Part shown: positions 1 through 64,000 of the stretch, piece by piece | Position numbering within the stretch: position 1 is the stretch's first letter | How the letters are laid out: each line of letters opens with the position of its first letter | Assembly: GCA_947034885.2 (NCBI GenBank) | Contig: OX344754.2 | Location: 13,596,501-13,660,500 of the forward strand | DNA: 64,000 nucleotides | Direction of reading: 5' to 3' | DNA from: Thuidium tamariscinum | Taxonomy: Eukaryota > Streptophyta > Bryopsida > Hypnales > Thuidiaceae | Made by a program: the position numbers and the translations under genes | The notes under the pieces: model-generated | What the model was told of the DNA's origin: nothing | What the model saw: only the letters and a program-made list of their open reading frames with translations | Databases searched by the model: none

Positions 1-3000
1 ATTTCCTACTTTAGTGCATGTTTATGAATTCAAATAGGAAGCCTTTTCCTAATACTTCAAAAATATATAAGTAATCCAAAATCTAAAACTTTAATTTGAT
101 TCCATCAATTTATTTTTCTAGATGGCTATTTATACTAATTAGTTGTTCATGGCACTTGGAATCACAATAAGACTAATTTTTCAAAGCAAAAAATAGTGTG
201 TAATAATTTAGAGCATTTTGTGATTATACAATCTATTAATACATTACATATATTTTCTTAAAAAATTTTCTATAAATATGAATTAAATATCCAAAACATC
301 CTCCATGATCTAGCTAGTAGACAATTGAACATTTAGGGGCCAGTGCCATGCACTCATATATTGTCCAATTAAATGCTATTAGGTATGTGGTGAAAAACAT
401 TGTTGAATAAAATAATGGGGTGTTATTGATTTTTTAAATGCACTTAAGTCAACAACACCTACGATTGTTTGAAGTAACTTATGACACAATAGGTGTGCAA
501 CAAAAAAATAAGAATTTTTAGTATGCATTAAAAAATCTAAATAAAATAAAGTAAAAATAGTTATTTAGTTTCAACTTTCAAGAGTCAAGGTCAATTAGAT
601 TTGTATGGTAAAACATATTCTAAACAACTCAGAGTTCTACTTGAAAAAAACTTGATCAAAATCAACCTCTTACAAAGTAGCAACCTATACATAACAATTA
701 ATGAGCCCAATCATTTTCAAATTGATCCCCAAATCTACACTATTGTTGCTTTAGTACTATACATATTTGTTTAAGCTTTGTATAATATATTTACATTTTA
801 AAATAAAATAATAAAGAATTTTGATTGGATGAGAATAAAATATTTTCATCCAATCAAAATTATTATTTTTGTTTAAGACATAATGTTTTTTTAATGTAAT
901 AAGTATCTCTGTATGATTTGTACCATTTCATTAGGTTTTGCTAATTTGATTTCATTAAAATCAAGAGCTAAGTGAAATTCAAGCTTTGATTTTTAAATGT
1001 CCTTCTAATTAGCCATAGTATTCTTCTCATATAAATGATAATTACCTTTGTAATCATGTTTGGTTACTATATAAAAATCACAAAGGAAAATTCTTGTAGT
1101 GGTTCAAGTAGAAGAAAGAAATGTGAATTTGCTAATAATCAACCATGGAGTGGAATTATTAGGTAATTTCCAAGTACTCAAACTAAAGATTGTAAATTAA
1201 AATCAATTCAAAAAAATATTGTTAATTAATAATACCTCTTTCAAAAGATCTATATCATAGGTTTGAATACAATGGTTGTTCTTTTGCTTTTTTATTGACG
1301 TAGTACACTATTTTCTTAAGCTTTTATTATTAATCTTAATAGGATGAAGTGCATTTTTCAAAACATTCATCTTCCATCAAAAGGATAATTGAGCACTTGC
1401 AATTCATTGTTGTGCATTGGCAAAACAATCAAATAGGAATTTGTGATTGTAAGCATTATGTCTTCCACTAAAATGAACTATGCTAAATAGTAAAATTAGG
1501 TTGCAGCCTTATCCCAAGAAAGTTATTCTACAAACCATCCAAAGTCAACAAATATTTGTACAAATACTTCCATTTGTACACATAGAGGTTTATGAGTTCC
1601 AACTATACCAATAATTAATTCAAAAGTAATGCATTCTTATGCAGTAACATTAAATATTTATTTAATGTAGAATGTTGAGAAATTGGTGAGGGACAATCTA
1701 ATTTCACTATTTAGTGTAAATTATAGCATGCCTTGTCAAGGTCGGGAATCCTAGGAACAAACTTAGTAAGTTAGTCCCATAAAAATACTTTCCACTAGAT
1801 TTGAAGTTGAAGTCTTAAAAATCAATCTCTAATGGCCCACATGATAAGAAATAAATCATTGCAGTGAAAAAGAAACACACTAAACTTACCTTCATCTAGA
1901 AATTGAAGAAATGTGATCTCATCTGACCCCTAAATACCCACTAAAGTAAATGTCTCCACAAAAGACCCTTATTTTATTATATTTACTACTATTAAATACA
2001 AATGATTTTTATTGGATCTTAATGGCAAATGAAAAAGGATTCTAATGCACCTTAGAATGCATTAGGTATTTGGACATTGAATGATTAAGTTATGAAATTT
2101 CCACATTATATGTATAAGTGCACCAAAATTTGATACTAAGCTTTTTTACATTCCGATGTTTTGATTGTGTATTGTGAACATCTTGTGTCATGAAACTCTA
2201 GGTTTTTGTGTCACTGTTTGTTACTAATGTAGGTGTAGTATAATAGATAATGATGATTATATGTGCACTTGAATTACCTTACATTTGTAAGCATTCATTA
2301 TGCTCAAGTGATTTTTAATCCAATTCTAAAAATACTAGGAAGATGGTATAGACACTATTGAAGATATTGTATAAAGAACCTACCTGTCATAAAGTATTGA
2401 TAGTTTTTAATGAATGTATATTATACTTCAAATTATTTTAACAATCAACCAAAGGTATAAGGTTTTTACTTGTTAAAAATTGAATTATATATAGAAGTTT
2501 GCAATGCTTTGAATAAAAATAATGATTCACTCATTACACCATTGATATTGCAAACCTCATCAATGAGCCAACCACACAAAAAATTAAGTGCTAAGCTTGA
2601 ATAGAAATTATATTTTGTGAATTTTCTTAATGTTTCAAAATAATTATACAAGAATATCCAAATATTTTTTCAAAGTCAAATGATATGCATGCTGTGGAAT
2701 CTGCATTCAACATGTATTAATTTTATTCAAAATTCAAAAAAATTGGGAAGGTTATATATACACAAAGCATGTCTAGTTTTACAATAATTAACATGTTATG
2801 GAGTGCATTACCCTCCAAAATGCAACACCAACATTTGAACCAAACAATGGTGTATTATTGATGATAGAAGATGTATATAATTAGTTTGAATGAGGAAGTG
2901 GTTGGAATTCAATTGTACAAGTGATATAAAGATCATGACAAATTTATAAAAATTATAAACAATAATTATTTCCTAATAACTTTACATTGATAAAAAGATG

Positions 3001-4130
3001 TTTTTCCATTAGAAGTTTGTTTATCCTTGATGCCATTCAACCATTTTATAAAGATAAATTTTAAGATATTTAAATTCTATATTCTTGAAATCTTGCGTTT
3101 ACAACTTATTTTATTATTCTATAACTTGTACCTTTTGTAAATGTATAAATTTTTTCCTTGTTAGATGCAATACCTTAGATTCCAAATTTATTTGATCCAA
3201 ATTTATTTTTTCTAGTGTATTCACATATAGATATTGTAAGACAAATGTAAAGTTATTAAAGTATACCATCTAGATTGTACCATAGAACCCTGAAGTTAAT
3301 TACTATAATGATATATCAAGGTCTCTTATTGCTTGGTCGTAGATAAATAAAATACATAGAAAGCCATGATCATGGTAACTATTAAGAACAATAACCTAGC
3401 CATGAATCTCTTTAGTTGGTACAACTTGGTTCAAATTAGATTGCTTAATTGTGTAAATTGTAATAGGTACAAGTTATCTAATCATGGTATTTTAAAATAA
3501 AAATGTAAGTTTTTATTGATTGTATAGCTAGCATTTAAATTGCAAGCTATACATTGAGTATACATGAATTTCTATCATTTACATGACTATCGACAAAATC
3601 ATAGTCATTGAAGGGACCGTAGTCTTTCACTCACATACTATTTCATTGGAGTACTTTACAAATTATCCATGTTTTATTTCATTTAAAAAAATTGATTCCA
3701 AAAGTCTCAATAGTGGAGTATTAGGGTCATTTTGAGCCAAACACATGAAGTGTTTCTTGCAACGACCTATACATATTTTCTATTTATTTTTTATTTAATT
3801 TTTTCAACTTCTTGCCTAAAAACTAATTTGTAGGATTGTAAAATATCTAAGGTGTTTGTATTCCTAAAGCTTAAGAATTCAAATTGTATTCAAATTTAAG
3901 AAAAGTGTTATAACTTATGTACACGCTTAATTCCTATAAATTGATTCATGATTCCTTACATTCATAATAATTTATCACAAAATTTGTTTAAAACACCAAT
4001 TTAAGTGATACTCTCTTTCTTTGCATAATATGCACTAAAATCAAAGTCTTAGTTGTACAACCATTGGAGCACCTATAGTGTAAAAGGCCCTTATTTATTA
4101 GTTGAGTTTCATTGAAAATAGCTCTAATTT
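1..4130. other. AT-rich intergenic DNA, no gene seen
   Basis: No convincing coding region on either strand; the open frames are short, AT-rich and resemble no family I know. The only structure I can point to is a small hairpin near 808-870, where a 25-base arm containing GATTGGATGA is mirrored by TCATCCAATC. Around 3745-3770 a short stretch (AAGTGTTTCTTGCAACGACC) resembles the end of the inverted-repeat element at 26137-26858 and may be a remnant of it. Confidence 0.6.
808..870. repeat. short AT-rich hairpin
   Basis: The left arm (about 808-833, ending ATTGGATGA) and right arm (about 846-870, starting TCATCCAAT) are near-perfect reverse complements around a 12-base loop. It could be a tiny MITE remnant or a transcript-folding element. 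No flanking target duplication was identified. Confidence 0.5.
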
Positions 4131-4870
4131 GAGATCCATTGTATTGAGGTTGAGAACCACCCATTCCCAACCAATGCCCTACACCCAACCTATAGACCAA
4201 GTTATTTTCAACAAAGACTTGAATAGATTTCCAATGAAAGTTTGGAATTTTTTTTTCCATTTCAAGGTTAGAGTTGACAAGTTAGAACCACCCGTAACCA
4301 ATCATTTAAGATATTCTAGACATGATTTGGTATAGTACAAGCTAAAGCAAATATTTTGAAAGGTGCAATGATAGAAATGATGGGGATTGCAAAAACTTTG
4401 GTAATTTTATCACATGAATTGAAAGGACTATGAACTTTGAAAGGCAAAAAGTGCACCAAATTCATTGCCAATCTCTAAACACTTCTAATTTCAATCATTC
4501 AAAAAACTACTTGTCCACTTAGTACTTCCAACCTTTTAGAGCACTACTTTGGGACATGTGTCATGAACTTTTAGTCCCAACTTTGAAAAAGAGAAAAAAA
4601 ACCCACATTCTAGCCTTGGTAGGGAATACATCAATCTATAGGTTGGCTATGGGGTGTTGGTTGGTTATGGGTGGTTCTACCTTAAGTTCATGACACAAAT
4701 CCAAAAGTAATGAGCAAGAAAGTAGTTTTTCAATGATTAGAATTAGAAGAGTTTAGAGATTGGCTACAAGTCAAGAGCACTTTTTACCTTTTAGAATTCT
4801 TAGTAATTTCAATTCAATTGATGAAATTACCGAAGTTTTTCCACTGATCCCTATTGTTGCACCTCCACAA
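4130..4870. repeat. scrambled inverted-repeat cluster
   Basis: Two blocks each occur once forward and once inverted. Block X is 4149-4202 (contains AACCACCCATTCCCAACCAA) and pairs with 4629-4682. Block Y is about 4360-4520 (contains GCCAATCTCTAAAC) and pairs with about 4700-4865. The order is X, Y, inverted X, inverted Y, so this is not a simple palindrome. Part of X recurs near 4280-4310. Block Y and its left flank have a diverged reverse-strand copy at about 45940-46210, so this is a dispersed repeat family. No protein was recognised. Confidence 0.6.
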
Positions 4871-6391
4871 ACAGAGATTTGCCCAGAATTCAGTTGCTTG
4901 TTTGATCAGTTCTGGGTGGCATCTACCCAACATGCATTAAGCTTGGAGGACCTTCCTCAAGTCATGTTAGCAACTTCTCCAGCACCAAGAACTAAGTTCC
5001 TCATCAGTCTAAGTTATTGAGCTGCACCCCAGTTCTCCTGCGAGTTTGGAGAAGGCCAGTTCTTCCCCAGCCCGTCCACTGCATTGCTGCAAGTGCTCCA
5101 AGAGTAACTTCACTTCTTTTTCTTCAATTTGGGGACTCCCCACTGACAGTGAGGAGTTCCCTGGACTGCAATATATGTCCAGTAACTTCCAGTGCAGTCT
5201 GTTACTCCCCTTTCTGAACTGTCTGCCTACGCATCAGCTTCTCTTCCGACATGTCATTCAATCCATGAGAAAAGCCACGTCTGTTGCATGAAATGGAAAT
5301 CTGCCGTGGGAAGACAAGTTGATCTGTATTACGGCAGCATTGGCCCTTCAGTTGTTTCACCAAGTGAACCTGCAGATTGGCAGGCCATGTGCATAGTTGG
5401 GCCTCATGTAAGTTAGCCATTACGGGTTGTCACCGCTCTTTGGAGAAACTGACTTTGTCAGGGAATGGGAAGTTGGTGAGATAAACTAGGAGCCAATGGA
5501 AACTGGTATAGGGTGGAGGAGCCATGACCCCCCTATTGGTGCATCCAACATCAAGAATCAAAATCCGAAAATGAGTTACTGGATTTGATAAGTCTATAGG
5601 AAACATGCGGCCAATACAAGTTTATGAGTGTTGTACGGTAAAATTTGGGGACGGCAGATAAAAGTTTCTTGAAGAAAGTTGGGAGCAAGTGTTGTTTCTT
5701 CACCTTTAGAGGAGAAGAAACGGCACTTGTAATTCTACGGGAATTTTAGCTCCGCTTGGCACCCACATTCCACCACTGAACGACACGTGGACATTTTTAG
5801 GGAAAATGTCTGCCTTTGGAAGTGCCATGACAGTCAGACCCTTTTTTTTACTTTTTGAGAAAGTGCCAAGATGGCAATCACTTCAAATTCAGTGAAGCGT
5901 TGTATTTCTACATTCATTTGTCTTTTGGGCTTAAAACACTTTTCCATCATATTCATACACTTTTTCATCCAAATTTGGCAACTTCATCCATATTTTAAAG
6001 AGAACTCAAAAAATTTTGGCAAGAAAAGATTACTTTTATCTAGCAAAAAAAACATTTATTTTGAAATGGTGCAATCTGGCCCCATGGTGCCGGACAACCC
6101 CTATTGCTGTGGGTGTTTCATTTCAAGGCAAGAAGGGAATGATGCTAAAGCAAAGCTAGCACAACAAATAGGCTAAGTTAAGTTAGTGTCCGGAAGTCCC
6201 CCTCCAGCCATGTTGTCCTCCCACGTCTTGAAAGGGTGATATAAGCCTAAACATGCACTGACTAACTTAACTTATGGGAAGCCAGGCTCACAGATGCTTG
6301 CTTCTCTCAATCATGCTTCTCTCATGGTGGCCTCACTGTGTGATCAATATGCACTCACTGGGTTAGGATGGACATGAGAAATTGGTACTAA
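4871..6391. other. gene-free stretch, moderately GC-rich from 5.0 to 5.8 kb
   Basis: GC rises between about 5000 and 5800 and several overlapping frames stay open on both strands. None reads like a known protein, and the competing open frames suggest base composition rather than coding. Near 6175-6275 a short inverted pair (TAAGTTAAGTTAGTG and GACTAACTTAACTTAT) is visible. It may be a degraded gene or transposon fragment; I cannot name it. Confidence 0.4.
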
Positions 6392-6661
6392 GGTAGGTAC
6401 ACCCAAGAGCGCCACTTATTCATACTGAGCCTAGGTCCTGCTATTAACTAGTTCAAATTTTTATGTAGTCTTGTTGGCAAGTGAAAGCATGTTCCAACAC
6501 ACCAAAGAACGCAAGATTTGGATCCCGTATGCAAAAGTTATTAACAGAGAAAGCCTGTTTCTGAAAGTGCCATCTACGTCTGTGAACATGATTGATTTCG
6601 GAAATGTATGTGCACTGTAGATGGCGCTTTTAGGAATAGGGCACTTTTGGGTGTACCTACC
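6392..6661. mobile_element. 270-bp terminal-inverted-repeat element (MITE-like)
   Basis: The element begins GGTAGGTACACCCAAGAGCG and its right end, read on the other strand, begins GGTAGGTACACCCAAAAGTG. The flanks are TAA on the left and TTA on the right, so the inverted symmetry runs three bases beyond the ends given; a TA or TWA target duplication typical of Mariner or Harbinger families is possible but not proven. It has no coding capacity. It is probably a non-autonomous DNA transposon. Confidence 0.65.
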
Positions 6662-7427
6662 TTAAGCTTAAAGTGAACTCTGGCTTGGGTTGGTAGTTGG
6701 CTTCAACCTTGAAGCACGTTGACATCCAATGGACAATAAACAAATTGAAAATCTGTCTTCTTTCTTATTACTGCTTGAATGAAAGTTGTTTTCTATCCAA
6801 GGGTTTGATTTGGTGTTACTAGAGTACATATATATATTTCTAAAATTACAAATGTGGAAGTATGTCAAGTGGTGGACTAGGCCAAAATTGCATTGACTCT
6901 AGTTCAAAACCAAATTTGAAAAAATGAGGTCATAGAATTAAAAAAACTAAATTTTTTCAAAAGATCACTACATTTACTGCATCTCATTTCAAACCCACTC
7001 CAACAAATTTCACTCAAAAACTAACAATATTTTGCTTGGGATTGAATTGAGAAGGATTTTTGAAATTTCTCTTTCAAATTCATAGAGAAGTATTGGTGGT
7101 AGCATTGGTGAATCTAATCATAGAGATGAAATCTAAAATTCAAAGTCTACAACTTGGCTTTGTATCTTGATTCCAAAATTTTCTTCCAAATAGTACATTT
7201 ACAGTGATTTTTTCTGAAATTGGCAATTCTGGAGATGAGTCTTGATGCTGAGGGGATAAGGGTTCAAGGTCCTAAATGAATTTAACTTACACACAACTAA
7301 CTTAAATGAAAGTTGCCAATGGGGGTTCAACTCTTGGTTGGTTCTAACTTCCTCATGTCATAGAGTAACTTACTTTTACTGAAACTTCCCTCAATCAGAT
7401 GCAATAAGACCGATCTCCAATACCTTA
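6662..7427. other. AT-rich spacer, nothing recognised
   Basis: Spacer between the 270-bp inverted-repeat element and the giant palindrome. No open frame resembles a known protein and I found no repeat structure. Confidence 0.5.
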
Positions 7428-10400
7428 GAGCATCCCCACCGCTGCTCGCCAACAGGCGCACACTGGCTATTTGGGCGAGCCAGATTAAAAAGTTTGCCCC
7501 ACGGCACGCACAATCCCACTCAAAATCTGAGCGGCCACGGCCAAATTTAATCAGGACACGGCCAAATGGAGGGTGGCTGGCCGCGCCCACGAAGGGGGGT
7601 TGACTGTACTTTACACCCCAAAATCGAGGTCGACCCCCAGCTATCCCTGCAATTTGAATTTTTTTGCAATTTGAACTTTTCTTTAATAGTGAACTACTCA
7701 CAAGCAATTTCACTTGTATGAAAAACTAAAAATATTGTTTTTTCAATTCAATTGACACAAGTAAAGTATATTCCATTACTATTGTAACAAAAGTTACTTT
7801 ACTTGTATCAACTAAATGTGATGAACAAGCACATTCAAATTTCTTTGTGTTAGAGAAAGAATGAGAAGCTCCTTATATCCACAAGGAGTGGTAGGAACTA
7901 GAGACAATCCATGTGGGATATCAAAATCACAAAGAAGGAAGAGGAGCTCCCCACTCATAGTGTGAGGAATGTAGAAATTGTGTTAAAAACTGAAATTTCA
8001 AACCCCATTTATGCATAGTAAAACATGTTATTTAAAAAAACTTTGAAATAATAAAAGTTGGAAAATGAACACATATTTCATCTCCAAAAATCCGTTTGGG
8101 ATTTCAATTCTCCAATGAAAAGTTATGAACAAAATTGAAAGGGGGATTGAAAAGAAAACTTTTTTGACATTTCCAAGTATCTTTCAAATATTTTATCTTC
8201 AAACATTTACAATCACATGTTAGCAACACAATGCTCTAAAGAAAGAAATTTCAACTTATGCATTTGAATATTTTGTAATGAATTCAAATTGAATCAATCT
8301 ATTAAACTTTTTGATTTTGGCAAATATATTTCAACAATGATGCAAACAACTAGAAATTAGTTTGAATTGTAAAAATCTAAACTTATGTAATTAAGAATTG
8401 TATTTTTTATTGGAAATGATTTGAAGTGTTGATTGAATGCTTTGAAGATAACAAATAGTTCATATGTTTAAATACTTCAATTCACAACCATTTTAATTTA
8501 TTGCATTAGGATCCTTAGGACATACAAAGAGTGTAGTATGAATAGGACAAGAGATATGATTTTTTTTAAACATTCTCCTTGTACAAAGCATGATTGAAGT
8601 AGGAACAAAGTTTCATATCACTCATATTTAGCCAATAAGTTGCATTGCATGTATGGCTATAGAATTCTAGTTTTTAAAACCAATAAACTTTCTATTCAAA
8701 ATTTTCAAAGTTATAAAAATATCAAAACACCAAAAAGTGACATTTTGATTTCTAATTAGTTTAGGTTAACATATAATTGCACTTTGAATTCCCATACATA
8801 TTCCAACCATCCCTTTTTAGCAAAATAGTCCCATGTAGCATTCATATAATTCATTCTAGTCTTTATCCAAATTATTGCTCAATATAGATTAACCTCTTTA
8901 CAGATCCTCAATTTTATGAATTAGTTGAAATTTCTTTCTTTAGAGCATTGTGTTGCTAACATGTGATTCTAAATGTTTGAAGATAAAATATTTGAAAGAT
9001 ACTTGGAAATGTCAAAAAAGTTTTCTTTTCAATCCCCCTTTCAATTTTGTTCATAACTTTTCATTGGAGTATTGAAATCCCAAACGGATTTTTGGAGATG
9101 AAATATGTGTCTATTTTCCAACTTTTGTTAGTTCAATTTTTTTTTAAATAACATGTTTTACTATGCATAAATGGGGTTTGAAATTTCAGTTTTTAACACA
9201 ATTTTCTACATTCCCCACACTATGAGTGGGGAGCTCCTCTTCCTTCTTTGTGATTTTGATATCCCACATGGGTTGTCTCTAGTTCCTACCACTCCTTGTA
9301 GATATAAGGAGCTTCTCATTCCTTCACTAACACCTAAAAAAATTGGATGTGTCTTTCTATCAATTTTAGTAAAGTTTACTTGACTTACTAATAGAAATTG
9401 GTGAATTAACACTTCCAAGTTTTCAATGTTTCTAATACAAGGGAAGGGATTTTTTTCCTGACTCATGTATGGAAGCAAAGTGAATTTGAAAAACTGAAAT
9501 TGGAATTGTTTGTGGTTAAGTTACCAAGTTCATACTGCTTGGTAACTGAACCTTAAAGACATTTACTTCGCGTTTGTACTTGGCGCGTCAGCCGCGGGGA
9601 CGGGCAAAAACAGCGAGTCTCCACCCTCCAAATACTCCCTTCAAAAAACACTTGGCGCCCCTCTTTGGCGCGTCAGGCGTGGGGCTGCTCTTATGATAAG
9701 TTACCCCTGATGAAATCCTGGGAGATAAGAGCAGCCCCACGCCTGACACGCCAAAGAGGGGCGCCAAGTGGGTTTTGAAGGGAGTATTTGGAGAGTGGAG
9801 ACTCGCTGTTTTTTCCCTTCTCCACGGCTGACGCGCCAAGTACAAACGCCAAGTAAATGTCTTTAAGGTTCAGTTACCAAGCAGAGTAAATGAACTTGGT
9901 AACTTTACCACAAACAATTCCAATTTCAGTTTTTCAAATTTGCTTTGCTTCCATATATGAGTCAAGAAAAAAATCCCTTCCCTTGTATTAGAAACATTGA
10001 AAACTTGGAAGTGTTAATTCACCAATTTCTATTAGAAAGTCAAGTAAACTTTACTGAAATTGATAGAAAGACACATCCAATTTTTTTGGTGTTAGTGGAG
10101 GAATGAGAAGCTCCTTATATCCACAAGGAGTGGTAGGAACTAGAGACAACCCATGTGGGATATCAAAATCACAAAGAAGGAAGAGGAGCTCCCCACTCAT
10201 AGTGTGAGGAATGTAGAAAATTGTGTTAAAAACTGAAATTTCAGACCCCATTTATGCACAGTAAAACATGTTATTTAAAAAAAATTTGAACTAATAAAAG
10301 TTGAAAAATAGACACATATTTCATCTCCAAAAATCCATTTGGTATTTCAATACTCCAATGAAAAGTTATGAATAAAATTGAAAGGGGGATTGAAAAGAAA

Positions 10401-11934
10401 ACTTTTTTGACATTTCCAAGTATCTTTCAAATATTTTATCTTCTAACAATTAGAATCACATGTTAGCAACACAATTCTCTATAGAAATAAATTTCAACTA
10501 ATTCATAAAAAATATTTTGTAATGAATTCAAATTGAATCAATCAATGGAACTTTTTGATTTTGGCAAATATATTTCAACAATGATGCAAACAACTAGAAA
10601 TTAGTTTGAAATGTAAAAATCTAAACTTATGTAATTAAGAATTGTACTTTTTTTTATTGGAAATGATTTAAAGTGTTGATTCAATGCTTTGAAGACAAGA
10701 AATAGTTCATTTGTTTAAATACTTGAATTCACAACCATTTTGATTTATTGCATTAGGATCCTTAGGACATACAAAGAGTGTAGCATGAATAGGACAAGAG
10801 ATATGAATTTTTTTTTAAACATTCTCCTTGTACAAAGCATGATTGAAGTAGGAACAAAGTTTCATATCACTCATATTTAGCCAATAACTTGCATTGCATG
10901 TATAGCTTTAGAAATCTAGTTTTTGAAATCAAGAAACTTTCTATTCAAAATTTTCAAAGTTATAAAAATATCAAAACACCAAAAAGTGACATTTTGGTTT
11001 CTAATTAGTTTAGGTTCAACATATGATTGCACTTTGAATTCCTGTACATATTCCAACCATCCCTTTTTAGCAAAATAGTCCCATGTAGCATTCATATAAT
11101 TCATTCTAGTCTTCCTTCAAATAAGTGCTCAATATATATTAACCTCTTTATAGATCTACAATTTTATGAATTAGTTGAAATTTATTTCTATAGAGAATTG
11201 TGTTGCTAACATGTGATTCTAATTGTTAGAAGATAAAATATTTGAAAGATACTTGGAAATGTCAAAAAAGTTTTCTTTTCAATCCCCCTTTCAATTTTGT
11301 TCATAACTTTTCATTGGAGTATTGAAATACCAAATGGATTTTTGGAGATGAAATATGTGTCTATTTTTCAACTTTTATTAGTTCAATTTTTTTTTAAATA
11401 ACATGTTTTACTATGCATAAATGGGGTCTGAAATTTCAATTTTTAACACAATTTTCTACATTCCTCACACTATGAGTGGGGAGCTCCTCTTCCTTCTTTG
11501 TGATTTTGATATCCCACATGGGTTGTCTCTAGTTCCTACCACTCCTTGTGGATATAAGGAGCTTCTCATTCCTCTTCTAACACAAAGAAATTTGAATGTG
11601 CTTGTTCATCACTCATCTGTGTCAATTGAATTGAAAAACAAGCATTTTTAGTGTTTCATACAAGTGAAATTGCTTATGAGCAGTTCATTATTAAAAAAAA
11701 AATTCAAATAGGAGGGACAGCAGGGGTGTCAACCTCGATTTTGGGGTGCAAAGAACAGTCAAACCCCCTTCGCGGGCGCGACCAGCCACCCTCCATTTGG
11801 CCGTGCTCTTCCTAAATTTGGCCGTGGCTACTCAGATTGTGAGCTGAATTGTGAGTGCCGTGGGGCAAATATTTTAATCTGGCCCGCCCAAATAGCCAGT
11901 GTGCGCCATATGGTGAGCAGCGGTGGGGATGCTC
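7428..11934. mobile_element. 4.5-kb nested giant palindrome (foldback-like DNA element)
   Basis: The termini are reverse complements: the left end starts GAGCATCCCCACCGCTGCTC and the right end mirrors it, flanked by TTA and TAA. The left arm (7428-9694) and right arm (9725-11934) pair around a 30-base centre (9695-9724). Each arm contains its own inner palindrome: about 7848-8260 pairs with 8926-9332, and about 10095-10505 pairs with 11165-11585. A 0.4-kb module is therefore present four times in alternating orientation. The central 650 bp and both outer ends are GC-richer. No transposase is visible. GAGCAT ends resemble those of plant Harbinger-type MITEs, but the family is an inference. A roughly 50-residue frame (starting MGxEIS) stays open in three of the four module copies and is probably not a gene. 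Confidence 0.85.
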
Positions 11935-14900
11935 TAAGTTGGCAGGCACTTAGTTGGCCGGGGGGAGCTCTCCATTGCAACAAGACCAGTGGGATCACTT
12001 CACCTCAACATGGAAGTGACCCAAGGGATGGGTCATCAATTTGAGTGTCATGGCTGTCAGCTCTCAAAGTCAAGGACAACAACCGACAGGAACTTTGCTT
12101 AACTTCGTTGGAGTGAAATCACCCATCCTGATGAAATGAGTGATCTCAACCATGGAACTGACCTCACTGGGCTCACAACTTGCACAAATCACGGAGGGAG
12201 GGAAAGCAACACAAGGCGCTATATTACCTTACCTTGCACTGGAGTCATCAAATCACTTGAAGTTCAGAACACTCACAAACTTAGGTAGCCTAACTTAGTG
12301 TGTAATTTAGTTTAACTTGTCAAATCACAACCATCGGACTCATTTCATTTCCATTCCATCCAAATACAACTCAACTCAATCCAATTTGTAGGAAATGATG
12401 ACTCCGACTTGGGGGTGGCTTCGAAATCACTCATAGCCAATTAGATGTAAAGAAGGTAATACATAATTGTAGATTTTTGTTTTATTATATATACTTACAA
12501 AGTTCACACCTATATATGGGTGTGTTCATAAAAATTTCTCAAGACTAATTTGACAAGTATGTTCTATTTAAACTCACGTGGAAAGCCATAGCTGTAGTTC
12601 AAATTGTCCACGTTGAATATAAGCCTTCTACTTTCAAATTCAAATGTATTGCATGACATCAAAAAAATATCTATTAAAATAGAGGTTGTAATAATTGAAA
12701 GTGAGAAAAGTAAATTTCACAAATAGATGTAGTACATCATATCTCATTAAAGTTTTCCATCATTATTTTCACACAACAATAAGCAATCAACTTAGATCAT
12801 CTATTTCTTGAACAACACTAATCAATCAACATCAACCAATCATCACTTGTATAACAATAATCAATCAATTTTATTGTGACTAGTTTGGCATTGAATACAT
12901 TTACTAAATACCTCCAATAGACAAGTTTGGTTGAAATTATTGAATGTATTTATCCCCAAAGATTTATGACTATTGTGTCACATAGTCTAAATATTTTGTT
13001 TTAAATATGGCTCCTTCTAAACTATCAAATACAAGGTTTTAGCATATAGTTTGAACAATGAGAAATCTATTTAGTTTATTTTTCTATGGTATAATACAAT
13101 TGTGTTAATAGTGATTGTACAAAGCTATTAAATATAAAATTTAATTATGCATTTATTCAACTTTGATATTTGCATAAGAAGTAAAGCAAAATATATTTTA
13201 ATAGATTGGTTGTAGCCTTTCAATTCCAAATTTACAGCTAATGTCAATGCCCCCCCATTGGTATTGGATTTTTTTTATTCCGTCTTGTAACTAAAGAATT
13301 AAATTGAATGAAACAAACTAAGTATGAAATTCAACATGGCTTCATTTGTTTCAATTTCACACATGTCCATCATTAGAAATCCTGAACATTTTGTACAATT
13401 TAATTTCAAAGAACATTGTTCTTCATTTTTTCTCTATGTGCTCAAGATTGGAAATTTTTGACAATTTTTGTCAAATATGTCATTCCAATCATTTAGGGTT
13501 TCATGACCAAACTACTTTTCCTACAACTAGATTACATTAGTTTCAATCCTAAGAGTTTATTAAGATTTTCAATGGTGTTAAAAAATAAATTCATGATTGC
13601 ATCATTATTTTTACACTTTCTTGTTGAAGTCTCTATATTTTGTCACCACATGCTTATATATTATTAAAGTCATTCAAATTGTACAAATAATCTTGTGAAT
13701 TTGACAAACTAACTTTAAACCTTGAAGAGACTTTCCTATAGTTTTGAGGGGTGTAAGATGCATTTTTTTTAATACAATGTTGTATTTGAATGGAAAAATA
13801 AGCTTAAACTCTAACTATGTAATTGGTAGTATGTAGTTGATTTAAAATTTCAAGCTTGTTTTTGTATAGGAAGTTAGGTTATTTTGATGTTTTAATATTT
13901 CTTATAGACAATTTGAAAATTAACTATTGGAAGCTTTTACTTTTTATTAAACAAGGTAAATATTTGATTTTTGAGAGGCACATATGTACCATTTGTAAGA
14001 AAATAAATCTTTCTAGTTTCACTTTAATTTACAACTTTAAGCACACTTTTCCATTTTCACTTGATTTGAGACCAAAAAAAGGGATATATATTTGTTTTTT
14101 TTGACAATGGTTCAAATAAAAAATGAAAATTACTTTCATGATTTTTAGTTCTTTTATACTTTCAAAAAGATATATGTATTTGTATATATATGTATAAATT
14201 TATTTTCTTAATTCAAAAAATTAGACTAGTAGTGGTTGGTATATTGCACACATAAATATTTGCACAACCAAATAGTCCCCTAGAACCCTAAAAAAACATC
14301 TATTGTTGCATTTCAATAATTGCAAAATAGACTATTCAATGAATTTCATAGTTTTTGATTTGAACTTAAGTTTTTTGAAAGTGCATTTTAGGCTGCAATC
14401 AATTGTGTCACCTTCAATTCTTTTAAAACTCTAGTATATGCAAATTTTTAAAACAATGTGCTAAAAATAAGATGTATACATTTCTCTTCTTATAATCTCA
14501 CAATAACTCTTAAGCAATTTAACACTAAAAAATTAGTATTCTTACTAATAAAATAGCTCTCCAAACACTTATACAATTAGATTTTGAAAAAACAAACAAT
14601 TAGCTTCATTGGGAATAACTATAAGCTTATGTTTTTTTTAATAGAAAAAAGACACTTCAAAAAGTGTAGGCATTTAGGGATTAAAATGATTTTTTCAATA
14701 AATTCATAAAGTATAAAGTATAGGCGTTCATTTTATGTTAAACTCACGGGGTTTTGTGATAAGGTTTAGAGATTAAAGTATTAGGTCAAAATTTTTTAAT
14801 TGAGGTATTATTGTCTTTTTTTTGTTTTAAAATGCTAAAAATATGGATTATAGAAGATATTTTAAAGTATAATTTGGCAATTTGTAACCCCTTTTTCTAA

Positions 14901-14936
14901 ATTTGGATTCAAGCCCAAATAATTCCCATTAGATGT
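11935..14936. other. intergenic DNA, no gene seen
   Basis: 11935-12420 is moderately GC-rich without a sustained plausible frame. From 12420 the sequence is AT-rich with many stops. No RNA gene or repeat was recognised here. Confidence 0.5.
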
Positions 14937-15178
14937 TTTTTGAGGGTTTAGAAGACTATTTTAGGCTTATTCCCAATGCTGAGAATAGTCAAAATTTTAA
15001 GAAAAAATTCAAAAATTCAAAATTCAAAATTTTTTTTTAAATTAATTTTTAATTTTTTAAATATTATTATTTGACGTGGCAGTCTCTCGACCACGTTAGA
15101 TTGCTTACATGGCAGTTCCCACAACGTTCCCATAGTCGATAACTTGTAGTCTTCTGAATCATAGAAAAACATCTAATG
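14937..15178 (+). mobile_element. CATTAGA-family MITE, copy 1
   Basis: A 242-bp element with inverted ends: the left starts CATTAGATGTTTTTTGAGGG and the right, read in reverse, starts CATTAGATGTTTTTCTATGA. Both ends carry AGAAGACTA a little further in. The interior holds GGCAGTCTCTCGACCACGT near 15077, which is shared with the copies at 56.4 and 58.7 kb. It has no coding capacity. I could not define a target-site duplication. Confidence 0.75.
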
Positions 15179-17720
15179 ACTTTTTAAATTTGAACTCGGT
15201 AATAAAATGAAGTTAACCTTTAACATTTTTTGTCCAATAGATCACTTCACTACCTAAGTTTGTAGGATGGAATACATTTTTTCATCCAATTTGTTTTTTG
15301 AAGTTGCTTGAGTGTAATTTCAATGAAAAATATTGTAAATTACCTCATTACATTATTATTGACTATTTTAAAAAAGATGTTTGGTATAATGCCAATCATT
15401 TTTGTAGTTGTTTTGGCCATTTTTTTAATCATTTATTCTTTATGTGAAGATTAGTAATAAGAATTGTATTTTTTGAATTTGAATTCAACTAATGAAATGA
15501 AGCTTATCAAGTACAATTTCTACTCCAATTGGAAAATTTGAAAAACTCATAAATTTCAACATTTTACAGTGATACCAACTTTAGCCCTATACCTATGAAT
15601 TGTTGATTATTTAATTTTATTGAGATAAAGTATACATCATGATGTTATATAAACTATAATGTTATACATGATTATCTTATACAATATAGCTATAATATAA
15701 ATTTATAATAAAAATTTCAAAATTTTAGAGTATATTTTTTATTTAATATTTTTTTTTCAATTTTTTTCTAAATAAATTCAAAGTAATCTAAAAATTTTAC
15801 AATTAGTAGTAGACAAATGAATTCATCTTTGAAAAATAAATATAAAATTTTTAAATTCATATCTAATTGCAAAATGGCAACAAACAAAGTAATGGGTAGA
15901 CCAAGTTTACAATTACTTATCATGCTGGAGCCATCTTTTAAGGATCAACTAAATTTATTTTTTATTCCAATTTGAAATTTTGAATTTTTATAAAATTAAA
16001 GTACATATAACTATTTAAATTTTAGGGCCACGTGAGATAGATTTAATCCACATTAAAAATTAATTTTCTAATTATAAAATGACAAAAAAAATTTGGAATT
16101 TCACCACAATATTCTACACTATAATGCATATCTATGGTAAAATTTAAAGTTATTGAAAGAAATTTGTTATTCCATCTTTGAAAAACAAAATTGAACATGC
16201 AAAGCAAAGATTAGTAATAATGTTTACATGGTCATATTCTTTGCTTTTTCAAGTTAATTTTGAAAGACTGTTGGGGATACAAAACATCCTTTCAATGATT
16301 TCATTTAAGTCTATGTTATGACTTTTACTAAAGTCTATAGGATGTGGAAATTTTTTTCTTCATCCAAAGTGCTTTTGGACATTGCTTATGTACATTTTGT
16401 AGGAATGATATTGTAAATTCCCTCATGAAAATATGATTGATTTTTCTAAAAAAGAAGATGTTAAATTCATTAATCCCCTTTTAGTAGTAAGTTTTGATCA
16501 TTTCTTGCTATTTATTCTTGATGTGAAATTTAGCCATGAATATGATAGTTTTTGGATTTGAGTCCAAACAATGATATGAAGCTTGTTAAGTGCAATTCCC
16601 ACTCAAATAGGAAAATTTGAAAAATTCATATATTTCAATATTTAATAGCAATACATTTGTGGTATGTTGAGATTTTAATATTGGAGTATATAATAATTCT
16701 TGTAGTTGATATAAATCTTTGTCATTTTTTCTCAAACAAAATCTCAAAATTCCGAAATTTTTTCCAAATTTTGAAAATTTTATGGCTTATAGTAGATATG
16801 TGATATTTTATTTGAAAAATAAAAATATATATTTTTAATTCATATTTGGTTGCAAAATGGCAACAAATAGAGTGATGGACACTCAAAGACTTGTCTATTA
16901 GATTAATATTGGGATGTTAGAGGAACTACCATCTTTCAATGGTTAAACTAGAAATGCTAGATGAGCTTAAATGTTTCTTTTGGTAGAGAAGATTTTCTCG
17001 TAATAAGGCATGCAAGAAGGACCTTATGTAGATACCCAAGAATTTACTAAGATTTAAGACATGTGTGATATAAATTACAAAAAATGTTTGTCTAATAAAG
17101 TAGATTAGCCTATTATCACCTTGATTTGCAATCTCAATATCTCCCAACCCAAAGTTAGACGAGCACATATTTCTTAGAAGTATGCATTTGTTTCACAAAT
17201 CAAATCCATATAGAAATATAATTTTCCAATTAGAATTCTAATTTCTAAGAATTTCTCAAGTAGTTGACTTTAAGAATACAAAATCATTTATAATTAGAGT
17301 AATAAACATCCTAAAAACAACATATAATCACCATTCTAAAAACTTAAGTGTTCATTAATCAAGGATTGACACGTTACCAAAGTTGAATATAATGCACTAA
17401 AATTGACAAAAGGTAAATGGATTTGGATGAATTTTAAAGTGAAGATGGGGCTATAAGTTAAATGGAAGAATAGGTATATAGAGAAGATACAATAGTCTAC
17501 CTTATATTCTAACAACTCCTCTTTCCTTATTCTTAATTTGGATTTGAGCCATATAAATGATCTATTGGAATTCAAATTCAATTTATGAAATGAAGCCTAT
17601 TGACTCTAGTTTCTATTCAAATTAGAAAAATTCTAAGATTCCTCAAATTGAACATTTTATTGTTTGTTGACCATTGGGCCTAATACCATAGTCAATTAGT
17701 TACCTATTTACAATTGAATA
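15179..17720 (+). repeat. diverged tandem repeat, about three units
   Basis: Segments starting near 15230, 16290 and 17500 share an ordered series of similar phrases: a block around GATATTGTAAATTNCCTCAT (first two units), then AATGAAATGAAGC, then a run resembling CTCAAATAGGAAAATTTGAA followed by TTCAACATTTTA. The units are roughly 1.1-1.2 kb apart in the same orientation and strongly diverged, the third being partial. I see no coding. A second short tandem duplication of about 43 bp (CTAAACTTTTTGTTT and flanks) lies at about 17719-17802. Confidence 0.5.
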
Positions 17721-17864
17721 TAAACTTTTTGTTTGAACCATTCTATTCTTCACTCTAATTGAATCTAAACTTTTTGTTTATACCATTTTATTCTTCACTC
17801 TAATACTCCTATAGGAAAATAATTAAGTTTCAAGCTAATTTTACAATAGACATAAATTTTCTTC

Positions 17865-19900
17865 CAATTTTTATTTACATTGTTACATTGTAGGAATTTT
17901 GCAATTTTGGCTATTGTCAATTTCAATTTGGAAGAAACTAATTGGGTTAGAAATTGATCTTGCCAAAAACAAGCCGGTACTTTAATCCTTTACTTCCTAA
18001 AAATTCATCATTTTAAGTTGTAGATTTTGATTGAGCATATTATAAAAAGGATAATTTAAATGAATTATTTTATTATATCTTTAGCTTAAATAAAGAACAT
18101 TGCATGTATTAGTTCAATAAATGATTATTGAAATAAATTTAAAAATCTTCAAATAAACTCTTCAAAATTGCTCAAAAAACATGAGGCCCAATTCGGGCTT
18201 CTTAGGAAATAAAGGGTTAAGTAATTGGGAGGTGCAACCGGTGACCATTGGAAACAAAAGCCAGATCTATTTTAGTGGAAGGAGGGCATTGACTGGAGGA
18301 TCTCCCGAACACGCTGGAACAGAATGTGACTGAAGCTCTGACCTCCCGCTGTCCTTTGCAGTAGTTCTGTGCACTCCCCTGAGGTGGCTGGCGGAAGTTA
18401 ACCGAGAGCCTCCCTTCGTGAGGGAGGGAGGCGATCGGCACGCAGGCGGGCTTGTCAGGGACTTCTTGCAATTCTCACGGGCCCGTCGGTGGGGGCTGCC
18501 TGCTCTTCTCGCTCCCCAGTAGCTTAAGCTTAACTGAGTTCAGCGTAGTTGGTGCTGGTGCTGGCGCGGGCTTCAGATGTTTCTGATGTGTCGCGCTTGC
18601 TGCTGCCGCTCTTAAGATGACGTCCGCCTCGGCCGAGGATGCGCGCTGCGCTCAGATCTTCGCGGCACCCAATTGGACGCCTCTCTCATTGTCATTTTTC
18701 TGCTCCGCTTGCAATTGACGATTAGGGAAACGCGCTGGCTCGGTCCCAGCTTTTGCATTGCCGCCACGGAGGACCTCTCTACCTCTTGGGCACGGCTGTA
18801 GGCTGATCGGGGCTTGCCATGGCCAAAGAGGAAGCTGCCACCACTCTCAGCGAGGTATTGTTGTGTGAATGAAATGCTCCCCTGCTTCTTCTCAGACGTG
18901 CACTAACGGTGTTGTGAAGTTCTGGAAGCTCTGTGTCGAAAAATGGGGGAGCAATTGTTGAAAACTCGTAGCACGCTGTGACCATTCGTCTGGGCTGTCT
19001 TTTTTGTGTTGTGGTCAGCCCCCTCTGGACTCGAAGGTGAAGCAGGCGCGCGAGGCGTTGGTGGGGATGGGGTTACCCTTGGAGTCGGTGGAGCAGGCTG
19101 TACAGAAAATTCACGGTGCGTAACAATTAGATGCTTTGATTTCGTTTTTTGGATTTCGAACGTCGTTTGAAGTGTTTACCCGCCTTGAGGTGTCCAGAAC
19201 TCTCAGAATGATCTGTTTTGCAGAATTTGGGGGTGACCTCAATGCTACAGCATCTTACGCCCTTGGCCTTAGCACTCCTCAAGCGGAGTGTATTGAAGAA
19301 CACCTTTCCGATGTAAGCGCCCGCCCTTTGGCTTGCTTTTCTACCAACCTTAGTCCAGCTCATTAGAGGTCATGTGACTAGGAGTTGTTCTTGACATTTT
19401 CCTCGTGTTTGTGATTGTATTCATATGCAGGATATGATTTCAAGTGACGAGGAAGCTGGGGAGGAGTCCAAAGAGAAGTGGATCCGGCCTCCAAGTCCCC
19501 AAGTGCAAACAGCATCAGAGGAAGGGTGGGTGGATCCCATCTGCAGGATCTTTCAGAATCCTCCTGCACCAGAAAACCTAGCGACATCATCGGTCCCAGC
19601 AGTGATCGTGAATTCCGTGGTGACTGTGGGAGCCGAGGCTGGTTGTTCGAGGCAGTGCTCTCTGGAGAATGCCACCAATGGAGAGATTGAAGCTGAAGGT
19701 CCTCCGAAACCTCCAGTTCATCTTCAACCGTTTCAACGGCGAGAGCGAGAGACGTTTTTCTTGGACATGGGGTTCCCGTTCGACCTTGTGCAGCGTGCCC
19801 TTCGTCACCATGGTATGTGCTTTCCTTCACAATGTAACCTTCTTTGTTTTCTTTGAATTCTCCTTAGCTGTATGGCATGTTTGAAGTCTTGTCACAGGAA
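17865..19900 (+). repeat. left member of a direct segmental duplication (DRM 5' part)
   Basis: The sequence from about 17865 to about 19900 is repeated in the same orientation from about 61970 to the window end, 44.1 kb downstream. The block includes 0.95 kb of upstream DNA, the 5' leader and exons 1-4 of the DRM gene. The left boundary is sharp, at the phrase AATTTTTATTTACATT. The right boundary cannot be set because the second copy runs off the window. Confidence 0.9.
18181..18818 (+). promoter_or_regulatory. promoter and 5' leader of the DRM gene, with an upstream ORF
   Basis: An abrupt GC-rich stretch precedes the DRM start codon. It contains an upstream ATG at 18617 that opens a 33-codon frame ending at 18718, out of frame with the main start at 18819. 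The upstream ORF could limit translation of the methyltransferase. In the duplicate copy near 62736 an 8-base insertion shifts this frame, so it is not conserved there. No clear TATA box was found. Confidence 0.45.
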
Positions 19901-22900
19901 CCTTATTGATTCTTAGTGGATCTTGCAGGTTTAGAAGCGGATGATTCTATTTTGCTGCAGTTCTTAATAGACTACAGCAAAGAGAATAGTGCTGCTCCAA
20001 GAGCTCCAAGAGCTCAACCCAACATAGATGCGGAAGCTGAAAATGAAGACAGTGATTCTGATGAAGATTTGAGGTTGTCAGTACGCCAGCTTGTTGCAGA
20101 GCGATCTATGAAGACTTCCGGTAAGAGCTACCAGTTACCAGAGGATAAGGACAGCGATTCTGATTCCGAGAATCAAGCAGAGATTCCATCGGATTTTGCC
20201 CAACCATCCCCTTTATGCAGCCGGGAAATTCCACAGAATGGAGGTTACAAGGCTGCCATGCAGAGCTTAGGCTTCCCACTTCCTTTGATAGAGAGAGCTG
20301 TCCAAGAACTGGGACAAGGGGTAGAGTATGACATGCTTCTAGAGTATCTGCTCTACCTGTCCGCCCAGCCCGACCTTGAAGCGTCTACATCCAGATGCAG
20401 AGAGGACAACACACTGGAGAAGCTCACGAGAGAGTTTCAGTTCCCTACTATGGCTGTTGAGAAAGCCATGGGCATTTGTAGTGAGAATTTTTTCTGCCTT
20501 GTGACTTTGGCATCTTCATTTTGCTTCTATAATGAAACCTCGAAAATGTTAGTTCAATGCCTTTTCTTGCTTGCTCTTGACGCTGTTTGAAAATTCACAA
20601 GCATTTGGAGCGTTTCTGATATTTTCTTGTTGAGGGTTGCAGAGACCCCGTTGTGGAATGCATCCCCCGAGCAGATCATTGACGTGGTTGATTTTCTTGC
20701 TGCTCACATGGAAGACCTACTTGAGGTATTTAATTATATTCTGAAAGTAATTGCACCATTACTTCAATTTTAGTCGGTTCTCTCTCAAAAGCTAAGTTTT
20801 TCGAAATGTTTCTAGTGTGCGTACTACTCTGACAGTTCTCATTTCGTGATTTGCAGGAAGATCCCTTTGGAGGGAAAAGCAATCTTCCCGATTCCGATGA
20901 CAGCGGTACTGAAGAAGAAGAAGATGACTTTTTGGATTGGGGAGAAGAAGGCCTTTCTTGGAAGCAGGAAGGAGGGGGGAAGAGCGGTAAGCGAAAACTT
21001 GACGAGAGGGGTAAGGAACCAGCTCACAGTGGCTGGCCCGGGCGTCCAAAGGGAGCTGTCAGTGGTGGTCGATTGAAGAAGTCAACAAGTGTATCCAAGT
21101 AAGCTCTTTGTGTTAGGATGCTGTTCTTTTTTAGGGTTTTGTTGCATTATCATTTATGTTAACTTGGGTTCACTAGCTAACATTTAATGTGGGTGGAATG
21201 TCAGGGCTAAAGTTTCAGTATCTCCAGCCTCGACTGAAATCAACAAGCAACGAGGAGCTATTGGATTTGGACTTCCTGGCCATCCAGTTGTGAAGCAACG
21301 GCATTTGAAAGAAGATGTGAAAGGAGCTCCCTTCTTCTATTTTGAGAATGTAGCAGGGATGCCGGTGGGCGAGTGGAAGAGAATTCAAATGCATCTATTT
21401 GACATTGAGGCTGAGTTTGTAGATGCGATGCACTTCTCAGCATGCCGGCGATCTCGGGGATACATCCACAACCTCCCGATAGAAGGAAGGAAGAAACTAA
21501 TCAAAGATCCTCCGATGACTATCATGGATCTCATGCCGCAGACAAAGCCGTTTTGGCCAGAGTGGGACAAGAGAACGAAACTGAACTGCATCAACACAGT
21601 GAGAGCATCGGAGTTTTTATCGAAGAGGCTCGGCATTGTTGATGGAACCGGGTACTTCCTTTTGATATGTTTGTAATTCTGTCTTTTGCATAGTTTGAAT
21701 GAGTGCTAGGTGTGCATGTTATTTAAATTTGATCTCCATCATTGTTCATACAGCTTCTGAAGATTATTCAAAAACAACAGCTGATTCCTTTTGATAATGG
21801 TTGTTCATAGTGGAATTGTTTCTAATCAGAGACTTGTGTATGGATTGCTATGACTTCCACCTTTGACTGCTTTGTTGGGGGTATGCTTCTAGAATAGCCA
21901 CGATGATGATCCAAAGTTTATATGGTGGCAATTGCGATACTTGTGATAGGACTCAGAAACTGCAGCTTAGCATTGAGGAGCAAAAGAATTATCTGAAATG
22001 GTGCTGCAAGCTGAACCTTGTGTGGACTTCCCCGAACATCCCCAGTCCTGTCGAGGCAGATGAGATTGAGGTAAAAGCTACACTTTCTGTGCATTATTGT
22101 GGGCTGCACCCTGTTTTATATTTTGATGTTGCTATTGCTTGTTATGTATTTTTGATTGTCTTGAGGACTAATTATACATGTCTAATACACTCGATCAATA
22201 TTTTGTTTTCCAATTTGTTAGCAATTATGCAGAAAAATATACATGCCTACCTCATATTTGTGATTTGGAAAATGTGACATTAATTGTATTGATTAGAATT
22301 AAGTTCAGTGTGCAAAAGTGGTTCTGAATTTGACCTTGATACCTTAGAAGTGGAGGTAATTTGTTTCAGGACTCTGTGATATGGAAAATGTGACGTTAAT
22401 TGTATTAATTTGAATTAAGTTCAGTGTGCAAAAGTGGTTCTGAATTTGACCTTGATATCTTAGAAGTGGAGGTAATTTGTTTCAGGACTCTGGTCGAACT
22501 ATGGCTCTAGGTCGAACTATGGTAATCTGTTTCAGTTCAACCTGTTTTAACTCTGAGAGGTTGAGTGGTGCCACTTGAAACTGATATTTCGGTTGGGTTG
22601 TGTGTGGATGATGCAGGCAATGTTGGGGTTCGATAAAGATCACTCCAGGCACTGTTTCAGCCATACAGCACGGTACAAAGCGTTGGGGAATAGCTTTTCT
22701 GTGTTCACGGTTGGTTATCATTTTTCAGTTTTGAAGCCCTTGTATCCGAAGGGGATCAAGGTGTTGTCATTGTTTTCAGGGATTGGAGGTGCCGAAGTAG
22801 CGCTTCACAAGGTGGGGATCACTCTCAATGTAGTGGTGAGCGTTGAGATTGAAGAAGGTGCTCGCCGCTGCTTGCAGACATGGTGGGCTTTGACCAAACA

Positions 22901-23150
22901 GAGAGGCCATCTGGACTTGGAGTACCATGATGTGAGACAACTCACAAGAGATGTCCTCACCAACCTCGTAGAGAAGTATCGCGGCTTCGATTTCATTGTT
23001 GGTGGGAGCCCATGCAACAATTTCACTGGTAACAACCGTCACACACGCATTGGTCTTGATGGTGAACACTCTACTATGTTTTTTGAGTTCTCACGTATTG
23101 TTGCGACCGTCCGTGAGCTCACCATCAAGTTACCAGAAAATCAGCGGTGA
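18819..23150 (+). CDS. DRM2: DRM-type de novo DNA (cytosine-5) methyltransferase with UBA domains
   Basis: Plant enzyme of RNA-directed DNA methylation, acting in the nucleus. I read ten exons: 18819-18854, 19019-19115, 19224-19312, 19431-19812, 19929-20480, 20643-20725, 20857-21098, 21205-21651, 21893-22070 and 22617-23150. They join in frame to 879 residues. Four UBA-like stretches follow each other at about 18-74, 180-222, 308-347 and 363-413 (for example MGFPFDLVQRAL), then an acidic region near 430. The permuted catalytic domain spans about 534-870, with YIHNLPIEGR, RTKLNCI, KALGNSF, the AdoMet loop LSLFSGIGGAE (752-762) and last the catalytic VGGSPCNN with Cys835. This is the DRM order, with the C-terminal motifs first. 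Arabidopsis DRM2 is shorter (626 residues) with fewer UBAs. The start ATG has good context (GCCATGG). The gene looks intact. DRM versus DRM1/DRM3 subtype cannot be settled here, but the catalytic Cys argues against a DRM3-like inactive form. Confidence 0.93.
22264..22495 (+). repeat. 116-bp tandem duplication in DRM intron 9
   Basis: Two adjacent copies, period 116 bases, both containing TTCAGTGTGCAAAAGTGGTT and differing at only a few positions. They lie wholly within the intron between exons 9 and 10, so the protein is unaffected. The high similarity suggests a recent event. Confidence 0.8.
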
Positions 23151-24923
23151 TGAGACATCAACACGGATAGCCAGAGAGGTTGATGTAATTGAACAATTGT
23201 AAAGTATTGCGATTATCTGCAATGACATTCTACAGCATTTTTTGATATTGGATTTTGAATCTTCCTTGCCAAGTTTGAGAGTCAAGAAAAATGGTGCATG
23301 GTGATGTATGATCACTGCTTTGGATAGTCAAAAGGCAATGTATTGTTAATGTTCTGAGATTCTGAAGGTTTTACAAAGTCGTGTTTTCAGATTCTTGTGT
23401 GAAATTCTTCCTGTGATTTGCCACTTTTTGTTCAAATGTTTTGATATCGATTTGCAGCCAAAGCTCATTGACTTGGAAGTTTTGGAGCTTGTCTGATGTG
23501 TTTTTGCTGATCTATTCCCAAGTATTTGTGCCAAATGGTTCTAACTGGATGTGGTGGTCTGAGCTGGGGTGGTACCTCCCAGGTTTGTGAAGCCTTGTGA
23601 CATTTTTGTGGGGGCCTTTGTGGCTATTCAGGAACATTTTAACGTCTGGATATTCATGATCTACTCGTTTTCATCTTGATATTTACGAAATCTTCTCTGG
23701 GAAACATGTACAGATTAAAAAAAGTAAAGGCTTGCAGAAATTCTTTGGAGTTTGTGTGTGAATTGTGTGCTTGTGTTGATGGTTGGTGTGACTTTGGATG
23801 CTCTTCGCATGGTGCATGCACCGCAGTTGTCGTCGGAGCAAGGGCAGGTGATAACAGGCTGTGAGGTGCTGGTCACTTTCAGGAAGTCATTCTGGTCTCA
23901 AGCTAATTAGACAATGAGATCTCAAATTAGTAACTTGTGCACTGTGCAACTGTTTTTTAATTTTTTACGTAGAAGGAAAAACAGTTCGCCACTGTTGTCC
24001 TCTCGATTGATGGCAGTTAGCATTGTGTAGGAACTTGCTCATAAGGTATCATATGTCCACCCAAGAAATATGTAGCGATGACACAAGATGTATAGGTCGG
24101 GTATAGAAAGCTTACAAACTTTTTTTGCAGTGAGACTTCAGCCAACAGTCTACGAATTCAGGAGCTGTAGCTTGCTTAATAATTGGTCAATTTCATCATC
24201 ATCCACAAACTTCAAGAAGTTGTAGCTTCCTCAGAAATTGTTCGATTTTAAAATCACAAATTGTGTTGGAATCGCACATAAGAGTACTACATAATTTGAC
24301 AATGTACTCAAAAGAGGCAACATGCCATGCCCGTCGCCATTAGCAACCCCCCATACGCACTTCACGCTTTAAACACCAGTGGCCGTAGATGTGAGAACTG
24401 AGAAAATGGGTTTCCCATTCCCAGGACCGTCATCTGCAAGAAGAGGGGAATTCATGGACCGTTGATGGTGCCGTCGATAGAATGGATAGTGGCCCTCAAA
24501 AATCAGGGTTGGCATTCGTCATTGCAGCGCAGAGTTGTTGGGTGCAAATTTTCGGTTGGAACGCAGAGTCTAGGCGGACGGAGGTTATCTCTGTACGTGC
24601 TTGACGACAATGAGTTGTCTCCAATTGCTCTGCAGCAAGTTAGGCTGAAGAAAGATTGGACTCCTCAATTCCTCACAACATGTCATGTCATGTACAATTA
24701 ATTGGGCCATCACATAGGAACACAAGGTGGCCATCAACTGCAGTTGTCCACTCACACATGTGGACTTCCCTTGTGCAAATTTGTCTAATCAGGAAGGGCA
24801 ACTTAGGGGGGGACTGTCCACTCAGGACAACTCAATGGAGGCCATCAAACCCCTCTCATGAAGTGGGATGAGCAGGCTGGACTTTAACCCAGGGCAAAAC
24901 GCTGAATTTTTTAATTTTTTGCA

Positions 24924-24965
<42 letters not shown>

Positions 24966-26136
24966 CAAATTCTGAATTCATATATGCAATCAGAGACCCC
25001 AAATTAGCTAAGATGGGTCAAGAACATACCCCGAAACACAGCACAGAATACAGGGGGGCTTTTTTACTTTTACCCGGGTAACATGAGTTTTATCCTGCTT
25101 TTCACTTCCGTCTTGGGACGGATTTAACGTCCTGCGGATTCAATTGTTCCATCACATCATTTGACATCCAACTGAACAGTGAGGTGGTGAGAGTTGTCCA
25201 GCCATCACTTGTCATTGGAAAGGGGGGTAGCTTAGCTGGATGCAGGAAGTGAAGTTAGGTTAAATGCAGGCAGGTTCACTTGCTCAGGGCAGCCAGTCTT
25301 GTCCGCAGTTTCACTCAACCCTTGCAAAGGAACTGAACAGGTGGGACAATGGAGGAAACAATAAGGTAACTTAGTGAGGTGGGCAAACCATGGGAATTGG
25401 AATTGGGACCCAACTAAGCAAGCAATGGTATACAAGTTCTCAAACTGCTTAGGTAGGAGGCTCATGAATGGCACTTGAAACTGAGGAGAAAAAACAAATC
25501 GGTAACAGAAATTGCTTGTCGAAGGATTTAAGTTTTTTTAGTGGCAAAGAGAGAAATGGAAAAAATAAAATAAAACAACAATTGCAAGTACAATAGTTGA
25601 ACTTAGAATGAAAATTAGATACAATTTTCCAAAGTGAAGAGTGTGTAAGTCACTATTTATAGTTATAGACTTCAACTATAATCAATTAACATGTGCCTTT
25701 GAAAAGAGCATGGGAGTCCAAAAACACATGAATAACTTGTTGACTATGTTCATGGATGTTCCAAAATGTGAGAATATAGTGCTTTAAATGGAGCAACAAA
25801 AATGTGCACTTTCCTTTTACATTTACTACTTTTTTCTTACTCTCATTTCAAATTCCCTATTTGGAAATTAAGTACACATTTGTGACCAATAAACAACACA
25901 TTATAGTACTATAATAGTTGTGCTTTCTATCCCAATATCTCATACTTACAACCACAAATTCCTACTTTACAAAATGTACTCCATTTCATCTATCACTTGC
26001 ATGACTTACAGGCCTTTTTCAAGGTCAGATCTTGATGCCAACTTGATTTCAAGACCTTCTATTATTTTGTATCGTCTAGTGGAGGAAATGAAGTTTAGTT
26101 TTTTCATTGAAATAATACCCATCTCCTCTCACTTAC
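23151..26136. other. DRM 3' region and intergenic DNA
   Basis: 23151 to about 23900 is T-rich and probably holds the DRM 3' untranslated region and polyadenylation site. 24300-24900 is GC-richer with an open frame at 24462-24701 (+) that I do not recognise. A pure T run of about 38 bases lies at 24928-24965. 25020-25500 is again moderately GC-rich without a recognisable gene. Confidence 0.45.
24926..24967. repeat. long poly-T tract
   Basis: A run of about 38 uninterrupted T. On the minus strand it would be a poly-A tail, so it may mark the 3' end of an old retroposed (SINE-, LINE- or cDNA-derived) insertion lying to its right. No body of such an element was recognised. Slippage growth of a simple repeat is the alternative. 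Confidence 0.6.
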
Positions 26137-26858
26137 GGGTGATTGCAAGAAACACCTGTCCTATTTTGTGTCACACGTCTCATTCTGATTTGTTTTTTGG
26201 CCATAACTTTTGTGTTTTAGCTCCGATTGACTCAAAATTTGGAAGGAAGGTACTCATAACTATCATAAACCTTCCATAATTTTTTCATAATTTTCAAAAA
26301 TAGTTTACTATCCAAAAATAGACCCCGATTGGATGTCACACTTGGCAGTTTAGGGGTTTTCAATACCTGAGCTATACCTTTTTTTAATGATTTTAACATG
26401 AAATTTGGATGAGATGGTCTTCTAATAGACTTCTAGCTTTCCAGGGAAGGATTTTCAAAAAAAGTTAATTTTGTGAGGTGTGGAGGTCTACAAAGTGAGC
26501 TCCCTTCTGCTTGTATTTTGAAACATATAAAATATTATTTTGGTGGGGTTTTTTGTGAATGACCATCTCCATAAAGTTGTTGAAAATGGCCACTTTTTAT
26601 TTTTTGAAAATATCTATTTTTACTATTTTTCCCTAATTAAAACATGAAGATATGTATTTTATGGAGGTTTGGCACTTTTCAAGTTCTCCTACTTAGAGAA
26701 TTTTTCTATCAATTTCCTTTGGTGAAAACCTTCATCTTAGAGGTATATACACTATTCATATTTTTAAAATTTTTTTAAAATTAATTTTCTAATTTTAAAG
26801 TACTCCGGAAAAATCAGCCAAACGCAACAAATAGGACAAGTGTTTCTTGCAATCACCC
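26137..26858. mobile_element. 722-bp terminal-inverted-repeat element, TTAC flanks
   Basis: The left end starts GGGTGATTGCAAGAAACACC and the right end, reversed, starts GGGTGATTGCAAGAAACACT; the match then continues through GTCCTATTT. Each side is bordered by TTAC (26133-26136 and 26859-26862), a likely target-site duplication. The interior is AT-rich with no transposase. A diverged relative in the same orientation lies at about 30032-30771. It is probably a non-autonomous DNA transposon of unassigned superfamily. Confidence 0.75.
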
Positions 26859-26862
26859 TTAC

Positions 26863-28392
26863 ATTGTCCCTATGCCAATATACAAGTACATCCACAGCTC
26901 TTCATCAACCCTCATCTCCCCAAATTGCCATGTATTGGGGAAAAGGCTATAGTCATAGGTATGTCGGCCCAATTGAATCACTCAACTAAATTTCTTTGAT
27001 GACGGGCACCAAATGAAATGCTTGGAACCTACTAAAAAAAATACTACACATGATCTAAAGACAAGCAGAGAAGATGATTTGGACAAATGGATCAATATTT
27101 GAAATCATCAAAAACTTTGGGTAGGGTAGAGTAGGATAGGGCAAGTTGGAGTTAGTGATGAATACCACACAAAGATTTTTCTTATGTAAACATTTTCAAG
27201 ACTAAGGAAGGATCTCTTTCATGAAATGGAGACTCATTGGAGGGAATAAATTTCTAAGCTTACATTTATGGTTTCCAAAGGCATAAATATGCAGGCACTT
27301 TTTGACCTAGTAATGGAAAGGACTCCAAAGTGGTCTTGAGGCCATATGCAAGAATGTTTGCAACCTTTTTTTATTTATTTTTATCAAATTGCTCAATCTA
27401 TGTATTTGCTAATATTTCCATAATCAACTGCAAAACTAATGGCATAGTAGCTTTTGATTTTTCTAAGACTTATAACTTAAAATAATTGCAACTCTCAATA
27501 AGAAGTTGTGCCCTGCTAAAGTAGGCTTTTTACCATTGCAATGGACTTGTAGTAATTAAATATGTCATTTTTCAAGATTTTGTCTCCTGATCAGGTCTAT
27601 ATGTCAAATTGAAAATTAATTCTTTAGGATATCTTGATGATACTATTAGCTCCTTTTCAATAGCCACTACTAGCATTGCTTGTAGATTAGGCTTTACGCA
27701 TTCTATTTGTTTCCTTATATGAACCTCACAAACATCAATTTTATGAAATTGACAAAATTTCATAGCTTTGAAGTTTTTTGGGATACATGATGTGATTTCA
27801 TAGAGTCTTGTATTAATGAAAGTCATAATTTTGGGCACTCATTACCATGCCAATTTAATTACATTGCTGATCATATTTCTAATTATAATATTGTTGAATA
27901 TTGTAAAAAAGAGATCTAGTGAGTGAAGGTGAATATATTATATATGACAAGCACTTTCATTATTTACAACAATTAGAGAGGTTATTGGTAAGACTTGAAT
28001 TTGATAAGTTCTACAAAAAGAATTTCCAATGATTTTCATTAGCTAAAGTACAACCATATATTGTTATAAACTTCATCCTATTCATTACTATTATTTCATT
28101 CACATTCATGCAAAATTAGGGACCTTGATGTAGGTTGCAATCTCATTTCTTATACTGCAAAAAATGATTAAACTAACTCTTGCAAATTCATATATAAAGT
28201 GACTTTTTGAATGCAATTGTTGTGGTAATTGTTATTGTAGAATAATTGTAATAAACTCTCTAATTTTGTGAGAGCCCTTTTATTGGCTACTAATGTTTGC
28301 GGATGCAATAAGGAATTGAAAACAGTGTTTGAATATACTTACTTCAATTAGTAGTGATGCCATTTTGTTGAATAAGGAAAAAATACAATTGT
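26863..28392. other. AT-rich intergenic DNA, no gene seen
   Basis: Short frames only, none recognisable; no repeat or RNA gene seen. Confidence 0.5.
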
Positions 28393-28395
28393 AGC

Positions 28396-28617
28396 CACTA
28401 CAAGAGAAAGGGGTGTTTTAATTGAGTTTTTAAGTATAGTCCTAAACATCAAACTATAAGTAATGACTTTTAAGGCAATTTTCAACAATAATTTACTAAA
28501 AGTACATGTATATCTAATCAATTTTTGTTGAAAATTGCCTTAAAGGTCATTACTTATAATGTGATGCCTAGGACTATACTTAAAAACTGAATTAAAACAC
28601 CCCTTTCTCTTGTAGTG
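28396..28617. mobile_element. 222-bp CACTA-type MITE with 3-bp target duplication
   Basis: Nearly the whole element is one hairpin. The ends are CACTACAAGAGAAAGGGGTG and its reverse complement, flanked on both sides by AGC (28393-28395 and 28618-28620). CACTA ends plus a 3-bp duplication are the known hallmark of the En/Spm (CACTA) superfamily. It has no coding capacity, so it depends on a transposase made elsewhere. The arms match closely, so the copy looks fairly young. Confidence 0.9.
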
Positions 28618-28620
28618 AGC

Positions 28621-30031
28621 TTCAAATCCACAAGGCTAGTCTTCAATCATATCCATAATGTTGTTTCAACATTTGTCCACCAAAGCATCTACTTACATGC
28701 CTTCTATACCTCAAGCTTGCACTTTTTTTATTTCAACAATTTTCCTTTTGGTCAAAAGGTATAGAGAGCTTTAGTTCTCCTTTGTATTTAGTATAGAGGT
28801 TGTGACATTCAATAATTCAAATCAATTCATCAACATTTGTCCTTGATCACAAAGAAATTCTAGCATGTAGGGTGCTTGTTATTAGAAGTAAGGGAAATAT
28901 TTGCAAGTCATATAAATTGTATTGTATAATTGTTTTTCTATGTGTACAATTAGTTTTCACTTTACAACCTTTTGACTGAATGTATAAAGGAATTTGTGAT
29001 ATGTACAACAAAGTCCAAAAACTAGGCAAATTTTTGAGAGTTGTAATTCCTTAAGGCTTAGGGTCTTTTAGAATTGAAAAACATCATTACTTATGAAGTG
29101 TTGTAGAGTAAGTGTGCCATTAACTACACATTGCATAAAACCAGACATTGATTGGACAAGAATTGCATAAGAATTGAAAATTGGATTGTGATTTGGGAAA
29201 TGCTATGAAAATTAGTTTTCTTGCCTACCGCACAAGCACTACACACTATGTAGTAAAGGGCTACAAAGACATTCTTGTTAAATTTTAGATTTAGTAACTT
29301 GAAGTTGAAATAACAATTGCAAGAAGAAATCTTTGTATGCATTTTTTGGGATTTGAATCTTAATATGGCATTTAATAATAGAGCCAAGTTTGAGAGCATA
29401 CAAGTTGCGTAATATTGTAGAGGAGGATTTGAATTTTGCTTGTGCGGTGATTGGCATGTCTACCTTAGTCCAAAAAATCACTTAGGTATAGAAATTTCAA
29501 CCATATAATCTTTTAGTGTATGTGTAGTAGATGATGCAAATCAAATTTGGAGTCATTTGGCCATATAGATTGGAAGATTGTCATGTTTTAGTGTATAAAG
29601 AGGATTTTGAAATTGTCCTAGCACCAATACAGAGGTGAAATTCAATTTCCAAACATATTCAAATAAAATTTTCTTAAATATAAAGTCCTTAAAAAGTAGC
29701 ATGAAGACACATTGGTGAAAAGCATTTTGGACTCGATTTCTTTCTACTAAAATGAATCTAAAGCTCAAGAAGTTATGAGTGATTTGCATGTTTATGATTC
29801 CATATTGATCCAAGAAGTTATGAGTGAAAAGTCCTTAAAAAGTAGCATGAAGATACATTGGTGAACTTCAAAACAACACAAGGACACTTTTGGATCCACT
29901 AGGTAGTGAGGGCTTAAAGATAGTTCCTTCAAACTACACTAATATACTCTATCAATCAAAGAACCTTAACAATATATTCACTTTTTAATATGGTTGACTA
30001 CACTTCATACAACAAAAGTGAAATTCAATGT
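28621..30031. other. AT-rich intergenic DNA with a small local duplication
   Basis: No gene recognised. A phrase containing GTCCTTAAAAAGTAGCATGA occurs at about 29685 and again at about 29831 with its neighbourhood (AAGTTATGAGTGA), indicating a local tandem-type duplication. Confidence 0.45.
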
Positions 30032-30771
30032 AGTGTAATTGCAAGAAACATTTGTGTCCTATTTTATATATCTTCTTTTGTATATTAATTGTTTTTCGGC
30101 CATAACTTTTGTATTTTAGGCTTTAAATGACTCAAGACTTTAGATATAGTACTCATAACTATTATACACTTTTTAAAAAAAATATTTTTTCAATTTTCAA
30201 AAATATTTTACCAACCATTTAAATAACCCCTAATTTATATATTGCTTGCCATTTTTTTTCTTAAAAAGAAATTAGTACCCAAAAAATGATTTTGAAGTAA
30301 AAATTTAGAGGAGATGGTTTTGTGGTAGACTTGAAACTCTTACTTGAAGGAGTTTAAAAATAGTTGATTTTATGTGTGGTAGAATTTTACAAAGAGAGTT
30401 TTTTGCTTGCATTTTAAACAAATAAAATATTATTTTGGTCATTCTTTTGGTGAATGGCCATTTCTATAGAGTTGTTACAAATGGCTAATCTTACATTCTT
30501 TTAATTAATATTTTTTGTGTTTTTAAATTACTAAAATATTGAAGTATCTATTTTCTTGAGATTCAACATTTCTAATTCTCCGACTTTGAGAAGTTTTATA
30601 CATTTTTTTCTTTTGTGGTTGCCTTCATCTTTTAGGTATATTCATTGACCATTTGTTTGTCTCAAGAAACAATTAATAATTATTGAATTTTTTTTCTAAT
30701 TTTAAATACACCACAAATAAGCATAAGTAATGTAAAATGCAACAAGTCAATAGGTGATTTTGCAATCACCC
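30032..30771. mobile_element. diverged copy of the 26.1-kb inverted-repeat element
   Basis: Same order of phrases as 26137-26858: GCAAGAAACA, then GGCCATAACTTTTGTNTTTTAG, then ACTCATAACTAT, then TTTTCAAAAATA, ending GCAATCACCC. It is more AT-rich and more eroded than the copy at 26.1 kb and its left terminus is degraded. No coding capacity. Confidence 0.6.
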
Positions 30772-31543
30772 TATGAACCATTTAAGACATAAGGGGTAGA
30801 AGTGGTTTGCAAATAACATAATGTACAAATGGTAAGAGATTGTATTGGTCACCCTTTGGAGTACTACCATCATGTCTCAGTAATTGAAAACACTTCAACC
30901 TAATTTCACACAAGACGATTTGTGATGCAACTATTCATGCTTCAATTCCTGGAGTTTCTTCTTATTTAAGCATGATTTATTTGTGTGGCACATTGTAATT
31001 TTTGTCTTCTAGCTTGCTTCTAATGGATTCTATTTCGGTCTCACAAAGTCTACAATTATCTAATTGTAAACCAATGGAAGAATTAGTACTAAGTAATATA
31101 TTGATAGAGTCAATTTCAGTGTTGGATTGGGGTGCTCAAAGAGCATACCCTGCACATCGCCATGTGCCCCCGGCTCCTCAAGGCCTCCCTTATTTAGTGT
31201 TGATGTGTTAGGCAAGGTTGTTTACCACAAGACGTTTCGAGAGTTCTCCCTTCATTTATATTCGGCTATCCAATCGCGGCTGTACAATTGCATCCAATAA
31301 ACTTTGTTGTTAGTGCCCCGGGGTTACCTCTTGCAGACGTACTTCATGGTAAATTAACGATGATCCATGACCTCTGCGTTGCAGACCCTCGAAAACGCAC
31401 CTCCACCTTCCGAAAATTTCGCAGGTTCCAATCGCGGTTCACAGAAATCACACTGGAAGTAAATAGGGGCACAGATTCGAGGATATTCATAGCAAGTGCA
31501 AGCAGGCACATACACGGAGCATGCACGACACTACTCAGTTATG
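30772..31543. other. intergenic DNA and 3' region of the RH41 gene
   Basis: The part nearest 31543 should hold the RH41 3' untranslated region. An unrecognised open frame runs on the plus strand at 31002-31211; its second half is GC-rich. I do not call it a gene. Confidence 0.45.
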
Positions 31544-33869
31544 TTATTCACTGTCCGTGTCAACATCCTGTTTCCTCCGCCTCTTCTTTTTATTGTAAGC
31601 AAGTGCGTACGTTGAGTACAAATATGGCGAATTCAGAAGCTCACGAGGAATGGCGGTTCCAGAGGCTCGCAGTAGAGCCACAAGATCCTTAAACAATGCT
31701 TTACTCTCATTGTCAAGAAATACTATAGCAGAACCTGGACTCCCAAGTCGTGAAGCCCTTCCAATCATGTGGATATATTCCTGAATCGAAGAAGGGAAGT
31801 CAAATACTATCACTTGTGTCATCCTTAAGAGATCCAGACCCCGTCCTAACAGTCCTGTAGCTACGATCACTGAGGTTTCGCCTGTGAGGAAGCTCTTCAT
31901 TGTCTCTCGACGGTCCTGTAAGAGTGTAAGCAGAATAATGTGAGCAGAAGAACCATCAAGGTAGAAAAAGATCCAAGATGCTAGTCAATCTACTCAACCC
32001 TCAACCTAGGCCCAGTTAACGACGAGCATATTGACACGAAGCATGCATTCTCCGAGCAGCTACACTTGATAACTTGTCATAATATCGTACGCCTGTTGGT
32101 AACTGCAAGCTGAGGCCATAAGAAAAATTTGCTCTCACCTTCATAGATTTCTCCCCGTGTACAGACAAGGCTTTAATACCAGTTACACTGCGTATTGCTT
32201 CAGCTAGAAGATCAGACCCCATTCTTGAGCTCACAAAAACCACCACTGGAGGTCGATAATGAAGTCGACTCTTCAAGATCTCAAACAGCTTCTTCTTCTT
32301 GTTTTTTGACTCCACCCATAACACAGTTTGCTGCACTGCTCGATTGGGTTGGCTTGGAGTCCCAACCGACACCAACAGCGGGTTCTTCAAGAGCGATGAT
32401 GAAAACCTTTCGATGCCGGGTGGTATTGTTGCTGAATACATAAGAATTTGTGGGCTGGACAGGGCCTGGACTATCTGCATTACTTGGTCTCGAAAACCTC
32501 TTTCCAGCATACAATCCACCTCATCGAGTACTAAGATGCACACATCCTGCAAAGATGACGTTACATTCAGCTAAAAAATTCTGCTACTTAACGATGATAG
32601 CATCAATCAATCAAAAGGATTTTCTACATTCACAGTCTCAGTGCTACTGAAAAATTGTCCATCAGAATTGTTATCAGTTCCTAAGAAAACCCGAAACCCT
32701 ATTCTTAACCTAAAACCACGTTCTACAGAAAACTGAACGTATGAGGAGATGGAAGGAACGTTAGCAATCCTTCATATTCGTTGGAATCCAGTGAAGGGAT
32801 TTCTTAACCATAAACAAAAGGAAAGAGCTACAAAATCAAGAACCGTGTACCTGTAAACTAAGATCATCGTGCTTTGAAAGGAGATCAATGAGCCGTCTTG
32901 GGGTCCCAATGATCAATTCTACACCATGCTTGATACGGTGAAGTTGTTGAGGCAATGCATCGCCGCCAACGACTAGCGCTGTCTTAAATGGTAACCCTTT
33001 CCCAAGCACCTTGGCCTGTTCTTCCACCTGCTCGCTTAACACAAAACTACGAACATAAATCGTGCGATTCGTACAACAGAGGCAACATCTTCACAAAACC
33101 CATTCTTTGCTGCGTAATCAAGCGAAAAGAAAAAAAGGTAACTGACCTGTGCACATAGCTCTCGCGTCGGCGCCAACACCACAGCTATGGGCTTGTCGCG
33201 TTCCGACAAGCCATACATGCGCACCAGCGCGCACCGCATAATTATGGGAAGCAAAAAGGAGGCAGTCTTCCCCGAACCCGTCTCTGCTGACACCAAGGCA
33301 TCGCGTCCTCTGAGGGCTGCAGGAATGGCTTGCATCTGCACAGGTGTAGGCGAATCATACCCCGCAGCTTCCAGATTTTCCTGAAGTTTCGGTAAAAACT
33401 TGCAATCCAAAAACTGCAAGATCGGTCGAGGAACCTCCTCGCCCTTAACCGACACTTCAATTCCCTGGAGTAGGGCGTCCACTTGCTTCTGCGAAAGCTT
33501 TGCAATAGATTCGTCCGGCATCCATTCAGGTAATTTATTCCCTGTGTCCCTAACGACTACACATTCATCGGGCAGCAAAGCCGAAGACTCTACCACAGTC
33601 CCCCTGGATTTGAACGCGTCAAGTGGAGCTGGTGGAGCAGGCCTGCTACGAACTAAAATGACAGCTTTACATTCTAAGCTACACACATCGTCATCCGTGG
33701 CAGCGCTGATGTACTCACCATAGCGACCACAGACTACACAAACTGGCTCCCCGGGCTCCGGCTGCCGCTGTTGAACACTTCTCTCCTTCACGGCGGAGTC
33801 CGATGGCTGAGAACCAGTAGCTCCGCCCGTATCATCGGTCGTCAGGGCGCTCATGCCTCGACTGCTCAA
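31544..33869 (-). CDS. RH41: DEAD-box RNA helicase with HIT-type zinc finger (RH41-like)
   Basis: ATP-dependent RNA helicase. Four exons on the minus strand (33147-33869, 32851-33027, 32139-32546, 31544-31915), all phase 0, encode 559 residues. A zinc-finger-HIT-like segment near residues 44-67 has CxxC (44, 47) and Cys63 and Cys67. The helicase follows: Q motif near 170-185 (SPTPVQMQAIP), motif I AETGSGKT (195-202), Ia APTRELC, Ib TPRRL (283-287), II DEVD (308-311), III SAT (338-340), V GLLGRGLDL and VI HMIGRASRLG. DEVD in place of DEAD and HMIGRAS in place of HRIGRTG match the RH41 group as I know it. The Arg in motif Ib, where nearly all family members have Gly (TPGR), is unusual. The C-terminus is basic (KKKRRRK). 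It is divergent from ARL2 across a 563-bp spacer. The precise biological role is not known to me. Confidence 0.93.
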
Positions 33870-34432
33870 CCCTAATTTGAGTTTGATTTGAATTTGTTAG
33901 AATTGACTAGTTAGAATCTCCGCCAAACGCAACTACAAACTCTCGCAAGCCCGCTGCGCAAAATTCAAACACGATATGAAATTAATGCAGACAAAGAACA
34001 CACTAGTGCACACCAACTGCTTCGATAGGTGGCGACTTCCCGACACCTCGCTGGGGTTTTGCCAAACCTCTTCGCTCGGCACGGACGGTCTGCACTTCTC
34101 ACACGGGCCAACACTCTAATGTGAACGGAGCCTTTGGTGTGGTGAAATGGACAGATGATCTCATCCATCTCATTGAGCGTTCGGATGAATGTTCTGGAGC
34201 TTATCGGTCATTCGGTTGTAGTGTATTCAGTTGGCGATTAACCGTTCCCTTCATTCTTATCGGGCATGGAAAATTAGGGTTTCATTGATTCTTTCCCGAA
34301 CCGATTACAGAATGCAACAGATCAGTCTTCCAAAGTTTTGGCGTTGCCTTCCAATGGATTGAATTGCATGGCGTGCTCTGGCGCCGATCTGAATAGCCTA
34401 ATCTGGAGGACAACTTGAGTTGACACGAAGTC
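33870..34432. promoter_or_regulatory. bidirectional promoter region between RH41 and ARL2
   Basis: The two start codons point away from each other with 563 bp between them, so both promoters and 5' leaders must fit in this space. It is less AT-rich than the large intergenic regions. No clear TATA box or shared motif was identified by eye. Co-expression is plausible but unproven. Confidence 0.55.
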
Positions 34433-35943
34433 ATGGGGTTGCTGTCCATCATCCGTAAAGTGAAGCGGAAGGAGAAAGAAATGCGGATCTTCATGGTGTA
34501 TGCGCACAGCCTGCCATCGTACCCTGTTTGTGCATCTTTACTCTAGGTCTTTCGCGGGTCGGTCTCAGATCTATTGTGATCCGGAGAAGAGTATTTCAGT
34601 TTCCTGTTAATCCTTTTTCGTGGGTGACCTGCTATTCAACTTCTCTGATGGAAAGCGTTGTTTCTTGCAGAGGTTTGGACAACGCAGGCAAGACGACGAT
34701 TGTAAAGCGGATCAATGGAGAAGACACAAGTAAAATCAGCCCCACTCTCGGTTTCAATATCAAAACTATGCAGTACAATAGGTTGGTTTGTTGGCCCTTG
34801 TCATGCTCTGCTCCAATTACACTCTCTCTACTCATACCTATTCGAGTCGACTGTGTACAGCCCGCTGACGCTCCCATTGAGATTCATGGTTGGTACAGTG
34901 CTCTGGGATTCACCAGTGTACTTTAGCTTTGATGTGCTTAATTTTTTAGAGACACCTAGTTGTTTTTTCCAACCTGCTTGGAGGTCCTAGCCAGGGTGCT
35001 TGCAGAAGGAATCTTATGATTTTCAGTAGTACATGTGGATCAGGAGTTGGCTACAATTACAGCATTTACAGTTGCGTCGTCTTTTCGACACTCCTTATTT
35101 TCTCAGATGTTCTTGTCAACATCCTGCACACATTCATTTATTTATTTCCAATTGGAACAGTTTCCGCCTCAACATTTGGGATATCGGAGGCCAAAAGACC
35201 TTGCGATCGTACTGGAGAAATTACTATGAGCAAACAGATGGCATGGTTTGGGTAGTTGACTGCTCCGACTTTCGACGATTGGATGACTGTCGACAGGAGC
35301 TGCATGGGCTTCTTAAAGAGGAAGTACTGTTCCTGACTTTATTATGCCGAGTGCTTCTTCTTTTATGCTGTCTCTATTCCAGAATACATGTTGCCTGACG
35401 TTGTGGGCCTGCTGTAGATATTGAAATTGAAACCGTATGTGAATGTTATTTTGGCGATGGCCTCCCTACTGTTTCCAATGACTGAGGGTTTTGTCATTGT
35501 GACGCTTTCTGCTTCGCGAGGCCATCGACTTGTATGTTCTTTGGGTTGTGCATTGATGACTCTCTTGTCTGACCGGGGTTCAGAAACTGATGGGAGCCTC
35601 CCTATTGATTTTGGCCAACAAGCAAGACATCAAGGGTGCAATACAACCGGAGGAGCTAGCTAAGGTAAATTTCATTTTATATCAATGAGATTGAAGCACT
35701 TCTTGTTTCTACTTTTCATTAGCTCTGTTTTGTACTTGACTTTGATTGTGATACCCTGCCCAAATTCTGTGTGTACGGTAACCTTTTGTTCATTTCTCGT
35801 AATAGGTTCTGCAGCTGGAGGTTATGGACGCAAGCCGGCACTGGAATATTGTTGCTTGTAGTGCGGTAACCGGAGAGGGCTTGCTGGCTGGTTTCGACTG
35901 GCTTGTGTCTGATATTGCTTCTCGCATTTACATGCTAGATTAA
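34433..35943 (+). CDS. ARL2: ADP-ribosylation-factor-like GTPase 2 (ARL2/TITAN5-like)
   Basis: Small GTPase that, in other eukaryotes, regulates tubulin-folding cofactors and thus microtubule biogenesis; the Arabidopsis homologue is TITAN5/HALLIMASCH. Five exons (34433-34497, 34671-34781, 35161-35323, 35584-35664, 35806-35943) give 185 residues, the family's usual length. It starts [19 protein letters not shown], characteristic of ARL2. The G motifs are all present: GLDNAGKTT (23-31), PTLGFN with the switch I Thr, WDIGGQ, NKQD and CSA. It ends in SRIYMLD. Exon 1 ends two bases into Val22, using the donor GTATGC at 34498 rather than the GT two bases earlier, because only this restores the frame. 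Nothing suggests damage. Confidence 0.95.
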
Positions 35944-37199
35944 GTTTTGATATTGCGGCAATTACCTCTGCTTGTGGCAATAGTTTAGTGGAATATGTTG
36001 ATCAATCTCATTCGAGAGCAACCGGTGTCATCCATGTCATGACTAGTTGCTGTTTGCTGTTTGGATTAGGTTAGGAGACCCATTGACAATAGAACAGAAC
36101 CATTTTTGCTAGTTCTTACTTCGGGCTTGAGAGATTACCCCATTGATGTGTTGTAGATTATTTTGTCATAAAGAAGGAACTGGAGCCTTATATGTGAGGA
36201 TGGTGCTCGAAAACCTCTGAGAATTAGCTTTGTTGAGGTACCGGTACGGTGGTTCTCATCCCAAGATGCTGTGAACTTCAAGTTCACGACTTATTATTTC
36301 CTTACTCCTCTCTTTTCAGCTGATATTTTAGAAGAAAATTCTGTCGATGCAGAGTCACTCGGCAGTGATCGTCTATGAAATTTGAACCTATGGGCAAGGA
36401 ATTGTTCTCTGCATTTGAGGATTTCAGACTGTCCACTCGCACATGGATATGTGAACATCTGGAACATATTTGGTGTGTTCCTGAGTGTTGTGTACTATTG
36501 TTGTAGGTGATCGTTCGATTAGGAAATCATATTGTATCATGAGTGAGTAAATGACATGACGAAACTGTCCATGAGGGTCGAAATTCTAGAACTCGGAGAA
36601 TTGAGGATCTCAGGTATGAAGTATTTTACACTGAGATCGAGGGTCACTGGGAACAAAGTTATACCTTGGAACTCTGTTAGGTCCCTAGAGCCACAATGTG
36701 GAGTGGTTTATGAATGGTCAAACAGTTCTTGCTCATACTGAGAAATAGATGAACTTCAGCCAGAAGGAGTCTACCGGTAGTGTCACAGGTATGGAGCCTG
36801 TAATTCCACCCTCTGATTTCGACTTTTTAAATTTGTAAAATAGTATTCCAGTGCAGAAAACCTATGAAACAAAATGGCTTGCATTCTCCTGAAGTTGCTA
36901 CCTGGGTAGTACACTAATCTTCTAGAAGTTGGATTGATATTGCAAAACTACAACCAGAAAAAGTGTCAGTTTGGGAATCTACCTTACGAGAACCGTGGTG
37001 CTACAGAAGCCGCAGAGCTGCACAACTGGATCCGAGCATGGAATTACAGGATCGGTTGATTGGATGATTGTTCAGGATTTCATTCATCTGACACATTAGG
37101 TCTAGGCTTTGGTGGGAGAGACGACAACTAAGTTACAGCATTGCTTTCTTCCTGTGGCCCGTGCTTCACTGGACAGCTCTCGGGTTCATTGCCTACATC
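35944..37199. other. ARL2 3' region and spacer
   Basis: Moderate GC, probably including the ARL2 3' untranslated region. Short unrecognised frames only. The last 100 bp would be the promoter and leader of the RPL23 remnant. Confidence 0.45.
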
Positions 37200-37976
37200 A
37201 TGTCGAAGCGCGGTATGTTTCCCTGGCTTCAATCCTTGTGTCTTGATCTGCAATTTTTCGGTCGCGTCTTTTCTAATTCATCACGTTTTGCCCGTTTCCG
37301 GACCAGAGCTGCTGAGCGAAATACATACAGTATGTCGTGGGAGCATGGATTGCGCATGTTTATGATTTTAGGTCTCCAGTATCTCACTGCCTCGCCAAGC
37401 TCTGGCTTCGTCCTTTTACTGCATGCGCAGAGTCTTTTTCTTTCTAGACGTATGATGCTCGATTTATTGTGTCCCAATTTGAAATTCTTGAGTCCTGACT
37501 TCTACTAAGAGGTTTGGGTGAATCTGCTCTTATCGCGTGTATATTTGGCACTAATTTGCATCCATGACGGAAATCCTTCAAGGACTTGGTTATCATTACC
37601 TACTTTTAGGCTTAATTATGGTGACTTGAGGAATATGTGCGAATAGATGATACCTATTTGTTGTTCCAGATAGTCACTTGTGGCTTATTTCTTACAGATA
37701 TGCTGGAGTGATTGTGAACCCTACAGGAGAAATGAAAGGTGAGTGCACTCTTACCTGTTCTTTTCTCTTTGAGCTGAATTTGTTCGACCTGGAACTTCAG
37801 GTTACAGCCGAATTAGTCCAACCTGGAGTTAGTTCAGACATTGGATTATGTTATATGCCTACTCTTACATCGATTCGCCGTCTCAATTCCCAGGTTCTGC
37901 CATCACGGGACCAATTGAAAAGGAATTCGCAGATTTGTGGCCTAGGATTGCTAGTGCTGCCAACACCATCGTTTAA
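37200..37976 (+). pseudogene. RPL23: broken ribosomal protein L23 (uL14) gene
   Basis: uL14 is a component of the large cytosolic ribosomal subunit. Three pieces are recognisable in the right order. The first exon is 37200-37212 (MSKR plus one base, then GT), the classic RPL23 start. An exon at 37698-37738 reads AGVIVNPTGEMKG across its donor. The final exon, 37894-37976, reads [20 protein letters not shown] and ends ANTIV-stop. A weak match to the next segment (AERNTYSMS against the usual AGNKFRMS) lies near 37310-37350. The rest of the protein, roughly 80 residues including the conserved core, is absent; the gap is too short and has no matching frame. Normally invariant positions are changed (K to T, G to E, C to F). 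Since introns remain, this is a decayed duplicate, not a processed copy. Confidence 0.78.
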
Positions 37977-40783
37977 GAATGGACTTCTGTGCATGGTCGC
38001 CCCTGGGAGTCTAACCACCACTTTAAGGTCTTGGATCAACAATTTTGTCAAATGTAATAGATCAACTTTCATATATCCTATGAATTGTATAGTGTGCATT
38101 TTCATGCATGCTCTTCTTACAGTTGTTAACTATTTATATAGTTGTTGATGTTCTCAGTGCAGTTTGAAAGCATCAGAACACCAGTTTGCACAACATGTCC
38201 ACCATCACCAGTTCAAACTCCCAACTGCACAAGCTTCATTGACCTTCTTGCACCCTGTGCCGTCCAGGAACCGCAAACAAACATTGACAACCGAAAATAA
38301 ATAAAGTATTTTTTGTAAAAAAAATTGAAAAGTATTAGAAAATTGAAAACTGAATTAGAAAGTATTTAAAAATTAGTCAATTAACTAAATTAATATTTGA
38401 CATGGCACAATCTTAGCTACATTAGATTGTTGATTTGGCATTGTTTCTAGAGTTCCCCTAATTCATGAACTCAAAGTCTTGTATTGCCTTGGAATCTGTT
38501 GTAATGGGATCACATCTTTAGTATTGTGTACTCCTTCATTCCATATATGTTATATTGAAAATTTCCAACCAATATTCTATGTTATCTAATCTTCAAAAAT
38601 TCTAAAAATTCTCAGCCTTGGCCAATATGTTGTATGGTTATAGGACTAGTTGTAAGAGGGGTGTGGCTTATGTATTCAAACTCTTGTTCAACATTGTTAT
38701 AAAATACTATTTGCACCTTTGGTGGAATATTAAAAAATTTATTATTCAACACACACTAATAGTCATTGTTTGTCATGCAAACATATTACAAATATAATAC
38801 CAATTTATGTATTGCAAAAGATTATATTTTAGGCTTTTTTCTTCCAATTGAGCAAGGAGTCCATGGAGATTAATTTAAGGAAAGTTTTTTTAGAAAGCAT
38901 TTAGATGAAAGAGTTATTTATATTTTTAAGATCAATAAGCAAAACATATTTTTTCATCAAGATGATAGGTGTAGAGAGAAATAAGACTTCTACTTTGTAT
39001 TTAGCTTTCTCATCAATAATACTATATTAGAAAAATCATAACATTGTAAAAAGTGTTTGTGCATTTCCCCTTTGCTAAGAGATAATACCTCTTGGAATAC
39101 CAAGGCTAAAGTTTAATTATAATGTCAATGATACTAATGGCTACCATTTGGCAAGGTTGTCATTTTTGTTGGCAATTCATCTACAAGCTATTAGTTGGTG
39201 CACAAGTTCAATGATACATTGTAGGCTTGTGAGTATGTCATTACTCCAAATTGGCTTGAACTTCATGGCTACAAATATGTGGTGCAACATAGGAGTGCTT
39301 CATATTTTGGGGGAGCAAAAAAGAACCCCATAGCATTGGTTAGCCCTTAAATGTCAACATAGATGATTAGTGTCGAATGGATGACAAAGAACCTTTATAA
39401 GTAGGACAAAAATACAACTATTCATCTTCGCAATTTTGTGTAGAAAGGCAAGGTCTTCTACTATAGTTTGACTTCCAATGGGAGCTTTGAGATCTTTTTA
39501 TACCAATGATTCATGTAGTATCAAAATGGATGATTTCCATAGTCAACATTATGTCCTTTAAGGGTTAGCTATATTTTGGTTATGCTTGTAAAATTGCAAA
39601 AATACTCTTATGTATGTTTGTAATCTACTTCATGAAATTTTATAATTAGGTGTATAACAAAATATAATGCAATGATATACCACAACATTTGCAATTAGAA
39701 ATTAAGTAGAGTGGGAAGAGTTGAATTCTTACGAAGATGATTACTAGAATTCATTCCTTAAATTAACATGTCGTTAGAAAAAAAGAACTCAGATGTTGTA
39801 TTTTACTCTGGGTCAGACATTGGTGAATCCATGCTTCAAATTACAATATTCTTTGGTCATTTGCTGTTGATTACAATAAACATCAATGAAGTTTGAATTT
39901 TTAGAAATTTTCAACCTATAAAACTTGGGAATCCATTTGAGGTAATCTTCATTTTCTTTGATTTCATCATTGTTATACGAGATTCATTGCTTGACTAAAT
40001 AAAATAGCTCAAAAGTAAATTCCAAGGCAAATGGCGTCCAAAATAAAGACAAATATAGAAACCAAATAAACTTGCAACAATAGAGCTAATCTGAAAATCC
40101 TTACACAATGGAAAATCTGTGCAAACTCAGGCCCCGACTCCCTAGAGAAGTAGTTGTGAGCAATAAAATTCCCTTCTTGGGGAACAAGACAGTGAAATTC
40201 ATTGACAATGTTTGATTAAGAGCTCCCTAAAACCACACTAAGTTCCCAGATCACATGCTCATTCACAAGACCAGGCTAGTGATTGCACTTGACATTGTCA
40301 CACAGAAAGGGGAAACAGCAGCTCGCTTTAAATCAACTCTAATCAAGTAAGACTGAGAAGGCCTTTCCACATTGCTGAAATAATGTACAGCAGCTGACAA
40401 ATGCCTGTCTTAAATAGGCAATGTCACCAAGTTCCTAAACCTGCACAAACATCTCCTGGCATTACACTCCAATTGCATAACACCAGCCGAATTCAAAGAT
40501 TACGCAGAATCAGACACGACAGTTCCTCTTTAAACTGGCGGTGCTCAGTGGATATGTAGACCACCGCAAGCTCCTAATTTATCAGGAATCCCACAAGTCC
40601 GGCATTCTACCTGTGTCATGACAAGGCAGTCCTGTTCATTCACTGGAAACGATGGAACAACATTCCGCGGGATGGAAATGCCCTGCTGCTGCTGCCGCAG
40701 TGCCATGATACCCGAAACTGGAACTTGTCTACAAGAATAGTTGCGAACTCCAAAGAAACGGTGTCTCTACAAAAGGAGACCGA
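37977..40783. other. intergenic DNA with a MITE remnant
   Basis: No gene recognised. AT-rich between about 38300 and 40000. 38310-38500 resembles the CATTAGA MITE family in decayed form (separate entry). 40100-40783 is GC-richer and probably contains the 3' end of the NUMOD3 gene. Confidence 0.45.
38310..38500 (+). mobile_element. decayed CATTAGA-family MITE remnant
   Basis: The phrase TTTGACATGGCACAATCTTA followed by GCTACATTAGATTG aligns with the conserved core of the copy at 15.07 kb (TTTGACGTGGCAGTCTCTCG). Several of the differences are C to T or G to A. The termini are no longer clear. Confidence 0.5.
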
Positions 40784-43700
40784 TCACGTCCTTTCCTCGT
40801 CATTCATGACGACCAGACGCCCTCGATGCCACCTTTTCTTGCTCCCACTACGCCCTTGAGACTTCGCCGACCTCGGTCCGCCCTCCCTGCCGAACCCTTC
40901 TGCTGCAGCTGTCCTGCGGGATTCCTCACCATGCCCAGCTTCTCCATGTTGTCCTGCGGAGACAGGCGACTGGTCCTCTGCTTGATCCTCTGTCTCTCCA
41001 TTCTCTGCCATCACAGCCTGACTGGCAACCCACTCCGCAGACCCGCTACCGCTACTCGTCGGAATTCCACTCACTTCATTCATGTGCGGCAGCGGCTTCT
41101 CCTCTCTGGACGGCAATCTACCCAGGCGAATAGGGATGGGGTGAGGACAATTCTCGATACTGTCTCCCTCCGTCCATAGCCGACCATGGAAACTACCGCT
41201 TCTTCTGTCACTGGCGGCCTTCTCACTCTCCTTCGGCCTTGAACTTCCCGACGGTGTCGACTTGTCCGAGGAACTCCCTGGTTTCAACTCCACAGCTTGT
41301 ACAGACCGAGTTGCTTCTGCAAGGACGCGTCGGGCCTCTCTTAAAGTGGCCAACGTCGCAGCATCCGCGTTTCCAGCTTGTTCCAAAGCGTTGGCTGCTC
41401 TCTCAGCGTTGGCTATTAGCATCCTGAAAGACACAAATCAATACATCAGAGCGTGACCTCTGTGGCACTTGGGAGGCGTGGTGCTTCTTGTGATCACGAA
41501 CAAAATGAGATGAGACTGCCAATTTCCCTGTCAGATTCCGACTTGCTCCAGACGTCACCCAGCCATGAATAGAACCCACAGCGTCAGATCCAAGAACATG
41601 AGGACCGAGAATGACAGTCAGTCCTGCTCACCGTGCTCGATCAGCTGCCTCCTTTCGCTTCAATTCGACCATAAGCCGACCCTGCCGCAGTTGTTGGATT
41701 CTTTGCACCTTCTCCAGCACCAAGGGGTCCTTGTATGACTGCGAAGATAATTTGCTACTAAGCTGAACATCTCCTGGGGCCGTAGTTGGAGCTCTTACAT
41801 CAGCCTCAGCCAGAGGTCCCTCCGCAGCCCAAAGCACCTGTTCTAGCCCTGAGCTTCGATCTTTCGTACCAGTCGCCTCACCGTCATCTCCAGGTGACAA
41901 ACTATGATCTTCCAGACTAACCAATGTAACCTTTCGTGGTCCCTTTATACGAGCAGCAGTAGACCGATTCCTTCTTGTCTGAAGCGTAACTTCTTCCGCC
42001 AGAACTTCCGCAACGAAACCCTCATCTACAGGTACAGCTTGGGAAGGTTTTCTCTTATCTATCAGGACTTCTTCAAGAATATTCAAAATGCTCGATGACT
42101 TGTGAGGTGTAGCTCTCTTTCTGGTGGTATGCATAGCTGGACCCTGCCGTCTCTTGTCCGCATCAGCTCTAGCCATGCCAGCAGAAACTCTCGCTTGATA
42201 CTCCTGCAATAATAAAAAAACAAATATGTAAAACTCAAGCATGACAACACCTACTCTGACATGCGTTCATATCACAATGAGACCAAATCACATACAGCAA
42301 TAAAAGAGAGTCCTCCAACGCCTTCAAGGCTCAAGAAATGGAAGGATATCTCAAAGTCCACACAGCGCAAAAATGCGGCAAGTCAAGTATACAATAAATT
42401 ACTTAAATGTATGCAGACTTTGCCGCCTCAGTGTTACTGACAAACCCTAGACGAAGAGAACATAATCAGCAAAAACAGACTTAAAAAAGGGCTTATAGGA
42501 TGTGCTCCATACCGGGTCTGCCCACTTGGCTCTGATGGCATCCGAAATAGCCTTACGATGGGCTTCAGAAACGGGCTTTCTCTGCCGTTCTGACTTTAGG
42601 GTGGCTTGCAATGCGATTTTTCTCTGCCTTGCTGCTTTCAAATCTTCCAACTTATACTGCTCTTTGATTTTCAAGTAGGAATCCCATTCAAATTCTTCTT
42701 CTCCAGGGGCACCCACTCTTGCAGCCTCAGCTATCAACTCTTTCCATTCTCTTGCACATAAATCTTGAGTTTCTCTAATAATCCGCTTTCCCTCCCAAAA
42801 GCCAACCATCTTCTCACGAATCTTTGCTTTTGTTTCGACGCTAAAGGCATAATAAATTCAAAAGGTCCAGTTTTTGTCAGAGCTTGAACACTGTGCATGT
42901 AAACCAAACTCAAGCAATACTGCAAACTTGTAAGTCCTACGCGTAAAGTAGTCGAATAGCACTAGGCAAATGACAAACTGAAAACCATATGAATAAACAT
43001 ACAAGGTGCGTAAAACAAGCACGGCATGAAGAAAATTATACTAAAAAAAATATTCAATCCCGGGTCAAAGTAATTACGTTTGGTTCTTTCCAGACTGCCG
43101 CAGCTTGTCCCGGATCTGAAACAATAAGAAACGGAGATATCAGACAAGAAAACAGTAACAGTCTACACCAAGTTCAATGGAACTCCACTTTGAGCCAAAG
43201 GTGGTTCAGCGAGACCGTGCGTCAGAGATCTCAGCAACTTTCAAGTACAGGCGTCCAGGTTTATCACAAATTGCTCACTTTGGGGTTAAGCATCGCTATT
43301 TTCGTACGCTCTTTGATTTTCGCGATCGTCTCTGCATGTCGCGCACAAGCAAACCCAAGTCAAGCTCCACTCTAAAGTAAACATAAAGATTCAAGCAATC
43401 TTCTACTGGCTCTAAATTAACACTAACTTCTCAACACGCAAGAGCACCTGAACTGGTCCAGGGTACACGGTACCATGGCCTACGACCGAAGTCGGTATGT
43501 ATACCTGGTGAATGACGTCTGCCCTTGTTCCAAGGAACTCTCCCTTTGTTAGCCCGTGCGATCCTCTCCCGTCGCAATCGCTCCCGAGAATCGACATCGT
43601 CGCTACTGCCGAATGCCCTTCCGCCATCCGCATCCTCGCCCTCTCTGCTCATCATGGGTGCTGAATAGCTAAAGGTGAGGAGTGATCCTGATGACCTCTC

Positions 43701-44871
43701 CTCTGATGTGAATGCAGGACGATTACTCTGGGCCACACTTGCTTTGGGTATCAGAGTCTGCGACTTGAGCAATGTCCGGGTTGCTTGCTTGATATTCATT
43801 TGGGATGGCAGCGGCACACCATGACGATGCCGTCGACAATGATATCTCTCGACATTGATTGCCCACGTAGAGGTCGTGTTGCAGGGAAAATCTGGAAGCT
43901 TGTCATTGTTCCCAGTGGACAGCGGCACACTGACACCAGACCTGCATACCGGCCTTTCATCAGAATTCCAATGCAAGATGAATCCATGGGTATGAGCGGA
44001 AGAATCTCAACCCGGTCCAAATTACCAGAGCCAACGATACCGTATTCCCTGTTTGCTGGCCTCAGAAAGACCTACAAATCCGAGCATAACTACCAGTGAT
44101 TGATTTACAAGGAGCCAGGCCCGCAATGTGTGAGATATCGCACAGAAGTCAGTCCCAGGAGGAATCATACAAACGTCCACCAACTATCCACCTGCCCACT
44201 TATCCAAACCACCCAAAAGAGAATCCAGAGCTGAACAGCTGGAAATTGCAAGGATTCATATCAGAGAAGAACCACAAAACCTGCTACGCACACAGCTCAA
44301 ACTCTCAAGGCTCTGTGTATCCGGTGAGGTTCACATCTTGTCAATTTGACCTAAACAAATTTCCCAGCTCCATGGTTTGAACTACCAAGCGTGGTTTGTT
44401 GAAACCGCACCATCGCTCTTCACCTCATGAACCCACCACCACCACCACAATGCATCTACCTGAGTAAATTCTCCGAATCCTTTCTTTATGCAGTTCCAGA
44501 GCCCGTCCGCCACAAAAACCCTAGAAAACCCCTACTTCGACCCTATCTACTAACCAAGCATTACCCAGCGCGCATGTTCGTGGTCGCAAAAAGTGAAGCT
44601 AAATGTCCCCCTGAATTGAGTTCCATCTTCACCCACATGGCTCCCACCTACGCCCGGAACGGAGAACCTGAAAATTCAGCGTCCTCGCGAATTTCACGTC
44701 GCAGCGAAAACAAACTCACATTCATCGATGTGAAGCCACCAGGAGATGGGCGTGTATGACAGTGCGGAAACCAAGAGTCCCAAATTCAGCAGCTGAGCAG
44801 GATGAATATTGGGAATCTTACCTTACCAGAAGTCGCGCTTCGCCAGAGTATGGCAGATAGCTCAGAGCCAT
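40784..44871 (-). CDS. NUMOD3-domain protein, probably plastid or organelle targeted
   Basis: Plant protein with DNA-binding modules (NUMOD3) otherwise found in homing endonucleases; function unknown. Exons on the minus strand: 44827-44871 (MALSYLPYSGEARLL), one starting at 44071 (VFLRPANREYGIVG), one ending at 43505, then micro-exons 43279-43331 (53 nt) and 43078-43115 (38 nt), then 42513-42840, 41632-42203 and 40784-41423. The downstream joins are all in frame. NUMOD3-like segments are NKGRVPWNKGRRHSPETIAK and the helical run after it, VETKAKIREKMVGFW, and RKPVSEAHRKAISDAIRAKW; a long basic C-terminal tail with RSGSKKRWHRGR follows. The layout resembles Arabidopsis At1g53800. The junction between the second and third exons (43.8-44.0 kb) is unresolved because the reading frame changes there without an obvious intron. 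The N-terminus looks like a transit peptide. Confidence 0.8.
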
Positions 44872-45700
44872 GATGACGGCGACGCTGCTCCTGCTGCTGC
44901 TTAGCACCGAGGTTACTCCTTCTAAAGTCGTGCCGCGATGGTTCCGGTGTCATAGAGGCCTAGGACGCGCCACCCGCCCAGCCGGAGCCAGAGACGAGCT
45001 AGGACAAGCAGGGCCTTTTCCAATCGAATGCCATCTCGCAGGCCAACCCCAAATGTTGCGGAAGAACCAGGGAGATAAAGTTCGCACGAGAATTCACACA
45101 CCCCAGCACGTGTTCTGCTCCCAGCAATCCAGAAATTCAAAGAAAGGCAGAGAGCAGACAATACGACAAGGACAGAAAACGGGGCACTAGCTGCTTCAGC
45201 TACTGCAGCCGCCGCCTTCAGCACCGCTTTTCCCCGGTGGTTGCGGAGGGGCGGAGGGGCATCAGAAAATGCAGCAATGCCAGCGCCCTCCCGGCGCAGC
45301 CCCAGCAGGTGGAGCTCGGGAATGGACCGCGAGGGAGGCTGAGGGAAGGCAAGGCCAGAGAGGGGATCCCACTACAGACCCCCACACAGCAAAAAGAGAA
45401 GAAAGAGAAGAACAAGAACAAGAATGACGAAAGAGACAGAAGAGGGAGAGGGAGAGGATGGGGCATGCGCTCGAGACGAAGCTGGTCCAGCAGAGCTGCT
45501 CCTCCAGAGCGCGAGCGCGACACGCGAGATGAGGATGGGAATTGGATGGCAGCACAAGCGGCGACGAAAGCAGAACTGAAAGGACCAAGACGATTGACGT
45601 CGGAAAGGACACTCACTGGCTGACTAGGGGAATAAACAGCAAAAACGACCAAAGCGGCGGGAATGCAAGCTTGGCCTAAGAAGATAACTTTTGTATCACA
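44872..45700 (-). promoter_or_regulatory. GC-rich upstream region of the NUMOD3 gene
   Basis: A GC-rich block directly upstream of the start codon at 44871, with a purine-rich stretch (many AAGA and GAGA repeats) at about 45390-45460. Both strands carry open frames of about 100-145 codons, typical of GC-rich leader DNA, and none resembles a protein I know. It likely contains the promoter and 5' leader. Beyond about 45760 the sequence turns AT-rich. Confidence 0.45.
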
Positions 45701-45939
45701 GTTGGAGGAGAAGAGTTGGCCAATTTACTGAGCATGTCTCTTTACATGAGGACGAGAAGAGGGAATGATCTTAAAAAAAAAATGAATTAAATAATGTCTT
45801 AACATCTTCAATGTTTAAAAGTAGATAAGGTTTCATTACAGTAGAGGTAACACACACCATCAACAACAAATAGGGTATCCTATTTCCAATCAAGATTGGA
45901 CTGAATTCCATTTTATCTTTCAATTGTGTGTCTTTGTAC

Positions 45940-46210
45940 TTTTTTAAGGTTTGGACCAATAAGGTGATGACACGTAAGTGAGCATAAAAATAAGAAGGAA
46001 TTTAGTAGAAAAATAGTTTTTGAATGATCAAAATCGGATGGCTCTAGATGTTGGTCATAGGTCAAGTCTAACTTTTGCCTTTGAAAATTCATAGTAATTT
46101 CAATTCTAGAGATCAAATTTTCAAATTTTTTGCAATCCTCATTATTTTTGTCAATACACCTCTAAAAATATTTGCTTTGCCTTACACTACCCTAGATCAA
46201 GTCCAAATAT
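45940..46210 (-). repeat. reverse-strand copy of the 4.33-4.58 kb repeat
   Basis: Read on the minus strand it follows the order of 4330-4580: AAGCAAATATTTT, then GAGGTGTATTGACAAAAATA, then GGATTGCAAAAA, then GAATTGAAATTACTATGAAT, then ATCATTCAAAAACTA, then GTGTCATCA. It is diverged and non-coding. Confidence 0.55.
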
Positions 46211-46989
46211 GCTTATTTTATCAATGATGGATACCTCTACTGTATCATCCAATAGAACACCACCATAATATCTTTTCTTGCTACAAACTCAAAATGATTA
46301 AGGGCTAAAGAAGCCAACATTCAAAAAAGGATGTCAATTACTTTTCCATACTTTTTCATATTTTATAACAATTTTTCACTCATTTGGAAGTTCATTCAAG
46401 CTTGCTTTAGGCCCTAAAGTAAAGCTCAAATTTGTTTCCAATACAAAAAATAACATCCTTTCTAATGTACTTTCACAATTTGAAATCAAATTTGCTTCAA
46501 TTTGACTTTTATTCTCTATTTTTTCAATCTCTCTCATTTAGTTATAAGAAAAATTTAGAAAGATTGACAAAACTTTTAAAAGGCATTGAAATTATATTAT
46601 TTATTTAAAATTGCAAGTTTGTAAGTACTAGAATTTGGTTGCAACATTTTCAAGACTAGTATTCAATTAGAAGACTTGTGATTTGAATGCTTGTTGCCCT
46701 CTTTAAGTTTTCTTCATAAACATGGATGGAATAATTAGATGATATTTCTTTAAGATGAAAATAGAATAGATTTGGTAGCAAAGATTGTACATTGTAGTAA
46801 AGATCTTGAATCATAACATTGCATACTTTATAGTATAGATGTAATATATTATTCAATACCATACACTATAATATACTAGATACTTATGCAAAATCATTGT
46901 CATCATAGCATTCACCAATCCATTTGTTTGAAAAGTCAAAAGTAGTCAAATGTACCAGTAGATGTTCATTAACAAGGGCCTTTAGAAAA

Positions 46990-47240
46990 TGTTATAGATT
47001 GTTATAGATTGTCAAAATGCATTGGGAATGTTCAAGAACTCTACCATATAAGCAATCTAACTTGGCCAAAAGACTACCACATCACATAATATTAATGAAT
47101 TACTTTTATATTAATAACTATATGTATTTTTAAACATATTTTTAGTTGATTTTCGGATCTTTATAGTTTCTGAAAATTTTCTAATTTTTCTAATTTTCTT
47201 TTTTAATATTTAATTGGAAATTCACAGGAAACAGTTTTGA
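46990..47240 (-). mobile_element. decayed CATTAGA-family MITE remnant
   Basis: AAGCAATCTAACTTGGCC followed by AAAAGACTACCACATCACAT corresponds to the reverse complement of the core of the 15.07-kb copy (AAGCAATCTAACGTGGTC and GAGAGACTGCCACGTCA). The ends are eroded. Confidence 0.55.
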
Positions 47241-48090
47241 GTAACAACCCCGGAACTGAGCAATGAAATTCAATTTAATTTAGACCGTGGGCTCAAAATG
47301 AATTTAGGTTCGATAAATGGCAGCTACTACAGACTCATGGTTCATATTTTCCTCATGTAGGATTTTCCTGGTTTCCATTATGCAGCACTTCTCTCGGCAA
47401 AACAACACAGCGTTGCATATTTCGGATTTTGTTACAATCGTTGGGGTGATCAAGGTGTAGAAAAGAAAAGGACCAGCTCTCAAGTCTCAACCTGTCCAAG
47501 CACGCAAGGAAAATCTCAACTAGGAAGACAAACAACAAGGCGTCATCAGAATCTTCACAACGCTGGGCACGCACAAACACAATACACACTCAACCTGTCG
47601 GGAGACCGCATCCCATCCCTCTCCCCTTCCCTCCCATCCCAACGACCGTTTGGAAGTCATGAGAAAACTCGTCGGCGCAAGGGAGTCACAACAGGATTAA
47701 AAAACAAGTTCCGGCTCTAGCTTCTGGTAAAAACGTAGAAAGCCTTCAACTTTCATGTCGGACGGCTTTCAGAAACCAGAGGGTGATGGTATCAGAGCCG
47801 CGGGCAAAGAGAAGAAATGATCCATGTATTCGAAGCATCAGCTCCGCCGTTAGGTTAGCTAGCTTGCATTGCAGCTAACAAAACCATGAGAGCAGACAAG
47901 AATGAGAGGCGTGCTTCAACACCGAAAGTTACTGCAAGGATCAAATGAAGCGTCATCTATGAGAGCGCATGCCAACAAAGACGGTTCAGCGCTGTTGTCC
48001 CTGTCTTTGTCAACATTGTGGTTGACGCTGCAAGGTCGAAACAGTTCCTGCTCGGTGAGGCCCAAAGCACGAAGATGGGGAGTGAGGGAA

Positions 48091-49263
48091 TTATGCTACA
48101 TCCGTTCGTCGGCGAGACCAGTCACCACTCTTCCCTCCCGTTTTGGATTCGAGCCGAACCTCGGCGATTTGGATGTTCTTGCTGACCGCCTTACACATGT
48201 CATACACCGTAAGACTGGCGACAGTCACTGCAGTGAGCGCCTCCATCTCCACACCCGTGGGGCCAACAGTCGTCACTGTGGCTGCGATGTCCACGGCGTG
48301 CAATTCTTCGTTCAAGCTCAAGCTCAAATCGACGCCGCTCAGCAGCAGCGGATGACACAGAGGAATCAAGTTGGCTGTCTGCTTGGCACCCATGATCCCT
48401 GCCAGCTTGGCCACGGTGAGCACATCCCCTTTGGAAAGGCTGTTGGCGGTCACTCGCGAGAACGCATCCGCGCCCAGCAGCACACGGCCACTCGCCGAGG
48501 CCATTCTCCGCGTGTCCGCCTTCGGGGACACGTTCACCATGGCGGCCTTCCCAGCGGAGTCCACGTGGGAGAGACCCAAAGCACTGCTGCTGCTTTGCAA
48601 TGACTGACGCTCGAGCACGGTAACATCTGCACGCATCTTGGATGGCGCTGAGAACCCTTCGCGGCGGTTGCCCACGGAATTCAGGCTAACATGGTCACGA
48701 GCATTGGTCGTTGCTCGACTCCCGTATGCATGCTTTTCCAGGGAGTGTGCGTGGGGCTCGCCAGCTTTGTGAGTAGGGCTTGTTCCCAGCTCGGAGGGGG
48801 GTGTAGCACCAAACATGAATTCCATCTCCTGCCAGACAGAACAATCTATGTCGTCGGCAGTGGGATCCAGTCGGCCGAGAACTGGAATGTGGCCTTGCTA
48901 CAATGCAACCCTAAAATGGTTCCAAATTTGTGGATGGAGGGAGAGAAGAAGGAAACGGACCTTGTTAAACTCGTCGACCATCAAGTCGATCTCTTGTCCT
49001 CTCAAAGTCACGCTCCCCGGTTCCCCATAGCCGAAGCGCGTGTTGCGGGTCTCGTCATACGGATTGTCTTCGTCATCGCTGAAGCAACTGCCGTCGAAGC
49101 CTGACCCCAACGAGGACGTCCACTTGGGTCTTGAGAGCACTGTTGCCAGGCTGCTCTGGCGTGGCCCAGAGACATGACCCAACGCGGTTCGAAGCAGCAG
49201 CAGCATCGGTCGAGCGCGTCCATGTCCATGGAAACGAAGCATCGTTTTCAATCCAGTGCCCAT
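48091..49263 (-). CDS. CNX3: cyclic pyranopterin monophosphate synthase (MoaC / CNX3), mitochondrial
   Basis: It catalyses the second half of the first step of molybdenum cofactor synthesis, converting 3',8-cyclo-dihydro-GTP (made by CNX2/MoaA) to cPMP; in plants this occurs in mitochondria. Two exons on the minus strand (48961-49263 and 48091-48828) encode 346 residues. The N-terminus (MLRFHGHGRARPMLLLLRTA) is Arg-rich without acidic residues, as expected of a presequence. The MoaC domain covers about 187-340: VDSAGKAAMVNVSPKA, a Lys-rich pocket, IPLCHPL with His260, VEMEALTAV, YDMCKAV with Asp311 and Lys314, and the terminal SKTGGKSGDW. These are the family's active-site motifs. The protein is longer than Arabidopsis CNX3 (about 270 residues) because of an extended, low-conservation linker at about 60-185. 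The start ATG is the first in the frame; Met8 is an alternative. Confidence 0.94.
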
Positions 49264-49880
49264 TCCCTAGCTACACCATATCCAAGCCTCACTTGGTCTG
49301 CATGCCCAATCAAAACTACGGCGGCTGCAGCAGGCCGAGGAGCGAATTGTGCACGTCTTGAAGAGCACCTGCAACCCTAGAATTCACACGAAAGCGTTAC
49401 TCGGCAGATTCGGGGATCGATCAGCACCGTGAGGGTGCGAAAGCGAGACATGGTCGGCAAGGACACTGAAAGAATGCAAGTGGGCACTGCCGAGCAGAAA
49501 TGCAGAACTCCTTCCAATCGCCAAAGGAACTGCAAGGCCCAAGCCCCACCCCACTCATTGGGTGCAATGAGAGAGGCGGACAAGCTGGAGAGAGCGCGAC
49601 AGCCACGGTCCCCGAGTGCCCCTCCCAGCAGAAGTCGTTCAGCTTAGTCGTGGTCTTCACTTCTGAAACTTGCAACTCCACAAGTCCCTGTTCACGCTTC
49701 AGTCTTCGGCTCTTCGGACACAGCAAAGAGAAGGGCAGGGACTCAGGGAGAGCGGTCATAGGCTCTTCGAATCCAGGGCTAACAGTGGCTGAGGACCATG
49801 GAGCCGAACCCTCCACCTTAGAAGGACCTGAGGTAAGAGGCTCAAGAAACCGCTCATTTAAGGGCTGGTCACCCATCGTA
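49264..49880 (-). promoter_or_regulatory. GC-rich upstream region of CNX3
   Basis: A GC-rich island upstream of the CNX3 start that stops abruptly near 49870, where AT-rich DNA resumes. Overlapping open frames occur on both strands without recognisable homology, so I read it as promoter and leader DNA. A separate small gene cannot be excluded. Confidence 0.4.
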
Positions 49881-52800
49881 GATGGTAATATTTTTCGCTC
49901 ATTTTTCAGTCAAAGAGAAATAGAAGAGGAATCTAACACAAGTTGTTTCATAATTTTCGGAGCATTTATAAATTACTTACGAATTTTCAAATGAAATCTG
50001 GAATAGGGTCCTATTTGTGATTTGTAGGCCTTGGAAACCCACACATGCTTAGTTTTAAAAGAAATATGATTTTGTTCAAAAACTAGCATTGTAACATGTA
50101 AAAAGTAATAGAGATGGTTTCTAAATGCGACCCTTTCTAAAATTGAAATGAATGCTTGAACCAATCATTATTTCAGATTGTTTATCATTTGTAAGAAGGC
50201 AATTGGATTACCAGTTCTTAGTTTGAATAAAATTTGTAGATACCTATCCACTTAGTGAGGAAAGAATCCATTATGGTTCTTAAACCATCCATTGAAGAAG
50301 TATAAACCAAATCTTATCATACTTTGATGTATTAGTCAAGAGGCCATTTTCTCACAATTAGGTATCTATTTCACAGCCTCCTATTGGACAGTTAAGAATG
50401 CCCACACTAATTTCAAGCCCTCTTCTATAATTGTGGGCCTAAAAGACCCAATGAATTATTTCACTAGTAACTAAAGAACAAAGAATACACCTTATAGTTA
50501 AATTGTTGGAGTAGTTTGGTGACTACCTTGGTAATGGTGGGCTCCATCCTTGGATTGAAGGATAGAATTCATGACCATGTACCAGACAAATCTCATAACC
50601 AACAAATTTATATCCTCTATATTGCCCCTATCTACAAGTCGAATTTTGTAGTTTACTTTTTAGAAAAGAAATTACAAGGCTAGAGTAAGTCATAAAATTT
50701 TCAAGTTAATTGCTTTGAAGAAAAGTTTACATTACCATGAAGTTTTCAAGCTAAGACAAAAGGCACTAAAGAAAATTCATATCAAACACAAAAGATGCTT
50801 AAAAAAATATAAAAGATTTTAGAAATCCGTTTGGCTACCTTTGCTCAAGTACAAATGAAGTCATTTTGAATATGAAAAACAAGTTTTAAAGGAAAAAGGT
50901 CTAAGTGTTGAAATATAATATGTTGAATAGGCATATCCTAATGTATAATAAATAAAAACTTACATGATTTGAATTTAAGTCAAAGATGTGGGTACATGCA
51001 ACATCAATAAAGTGGCATACAAAAAAGTGGATGAAAGTCACCTATTTTTCAACATGGAAAAAAAATTTTGACCATAAATAAGACATTTCTAGATTTTAGC
51101 TTCCTTTTAAATTAATTCAAGGCAAATCTTGGTAAGGAAGACCTATGACCATATTTAATTCCTAAAGGACCAAAGTACGTTTTTTGGCCAAACAACAATT
51201 TTGGGCAACTTACTATGAATGAAATTTTTATTTTTATTTTTGAAATTTGCACACAATTTTTTTCACAAAATAGCCTAAAGGTCCAACAATTTTCATAACT
51301 TTTGATTGCATTGGTTGAAAAGTTATTATATGATAAGCAAGCAATGTAGGCATTCATAAAAATTCTTAAAAAAACACTTTTTTGAAAAGTTAAAATTTGA
51401 AATTAGTTTTCTAAGTTTTTATATACAATGACAACTTTGAATCATTTACTACTCTAAAATAAACATTGAAGTCCTTTAATTAACTCAATTTTCAATACTT
51501 TAGGAAAAATATTGGATGTAGATTGTTTATTACAACATTACCATTGGAATTGGCATTTTTCATTTTCATAAATATATTATTAAATAACAATATAATATTT
51601 TAAAGCATTCTCTACTTCTTGGTATTTATTATTTTTTCCCTAAGTATATGTACATTCCCAAATGATCTAAAATTTTCCAAACATGTAGCTAACTTGCCTT
51701 GACGAATGAATCCAAAGGGATACAACCATTTGGGGCATTTTTTCATGAAAATGTGACCTTATAAAGTATATCTACCTGATTTTTTGTATGGCCAAAAATA
51801 AAAAAATTTGTCAATTCAAATACTAATATCTTGCAATCTACAAGGTAGAGGTTTTAGAAAAAAATTCTACATCTTCTTAAATCAACTTACTACAAAAACC
51901 TATGATTATATGTGTCAAAAAATGTTTTTATTTCTAAAATTTTGTACTTGTAAAAAAATGGCAATTTTAGAGCTTTTTTGGTGAAAATGTAGTAAAAAAT
52001 CTATAGGAATTAATTGAATTATATAAGCTCTCTTCTATTTACCATTGTAAATGCCTTCTTTCGTATATAGTAAACCTTCGAAAGAAATTAAGGCCTACAA
52101 CAATGTAAGGTAGGAGGCTCCAAAACCGCATTCTACCCTCTACACTAGCCTTGAATGGCCACTTACCTTCATTCAAAATTGGAAAGATTTTAGAAACAAT
52201 CAATGGGATTTGAACATTTTGTTATTTGGGGCATTGTATATAGTTTGTAAGGGAGTCTAAGGGTCATATATAAGTATCATGTGCTTTCAACTTTGAAAAT
52301 TTATAGAATATTGTCACTACAAAGGAATGGGGTGAATTAAGTGCGATTTTGAGTGTAGATATGTATATTGGAAGGTCTTGTACTTTCAGTAAGAATTTAT
52401 TGAAAACCTTATACCTAGACTTGCCTTATAGTACTATACTAATCGGCTCCTAGATGACCATTCAACTCAGAAATGCATGACTTTTAAGCTCCGAAGATAG
52501 ATAGCGCTCTCCGTCCATAATAGTTACAAGAGGGTGAGTTTTATTTTGACTATTGAACACATGTTGGCACTTGGTGGTTTTTGATGTCGTGCATAGCTCA
52601 TTTGGAGGTGCTTGTGCATCCAATGGCTTGTCGTGGCCTTTTTGAAGTAAAACATTACAAAAGACACGTGTACTTCTATAGATCACACATTTATAGTTTG
52701 ATAAAAAAACATCAACGACATGAGTTTTTTATTTATTTAAATATTGCTCTATTGTCATTGCTATATCTATGCATAGTGTTCCCCACACTCAACTTCTCCA

Positions 52801-53640
52801 CATTGGAAGGCTTTAAAGCGGTGGTGATTCCTTGAGACCTTCAAAACAATCTATCTTCATAACTACTTAGATACTACCTGTACAATGTTGTCCTTCCTAT
52901 ACTCTTATAGATATGAAAGTACAAGAATCCACAAGGTTCTTGGCGCAAGCCAATGAGTAGCTACCAGTGAAGTGTTGCCATATGAATTATATGTACACTA
53001 GGTTGTACAAAAGCATGTCCAACTACAAAATACTACAACCATTGGCTTGGTGGATTGTGAGATTCTTCAATTGTTGTGTGCTAGAAATGGACAAACTTTA
53101 GATCCTCCACTGGTTGTGTACAAAGTGACTTTAATGCAATGCCACCTTTTGGATTCACTTTCTCACCGTACTTAGACCTTATCAATCCTATTACAATAGC
53201 CTTTCCAATCTCTTATTTTCTCTTACTAGTGAATGCGAATAGTCGTACTAAGTCACCACAATCCATTTGCAATAGTAACATTCAGTTAAAAATCCCCACG
53301 ACTTCAACATCTACATTATAAGGTCAATTTGAAAGTGTGGCTCATATAACATAATAGACTTTGAAAACCAACAAGCTTAATAACAAATAATTGTAGAGCA
53401 TGGGATTTTTCTTGTTTCAAGGGATTTTCAAAAAAATAAGGTACATCTCTTGAGTAAACCATGGACCATATGCTTCAAAAAAATTTAGAAGAATGTAGAC
53501 AAACTCTATCAATAATGGTGCATGACTAATACATTACAATCAAAAGATGACATTGACTTTGATGAAGCACTGTAAATTCCTTAAAGCTTTCGCTATATAC
53601 TTTGAAATTTCAAACTCTTGCTTCGCACCGTATTGCACAA
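49881..53640. other. AT-rich intergenic DNA, no gene seen
   Basis: Stop-rich on both strands; no repeat structure or RNA gene was recognised by eye. Confidence 0.5.
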
Positions 53641-53865
53641 TCAAACGCTTGCTATGAGGTCATTCACAAAAATTGTATGTGCATGCATACTGCTAGAGTC
53701 CATTTGAATTCCACTTAATTGGGTTCCAAACTTCTCCAACATCATTTCCAACCTCATAAAACTTCCATACAAAGCTTTATGCCTACCTAAGTTCATATCC
53801 ACTTTTGTTGCATGCAAACTCTTAGAGGACGTGTGAGTACTATAAGCCACTCCCAGGTAGATCAC
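53641..53865 (-). mobile_element. possible LINE reverse-transcriptase fragment
   Basis: A 74-codon open frame beginning IYLGVAYST and continuing with LHATKVDMNLGRHKALYGSF resembles the segment after the reverse-transcriptase core in some non-LTR elements, where YLGV is followed by a helix with a GR-alkyl-AL motif. There is no recognisable core polymerase motif (YADD) next to it. At most this is a small relic. Chance similarity is quite possible. Confidence 0.3.
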
Positions 53866-56374
53866 TCTTTGTATATTTCATACCCCCCCCCGTGCGGCAA
53901 GGGGATATTTTTTGGGGGGCTATTTATCTCAAAGGCCCAAATAAATAGTCCCCTATAATTATATAATTTGTAAAAATGTCCTATATTATGACATCCTATA
54001 TTATTTATATTATGTAGGTGAGATTTTTTTTCTAGGGTATTTTCTTTATAAGGGAAAAAAAAGAATTGAGGAGAAAGTTAAAAAGAAGAAGGTAAGAAAG
54101 AAGACCAAGAAAATTTTCATAAAAAGTTAGGATATTTCCTTGGCTCAATATTCTTTTCCATTGTCACATCTTTTTTTGGTATACACAATTTTGTCAAGTG
54201 AACCAAAAACAAATGGCAATTTTACCGCTTACAATACACAAAAATCCAGAAACTGAATGTACAAGAACTGCAATGCATGAAAACACAGTTTGACAATGCA
54301 AGAAAAGGAAACAATAGATTGACAAGAATTGCAATGCATTGAAAAATCAGAGAATGTAATCCATGTATTCAAAACAAGAATAAATCCACTAAAATGAACA
54401 AAAGGCACTGTCTTTCACATGCCATAGAAGAATGGTTCACAGATACAATTCAATGTCATGAAAAAAAGAAAACCTGAAACAAAAACATGTACTTAGAATA
54501 GTTCATTCACAAATGCTCAAAAATGCTAAGATACACTATAGCCTCATCAAAAATAGTTCATGCATTCATATGCACTGAACTGCCCCAAAATTGGCCTCCT
54601 ATCTCAGTAATGGTGTTATCCAAATACTAGAATTGCTCGTGCTGCCACCAACACTAGAGACTACATACTCTATTAACCACCCTGATTTCAGACACCTTTA
54701 TAGCTCAATGAGCTCTTCTGTGCCCAACTCGGCAAATGAATATGAACTGAGGCAAGGTGCTATCTCCACTTGCAAAATCCAAGACCAAGAAAACAAAGCC
54801 AAATTCTCCTCAACACTATGAATCTTCACAAGCTTCTGATGAGGCACTCTGTTAACATCGTATTGATCCAGCTTGCAGGTTGCAAAGTCTAGAGTCTTCA
54901 CCACTGCATCACGAATTCTCTGGTTTACACCTGCATAGTAGAGGAACACATCCAGTGTTGCTATTAGAATAGCACAACACAACAATCAGCTACAAATATT
55001 GTATACTAATACTCTGATTACTTTGTACTCTACAGCCAACTCTAAATACAACTGACCCTACTAAATGCAATTTTGAGGATCCTAATCTTTAGTCCTTAAA
55101 TTATATGTAAATTTTTTTAATACTTTACATTTTTTAGCTACCTATTTTACTTATAATGCATCTTTTACTTTGAAAGTCCCCTATTTTATTTGTAAGTCCC
55201 TTATAAATTTTACCTTGAAACAATAAAATCCATACTATATTATGCTGCATGTGGTTTTTAAAATGTGGGAAGGATCTACCCTCAAAGCCACTTCAAAGTA
55301 GTTGTCCTGATCCATTTCCAACTTCACTAGAACTACCTACAATACAAAAGTAAAACTACTCTTACTAGAAATATCCATCAAACCCCATAAATTCATACTC
55401 TAAGATTATAAAACAATCTTGACAAGAAACAGGACTTCCCTAACATTTGGTGCGCTTGAACTTATCTACTACACGTTTGAACACTTAACTCTTCCAATGT
55501 TGTTCTCGAAGTCCTAAGTCATTCCTTCTTCTTTACTCGAGCTTCGAAAAGAATCATCCACTAGACTTGCAATCCTTGATAATTTAGATCTGCGTTGGAT
55601 TGATGACTCCTGACAAGATGCTATCCTTGGATTTTGGCGGCACTCCCTCTGTCCATTCTCCAACGTTGTTAGAGGCTTCTCCTTCCGTTCTCCCTTCGGT
55701 TCATGTATGTTATTGCCTCTTAATAGTGACTTACAAAACAATCAATGAAATAGCACTTCTATGATTCCAACTTTATGAAAATATTATACAATACATGCTC
55801 CTGCGACCTACATGCACTTTTATTTAATGTCTACTCGAGTACTTGTTTAGCAAATGTACTCCACCATATTTGTTTAAGTCAATTGATTATTCTCCAAAGA
55901 CATGCGGGATTGACAACACAAATTCATTTACTATCAATGAGCACCTGGAATTATCTATGACAATGACCAAACTCGTCTAATTTTATCTTCATTCAATTAA
56001 AGTTCACGTGGCACTACTACTTGCATGGCAGCTACACACCCATCACTTATTTATCCTTGTAGTGTTTAAAATTAGATTGGTTTTCACTAAGAAATTCCCG
56101 TTCAAACGTACCTACAGAACTATGAATTAGTACTATACTTTCACTGCTCACTTGAAGTGAGGACAGGGACACAACAACCTACGGGGGTTTTTTTAGGCAA
56201 TAAACAAACTAAAAGCAGCCAAAAAAATTCTTTTGCACCAAGCCTTTAGAAAAATTTGGAGGAAAAAAACTTTAAAAAGCCAAATGTAAATTTTCAATTA
56301 CACCCTAGTAGCCACTACCTTAACAAAAACTACTAGGATTTGCCACCCTATCACCACCTATCTAGATGTTGATT
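53866..56374. other. intergenic DNA with unrecognised open frames
   Basis: A C9 run at 53884-53892 is followed by AT-rich DNA. Frames at 54698-54985 (-; contains YYAGVNQRIRDAVVKTLDF) and 55514-55741 (-) are the most protein-like in composition, but I recognise neither. They could be degraded gene pieces. Confidence 0.35.
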
Positions 56375-56657
56375 CATTAGAAGAAATCTGAGGCCTCCAA
56401 AGGGCCGTTTCGGAGTTATTCCCCGAAATTGTTCCCTAACTACTGGCCGCTGTCAGGGCGGCATTTACCCAAAAATAATAATAATAATAATAATTTTTTT
56501 TGGGACCTGAAATATGAAAAAAAAGCCCAAAATTTCTTTTAAAAAAAATTACGTGGCACTCTCTCGACCACGTCGGATTTCAGTTCACGGGCCAGAAACT
56601 GCATTCCCGCAGTTCGGGAACTCGCAGTCTTCTAATGCCCTCAGATTTCTTCTAATG
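56375..56657 (+). mobile_element. CATTAGA-family MITE, copy 2
   Basis: 283 bp with inverted ends CATTAGAAGAAATCTGAGG and its mirror. The core near 56553 reads GGCACTCTCTCGACCACGT, almost identical to the copy at 15.07 kb. It contains an (AAT)n microsatellite at about 56471-56495. GC-rich subterminal parts carry GTTCCCGAACTGCGGGAATG-type sequence, also related to copy 3. Confidence 0.75.
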
Positions 56658-58742
56658 CAACAACTTTACATTTGTAATTGCCTAAAATATACTGAAGTTG
56701 GGGATATAGGTATAGACTGTAGCCACATATACAAGGGCACCTTCATCCTCTTTTCAGGTTTTGTCACTTCCTTTGAAGCTACAATTTTTTTTCTCTCAAT
56801 TTTACTTGACTTTTTCTACCAATTGCAATCTTTGAGGTTGCATTTTTGTTGCACAAACCATTCAAAACTTCATGCACATGAATTAGGAAGATATTAGACT
56901 TTGAAATCCAAGTACATGAATGAGTTGTAGTTCATGTGCATGAACTTGTGAGTCATAGTTTTCATAATTTATGTGCATCCCATTTTGCACCATTTAGTTG
57001 TCCTATTTTGCACCAATCTAAGAGTTGTAGTTGGCAAAAATGTTTTTTGAATTTTTATTTTGAAGCCATACAACTTACACTAATTCCTAACTTGAAGCCA
57101 AATATTGGACCAAAAGTAAATTCGAGTATCGCCTAACCTCAACCATTTACTTCTCACCTGGAGTCCAAATCCAGATTCCCTTAAAATTAAAACAAGACGT
57201 GTGGGACCTTGAGAATCATCCACAAAATCACATGTAAAAAAAGGTGGATCTATGTTTTTTAAGAAAAAACATCTATTAATAGTCTTTATCCCTAAAGTTA
57301 TGAAAAGAACCATATACTTGCAACAAATAATGTTGATTATCTGTAATTTATTTGTAATGAATGCCTTTTGGAGGCATAAAACCTCTCCAACATCTTCATA
57401 TAGGTAGGTAGCAATTGAAGTGTTGTTTAGGAGAAGTTCAATTGTTTATCCTTGAAGGACACAATGTTCCATTACTAAGTTAGTCATTGAAATATTCCAC
57501 TCAAGTGTGTTATTTGTTTATTTATTTATCAAGTAAATAATGAAGTCATCCATCAATACTTCTAGTCCTTAGCATCCTTCAAGAATTCTATAAGATGTGT
57601 AGGCCCCAAAGAATGACCTACAAAATTATATATTGAAGAAATGTGGCTCTATTATAAAGATTATTTTTTTCTATATTGATAGTCTTTGTCTTCAAACATT
57701 GAAAATAACTATATAGGTGCAATAATATAGACTATCTTTACTGATTAATGTTTAGATTTTTGGGATGAAGTGGCATAGAATTCCTACATCTTGTTGATAG
57801 TTGGAGGTTGAAATATTAGTGGTCTTTAGAATAGGTTTAGTTGTACAAACCTTTGTTTTTTGAATTAAAATTTAGGCATGCTAGAAGGATAGATCCTTCT
57901 AATCATCATCATATAAGTTGAATATTTCATTAAACAGGATGTAGAAAAAAACAAGAATTTCAACTTCCAAAGTTCCATTGGCCCTACAAGGCCAAATTGT
58001 GACTTTGGATAGGCATATACTTTCAATATTTTTTGTAATTTTTCAAAACATTTTTTGAACCTAAAAAATCGTATAAACTTCTTGGAAATATAATTTTTAT
58101 TTCCATCAATTCTTGAAAGCAAAAATTGTGGTACAAAAAGTTGAAAATAAAGATTGGTGGACAACCCCCAAAAAATCTCAAAAAATAAAATAAATTTATA
58201 CATTTTTTGTGTACATAGGAGGCTTTGGTTCATTCTCTTTGGAATAGAGATGAGAAAATTATAGGCAACCTATAAGCAATTTCTTTAAAAAATAACTTAT
58301 AAAATTCATGTTTTAATACAATTTACACAAATTTTCAAAAGCAATTGTGTCATAAAGTTAATTATGCTTGCTAGAACAATCTCACTATTGAAATTATTGT
58401 GTTTCAATTATATCTTAGAACTATTATCAATTTAGATTTTATTTCAAACTTCAATGCACTTCTACTGAATAATTTTTTAAATAATTTTTAAGAATGAAAT
58501 CTAAGTATGCTTTTTTTTTAAATTTTTTCCACAACTTTCAAGTCAATTTTTCAACATTAAAATATTTTAGTTCAACATATATTGAACAAAAGAATTTCAC
58601 AAATGACAATCAGAGTCATCAAAAATTTGGAATTATTCGTAAAGTACACTAAACCGGGGTTTAAACCCATGAGTTTTGTGAAAAAGCTGGTTGAGTTAAA
58701 AAAAAGTTGAAATAAAGTGGGTATGAAACCTATTTTTCCATC
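56658..58742. other. AT-rich intergenic DNA, no gene seen
   Basis: Only short AT-rich frames; nothing recognised on either strand. Confidence 0.5.
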
Positions 58743-59037
58743 CATTAGATGTTTTTTGTGGGGTCAAGAAGACTGCGAGTTATCACAACAGGGAACAGGT
58801 TCGGCCAGGTTCGGCAAGGCGGTCTGACGTGGCCGAGAGACTGCCACATCATCGATCCAAAAAAAAAATTAAAATTAAATTTTTTTTTTGTATTTGAAGA
58901 CTAAAAAAATATTTATTTATTTATTTATTTTTTTGAAAAAAAAAATCTGACAGCGGGCCGCTCCCCTTGCTGCGGGGAACAGCTGCGGGGGAACAGCACT
59001 GGAACAGTCTTCTGTAGGGGTCAAAAAACATCTAATG
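58743..59037 (-). mobile_element. CATTAGA-family MITE, copy 3
   Basis: 295 bp. The left end is CATTAGATGTTTTTTGTGGG and the right end, reversed, is CATTAGATGTTTTTTGACCC, both followed by AGAAGACTG. The conserved core lies on the minus strand near 58830 (GGCAGTCTCTCGGCCACGT). The interior has A/T homopolymers and a TTTA repeat. Its best-preserved ends suggest the youngest of the copies here. Confidence 0.8.
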
Positions 59038-61965
59038 AAAATGGTGCCTAAAAAAGTTTGGTCCCCACATTTGAAGTCGTGTGACATAAGTATCTTGCAA
59101 AAAAGTTTAATGCTTCAACTATAGTTGCCTTCTCAACTTCAAAAAAAGTCATGCCCAAAGTGGCGGGGACTTTCCAAATAACTCCAATGTTCAAAAAAAC
59201 TTTTCTTGTGGGACCTTGATAATCACCTACAAAATCATATATTGAAAAAACTTGAATCTTATTTAAGCATCAAAAATCCAATCTTGAAAATACTTAATTA
59301 TGGTTTTTAGATCAAAGATTTTGTGTAACTTGTGTCCTTTGCAATCTTGATTTTCTATAGTGTTGAGGGCCTTTAGAAACATGTCTAGCAACAACTACAA
59401 GGTGCTTCATATGGGCAAGGCCAAGCTTTGCAAAGAAACCTTGGCCTTGCCTATGTGAAGCACCTTGTAGTTGTTGCTTCCTCAAATAGTAGGATTCACT
59501 ATGCACTTGGGTGCTATGAAGATTTGTTCATGAAGTGGGACCTTAGGTTTCCTTGTTGAGGATATTTGAGTTGAAGGTATTTGGGTTGAGGAATATGTTT
59601 CCAGAGTCCAATTGTTGTGACCAATCTTTAAATCATCAAAAATGTCAAAGTTGATAAGATTCACAAACTACACTCAAATATGATAATTTTTGCATGAATA
59701 TTGGATGACTTAATGACAACATATTCCTCATGGGGAAAACTTTAGGAGTTTTTTAGTAGGACAAAGTTAATAATCGACATAATCAATCAACAAAAATATG
59801 CTAGAAGAATGCATTTGCAATGTTGGCAATCAAAAGTGATGTTAAAAGTAGGGATTTAAAGATGAAATAGATTCCCACTAGTTGAAGTTGGAGGCCATTT
59901 TACTTGAGGTGGCAAAGTTGTCATCACAAAATGTAATTGCACATAATGACAATGAAGTGATTGTAAGTGATCTTGATAAAATTGAGTTGAAGTATTATTA
60001 CAAAACTAGTTTTTTAATAGCTAGACATGAGCAACCTACTAATCTCAAGTATCTGCTTTGGCTTACTTCCAATTATGTTCTTATAATTGAGTAGAATTTA
60101 TCTTCTCAATACTTCTATCTTCAAAGATAAGTCAACAACCTCAATCTAGACCTACAAAACAAGAGTTCATGTTGACTTGTAGTCTCCAAATCCTTTGCTC
60201 CAATCCAAATCTTAAAACAGAAAAACAAGCTTGGAATCTTGAAGAGAGATATTCAAATTCAAGTGTTGCTTGATCACAGAAGATGTCAACTAAAAATCAC
60301 TACATATATTGTGAGTTCAATGGAGTATGTAAATGGAAACTTGGCAAATTGATAAATTGAGAAACTCTCCAACCATTCTTCTATCCCTACATGCTTATAC
60401 TTTTGTACAATTGTACATTTATACTCTCCAAAAATAATAATAAGATAAAATTGGATCACAAAACACAAGTCCACCATTTATAACTAACAAACAACTAAGT
60501 TTGTCCTTGTAGCACTGGCTTGTTTTTCGTCAAGCTTCTGAGGTATGCACCGCCTTTCCTTGTCACAATACAATCATTGAATTGATCCACAACAACGTTT
60601 TCAAACAAGTGACCACATCCAATCTGCAAATCTTTCTAAACATCAAAGATCAATGTGTACATACTTCTTGTGAAGTATTTCTGTAGCATACCTTATACAA
60701 ATGCACTCACCGTCGATCGAGGATGAGCAAACCTAAAAATCAACATCAAAGCCTAAAGTAATAAATATTACGTCCTCTATTCGATTGGGATAACACAAAG
60801 TGATGGATTGCCAGACCTGATACTTCACTTTGATCTTCATGAATGGAGGCTACGACTAAACCTAAGAATTTACCTCCAAGTATCTTCAGATATGGCATGC
60901 TGTTGATGCACTTGTAGAATTAGACCAAGCATTTGCTTTATTTCGCACAACAAAATTGTTAGTATATTCACCTGCAATTTCATAATGAATGCAAAAGAGG
61001 TTGCAACTGCAAAGAGGCATACAGCTTAAAAATTATAGACACAAAATTTACAGTACCTCAGCTTAGAGATGTGAGCACAAGCTTCAAAGTCCATCAAATG
61101 TTGCCTGCCTGCATACCATTAAACCACAACAAAATGACAACGACTGAAAATGTTGATTGGTTCGAAAATATTAATCAATAGTTCAATCGGTTCAAAAAGG
61201 ACGAGTGTTAGGTTCCAAAATTGGATTTGCAGGAAGCTAAGAGTAGAAGAGGAGTTGGAAAAGAGAGGATTTCACCAACCTTGTCAAAGCTCATATAGAA
61301 TCTTCAACAGCAACTATACAAAATTTTCCATCAGAAACCTCACATAAGACTCAAATTACAAGGGATTGTTGAGAGAAACCTTGCATTTGCAAATGGAAAC
61401 CAGCAAGAGCAAGTAGGAGTCATCAAAGTTTCTAAAGCATAGAAAATGAACAACAAGCAAGTCCAATAAACCACTATACTCGGATAAGCAAGCACCACAT
61501 CTTGTAAATGTCAAAACCTTCATTGCAATCCAAACATGTCCTCTAGAGACACATCACCACAAAAGGAAACCATTGTCACCACACAAATTGGAACTCACCA
61601 CTTGGTCAGCCGGCAGCCCCAATGCTCCCACAACTCACAAATCCCACAAAAACATCAATCTCACAATGCCCTAAAATTCATATTCCACCACAAAAGGAAA
61701 GGCACGGTGTAGAGGAAAAGTTTTGTGGCAAAAATTTCCTAGTCAAGATGGTGTGCTCCCGAAATCCAATCTGAATGCGATAGCATTTCTTGCTATAAAT
61801 ACCATGATGATCAATATAGACGAGAAGAAAAAGAAAGCAAGAGAATTAGCGACGGCGAGAAGAACATTGTCATCCTATTGTACCGTCAGAGCAATGCTCC
61901 TCTTCCTCAAGGTGACTGACACTCCGACACCATCTCCTAAAAACATAGACTGTCTACATTCTTGG
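59038..61965. other. intergenic DNA, hairpin but no recognised gene
   Basis: AT-rich to about 60480, then moderately mixed. An open frame at 61723-62001 (+) is lysine- and threonine-rich and not recognised. The notable item is the hairpin at 59388-59477 (separate entry). Confidence 0.4.
59388..59477. ncRNA. microRNA-like hairpin (candidate)
   Basis: Two 38-base arms (59388-59425 and 59440-59477) are reverse complements with two mismatches, separated by a 14-base loop. The left arm begins GCAACAACTACAAGGTGCTT. GC is higher than in the flanks. The size suits a plant precursor that Dicer-like enzymes could process, or a very small MITE. The near-perfect pairing would suit a young locus or siRNA hairpin rather than an old conserved microRNA; I recognise no known microRNA in it. 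Confidence 0.4.
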
Positions 61966-64000
61966 CTACAACCAATTTTTATTTACATTATTACATTGTA
62001 GGAATTTTGCAATTTTGGTTGTTTTCAATTTCAATTTGGAAGAAACTGATCAAGTTAGAAATTGATCTTGCCAAAAACAAGCCGGTACTTTAACCCTTTA
62101 CTTCCTAAAAATTCATCATTTTAAGTTGTAGACTTTGATTGAGCTTATTGTAAAAAGGATAATTTAAGTGAATTATTTTATTATATCATTAGTTTAAATA
62201 AAGAACATTGCATGTATTAGTTCAAATAAATGATTATTGAAATAAATTTAAAAATCTTCAAATAAACTCTTCAAAATTGCTCAAAAAACATAAGGCCCAA
62301 TTTGGGCTTCTTAGGAAATAAAGGGTTAACTGATTGGGAAGTACAACCAATGACCATTGGAAACAAAAGCCAGATCTATTATAGTAGAAGGAGGGCATTG
62401 ACTGGAGGACCTCCACAAATCTCCCGAACATGTTGAAACAGAATGTGACTGAAGCTCTGACCTCCCGCTGTCCCTTGCAGTAGCTCTGTGCACTCCCCTG
62501 AGGTGGCTGGCGGAAGTTAATCGAGAGCCTCCCTTCGTGAGGAAAGGAGGCAATTGGCACGCAGGCAGGCGAGCTTGTCAAGGACTTCTTGCAATTCTCA
62601 TGGGCCCGTCGGTGGGGGTTGCCTACTCTTCTCGCTCCCTAGTAGCTTAAGCTTAACTAAGTTCAGTGCAATTGGTGTTGGTGTTGGCGCGGGCTTCAGA
62701 TGTTTTTGGTGTGTCGCGCTTGCTGCCGCTCTTAAGATGACGTCCGCCTCGGCCGAGGATGCGCGCTGCGCTTGGATCTTCACCGCACCCAATGTCCCAA
62801 TTGGACGCCTCTCTCATTGTCATTTTTCTGCTCCGCTTGCAATTGACGATTAGGAAAATGCGTTGGCTTGGTCCCAGCTTTTGCATTGCCACCATGGAGG
62901 ACCTCTTTACCTCTTCAGCATGGCGGTAGGCTGATCGGGGCCTACCATGGCCAAAGAGGAAGCTGCCACCACTCTCAGCGAGGTATTGTTGTATGAATGA
63001 AATGCTCCCCTGCTTCTTCTCAAACGTGCACTAACGGTGTTGTGAAGTTCTGGAAGCTCTGTGTCGAAAAATGGAGGAGCAATTGTTGAAAACTTGTAGC
63101 ACGTTGTGACCATTCGTCTAGGCTATCTTTTTTGTGTTGTTGTCAGTCCCCTTTGGACTCGAAGGTGAAGCAGGCGCGCGAGGCGTTGGTGGGGATGGGA
63201 TTACCCTTCCAGGAATTGGTGGAGCAGGCTATACAGAAAATTCACGGTGCGTAACAATTAGATGCTTTGATTTTGTTTTTGTGGATTTCGAAAGTTGTTT
63301 GAAGTGTTTACCCGCCTTGAGGTGTCCAGAACTCTCAAAATGATCTCTTTTGCAGAATTTGAGGGTGACCTCAATGCTACAGCATCTTACGCCCTTGGCC
63401 TTAGCACTCCTCAAGCGAAGTGTATTGAAGAACACCTTTCCGATGTAAGCGCCCGCCCTTTGGCTTGCTTTTCTACCAACCTTAGTCCAGCTCATTAGAG
63501 GTCGTGTGACTAGGAGTTGTTCTTGACATTTTCCTCGTATTTGTGATTGTATTCATATGCAGGATATGATTTCAAGTGACGAGGAAGCTGGGGAGGAGTC
63601 TAAAGAGAAGTGGATCCGGCCTCCAAGTCCCCAAGTGCAAACAACATCAGAGGAAGGGTGGGTGGATCCCATCTGTAGGATCTTTCAGAATCCTCCTGCA
63701 CCAGAAAACCTAGCGACATCATCGGTCCCAGCAGTGATCGTGAATTCTGTGGTGACTGTGGGAGCCAAGGCTGATTGTTCGAGGCAGTGCTCTCTGGAGA
63801 ATGCCACCAAGGGAGAGATTGAAGTTGAAGGTCCTCCAAAACCTCCAGTTCATCTTCAATCCTTTTCAACGGCGAGAGCGAATGACATTTTTTTTGGAAA
63901 TGGGGTTCTCGTTCAACCTTGTGCAGCGTGCTCTTTGTCACCATGGTATGTGCTTTCCTTCACAATGTAACCTTATTTGTTTTCTTTGAATTCTCCTTAG
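61966..64000 (+). repeat. right member of the direct segmental duplication (continues past the window)
   Basis: Matches 17865-19900 in the same orientation, including upstream DNA, leader, exons 1-4 and introns. Small insertions and deletions distinguish it, for example about 10 extra bases near 62408 and 8 extra bases near 62792. Substitutions are strongly skewed to C-to-T and G-to-A in this copy. Confidence 0.9.
62947..64000 (+). pseudogene. damaged partial copy of the DRM methyltransferase gene
   Basis: The first four exons of the DRM gene recur at 62947-62982, 63147-63246, 63356-63444 and from 63563, with all visible splice sites kept. Exon 2 has one extra codon (GLPFQELVEQ against GLPLESVEQ), so the first UBA still reads through. 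In exon 4 a one-base insertion near 63860 (CAATCCTTTTC against CAACCGTTTC) shifts the frame just before the second UBA; the downstream segment MTFFLEMGFSFNLVQRAL is intact only in another frame. The catalytic half, if present, lies beyond the window. A functional truncated product cannot be ruled out, but the frameshift and the transition-biased changes argue for a pseudogene. Confidence 0.82.

Follow-up and report, generated by a model that had tools for sequence, protein, structure and literature searches.

Foldback transposons such as Tetris and Galileo of Drosophila carry long inverted repeats around a core, and MITEs are usually much shorter elements (under roughly 800 bp) that reach high copy numbers. 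Tourist-like MITEs of PIF/Harbinger are nonautonomous, choose TWA targets, and are moved by PIF/Harbinger transposases, according to the part of a review that deals with them (PMC12595863). The closest published parallel to the elements described here is MtPH-A6-4 of Medicago; the sections of that report consulted here describe 3-bp TTA/TAA duplications, nonautonomous members, oppositely oriented subterminal repeats in certain members, and inversions of the internal region, which were attributed to subterminal tandem repeats (PMC2213677). The same sections present MtPH-M-2-IIa as a composite of two related elements (PMC2213677).

We analyzed a 64,000-nucleotide window of the Thuidium tamariscinum genome, in which positions 7428 to 11934 are almost certainly two separate insertions, pointing in opposite directions and separated by 38 bp, of one nonautonomous PIF/Harbinger-type foldback transposon family. 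The family resembles Tetris and Galileo in its long inverted repeats around a core, a likeness of structure, but its target duplication and tips point to PIF/Harbinger. It shares TWA target choice, nonautonomy, and probable dependence on PIF/Harbinger transposases with Tourist-like MITEs, but we did not assign it to the MITEs, since its length (2.2 kb), long inner arms, and ~30 copies contrast with their short length and high copy number. The 3-bp duplications, nonautonomous members, opposite subterminal repeats, and internal inversions are all like those of MtPH-A6-4, and internal inversion in PIF/Harbinger elements has published precedent. However, the subterminal repeats described for Medicago are 60-bp tandem arrays, whereas those found here are single 450-bp arms, and the tip (GAGCATCCCCAC...) is without the G(N)5GTT motif used for the Medicago search (sections consulted of PMC2213677). 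A literature search yielded no report that we recognized as describing this foldback family, which is not proof of absence.

Structure of the E1/E2 locus

The original prediction treated the locus as a single nested element whose two arms, of about 2.27 and 2.21 kb, fold on each other around a 30-base loop. Its outer limits, 7428 and 11934, were borne out. Its arm lengths, however, match two transposons of 2263 and 2206 bp (E1 and E2), and we found two pairs of ends and two target duplications rather than one pair and one duplication for the whole 4.5 kb. The features are as follows.

7425 to 7427, unstranded: target site duplication TTA of E1, left (flank comparison)
7428 to 9690, plus strand: E1, the first of the two foldback transposons, 2263 bp, with the modules arranged A-M-S-M'-B (module matches; ends GAGCATCCCC...GGGGCTGCTC)
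7428 to 7811, plus strand: A end of E1, type A1
7811 to 8267, plus strand: left M arm of E1 (self-comparison)
8268 to 8911, plus strand: core S of E1, forward relative to the A-to-B direction
8912 to 9370, minus strand: right M' arm of E1 (self-comparison)
9371 to 9690, plus strand: B end of E1
9691 to 9693, unstranded: target site duplication TTA of E1, right (flank comparison)
9694 to 9725, unstranded: host DNA between the insertions, 32 bp (the predicted loop); 9694 to 9716 recurs in host context in L069, a diverged paralogue of the target region
9726 to 9728, unstranded: target site duplication TAA of E2, left
9729 to 11934, minus strand: E2, second foldback transposon, 2206 bp, inverted; minus-strand order A-M-S(flipped)-M'-B
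9729 to 10052, minus strand: B end of E2
10053 to 10510, plus strand: M arm of E2 (self-comparison)
10512 to 11156, plus strand: core S of E2, in the same direction as in E1 and flipped relative to E2's own ends
11162 to 11611, minus strand: M' arm of E2, 97% complementary to 10061 to 10510 (self-comparison)
11612 to 11934, minus strand: A end of E2, type A2
11935 to 11937, unstranded: target site duplication TAA of E2, right

Read along the plus strand, the interval of 38 bases that separates E1 from E2 consists of TTA, the 32 bp, and TAA. The center of the locus is near-palindromic, as predicted (arms 9535 to 9694 and 9725 to 9884, 94% identical, with 30 nt between them at 9695 to 9724), but the supposed loop lies in host DNA. 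Self-comparison also recovered the predicted four occurrences of module M in alternating orientation (7811 to 8263 plus, 8912 to 9370 minus, 10053 to 10510 plus, and 11162 to 11611 minus), which are ~92 to 98% alike in most aligned blocks and 87% alike in a single ungapped block, far beyond chance. The 644-bp core S, in contrast, is a direct repeat (8268 to 8911 and 10512 to 11156; 94% by self-comparison), which points the same way in E1 and E2, since it is flipped within E2. When E1 was compared with reverse-complemented E2 in 100-column windows, identity was 85 to 98% outside the core and 45 to 60% from ~8226 to 8904. Since S is directly repeated and matches this poorly in inverted orientation, the proposed pairing of 2.2-kb arms fails for ~650 bp per arm, and a fold of the whole element was not confirmed. 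The inner arms do match better than the outer ones, but this gradient reflects A ends drawn from two subfamilies, together with inner modules that are more conserved and diverge at different rates, not growth from the center.

No plausible coding region was found between 7000 and 12500, where the longest stop-to-stop frame (132 amino acids) runs out into the flank, and a search of 7300 to 12060 against Rfam returned 0 families at the gathering threshold.

Copies in the genome and target site duplications

The genome searched comprises 363 Mb in 19 contigs, encodes transposases of the Plant_tran type, which suggest a plant, and contains at least 35 matches to S, at least 51 to the A end with the start of M (7428 to 7900), and at least 34 to B, counts that take in small self-matches and split copies and are lower bounds for the repeats. 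A total of 27 of the 30 S loci (L009 to L038) were analyzed, leaving out L036, which duplicates L034, and the partial L037 and L038; L035 is without A, so that 26 copies were kept. The order A-M-S-M'-B is common to these 26 copies except the rearranged L017 and L034, and copies with both ends are ~2.2 kb long. Counting partial copies, the family has ~30 members plus one diverged relative. This relative (L070, 1316 to 2404; ~72%) comprises M and S with a single convincing M arm and contains no open reading frame of 100 amino acids. It could be a form that predates the foldback arrangement, or a truncation.

Identical 3-bp flanks were found in 18 of 21 both-ended copies (12 TTA, 4 TAA, and 2 TGA), compared with 8.8 expected on shuffling. 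The TTA and TAA flanks are the TWA duplications typical of PIF/Harbinger, while the two TGA duplications fall outside this usual target and count against reading the locus as two PIF/Harbinger insertions. In two of the three exceptions, L023 and L032, the flanks disagree because a later insertion split off the B tail, and the displaced B tips read TAA, in agreement with the left TAA; in the third, L033, the A tip is damaged. Five of the 26 copies stand outside the flank count: L017, L026, and L034 (TTA on both sides) and L021 and L031 (one end seen only). The A tip (GAGCATCCCCACCGCTG) and the B tip (GAGCAGCCCCACGCCTG) agree by eye at 14 of 17 positions and thus form short terminal inverted repeats. 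Long inverted arms surround the core, as in foldback elements; they are subterminal, and the A and B ends of most copies are alike at their tips only.

Both tips also bound separate, shorter elements whose TWA flanks agree, whereas a control pattern read backwards gave 0 matches. Several elements bounded by the B tip have convergent tips and measure 479 bp when the flanking TWA is counted (for example, C1:21063137-21063615, C4:7579725-7580203, and C10:2271247-2271725); these apparently form a uniform short element family.

Relationships of E1 and E2

The nearest copy to E1 is L010, which lies on the same contig at a distance of 12 Mb (A, 96.6%; S, 97.4%; B, 97.0%). In comparison, E2 matches E1 at 83.3% in A, 95.0% in S, and 95.1% in B, which ranks it 25th of 25, 2nd of 25, and 8th of 20, respectively. 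By S alone, E2 is the second nearest of 25 copies to E1, which counts against separate insertions. A tree of A, S, and B with 25 rows joined E1 to L010 (100/100) and placed E2 in a nine-row group without E1 (100/99), with the B tails of L023 and L032 extrapolated past the later insertion and their branches possibly lengthened as a result. Judged from these alignments, the histories of E1 and E2 are separate.

A query composed of the two outer flanks and the spacer matched a diverged locus, L069 (C6:22.31 Mb). In L069, E1 is absent and the left flank reads on across its junction through the first 9 bases of the spacer (132 of 182 identical), and a second piece (25 of 27) spans the E1 junction and 23 spacer bases. 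This match identifies the spacer, by homology, as host DNA. L069 has an insert of its own of ~270 bp (452 to 720), which starts 9 bases past the E1 junction and is flanked by repeated CTTGTGAT, and it lacks ~84 bp, the stretch in which the E2 site would lie. Because of this missing stretch, the insert, and the divergence of the locus, the empty site applies to E1 only, and imperfectly.

Two pairs of ends, 3-bp duplications, a paralogue without E1, differing closest relatives, and mixed core orientation have thus been demonstrated at this locus, which is ordinary except that its core segment S has been flipped more than once within the family. The overall inverted symmetry and the better match of the inner arms would also fit a single composite transposon of 4.5 kb, either built up from the center outward by inverted duplication or with arms kept alike by gene conversion, as the original prediction had proposed. 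We consider this very improbable, since each half has target duplications of its own, E1 is closer to L010 than to E2, host DNA lies in the middle, and core S is in direct orientation; moreover, no second pair of E1 and E2 was present among the matches listed in the A, S, and B searches, for which repeat counts are lower bounds. Stepwise growth from the center is rejected, because the closest relative of E1 lies 12 Mb off and E2 belongs to another subfamily, and conversion from the center is not supported. A false inverted duplication introduced during assembly seems less credible still. Long palindromes misassemble easily, but such an artifact would give near-identical arms, whereas the two halves differ by ~5 to 17% depending on the module, fall into different subfamilies, and have separate target duplications, and ~30 copies occur at other loci.

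The spacing requires a different consideration. Under uniform insertion of 27 copies, ~7e-5 pairs within 38 bp would be expected, so that such closeness is unlikely by chance and counts against two plainly independent insertions, although the locus was chosen for its closeness. It is quite possible, if somewhat short of probable, that of the two independent insertions the first attracted the second to the spot, either because these elements hop locally or because they prefer TWA sites where related elements end, and that chance did not place it there. At L060 (1480 to 1520), the related tip of another element abuts a family copy in inverted orientation, with a TAA common to both. However, when the flanks of the 26 copies were scanned out to as much as 650 bp in either direction, extra tips besides the E1/E2 pair and the own ends of three copies were seen only 253 bp from L026 and 627 bp from L032, and E2 is not a close copy of E1 and is therefore not a recent local hop. 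A preference for such insertion sites is possible. Whatever brought them together, we read E1 and E2 as two separate insertions, a reading that removes a spurious "giant nested palindrome"; the target duplications and the nearest relatives of each half are the check that settles such cases.

Core orientation and probable arm copying

The core is forward in 19 of the 26 copies, flipped in five (E2, L019, L030, L031, and L032), ambiguous in one (L017), and doubled in one (L034). Parsimony required four orientation changes on the 25-row tree, with L017 scored as flipped. The A-end tree (24 rows, with L017 and L034 dropped) gave 4 changes versus 4.6 on shuffling, and the B-end tree (19 rows) gave 3 versus 2.9. 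We therefore rejected clustering of the flips on the tree, where they scatter about as random labels do, but many forks are unsupported. At least two separate changes are well supported, because E2 is the sole flipped member of its supported group and the remaining flipped copies fall in another supported group. The likeliest cause of the varying orientation is recombination of M with M', the inverted arms of 450 bp.

Two copies have been rearranged more extensively. L017 (669 to 2979) has two A-type ends and arms of 828 bp, both ends included, that are 99.9% identical, making a near-perfect foldback that probably arose when one arm was copied in its entirety onto the other. In L034 (1061 to 2929), the core is doubled head to head into a 1.87-kb palindrome (97.5%). 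Both structures point to the copying of one arm onto the other. Such homogenization was rejected as a rule for the whole family, in which the identity of M and M' (~450 bp) within copies (median, 95.2% in 26 copies) is only slightly above that between copies (median, 93.6%); the low within-copy value of L034 is an artifact of its doubled core. Each arm of E1 has a better match in the equivalent arm of L010 than in its own partner arm. As read from the table, 5 of the 26 copies (L012, L017, L022, L025, and L032) have two arms that are more alike than either is to any other arm.

The family is thus low in copy number and of PIF/Harbinger type, and its interest lies in an invertible core. Its members are few and well preserved, and among them inverted cores, copied arms, and newly formed palindromes are visible side by side. 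A broader proposal, which we regard as rather unlikely, is that the hairpin shape has been rebuilt repeatedly, with the core flipping, an arm or even a whole end being copied onto the other, and the core doubling into a full palindrome, possibly during transposition. If transposition were the occasion of this rebuilding, whether because templates are switched while a gap is repaired or by way of a hairpin intermediate, for instance, the core orientation of each new insertion would be close to random, and the family would preserve a natural record of the origin of foldback elements.

Proposed mobilization and possible small RNAs

The tips and the mostly TWA duplications argue for a PIF/Harbinger-type element moved in trans. 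In the mechanism that we propose, the short inverted tips would be recognized by a transposase supplied in trans, presumably one of the PIF-type transposases of this genome, and each A-M-S-M'-B copy presents long inner inverted arms (~450 bp) enclosing a noncoding core of 644 bp, which M x M' recombination could flip. A total of 150 DDE_Tnp_4 matches to PIF-type transposases were obtained from the 150 scored of 331 candidates. These 150 were compared by eye with the listed tips (93 of 93 A tips and 100 of 102 B tips), and none was seen within ~7 kb of one, the nearest pair being 7.6 kb apart on C7. This comparison therefore yielded no autonomous partner for the tips, which counts against this explanation. 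L071 represents a repeated group of 458-codon transposases, and the 4.5 kb examined there contained no match to the modules or to the tip pattern.

The original prediction also held that a transcript would form long duplexes. The inverted modules that this calls for are present, and M-S-M' of E2 (10072 to 11560) is predicted to fold as one long hairpin, with a minimum free energy of -763 kcal/mol, a value obtained without shuffled controls of the same length. According to a review, MITE transcripts that form hairpins serve as substrates for 24-nt small interfering RNAs (siRNAs) (PMC12595863). It is plausible that the arms of E1 and E2 would yield siRNAs if transcribed, and siRNA silencing may then follow.

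Elsewhere in the window, a 2-kb direct duplication (93%) joins 17864 to 19867 with 61972 to 64000, and near it lies a C-5 cytosine methyltransferase gene (22557 to 23150), which we take to be DRM-like. Additional small self-palindromes (80 to 88%) at 28389 to 28625, 59387 to 59478, and 798 to 876 are probably other miniature elements.
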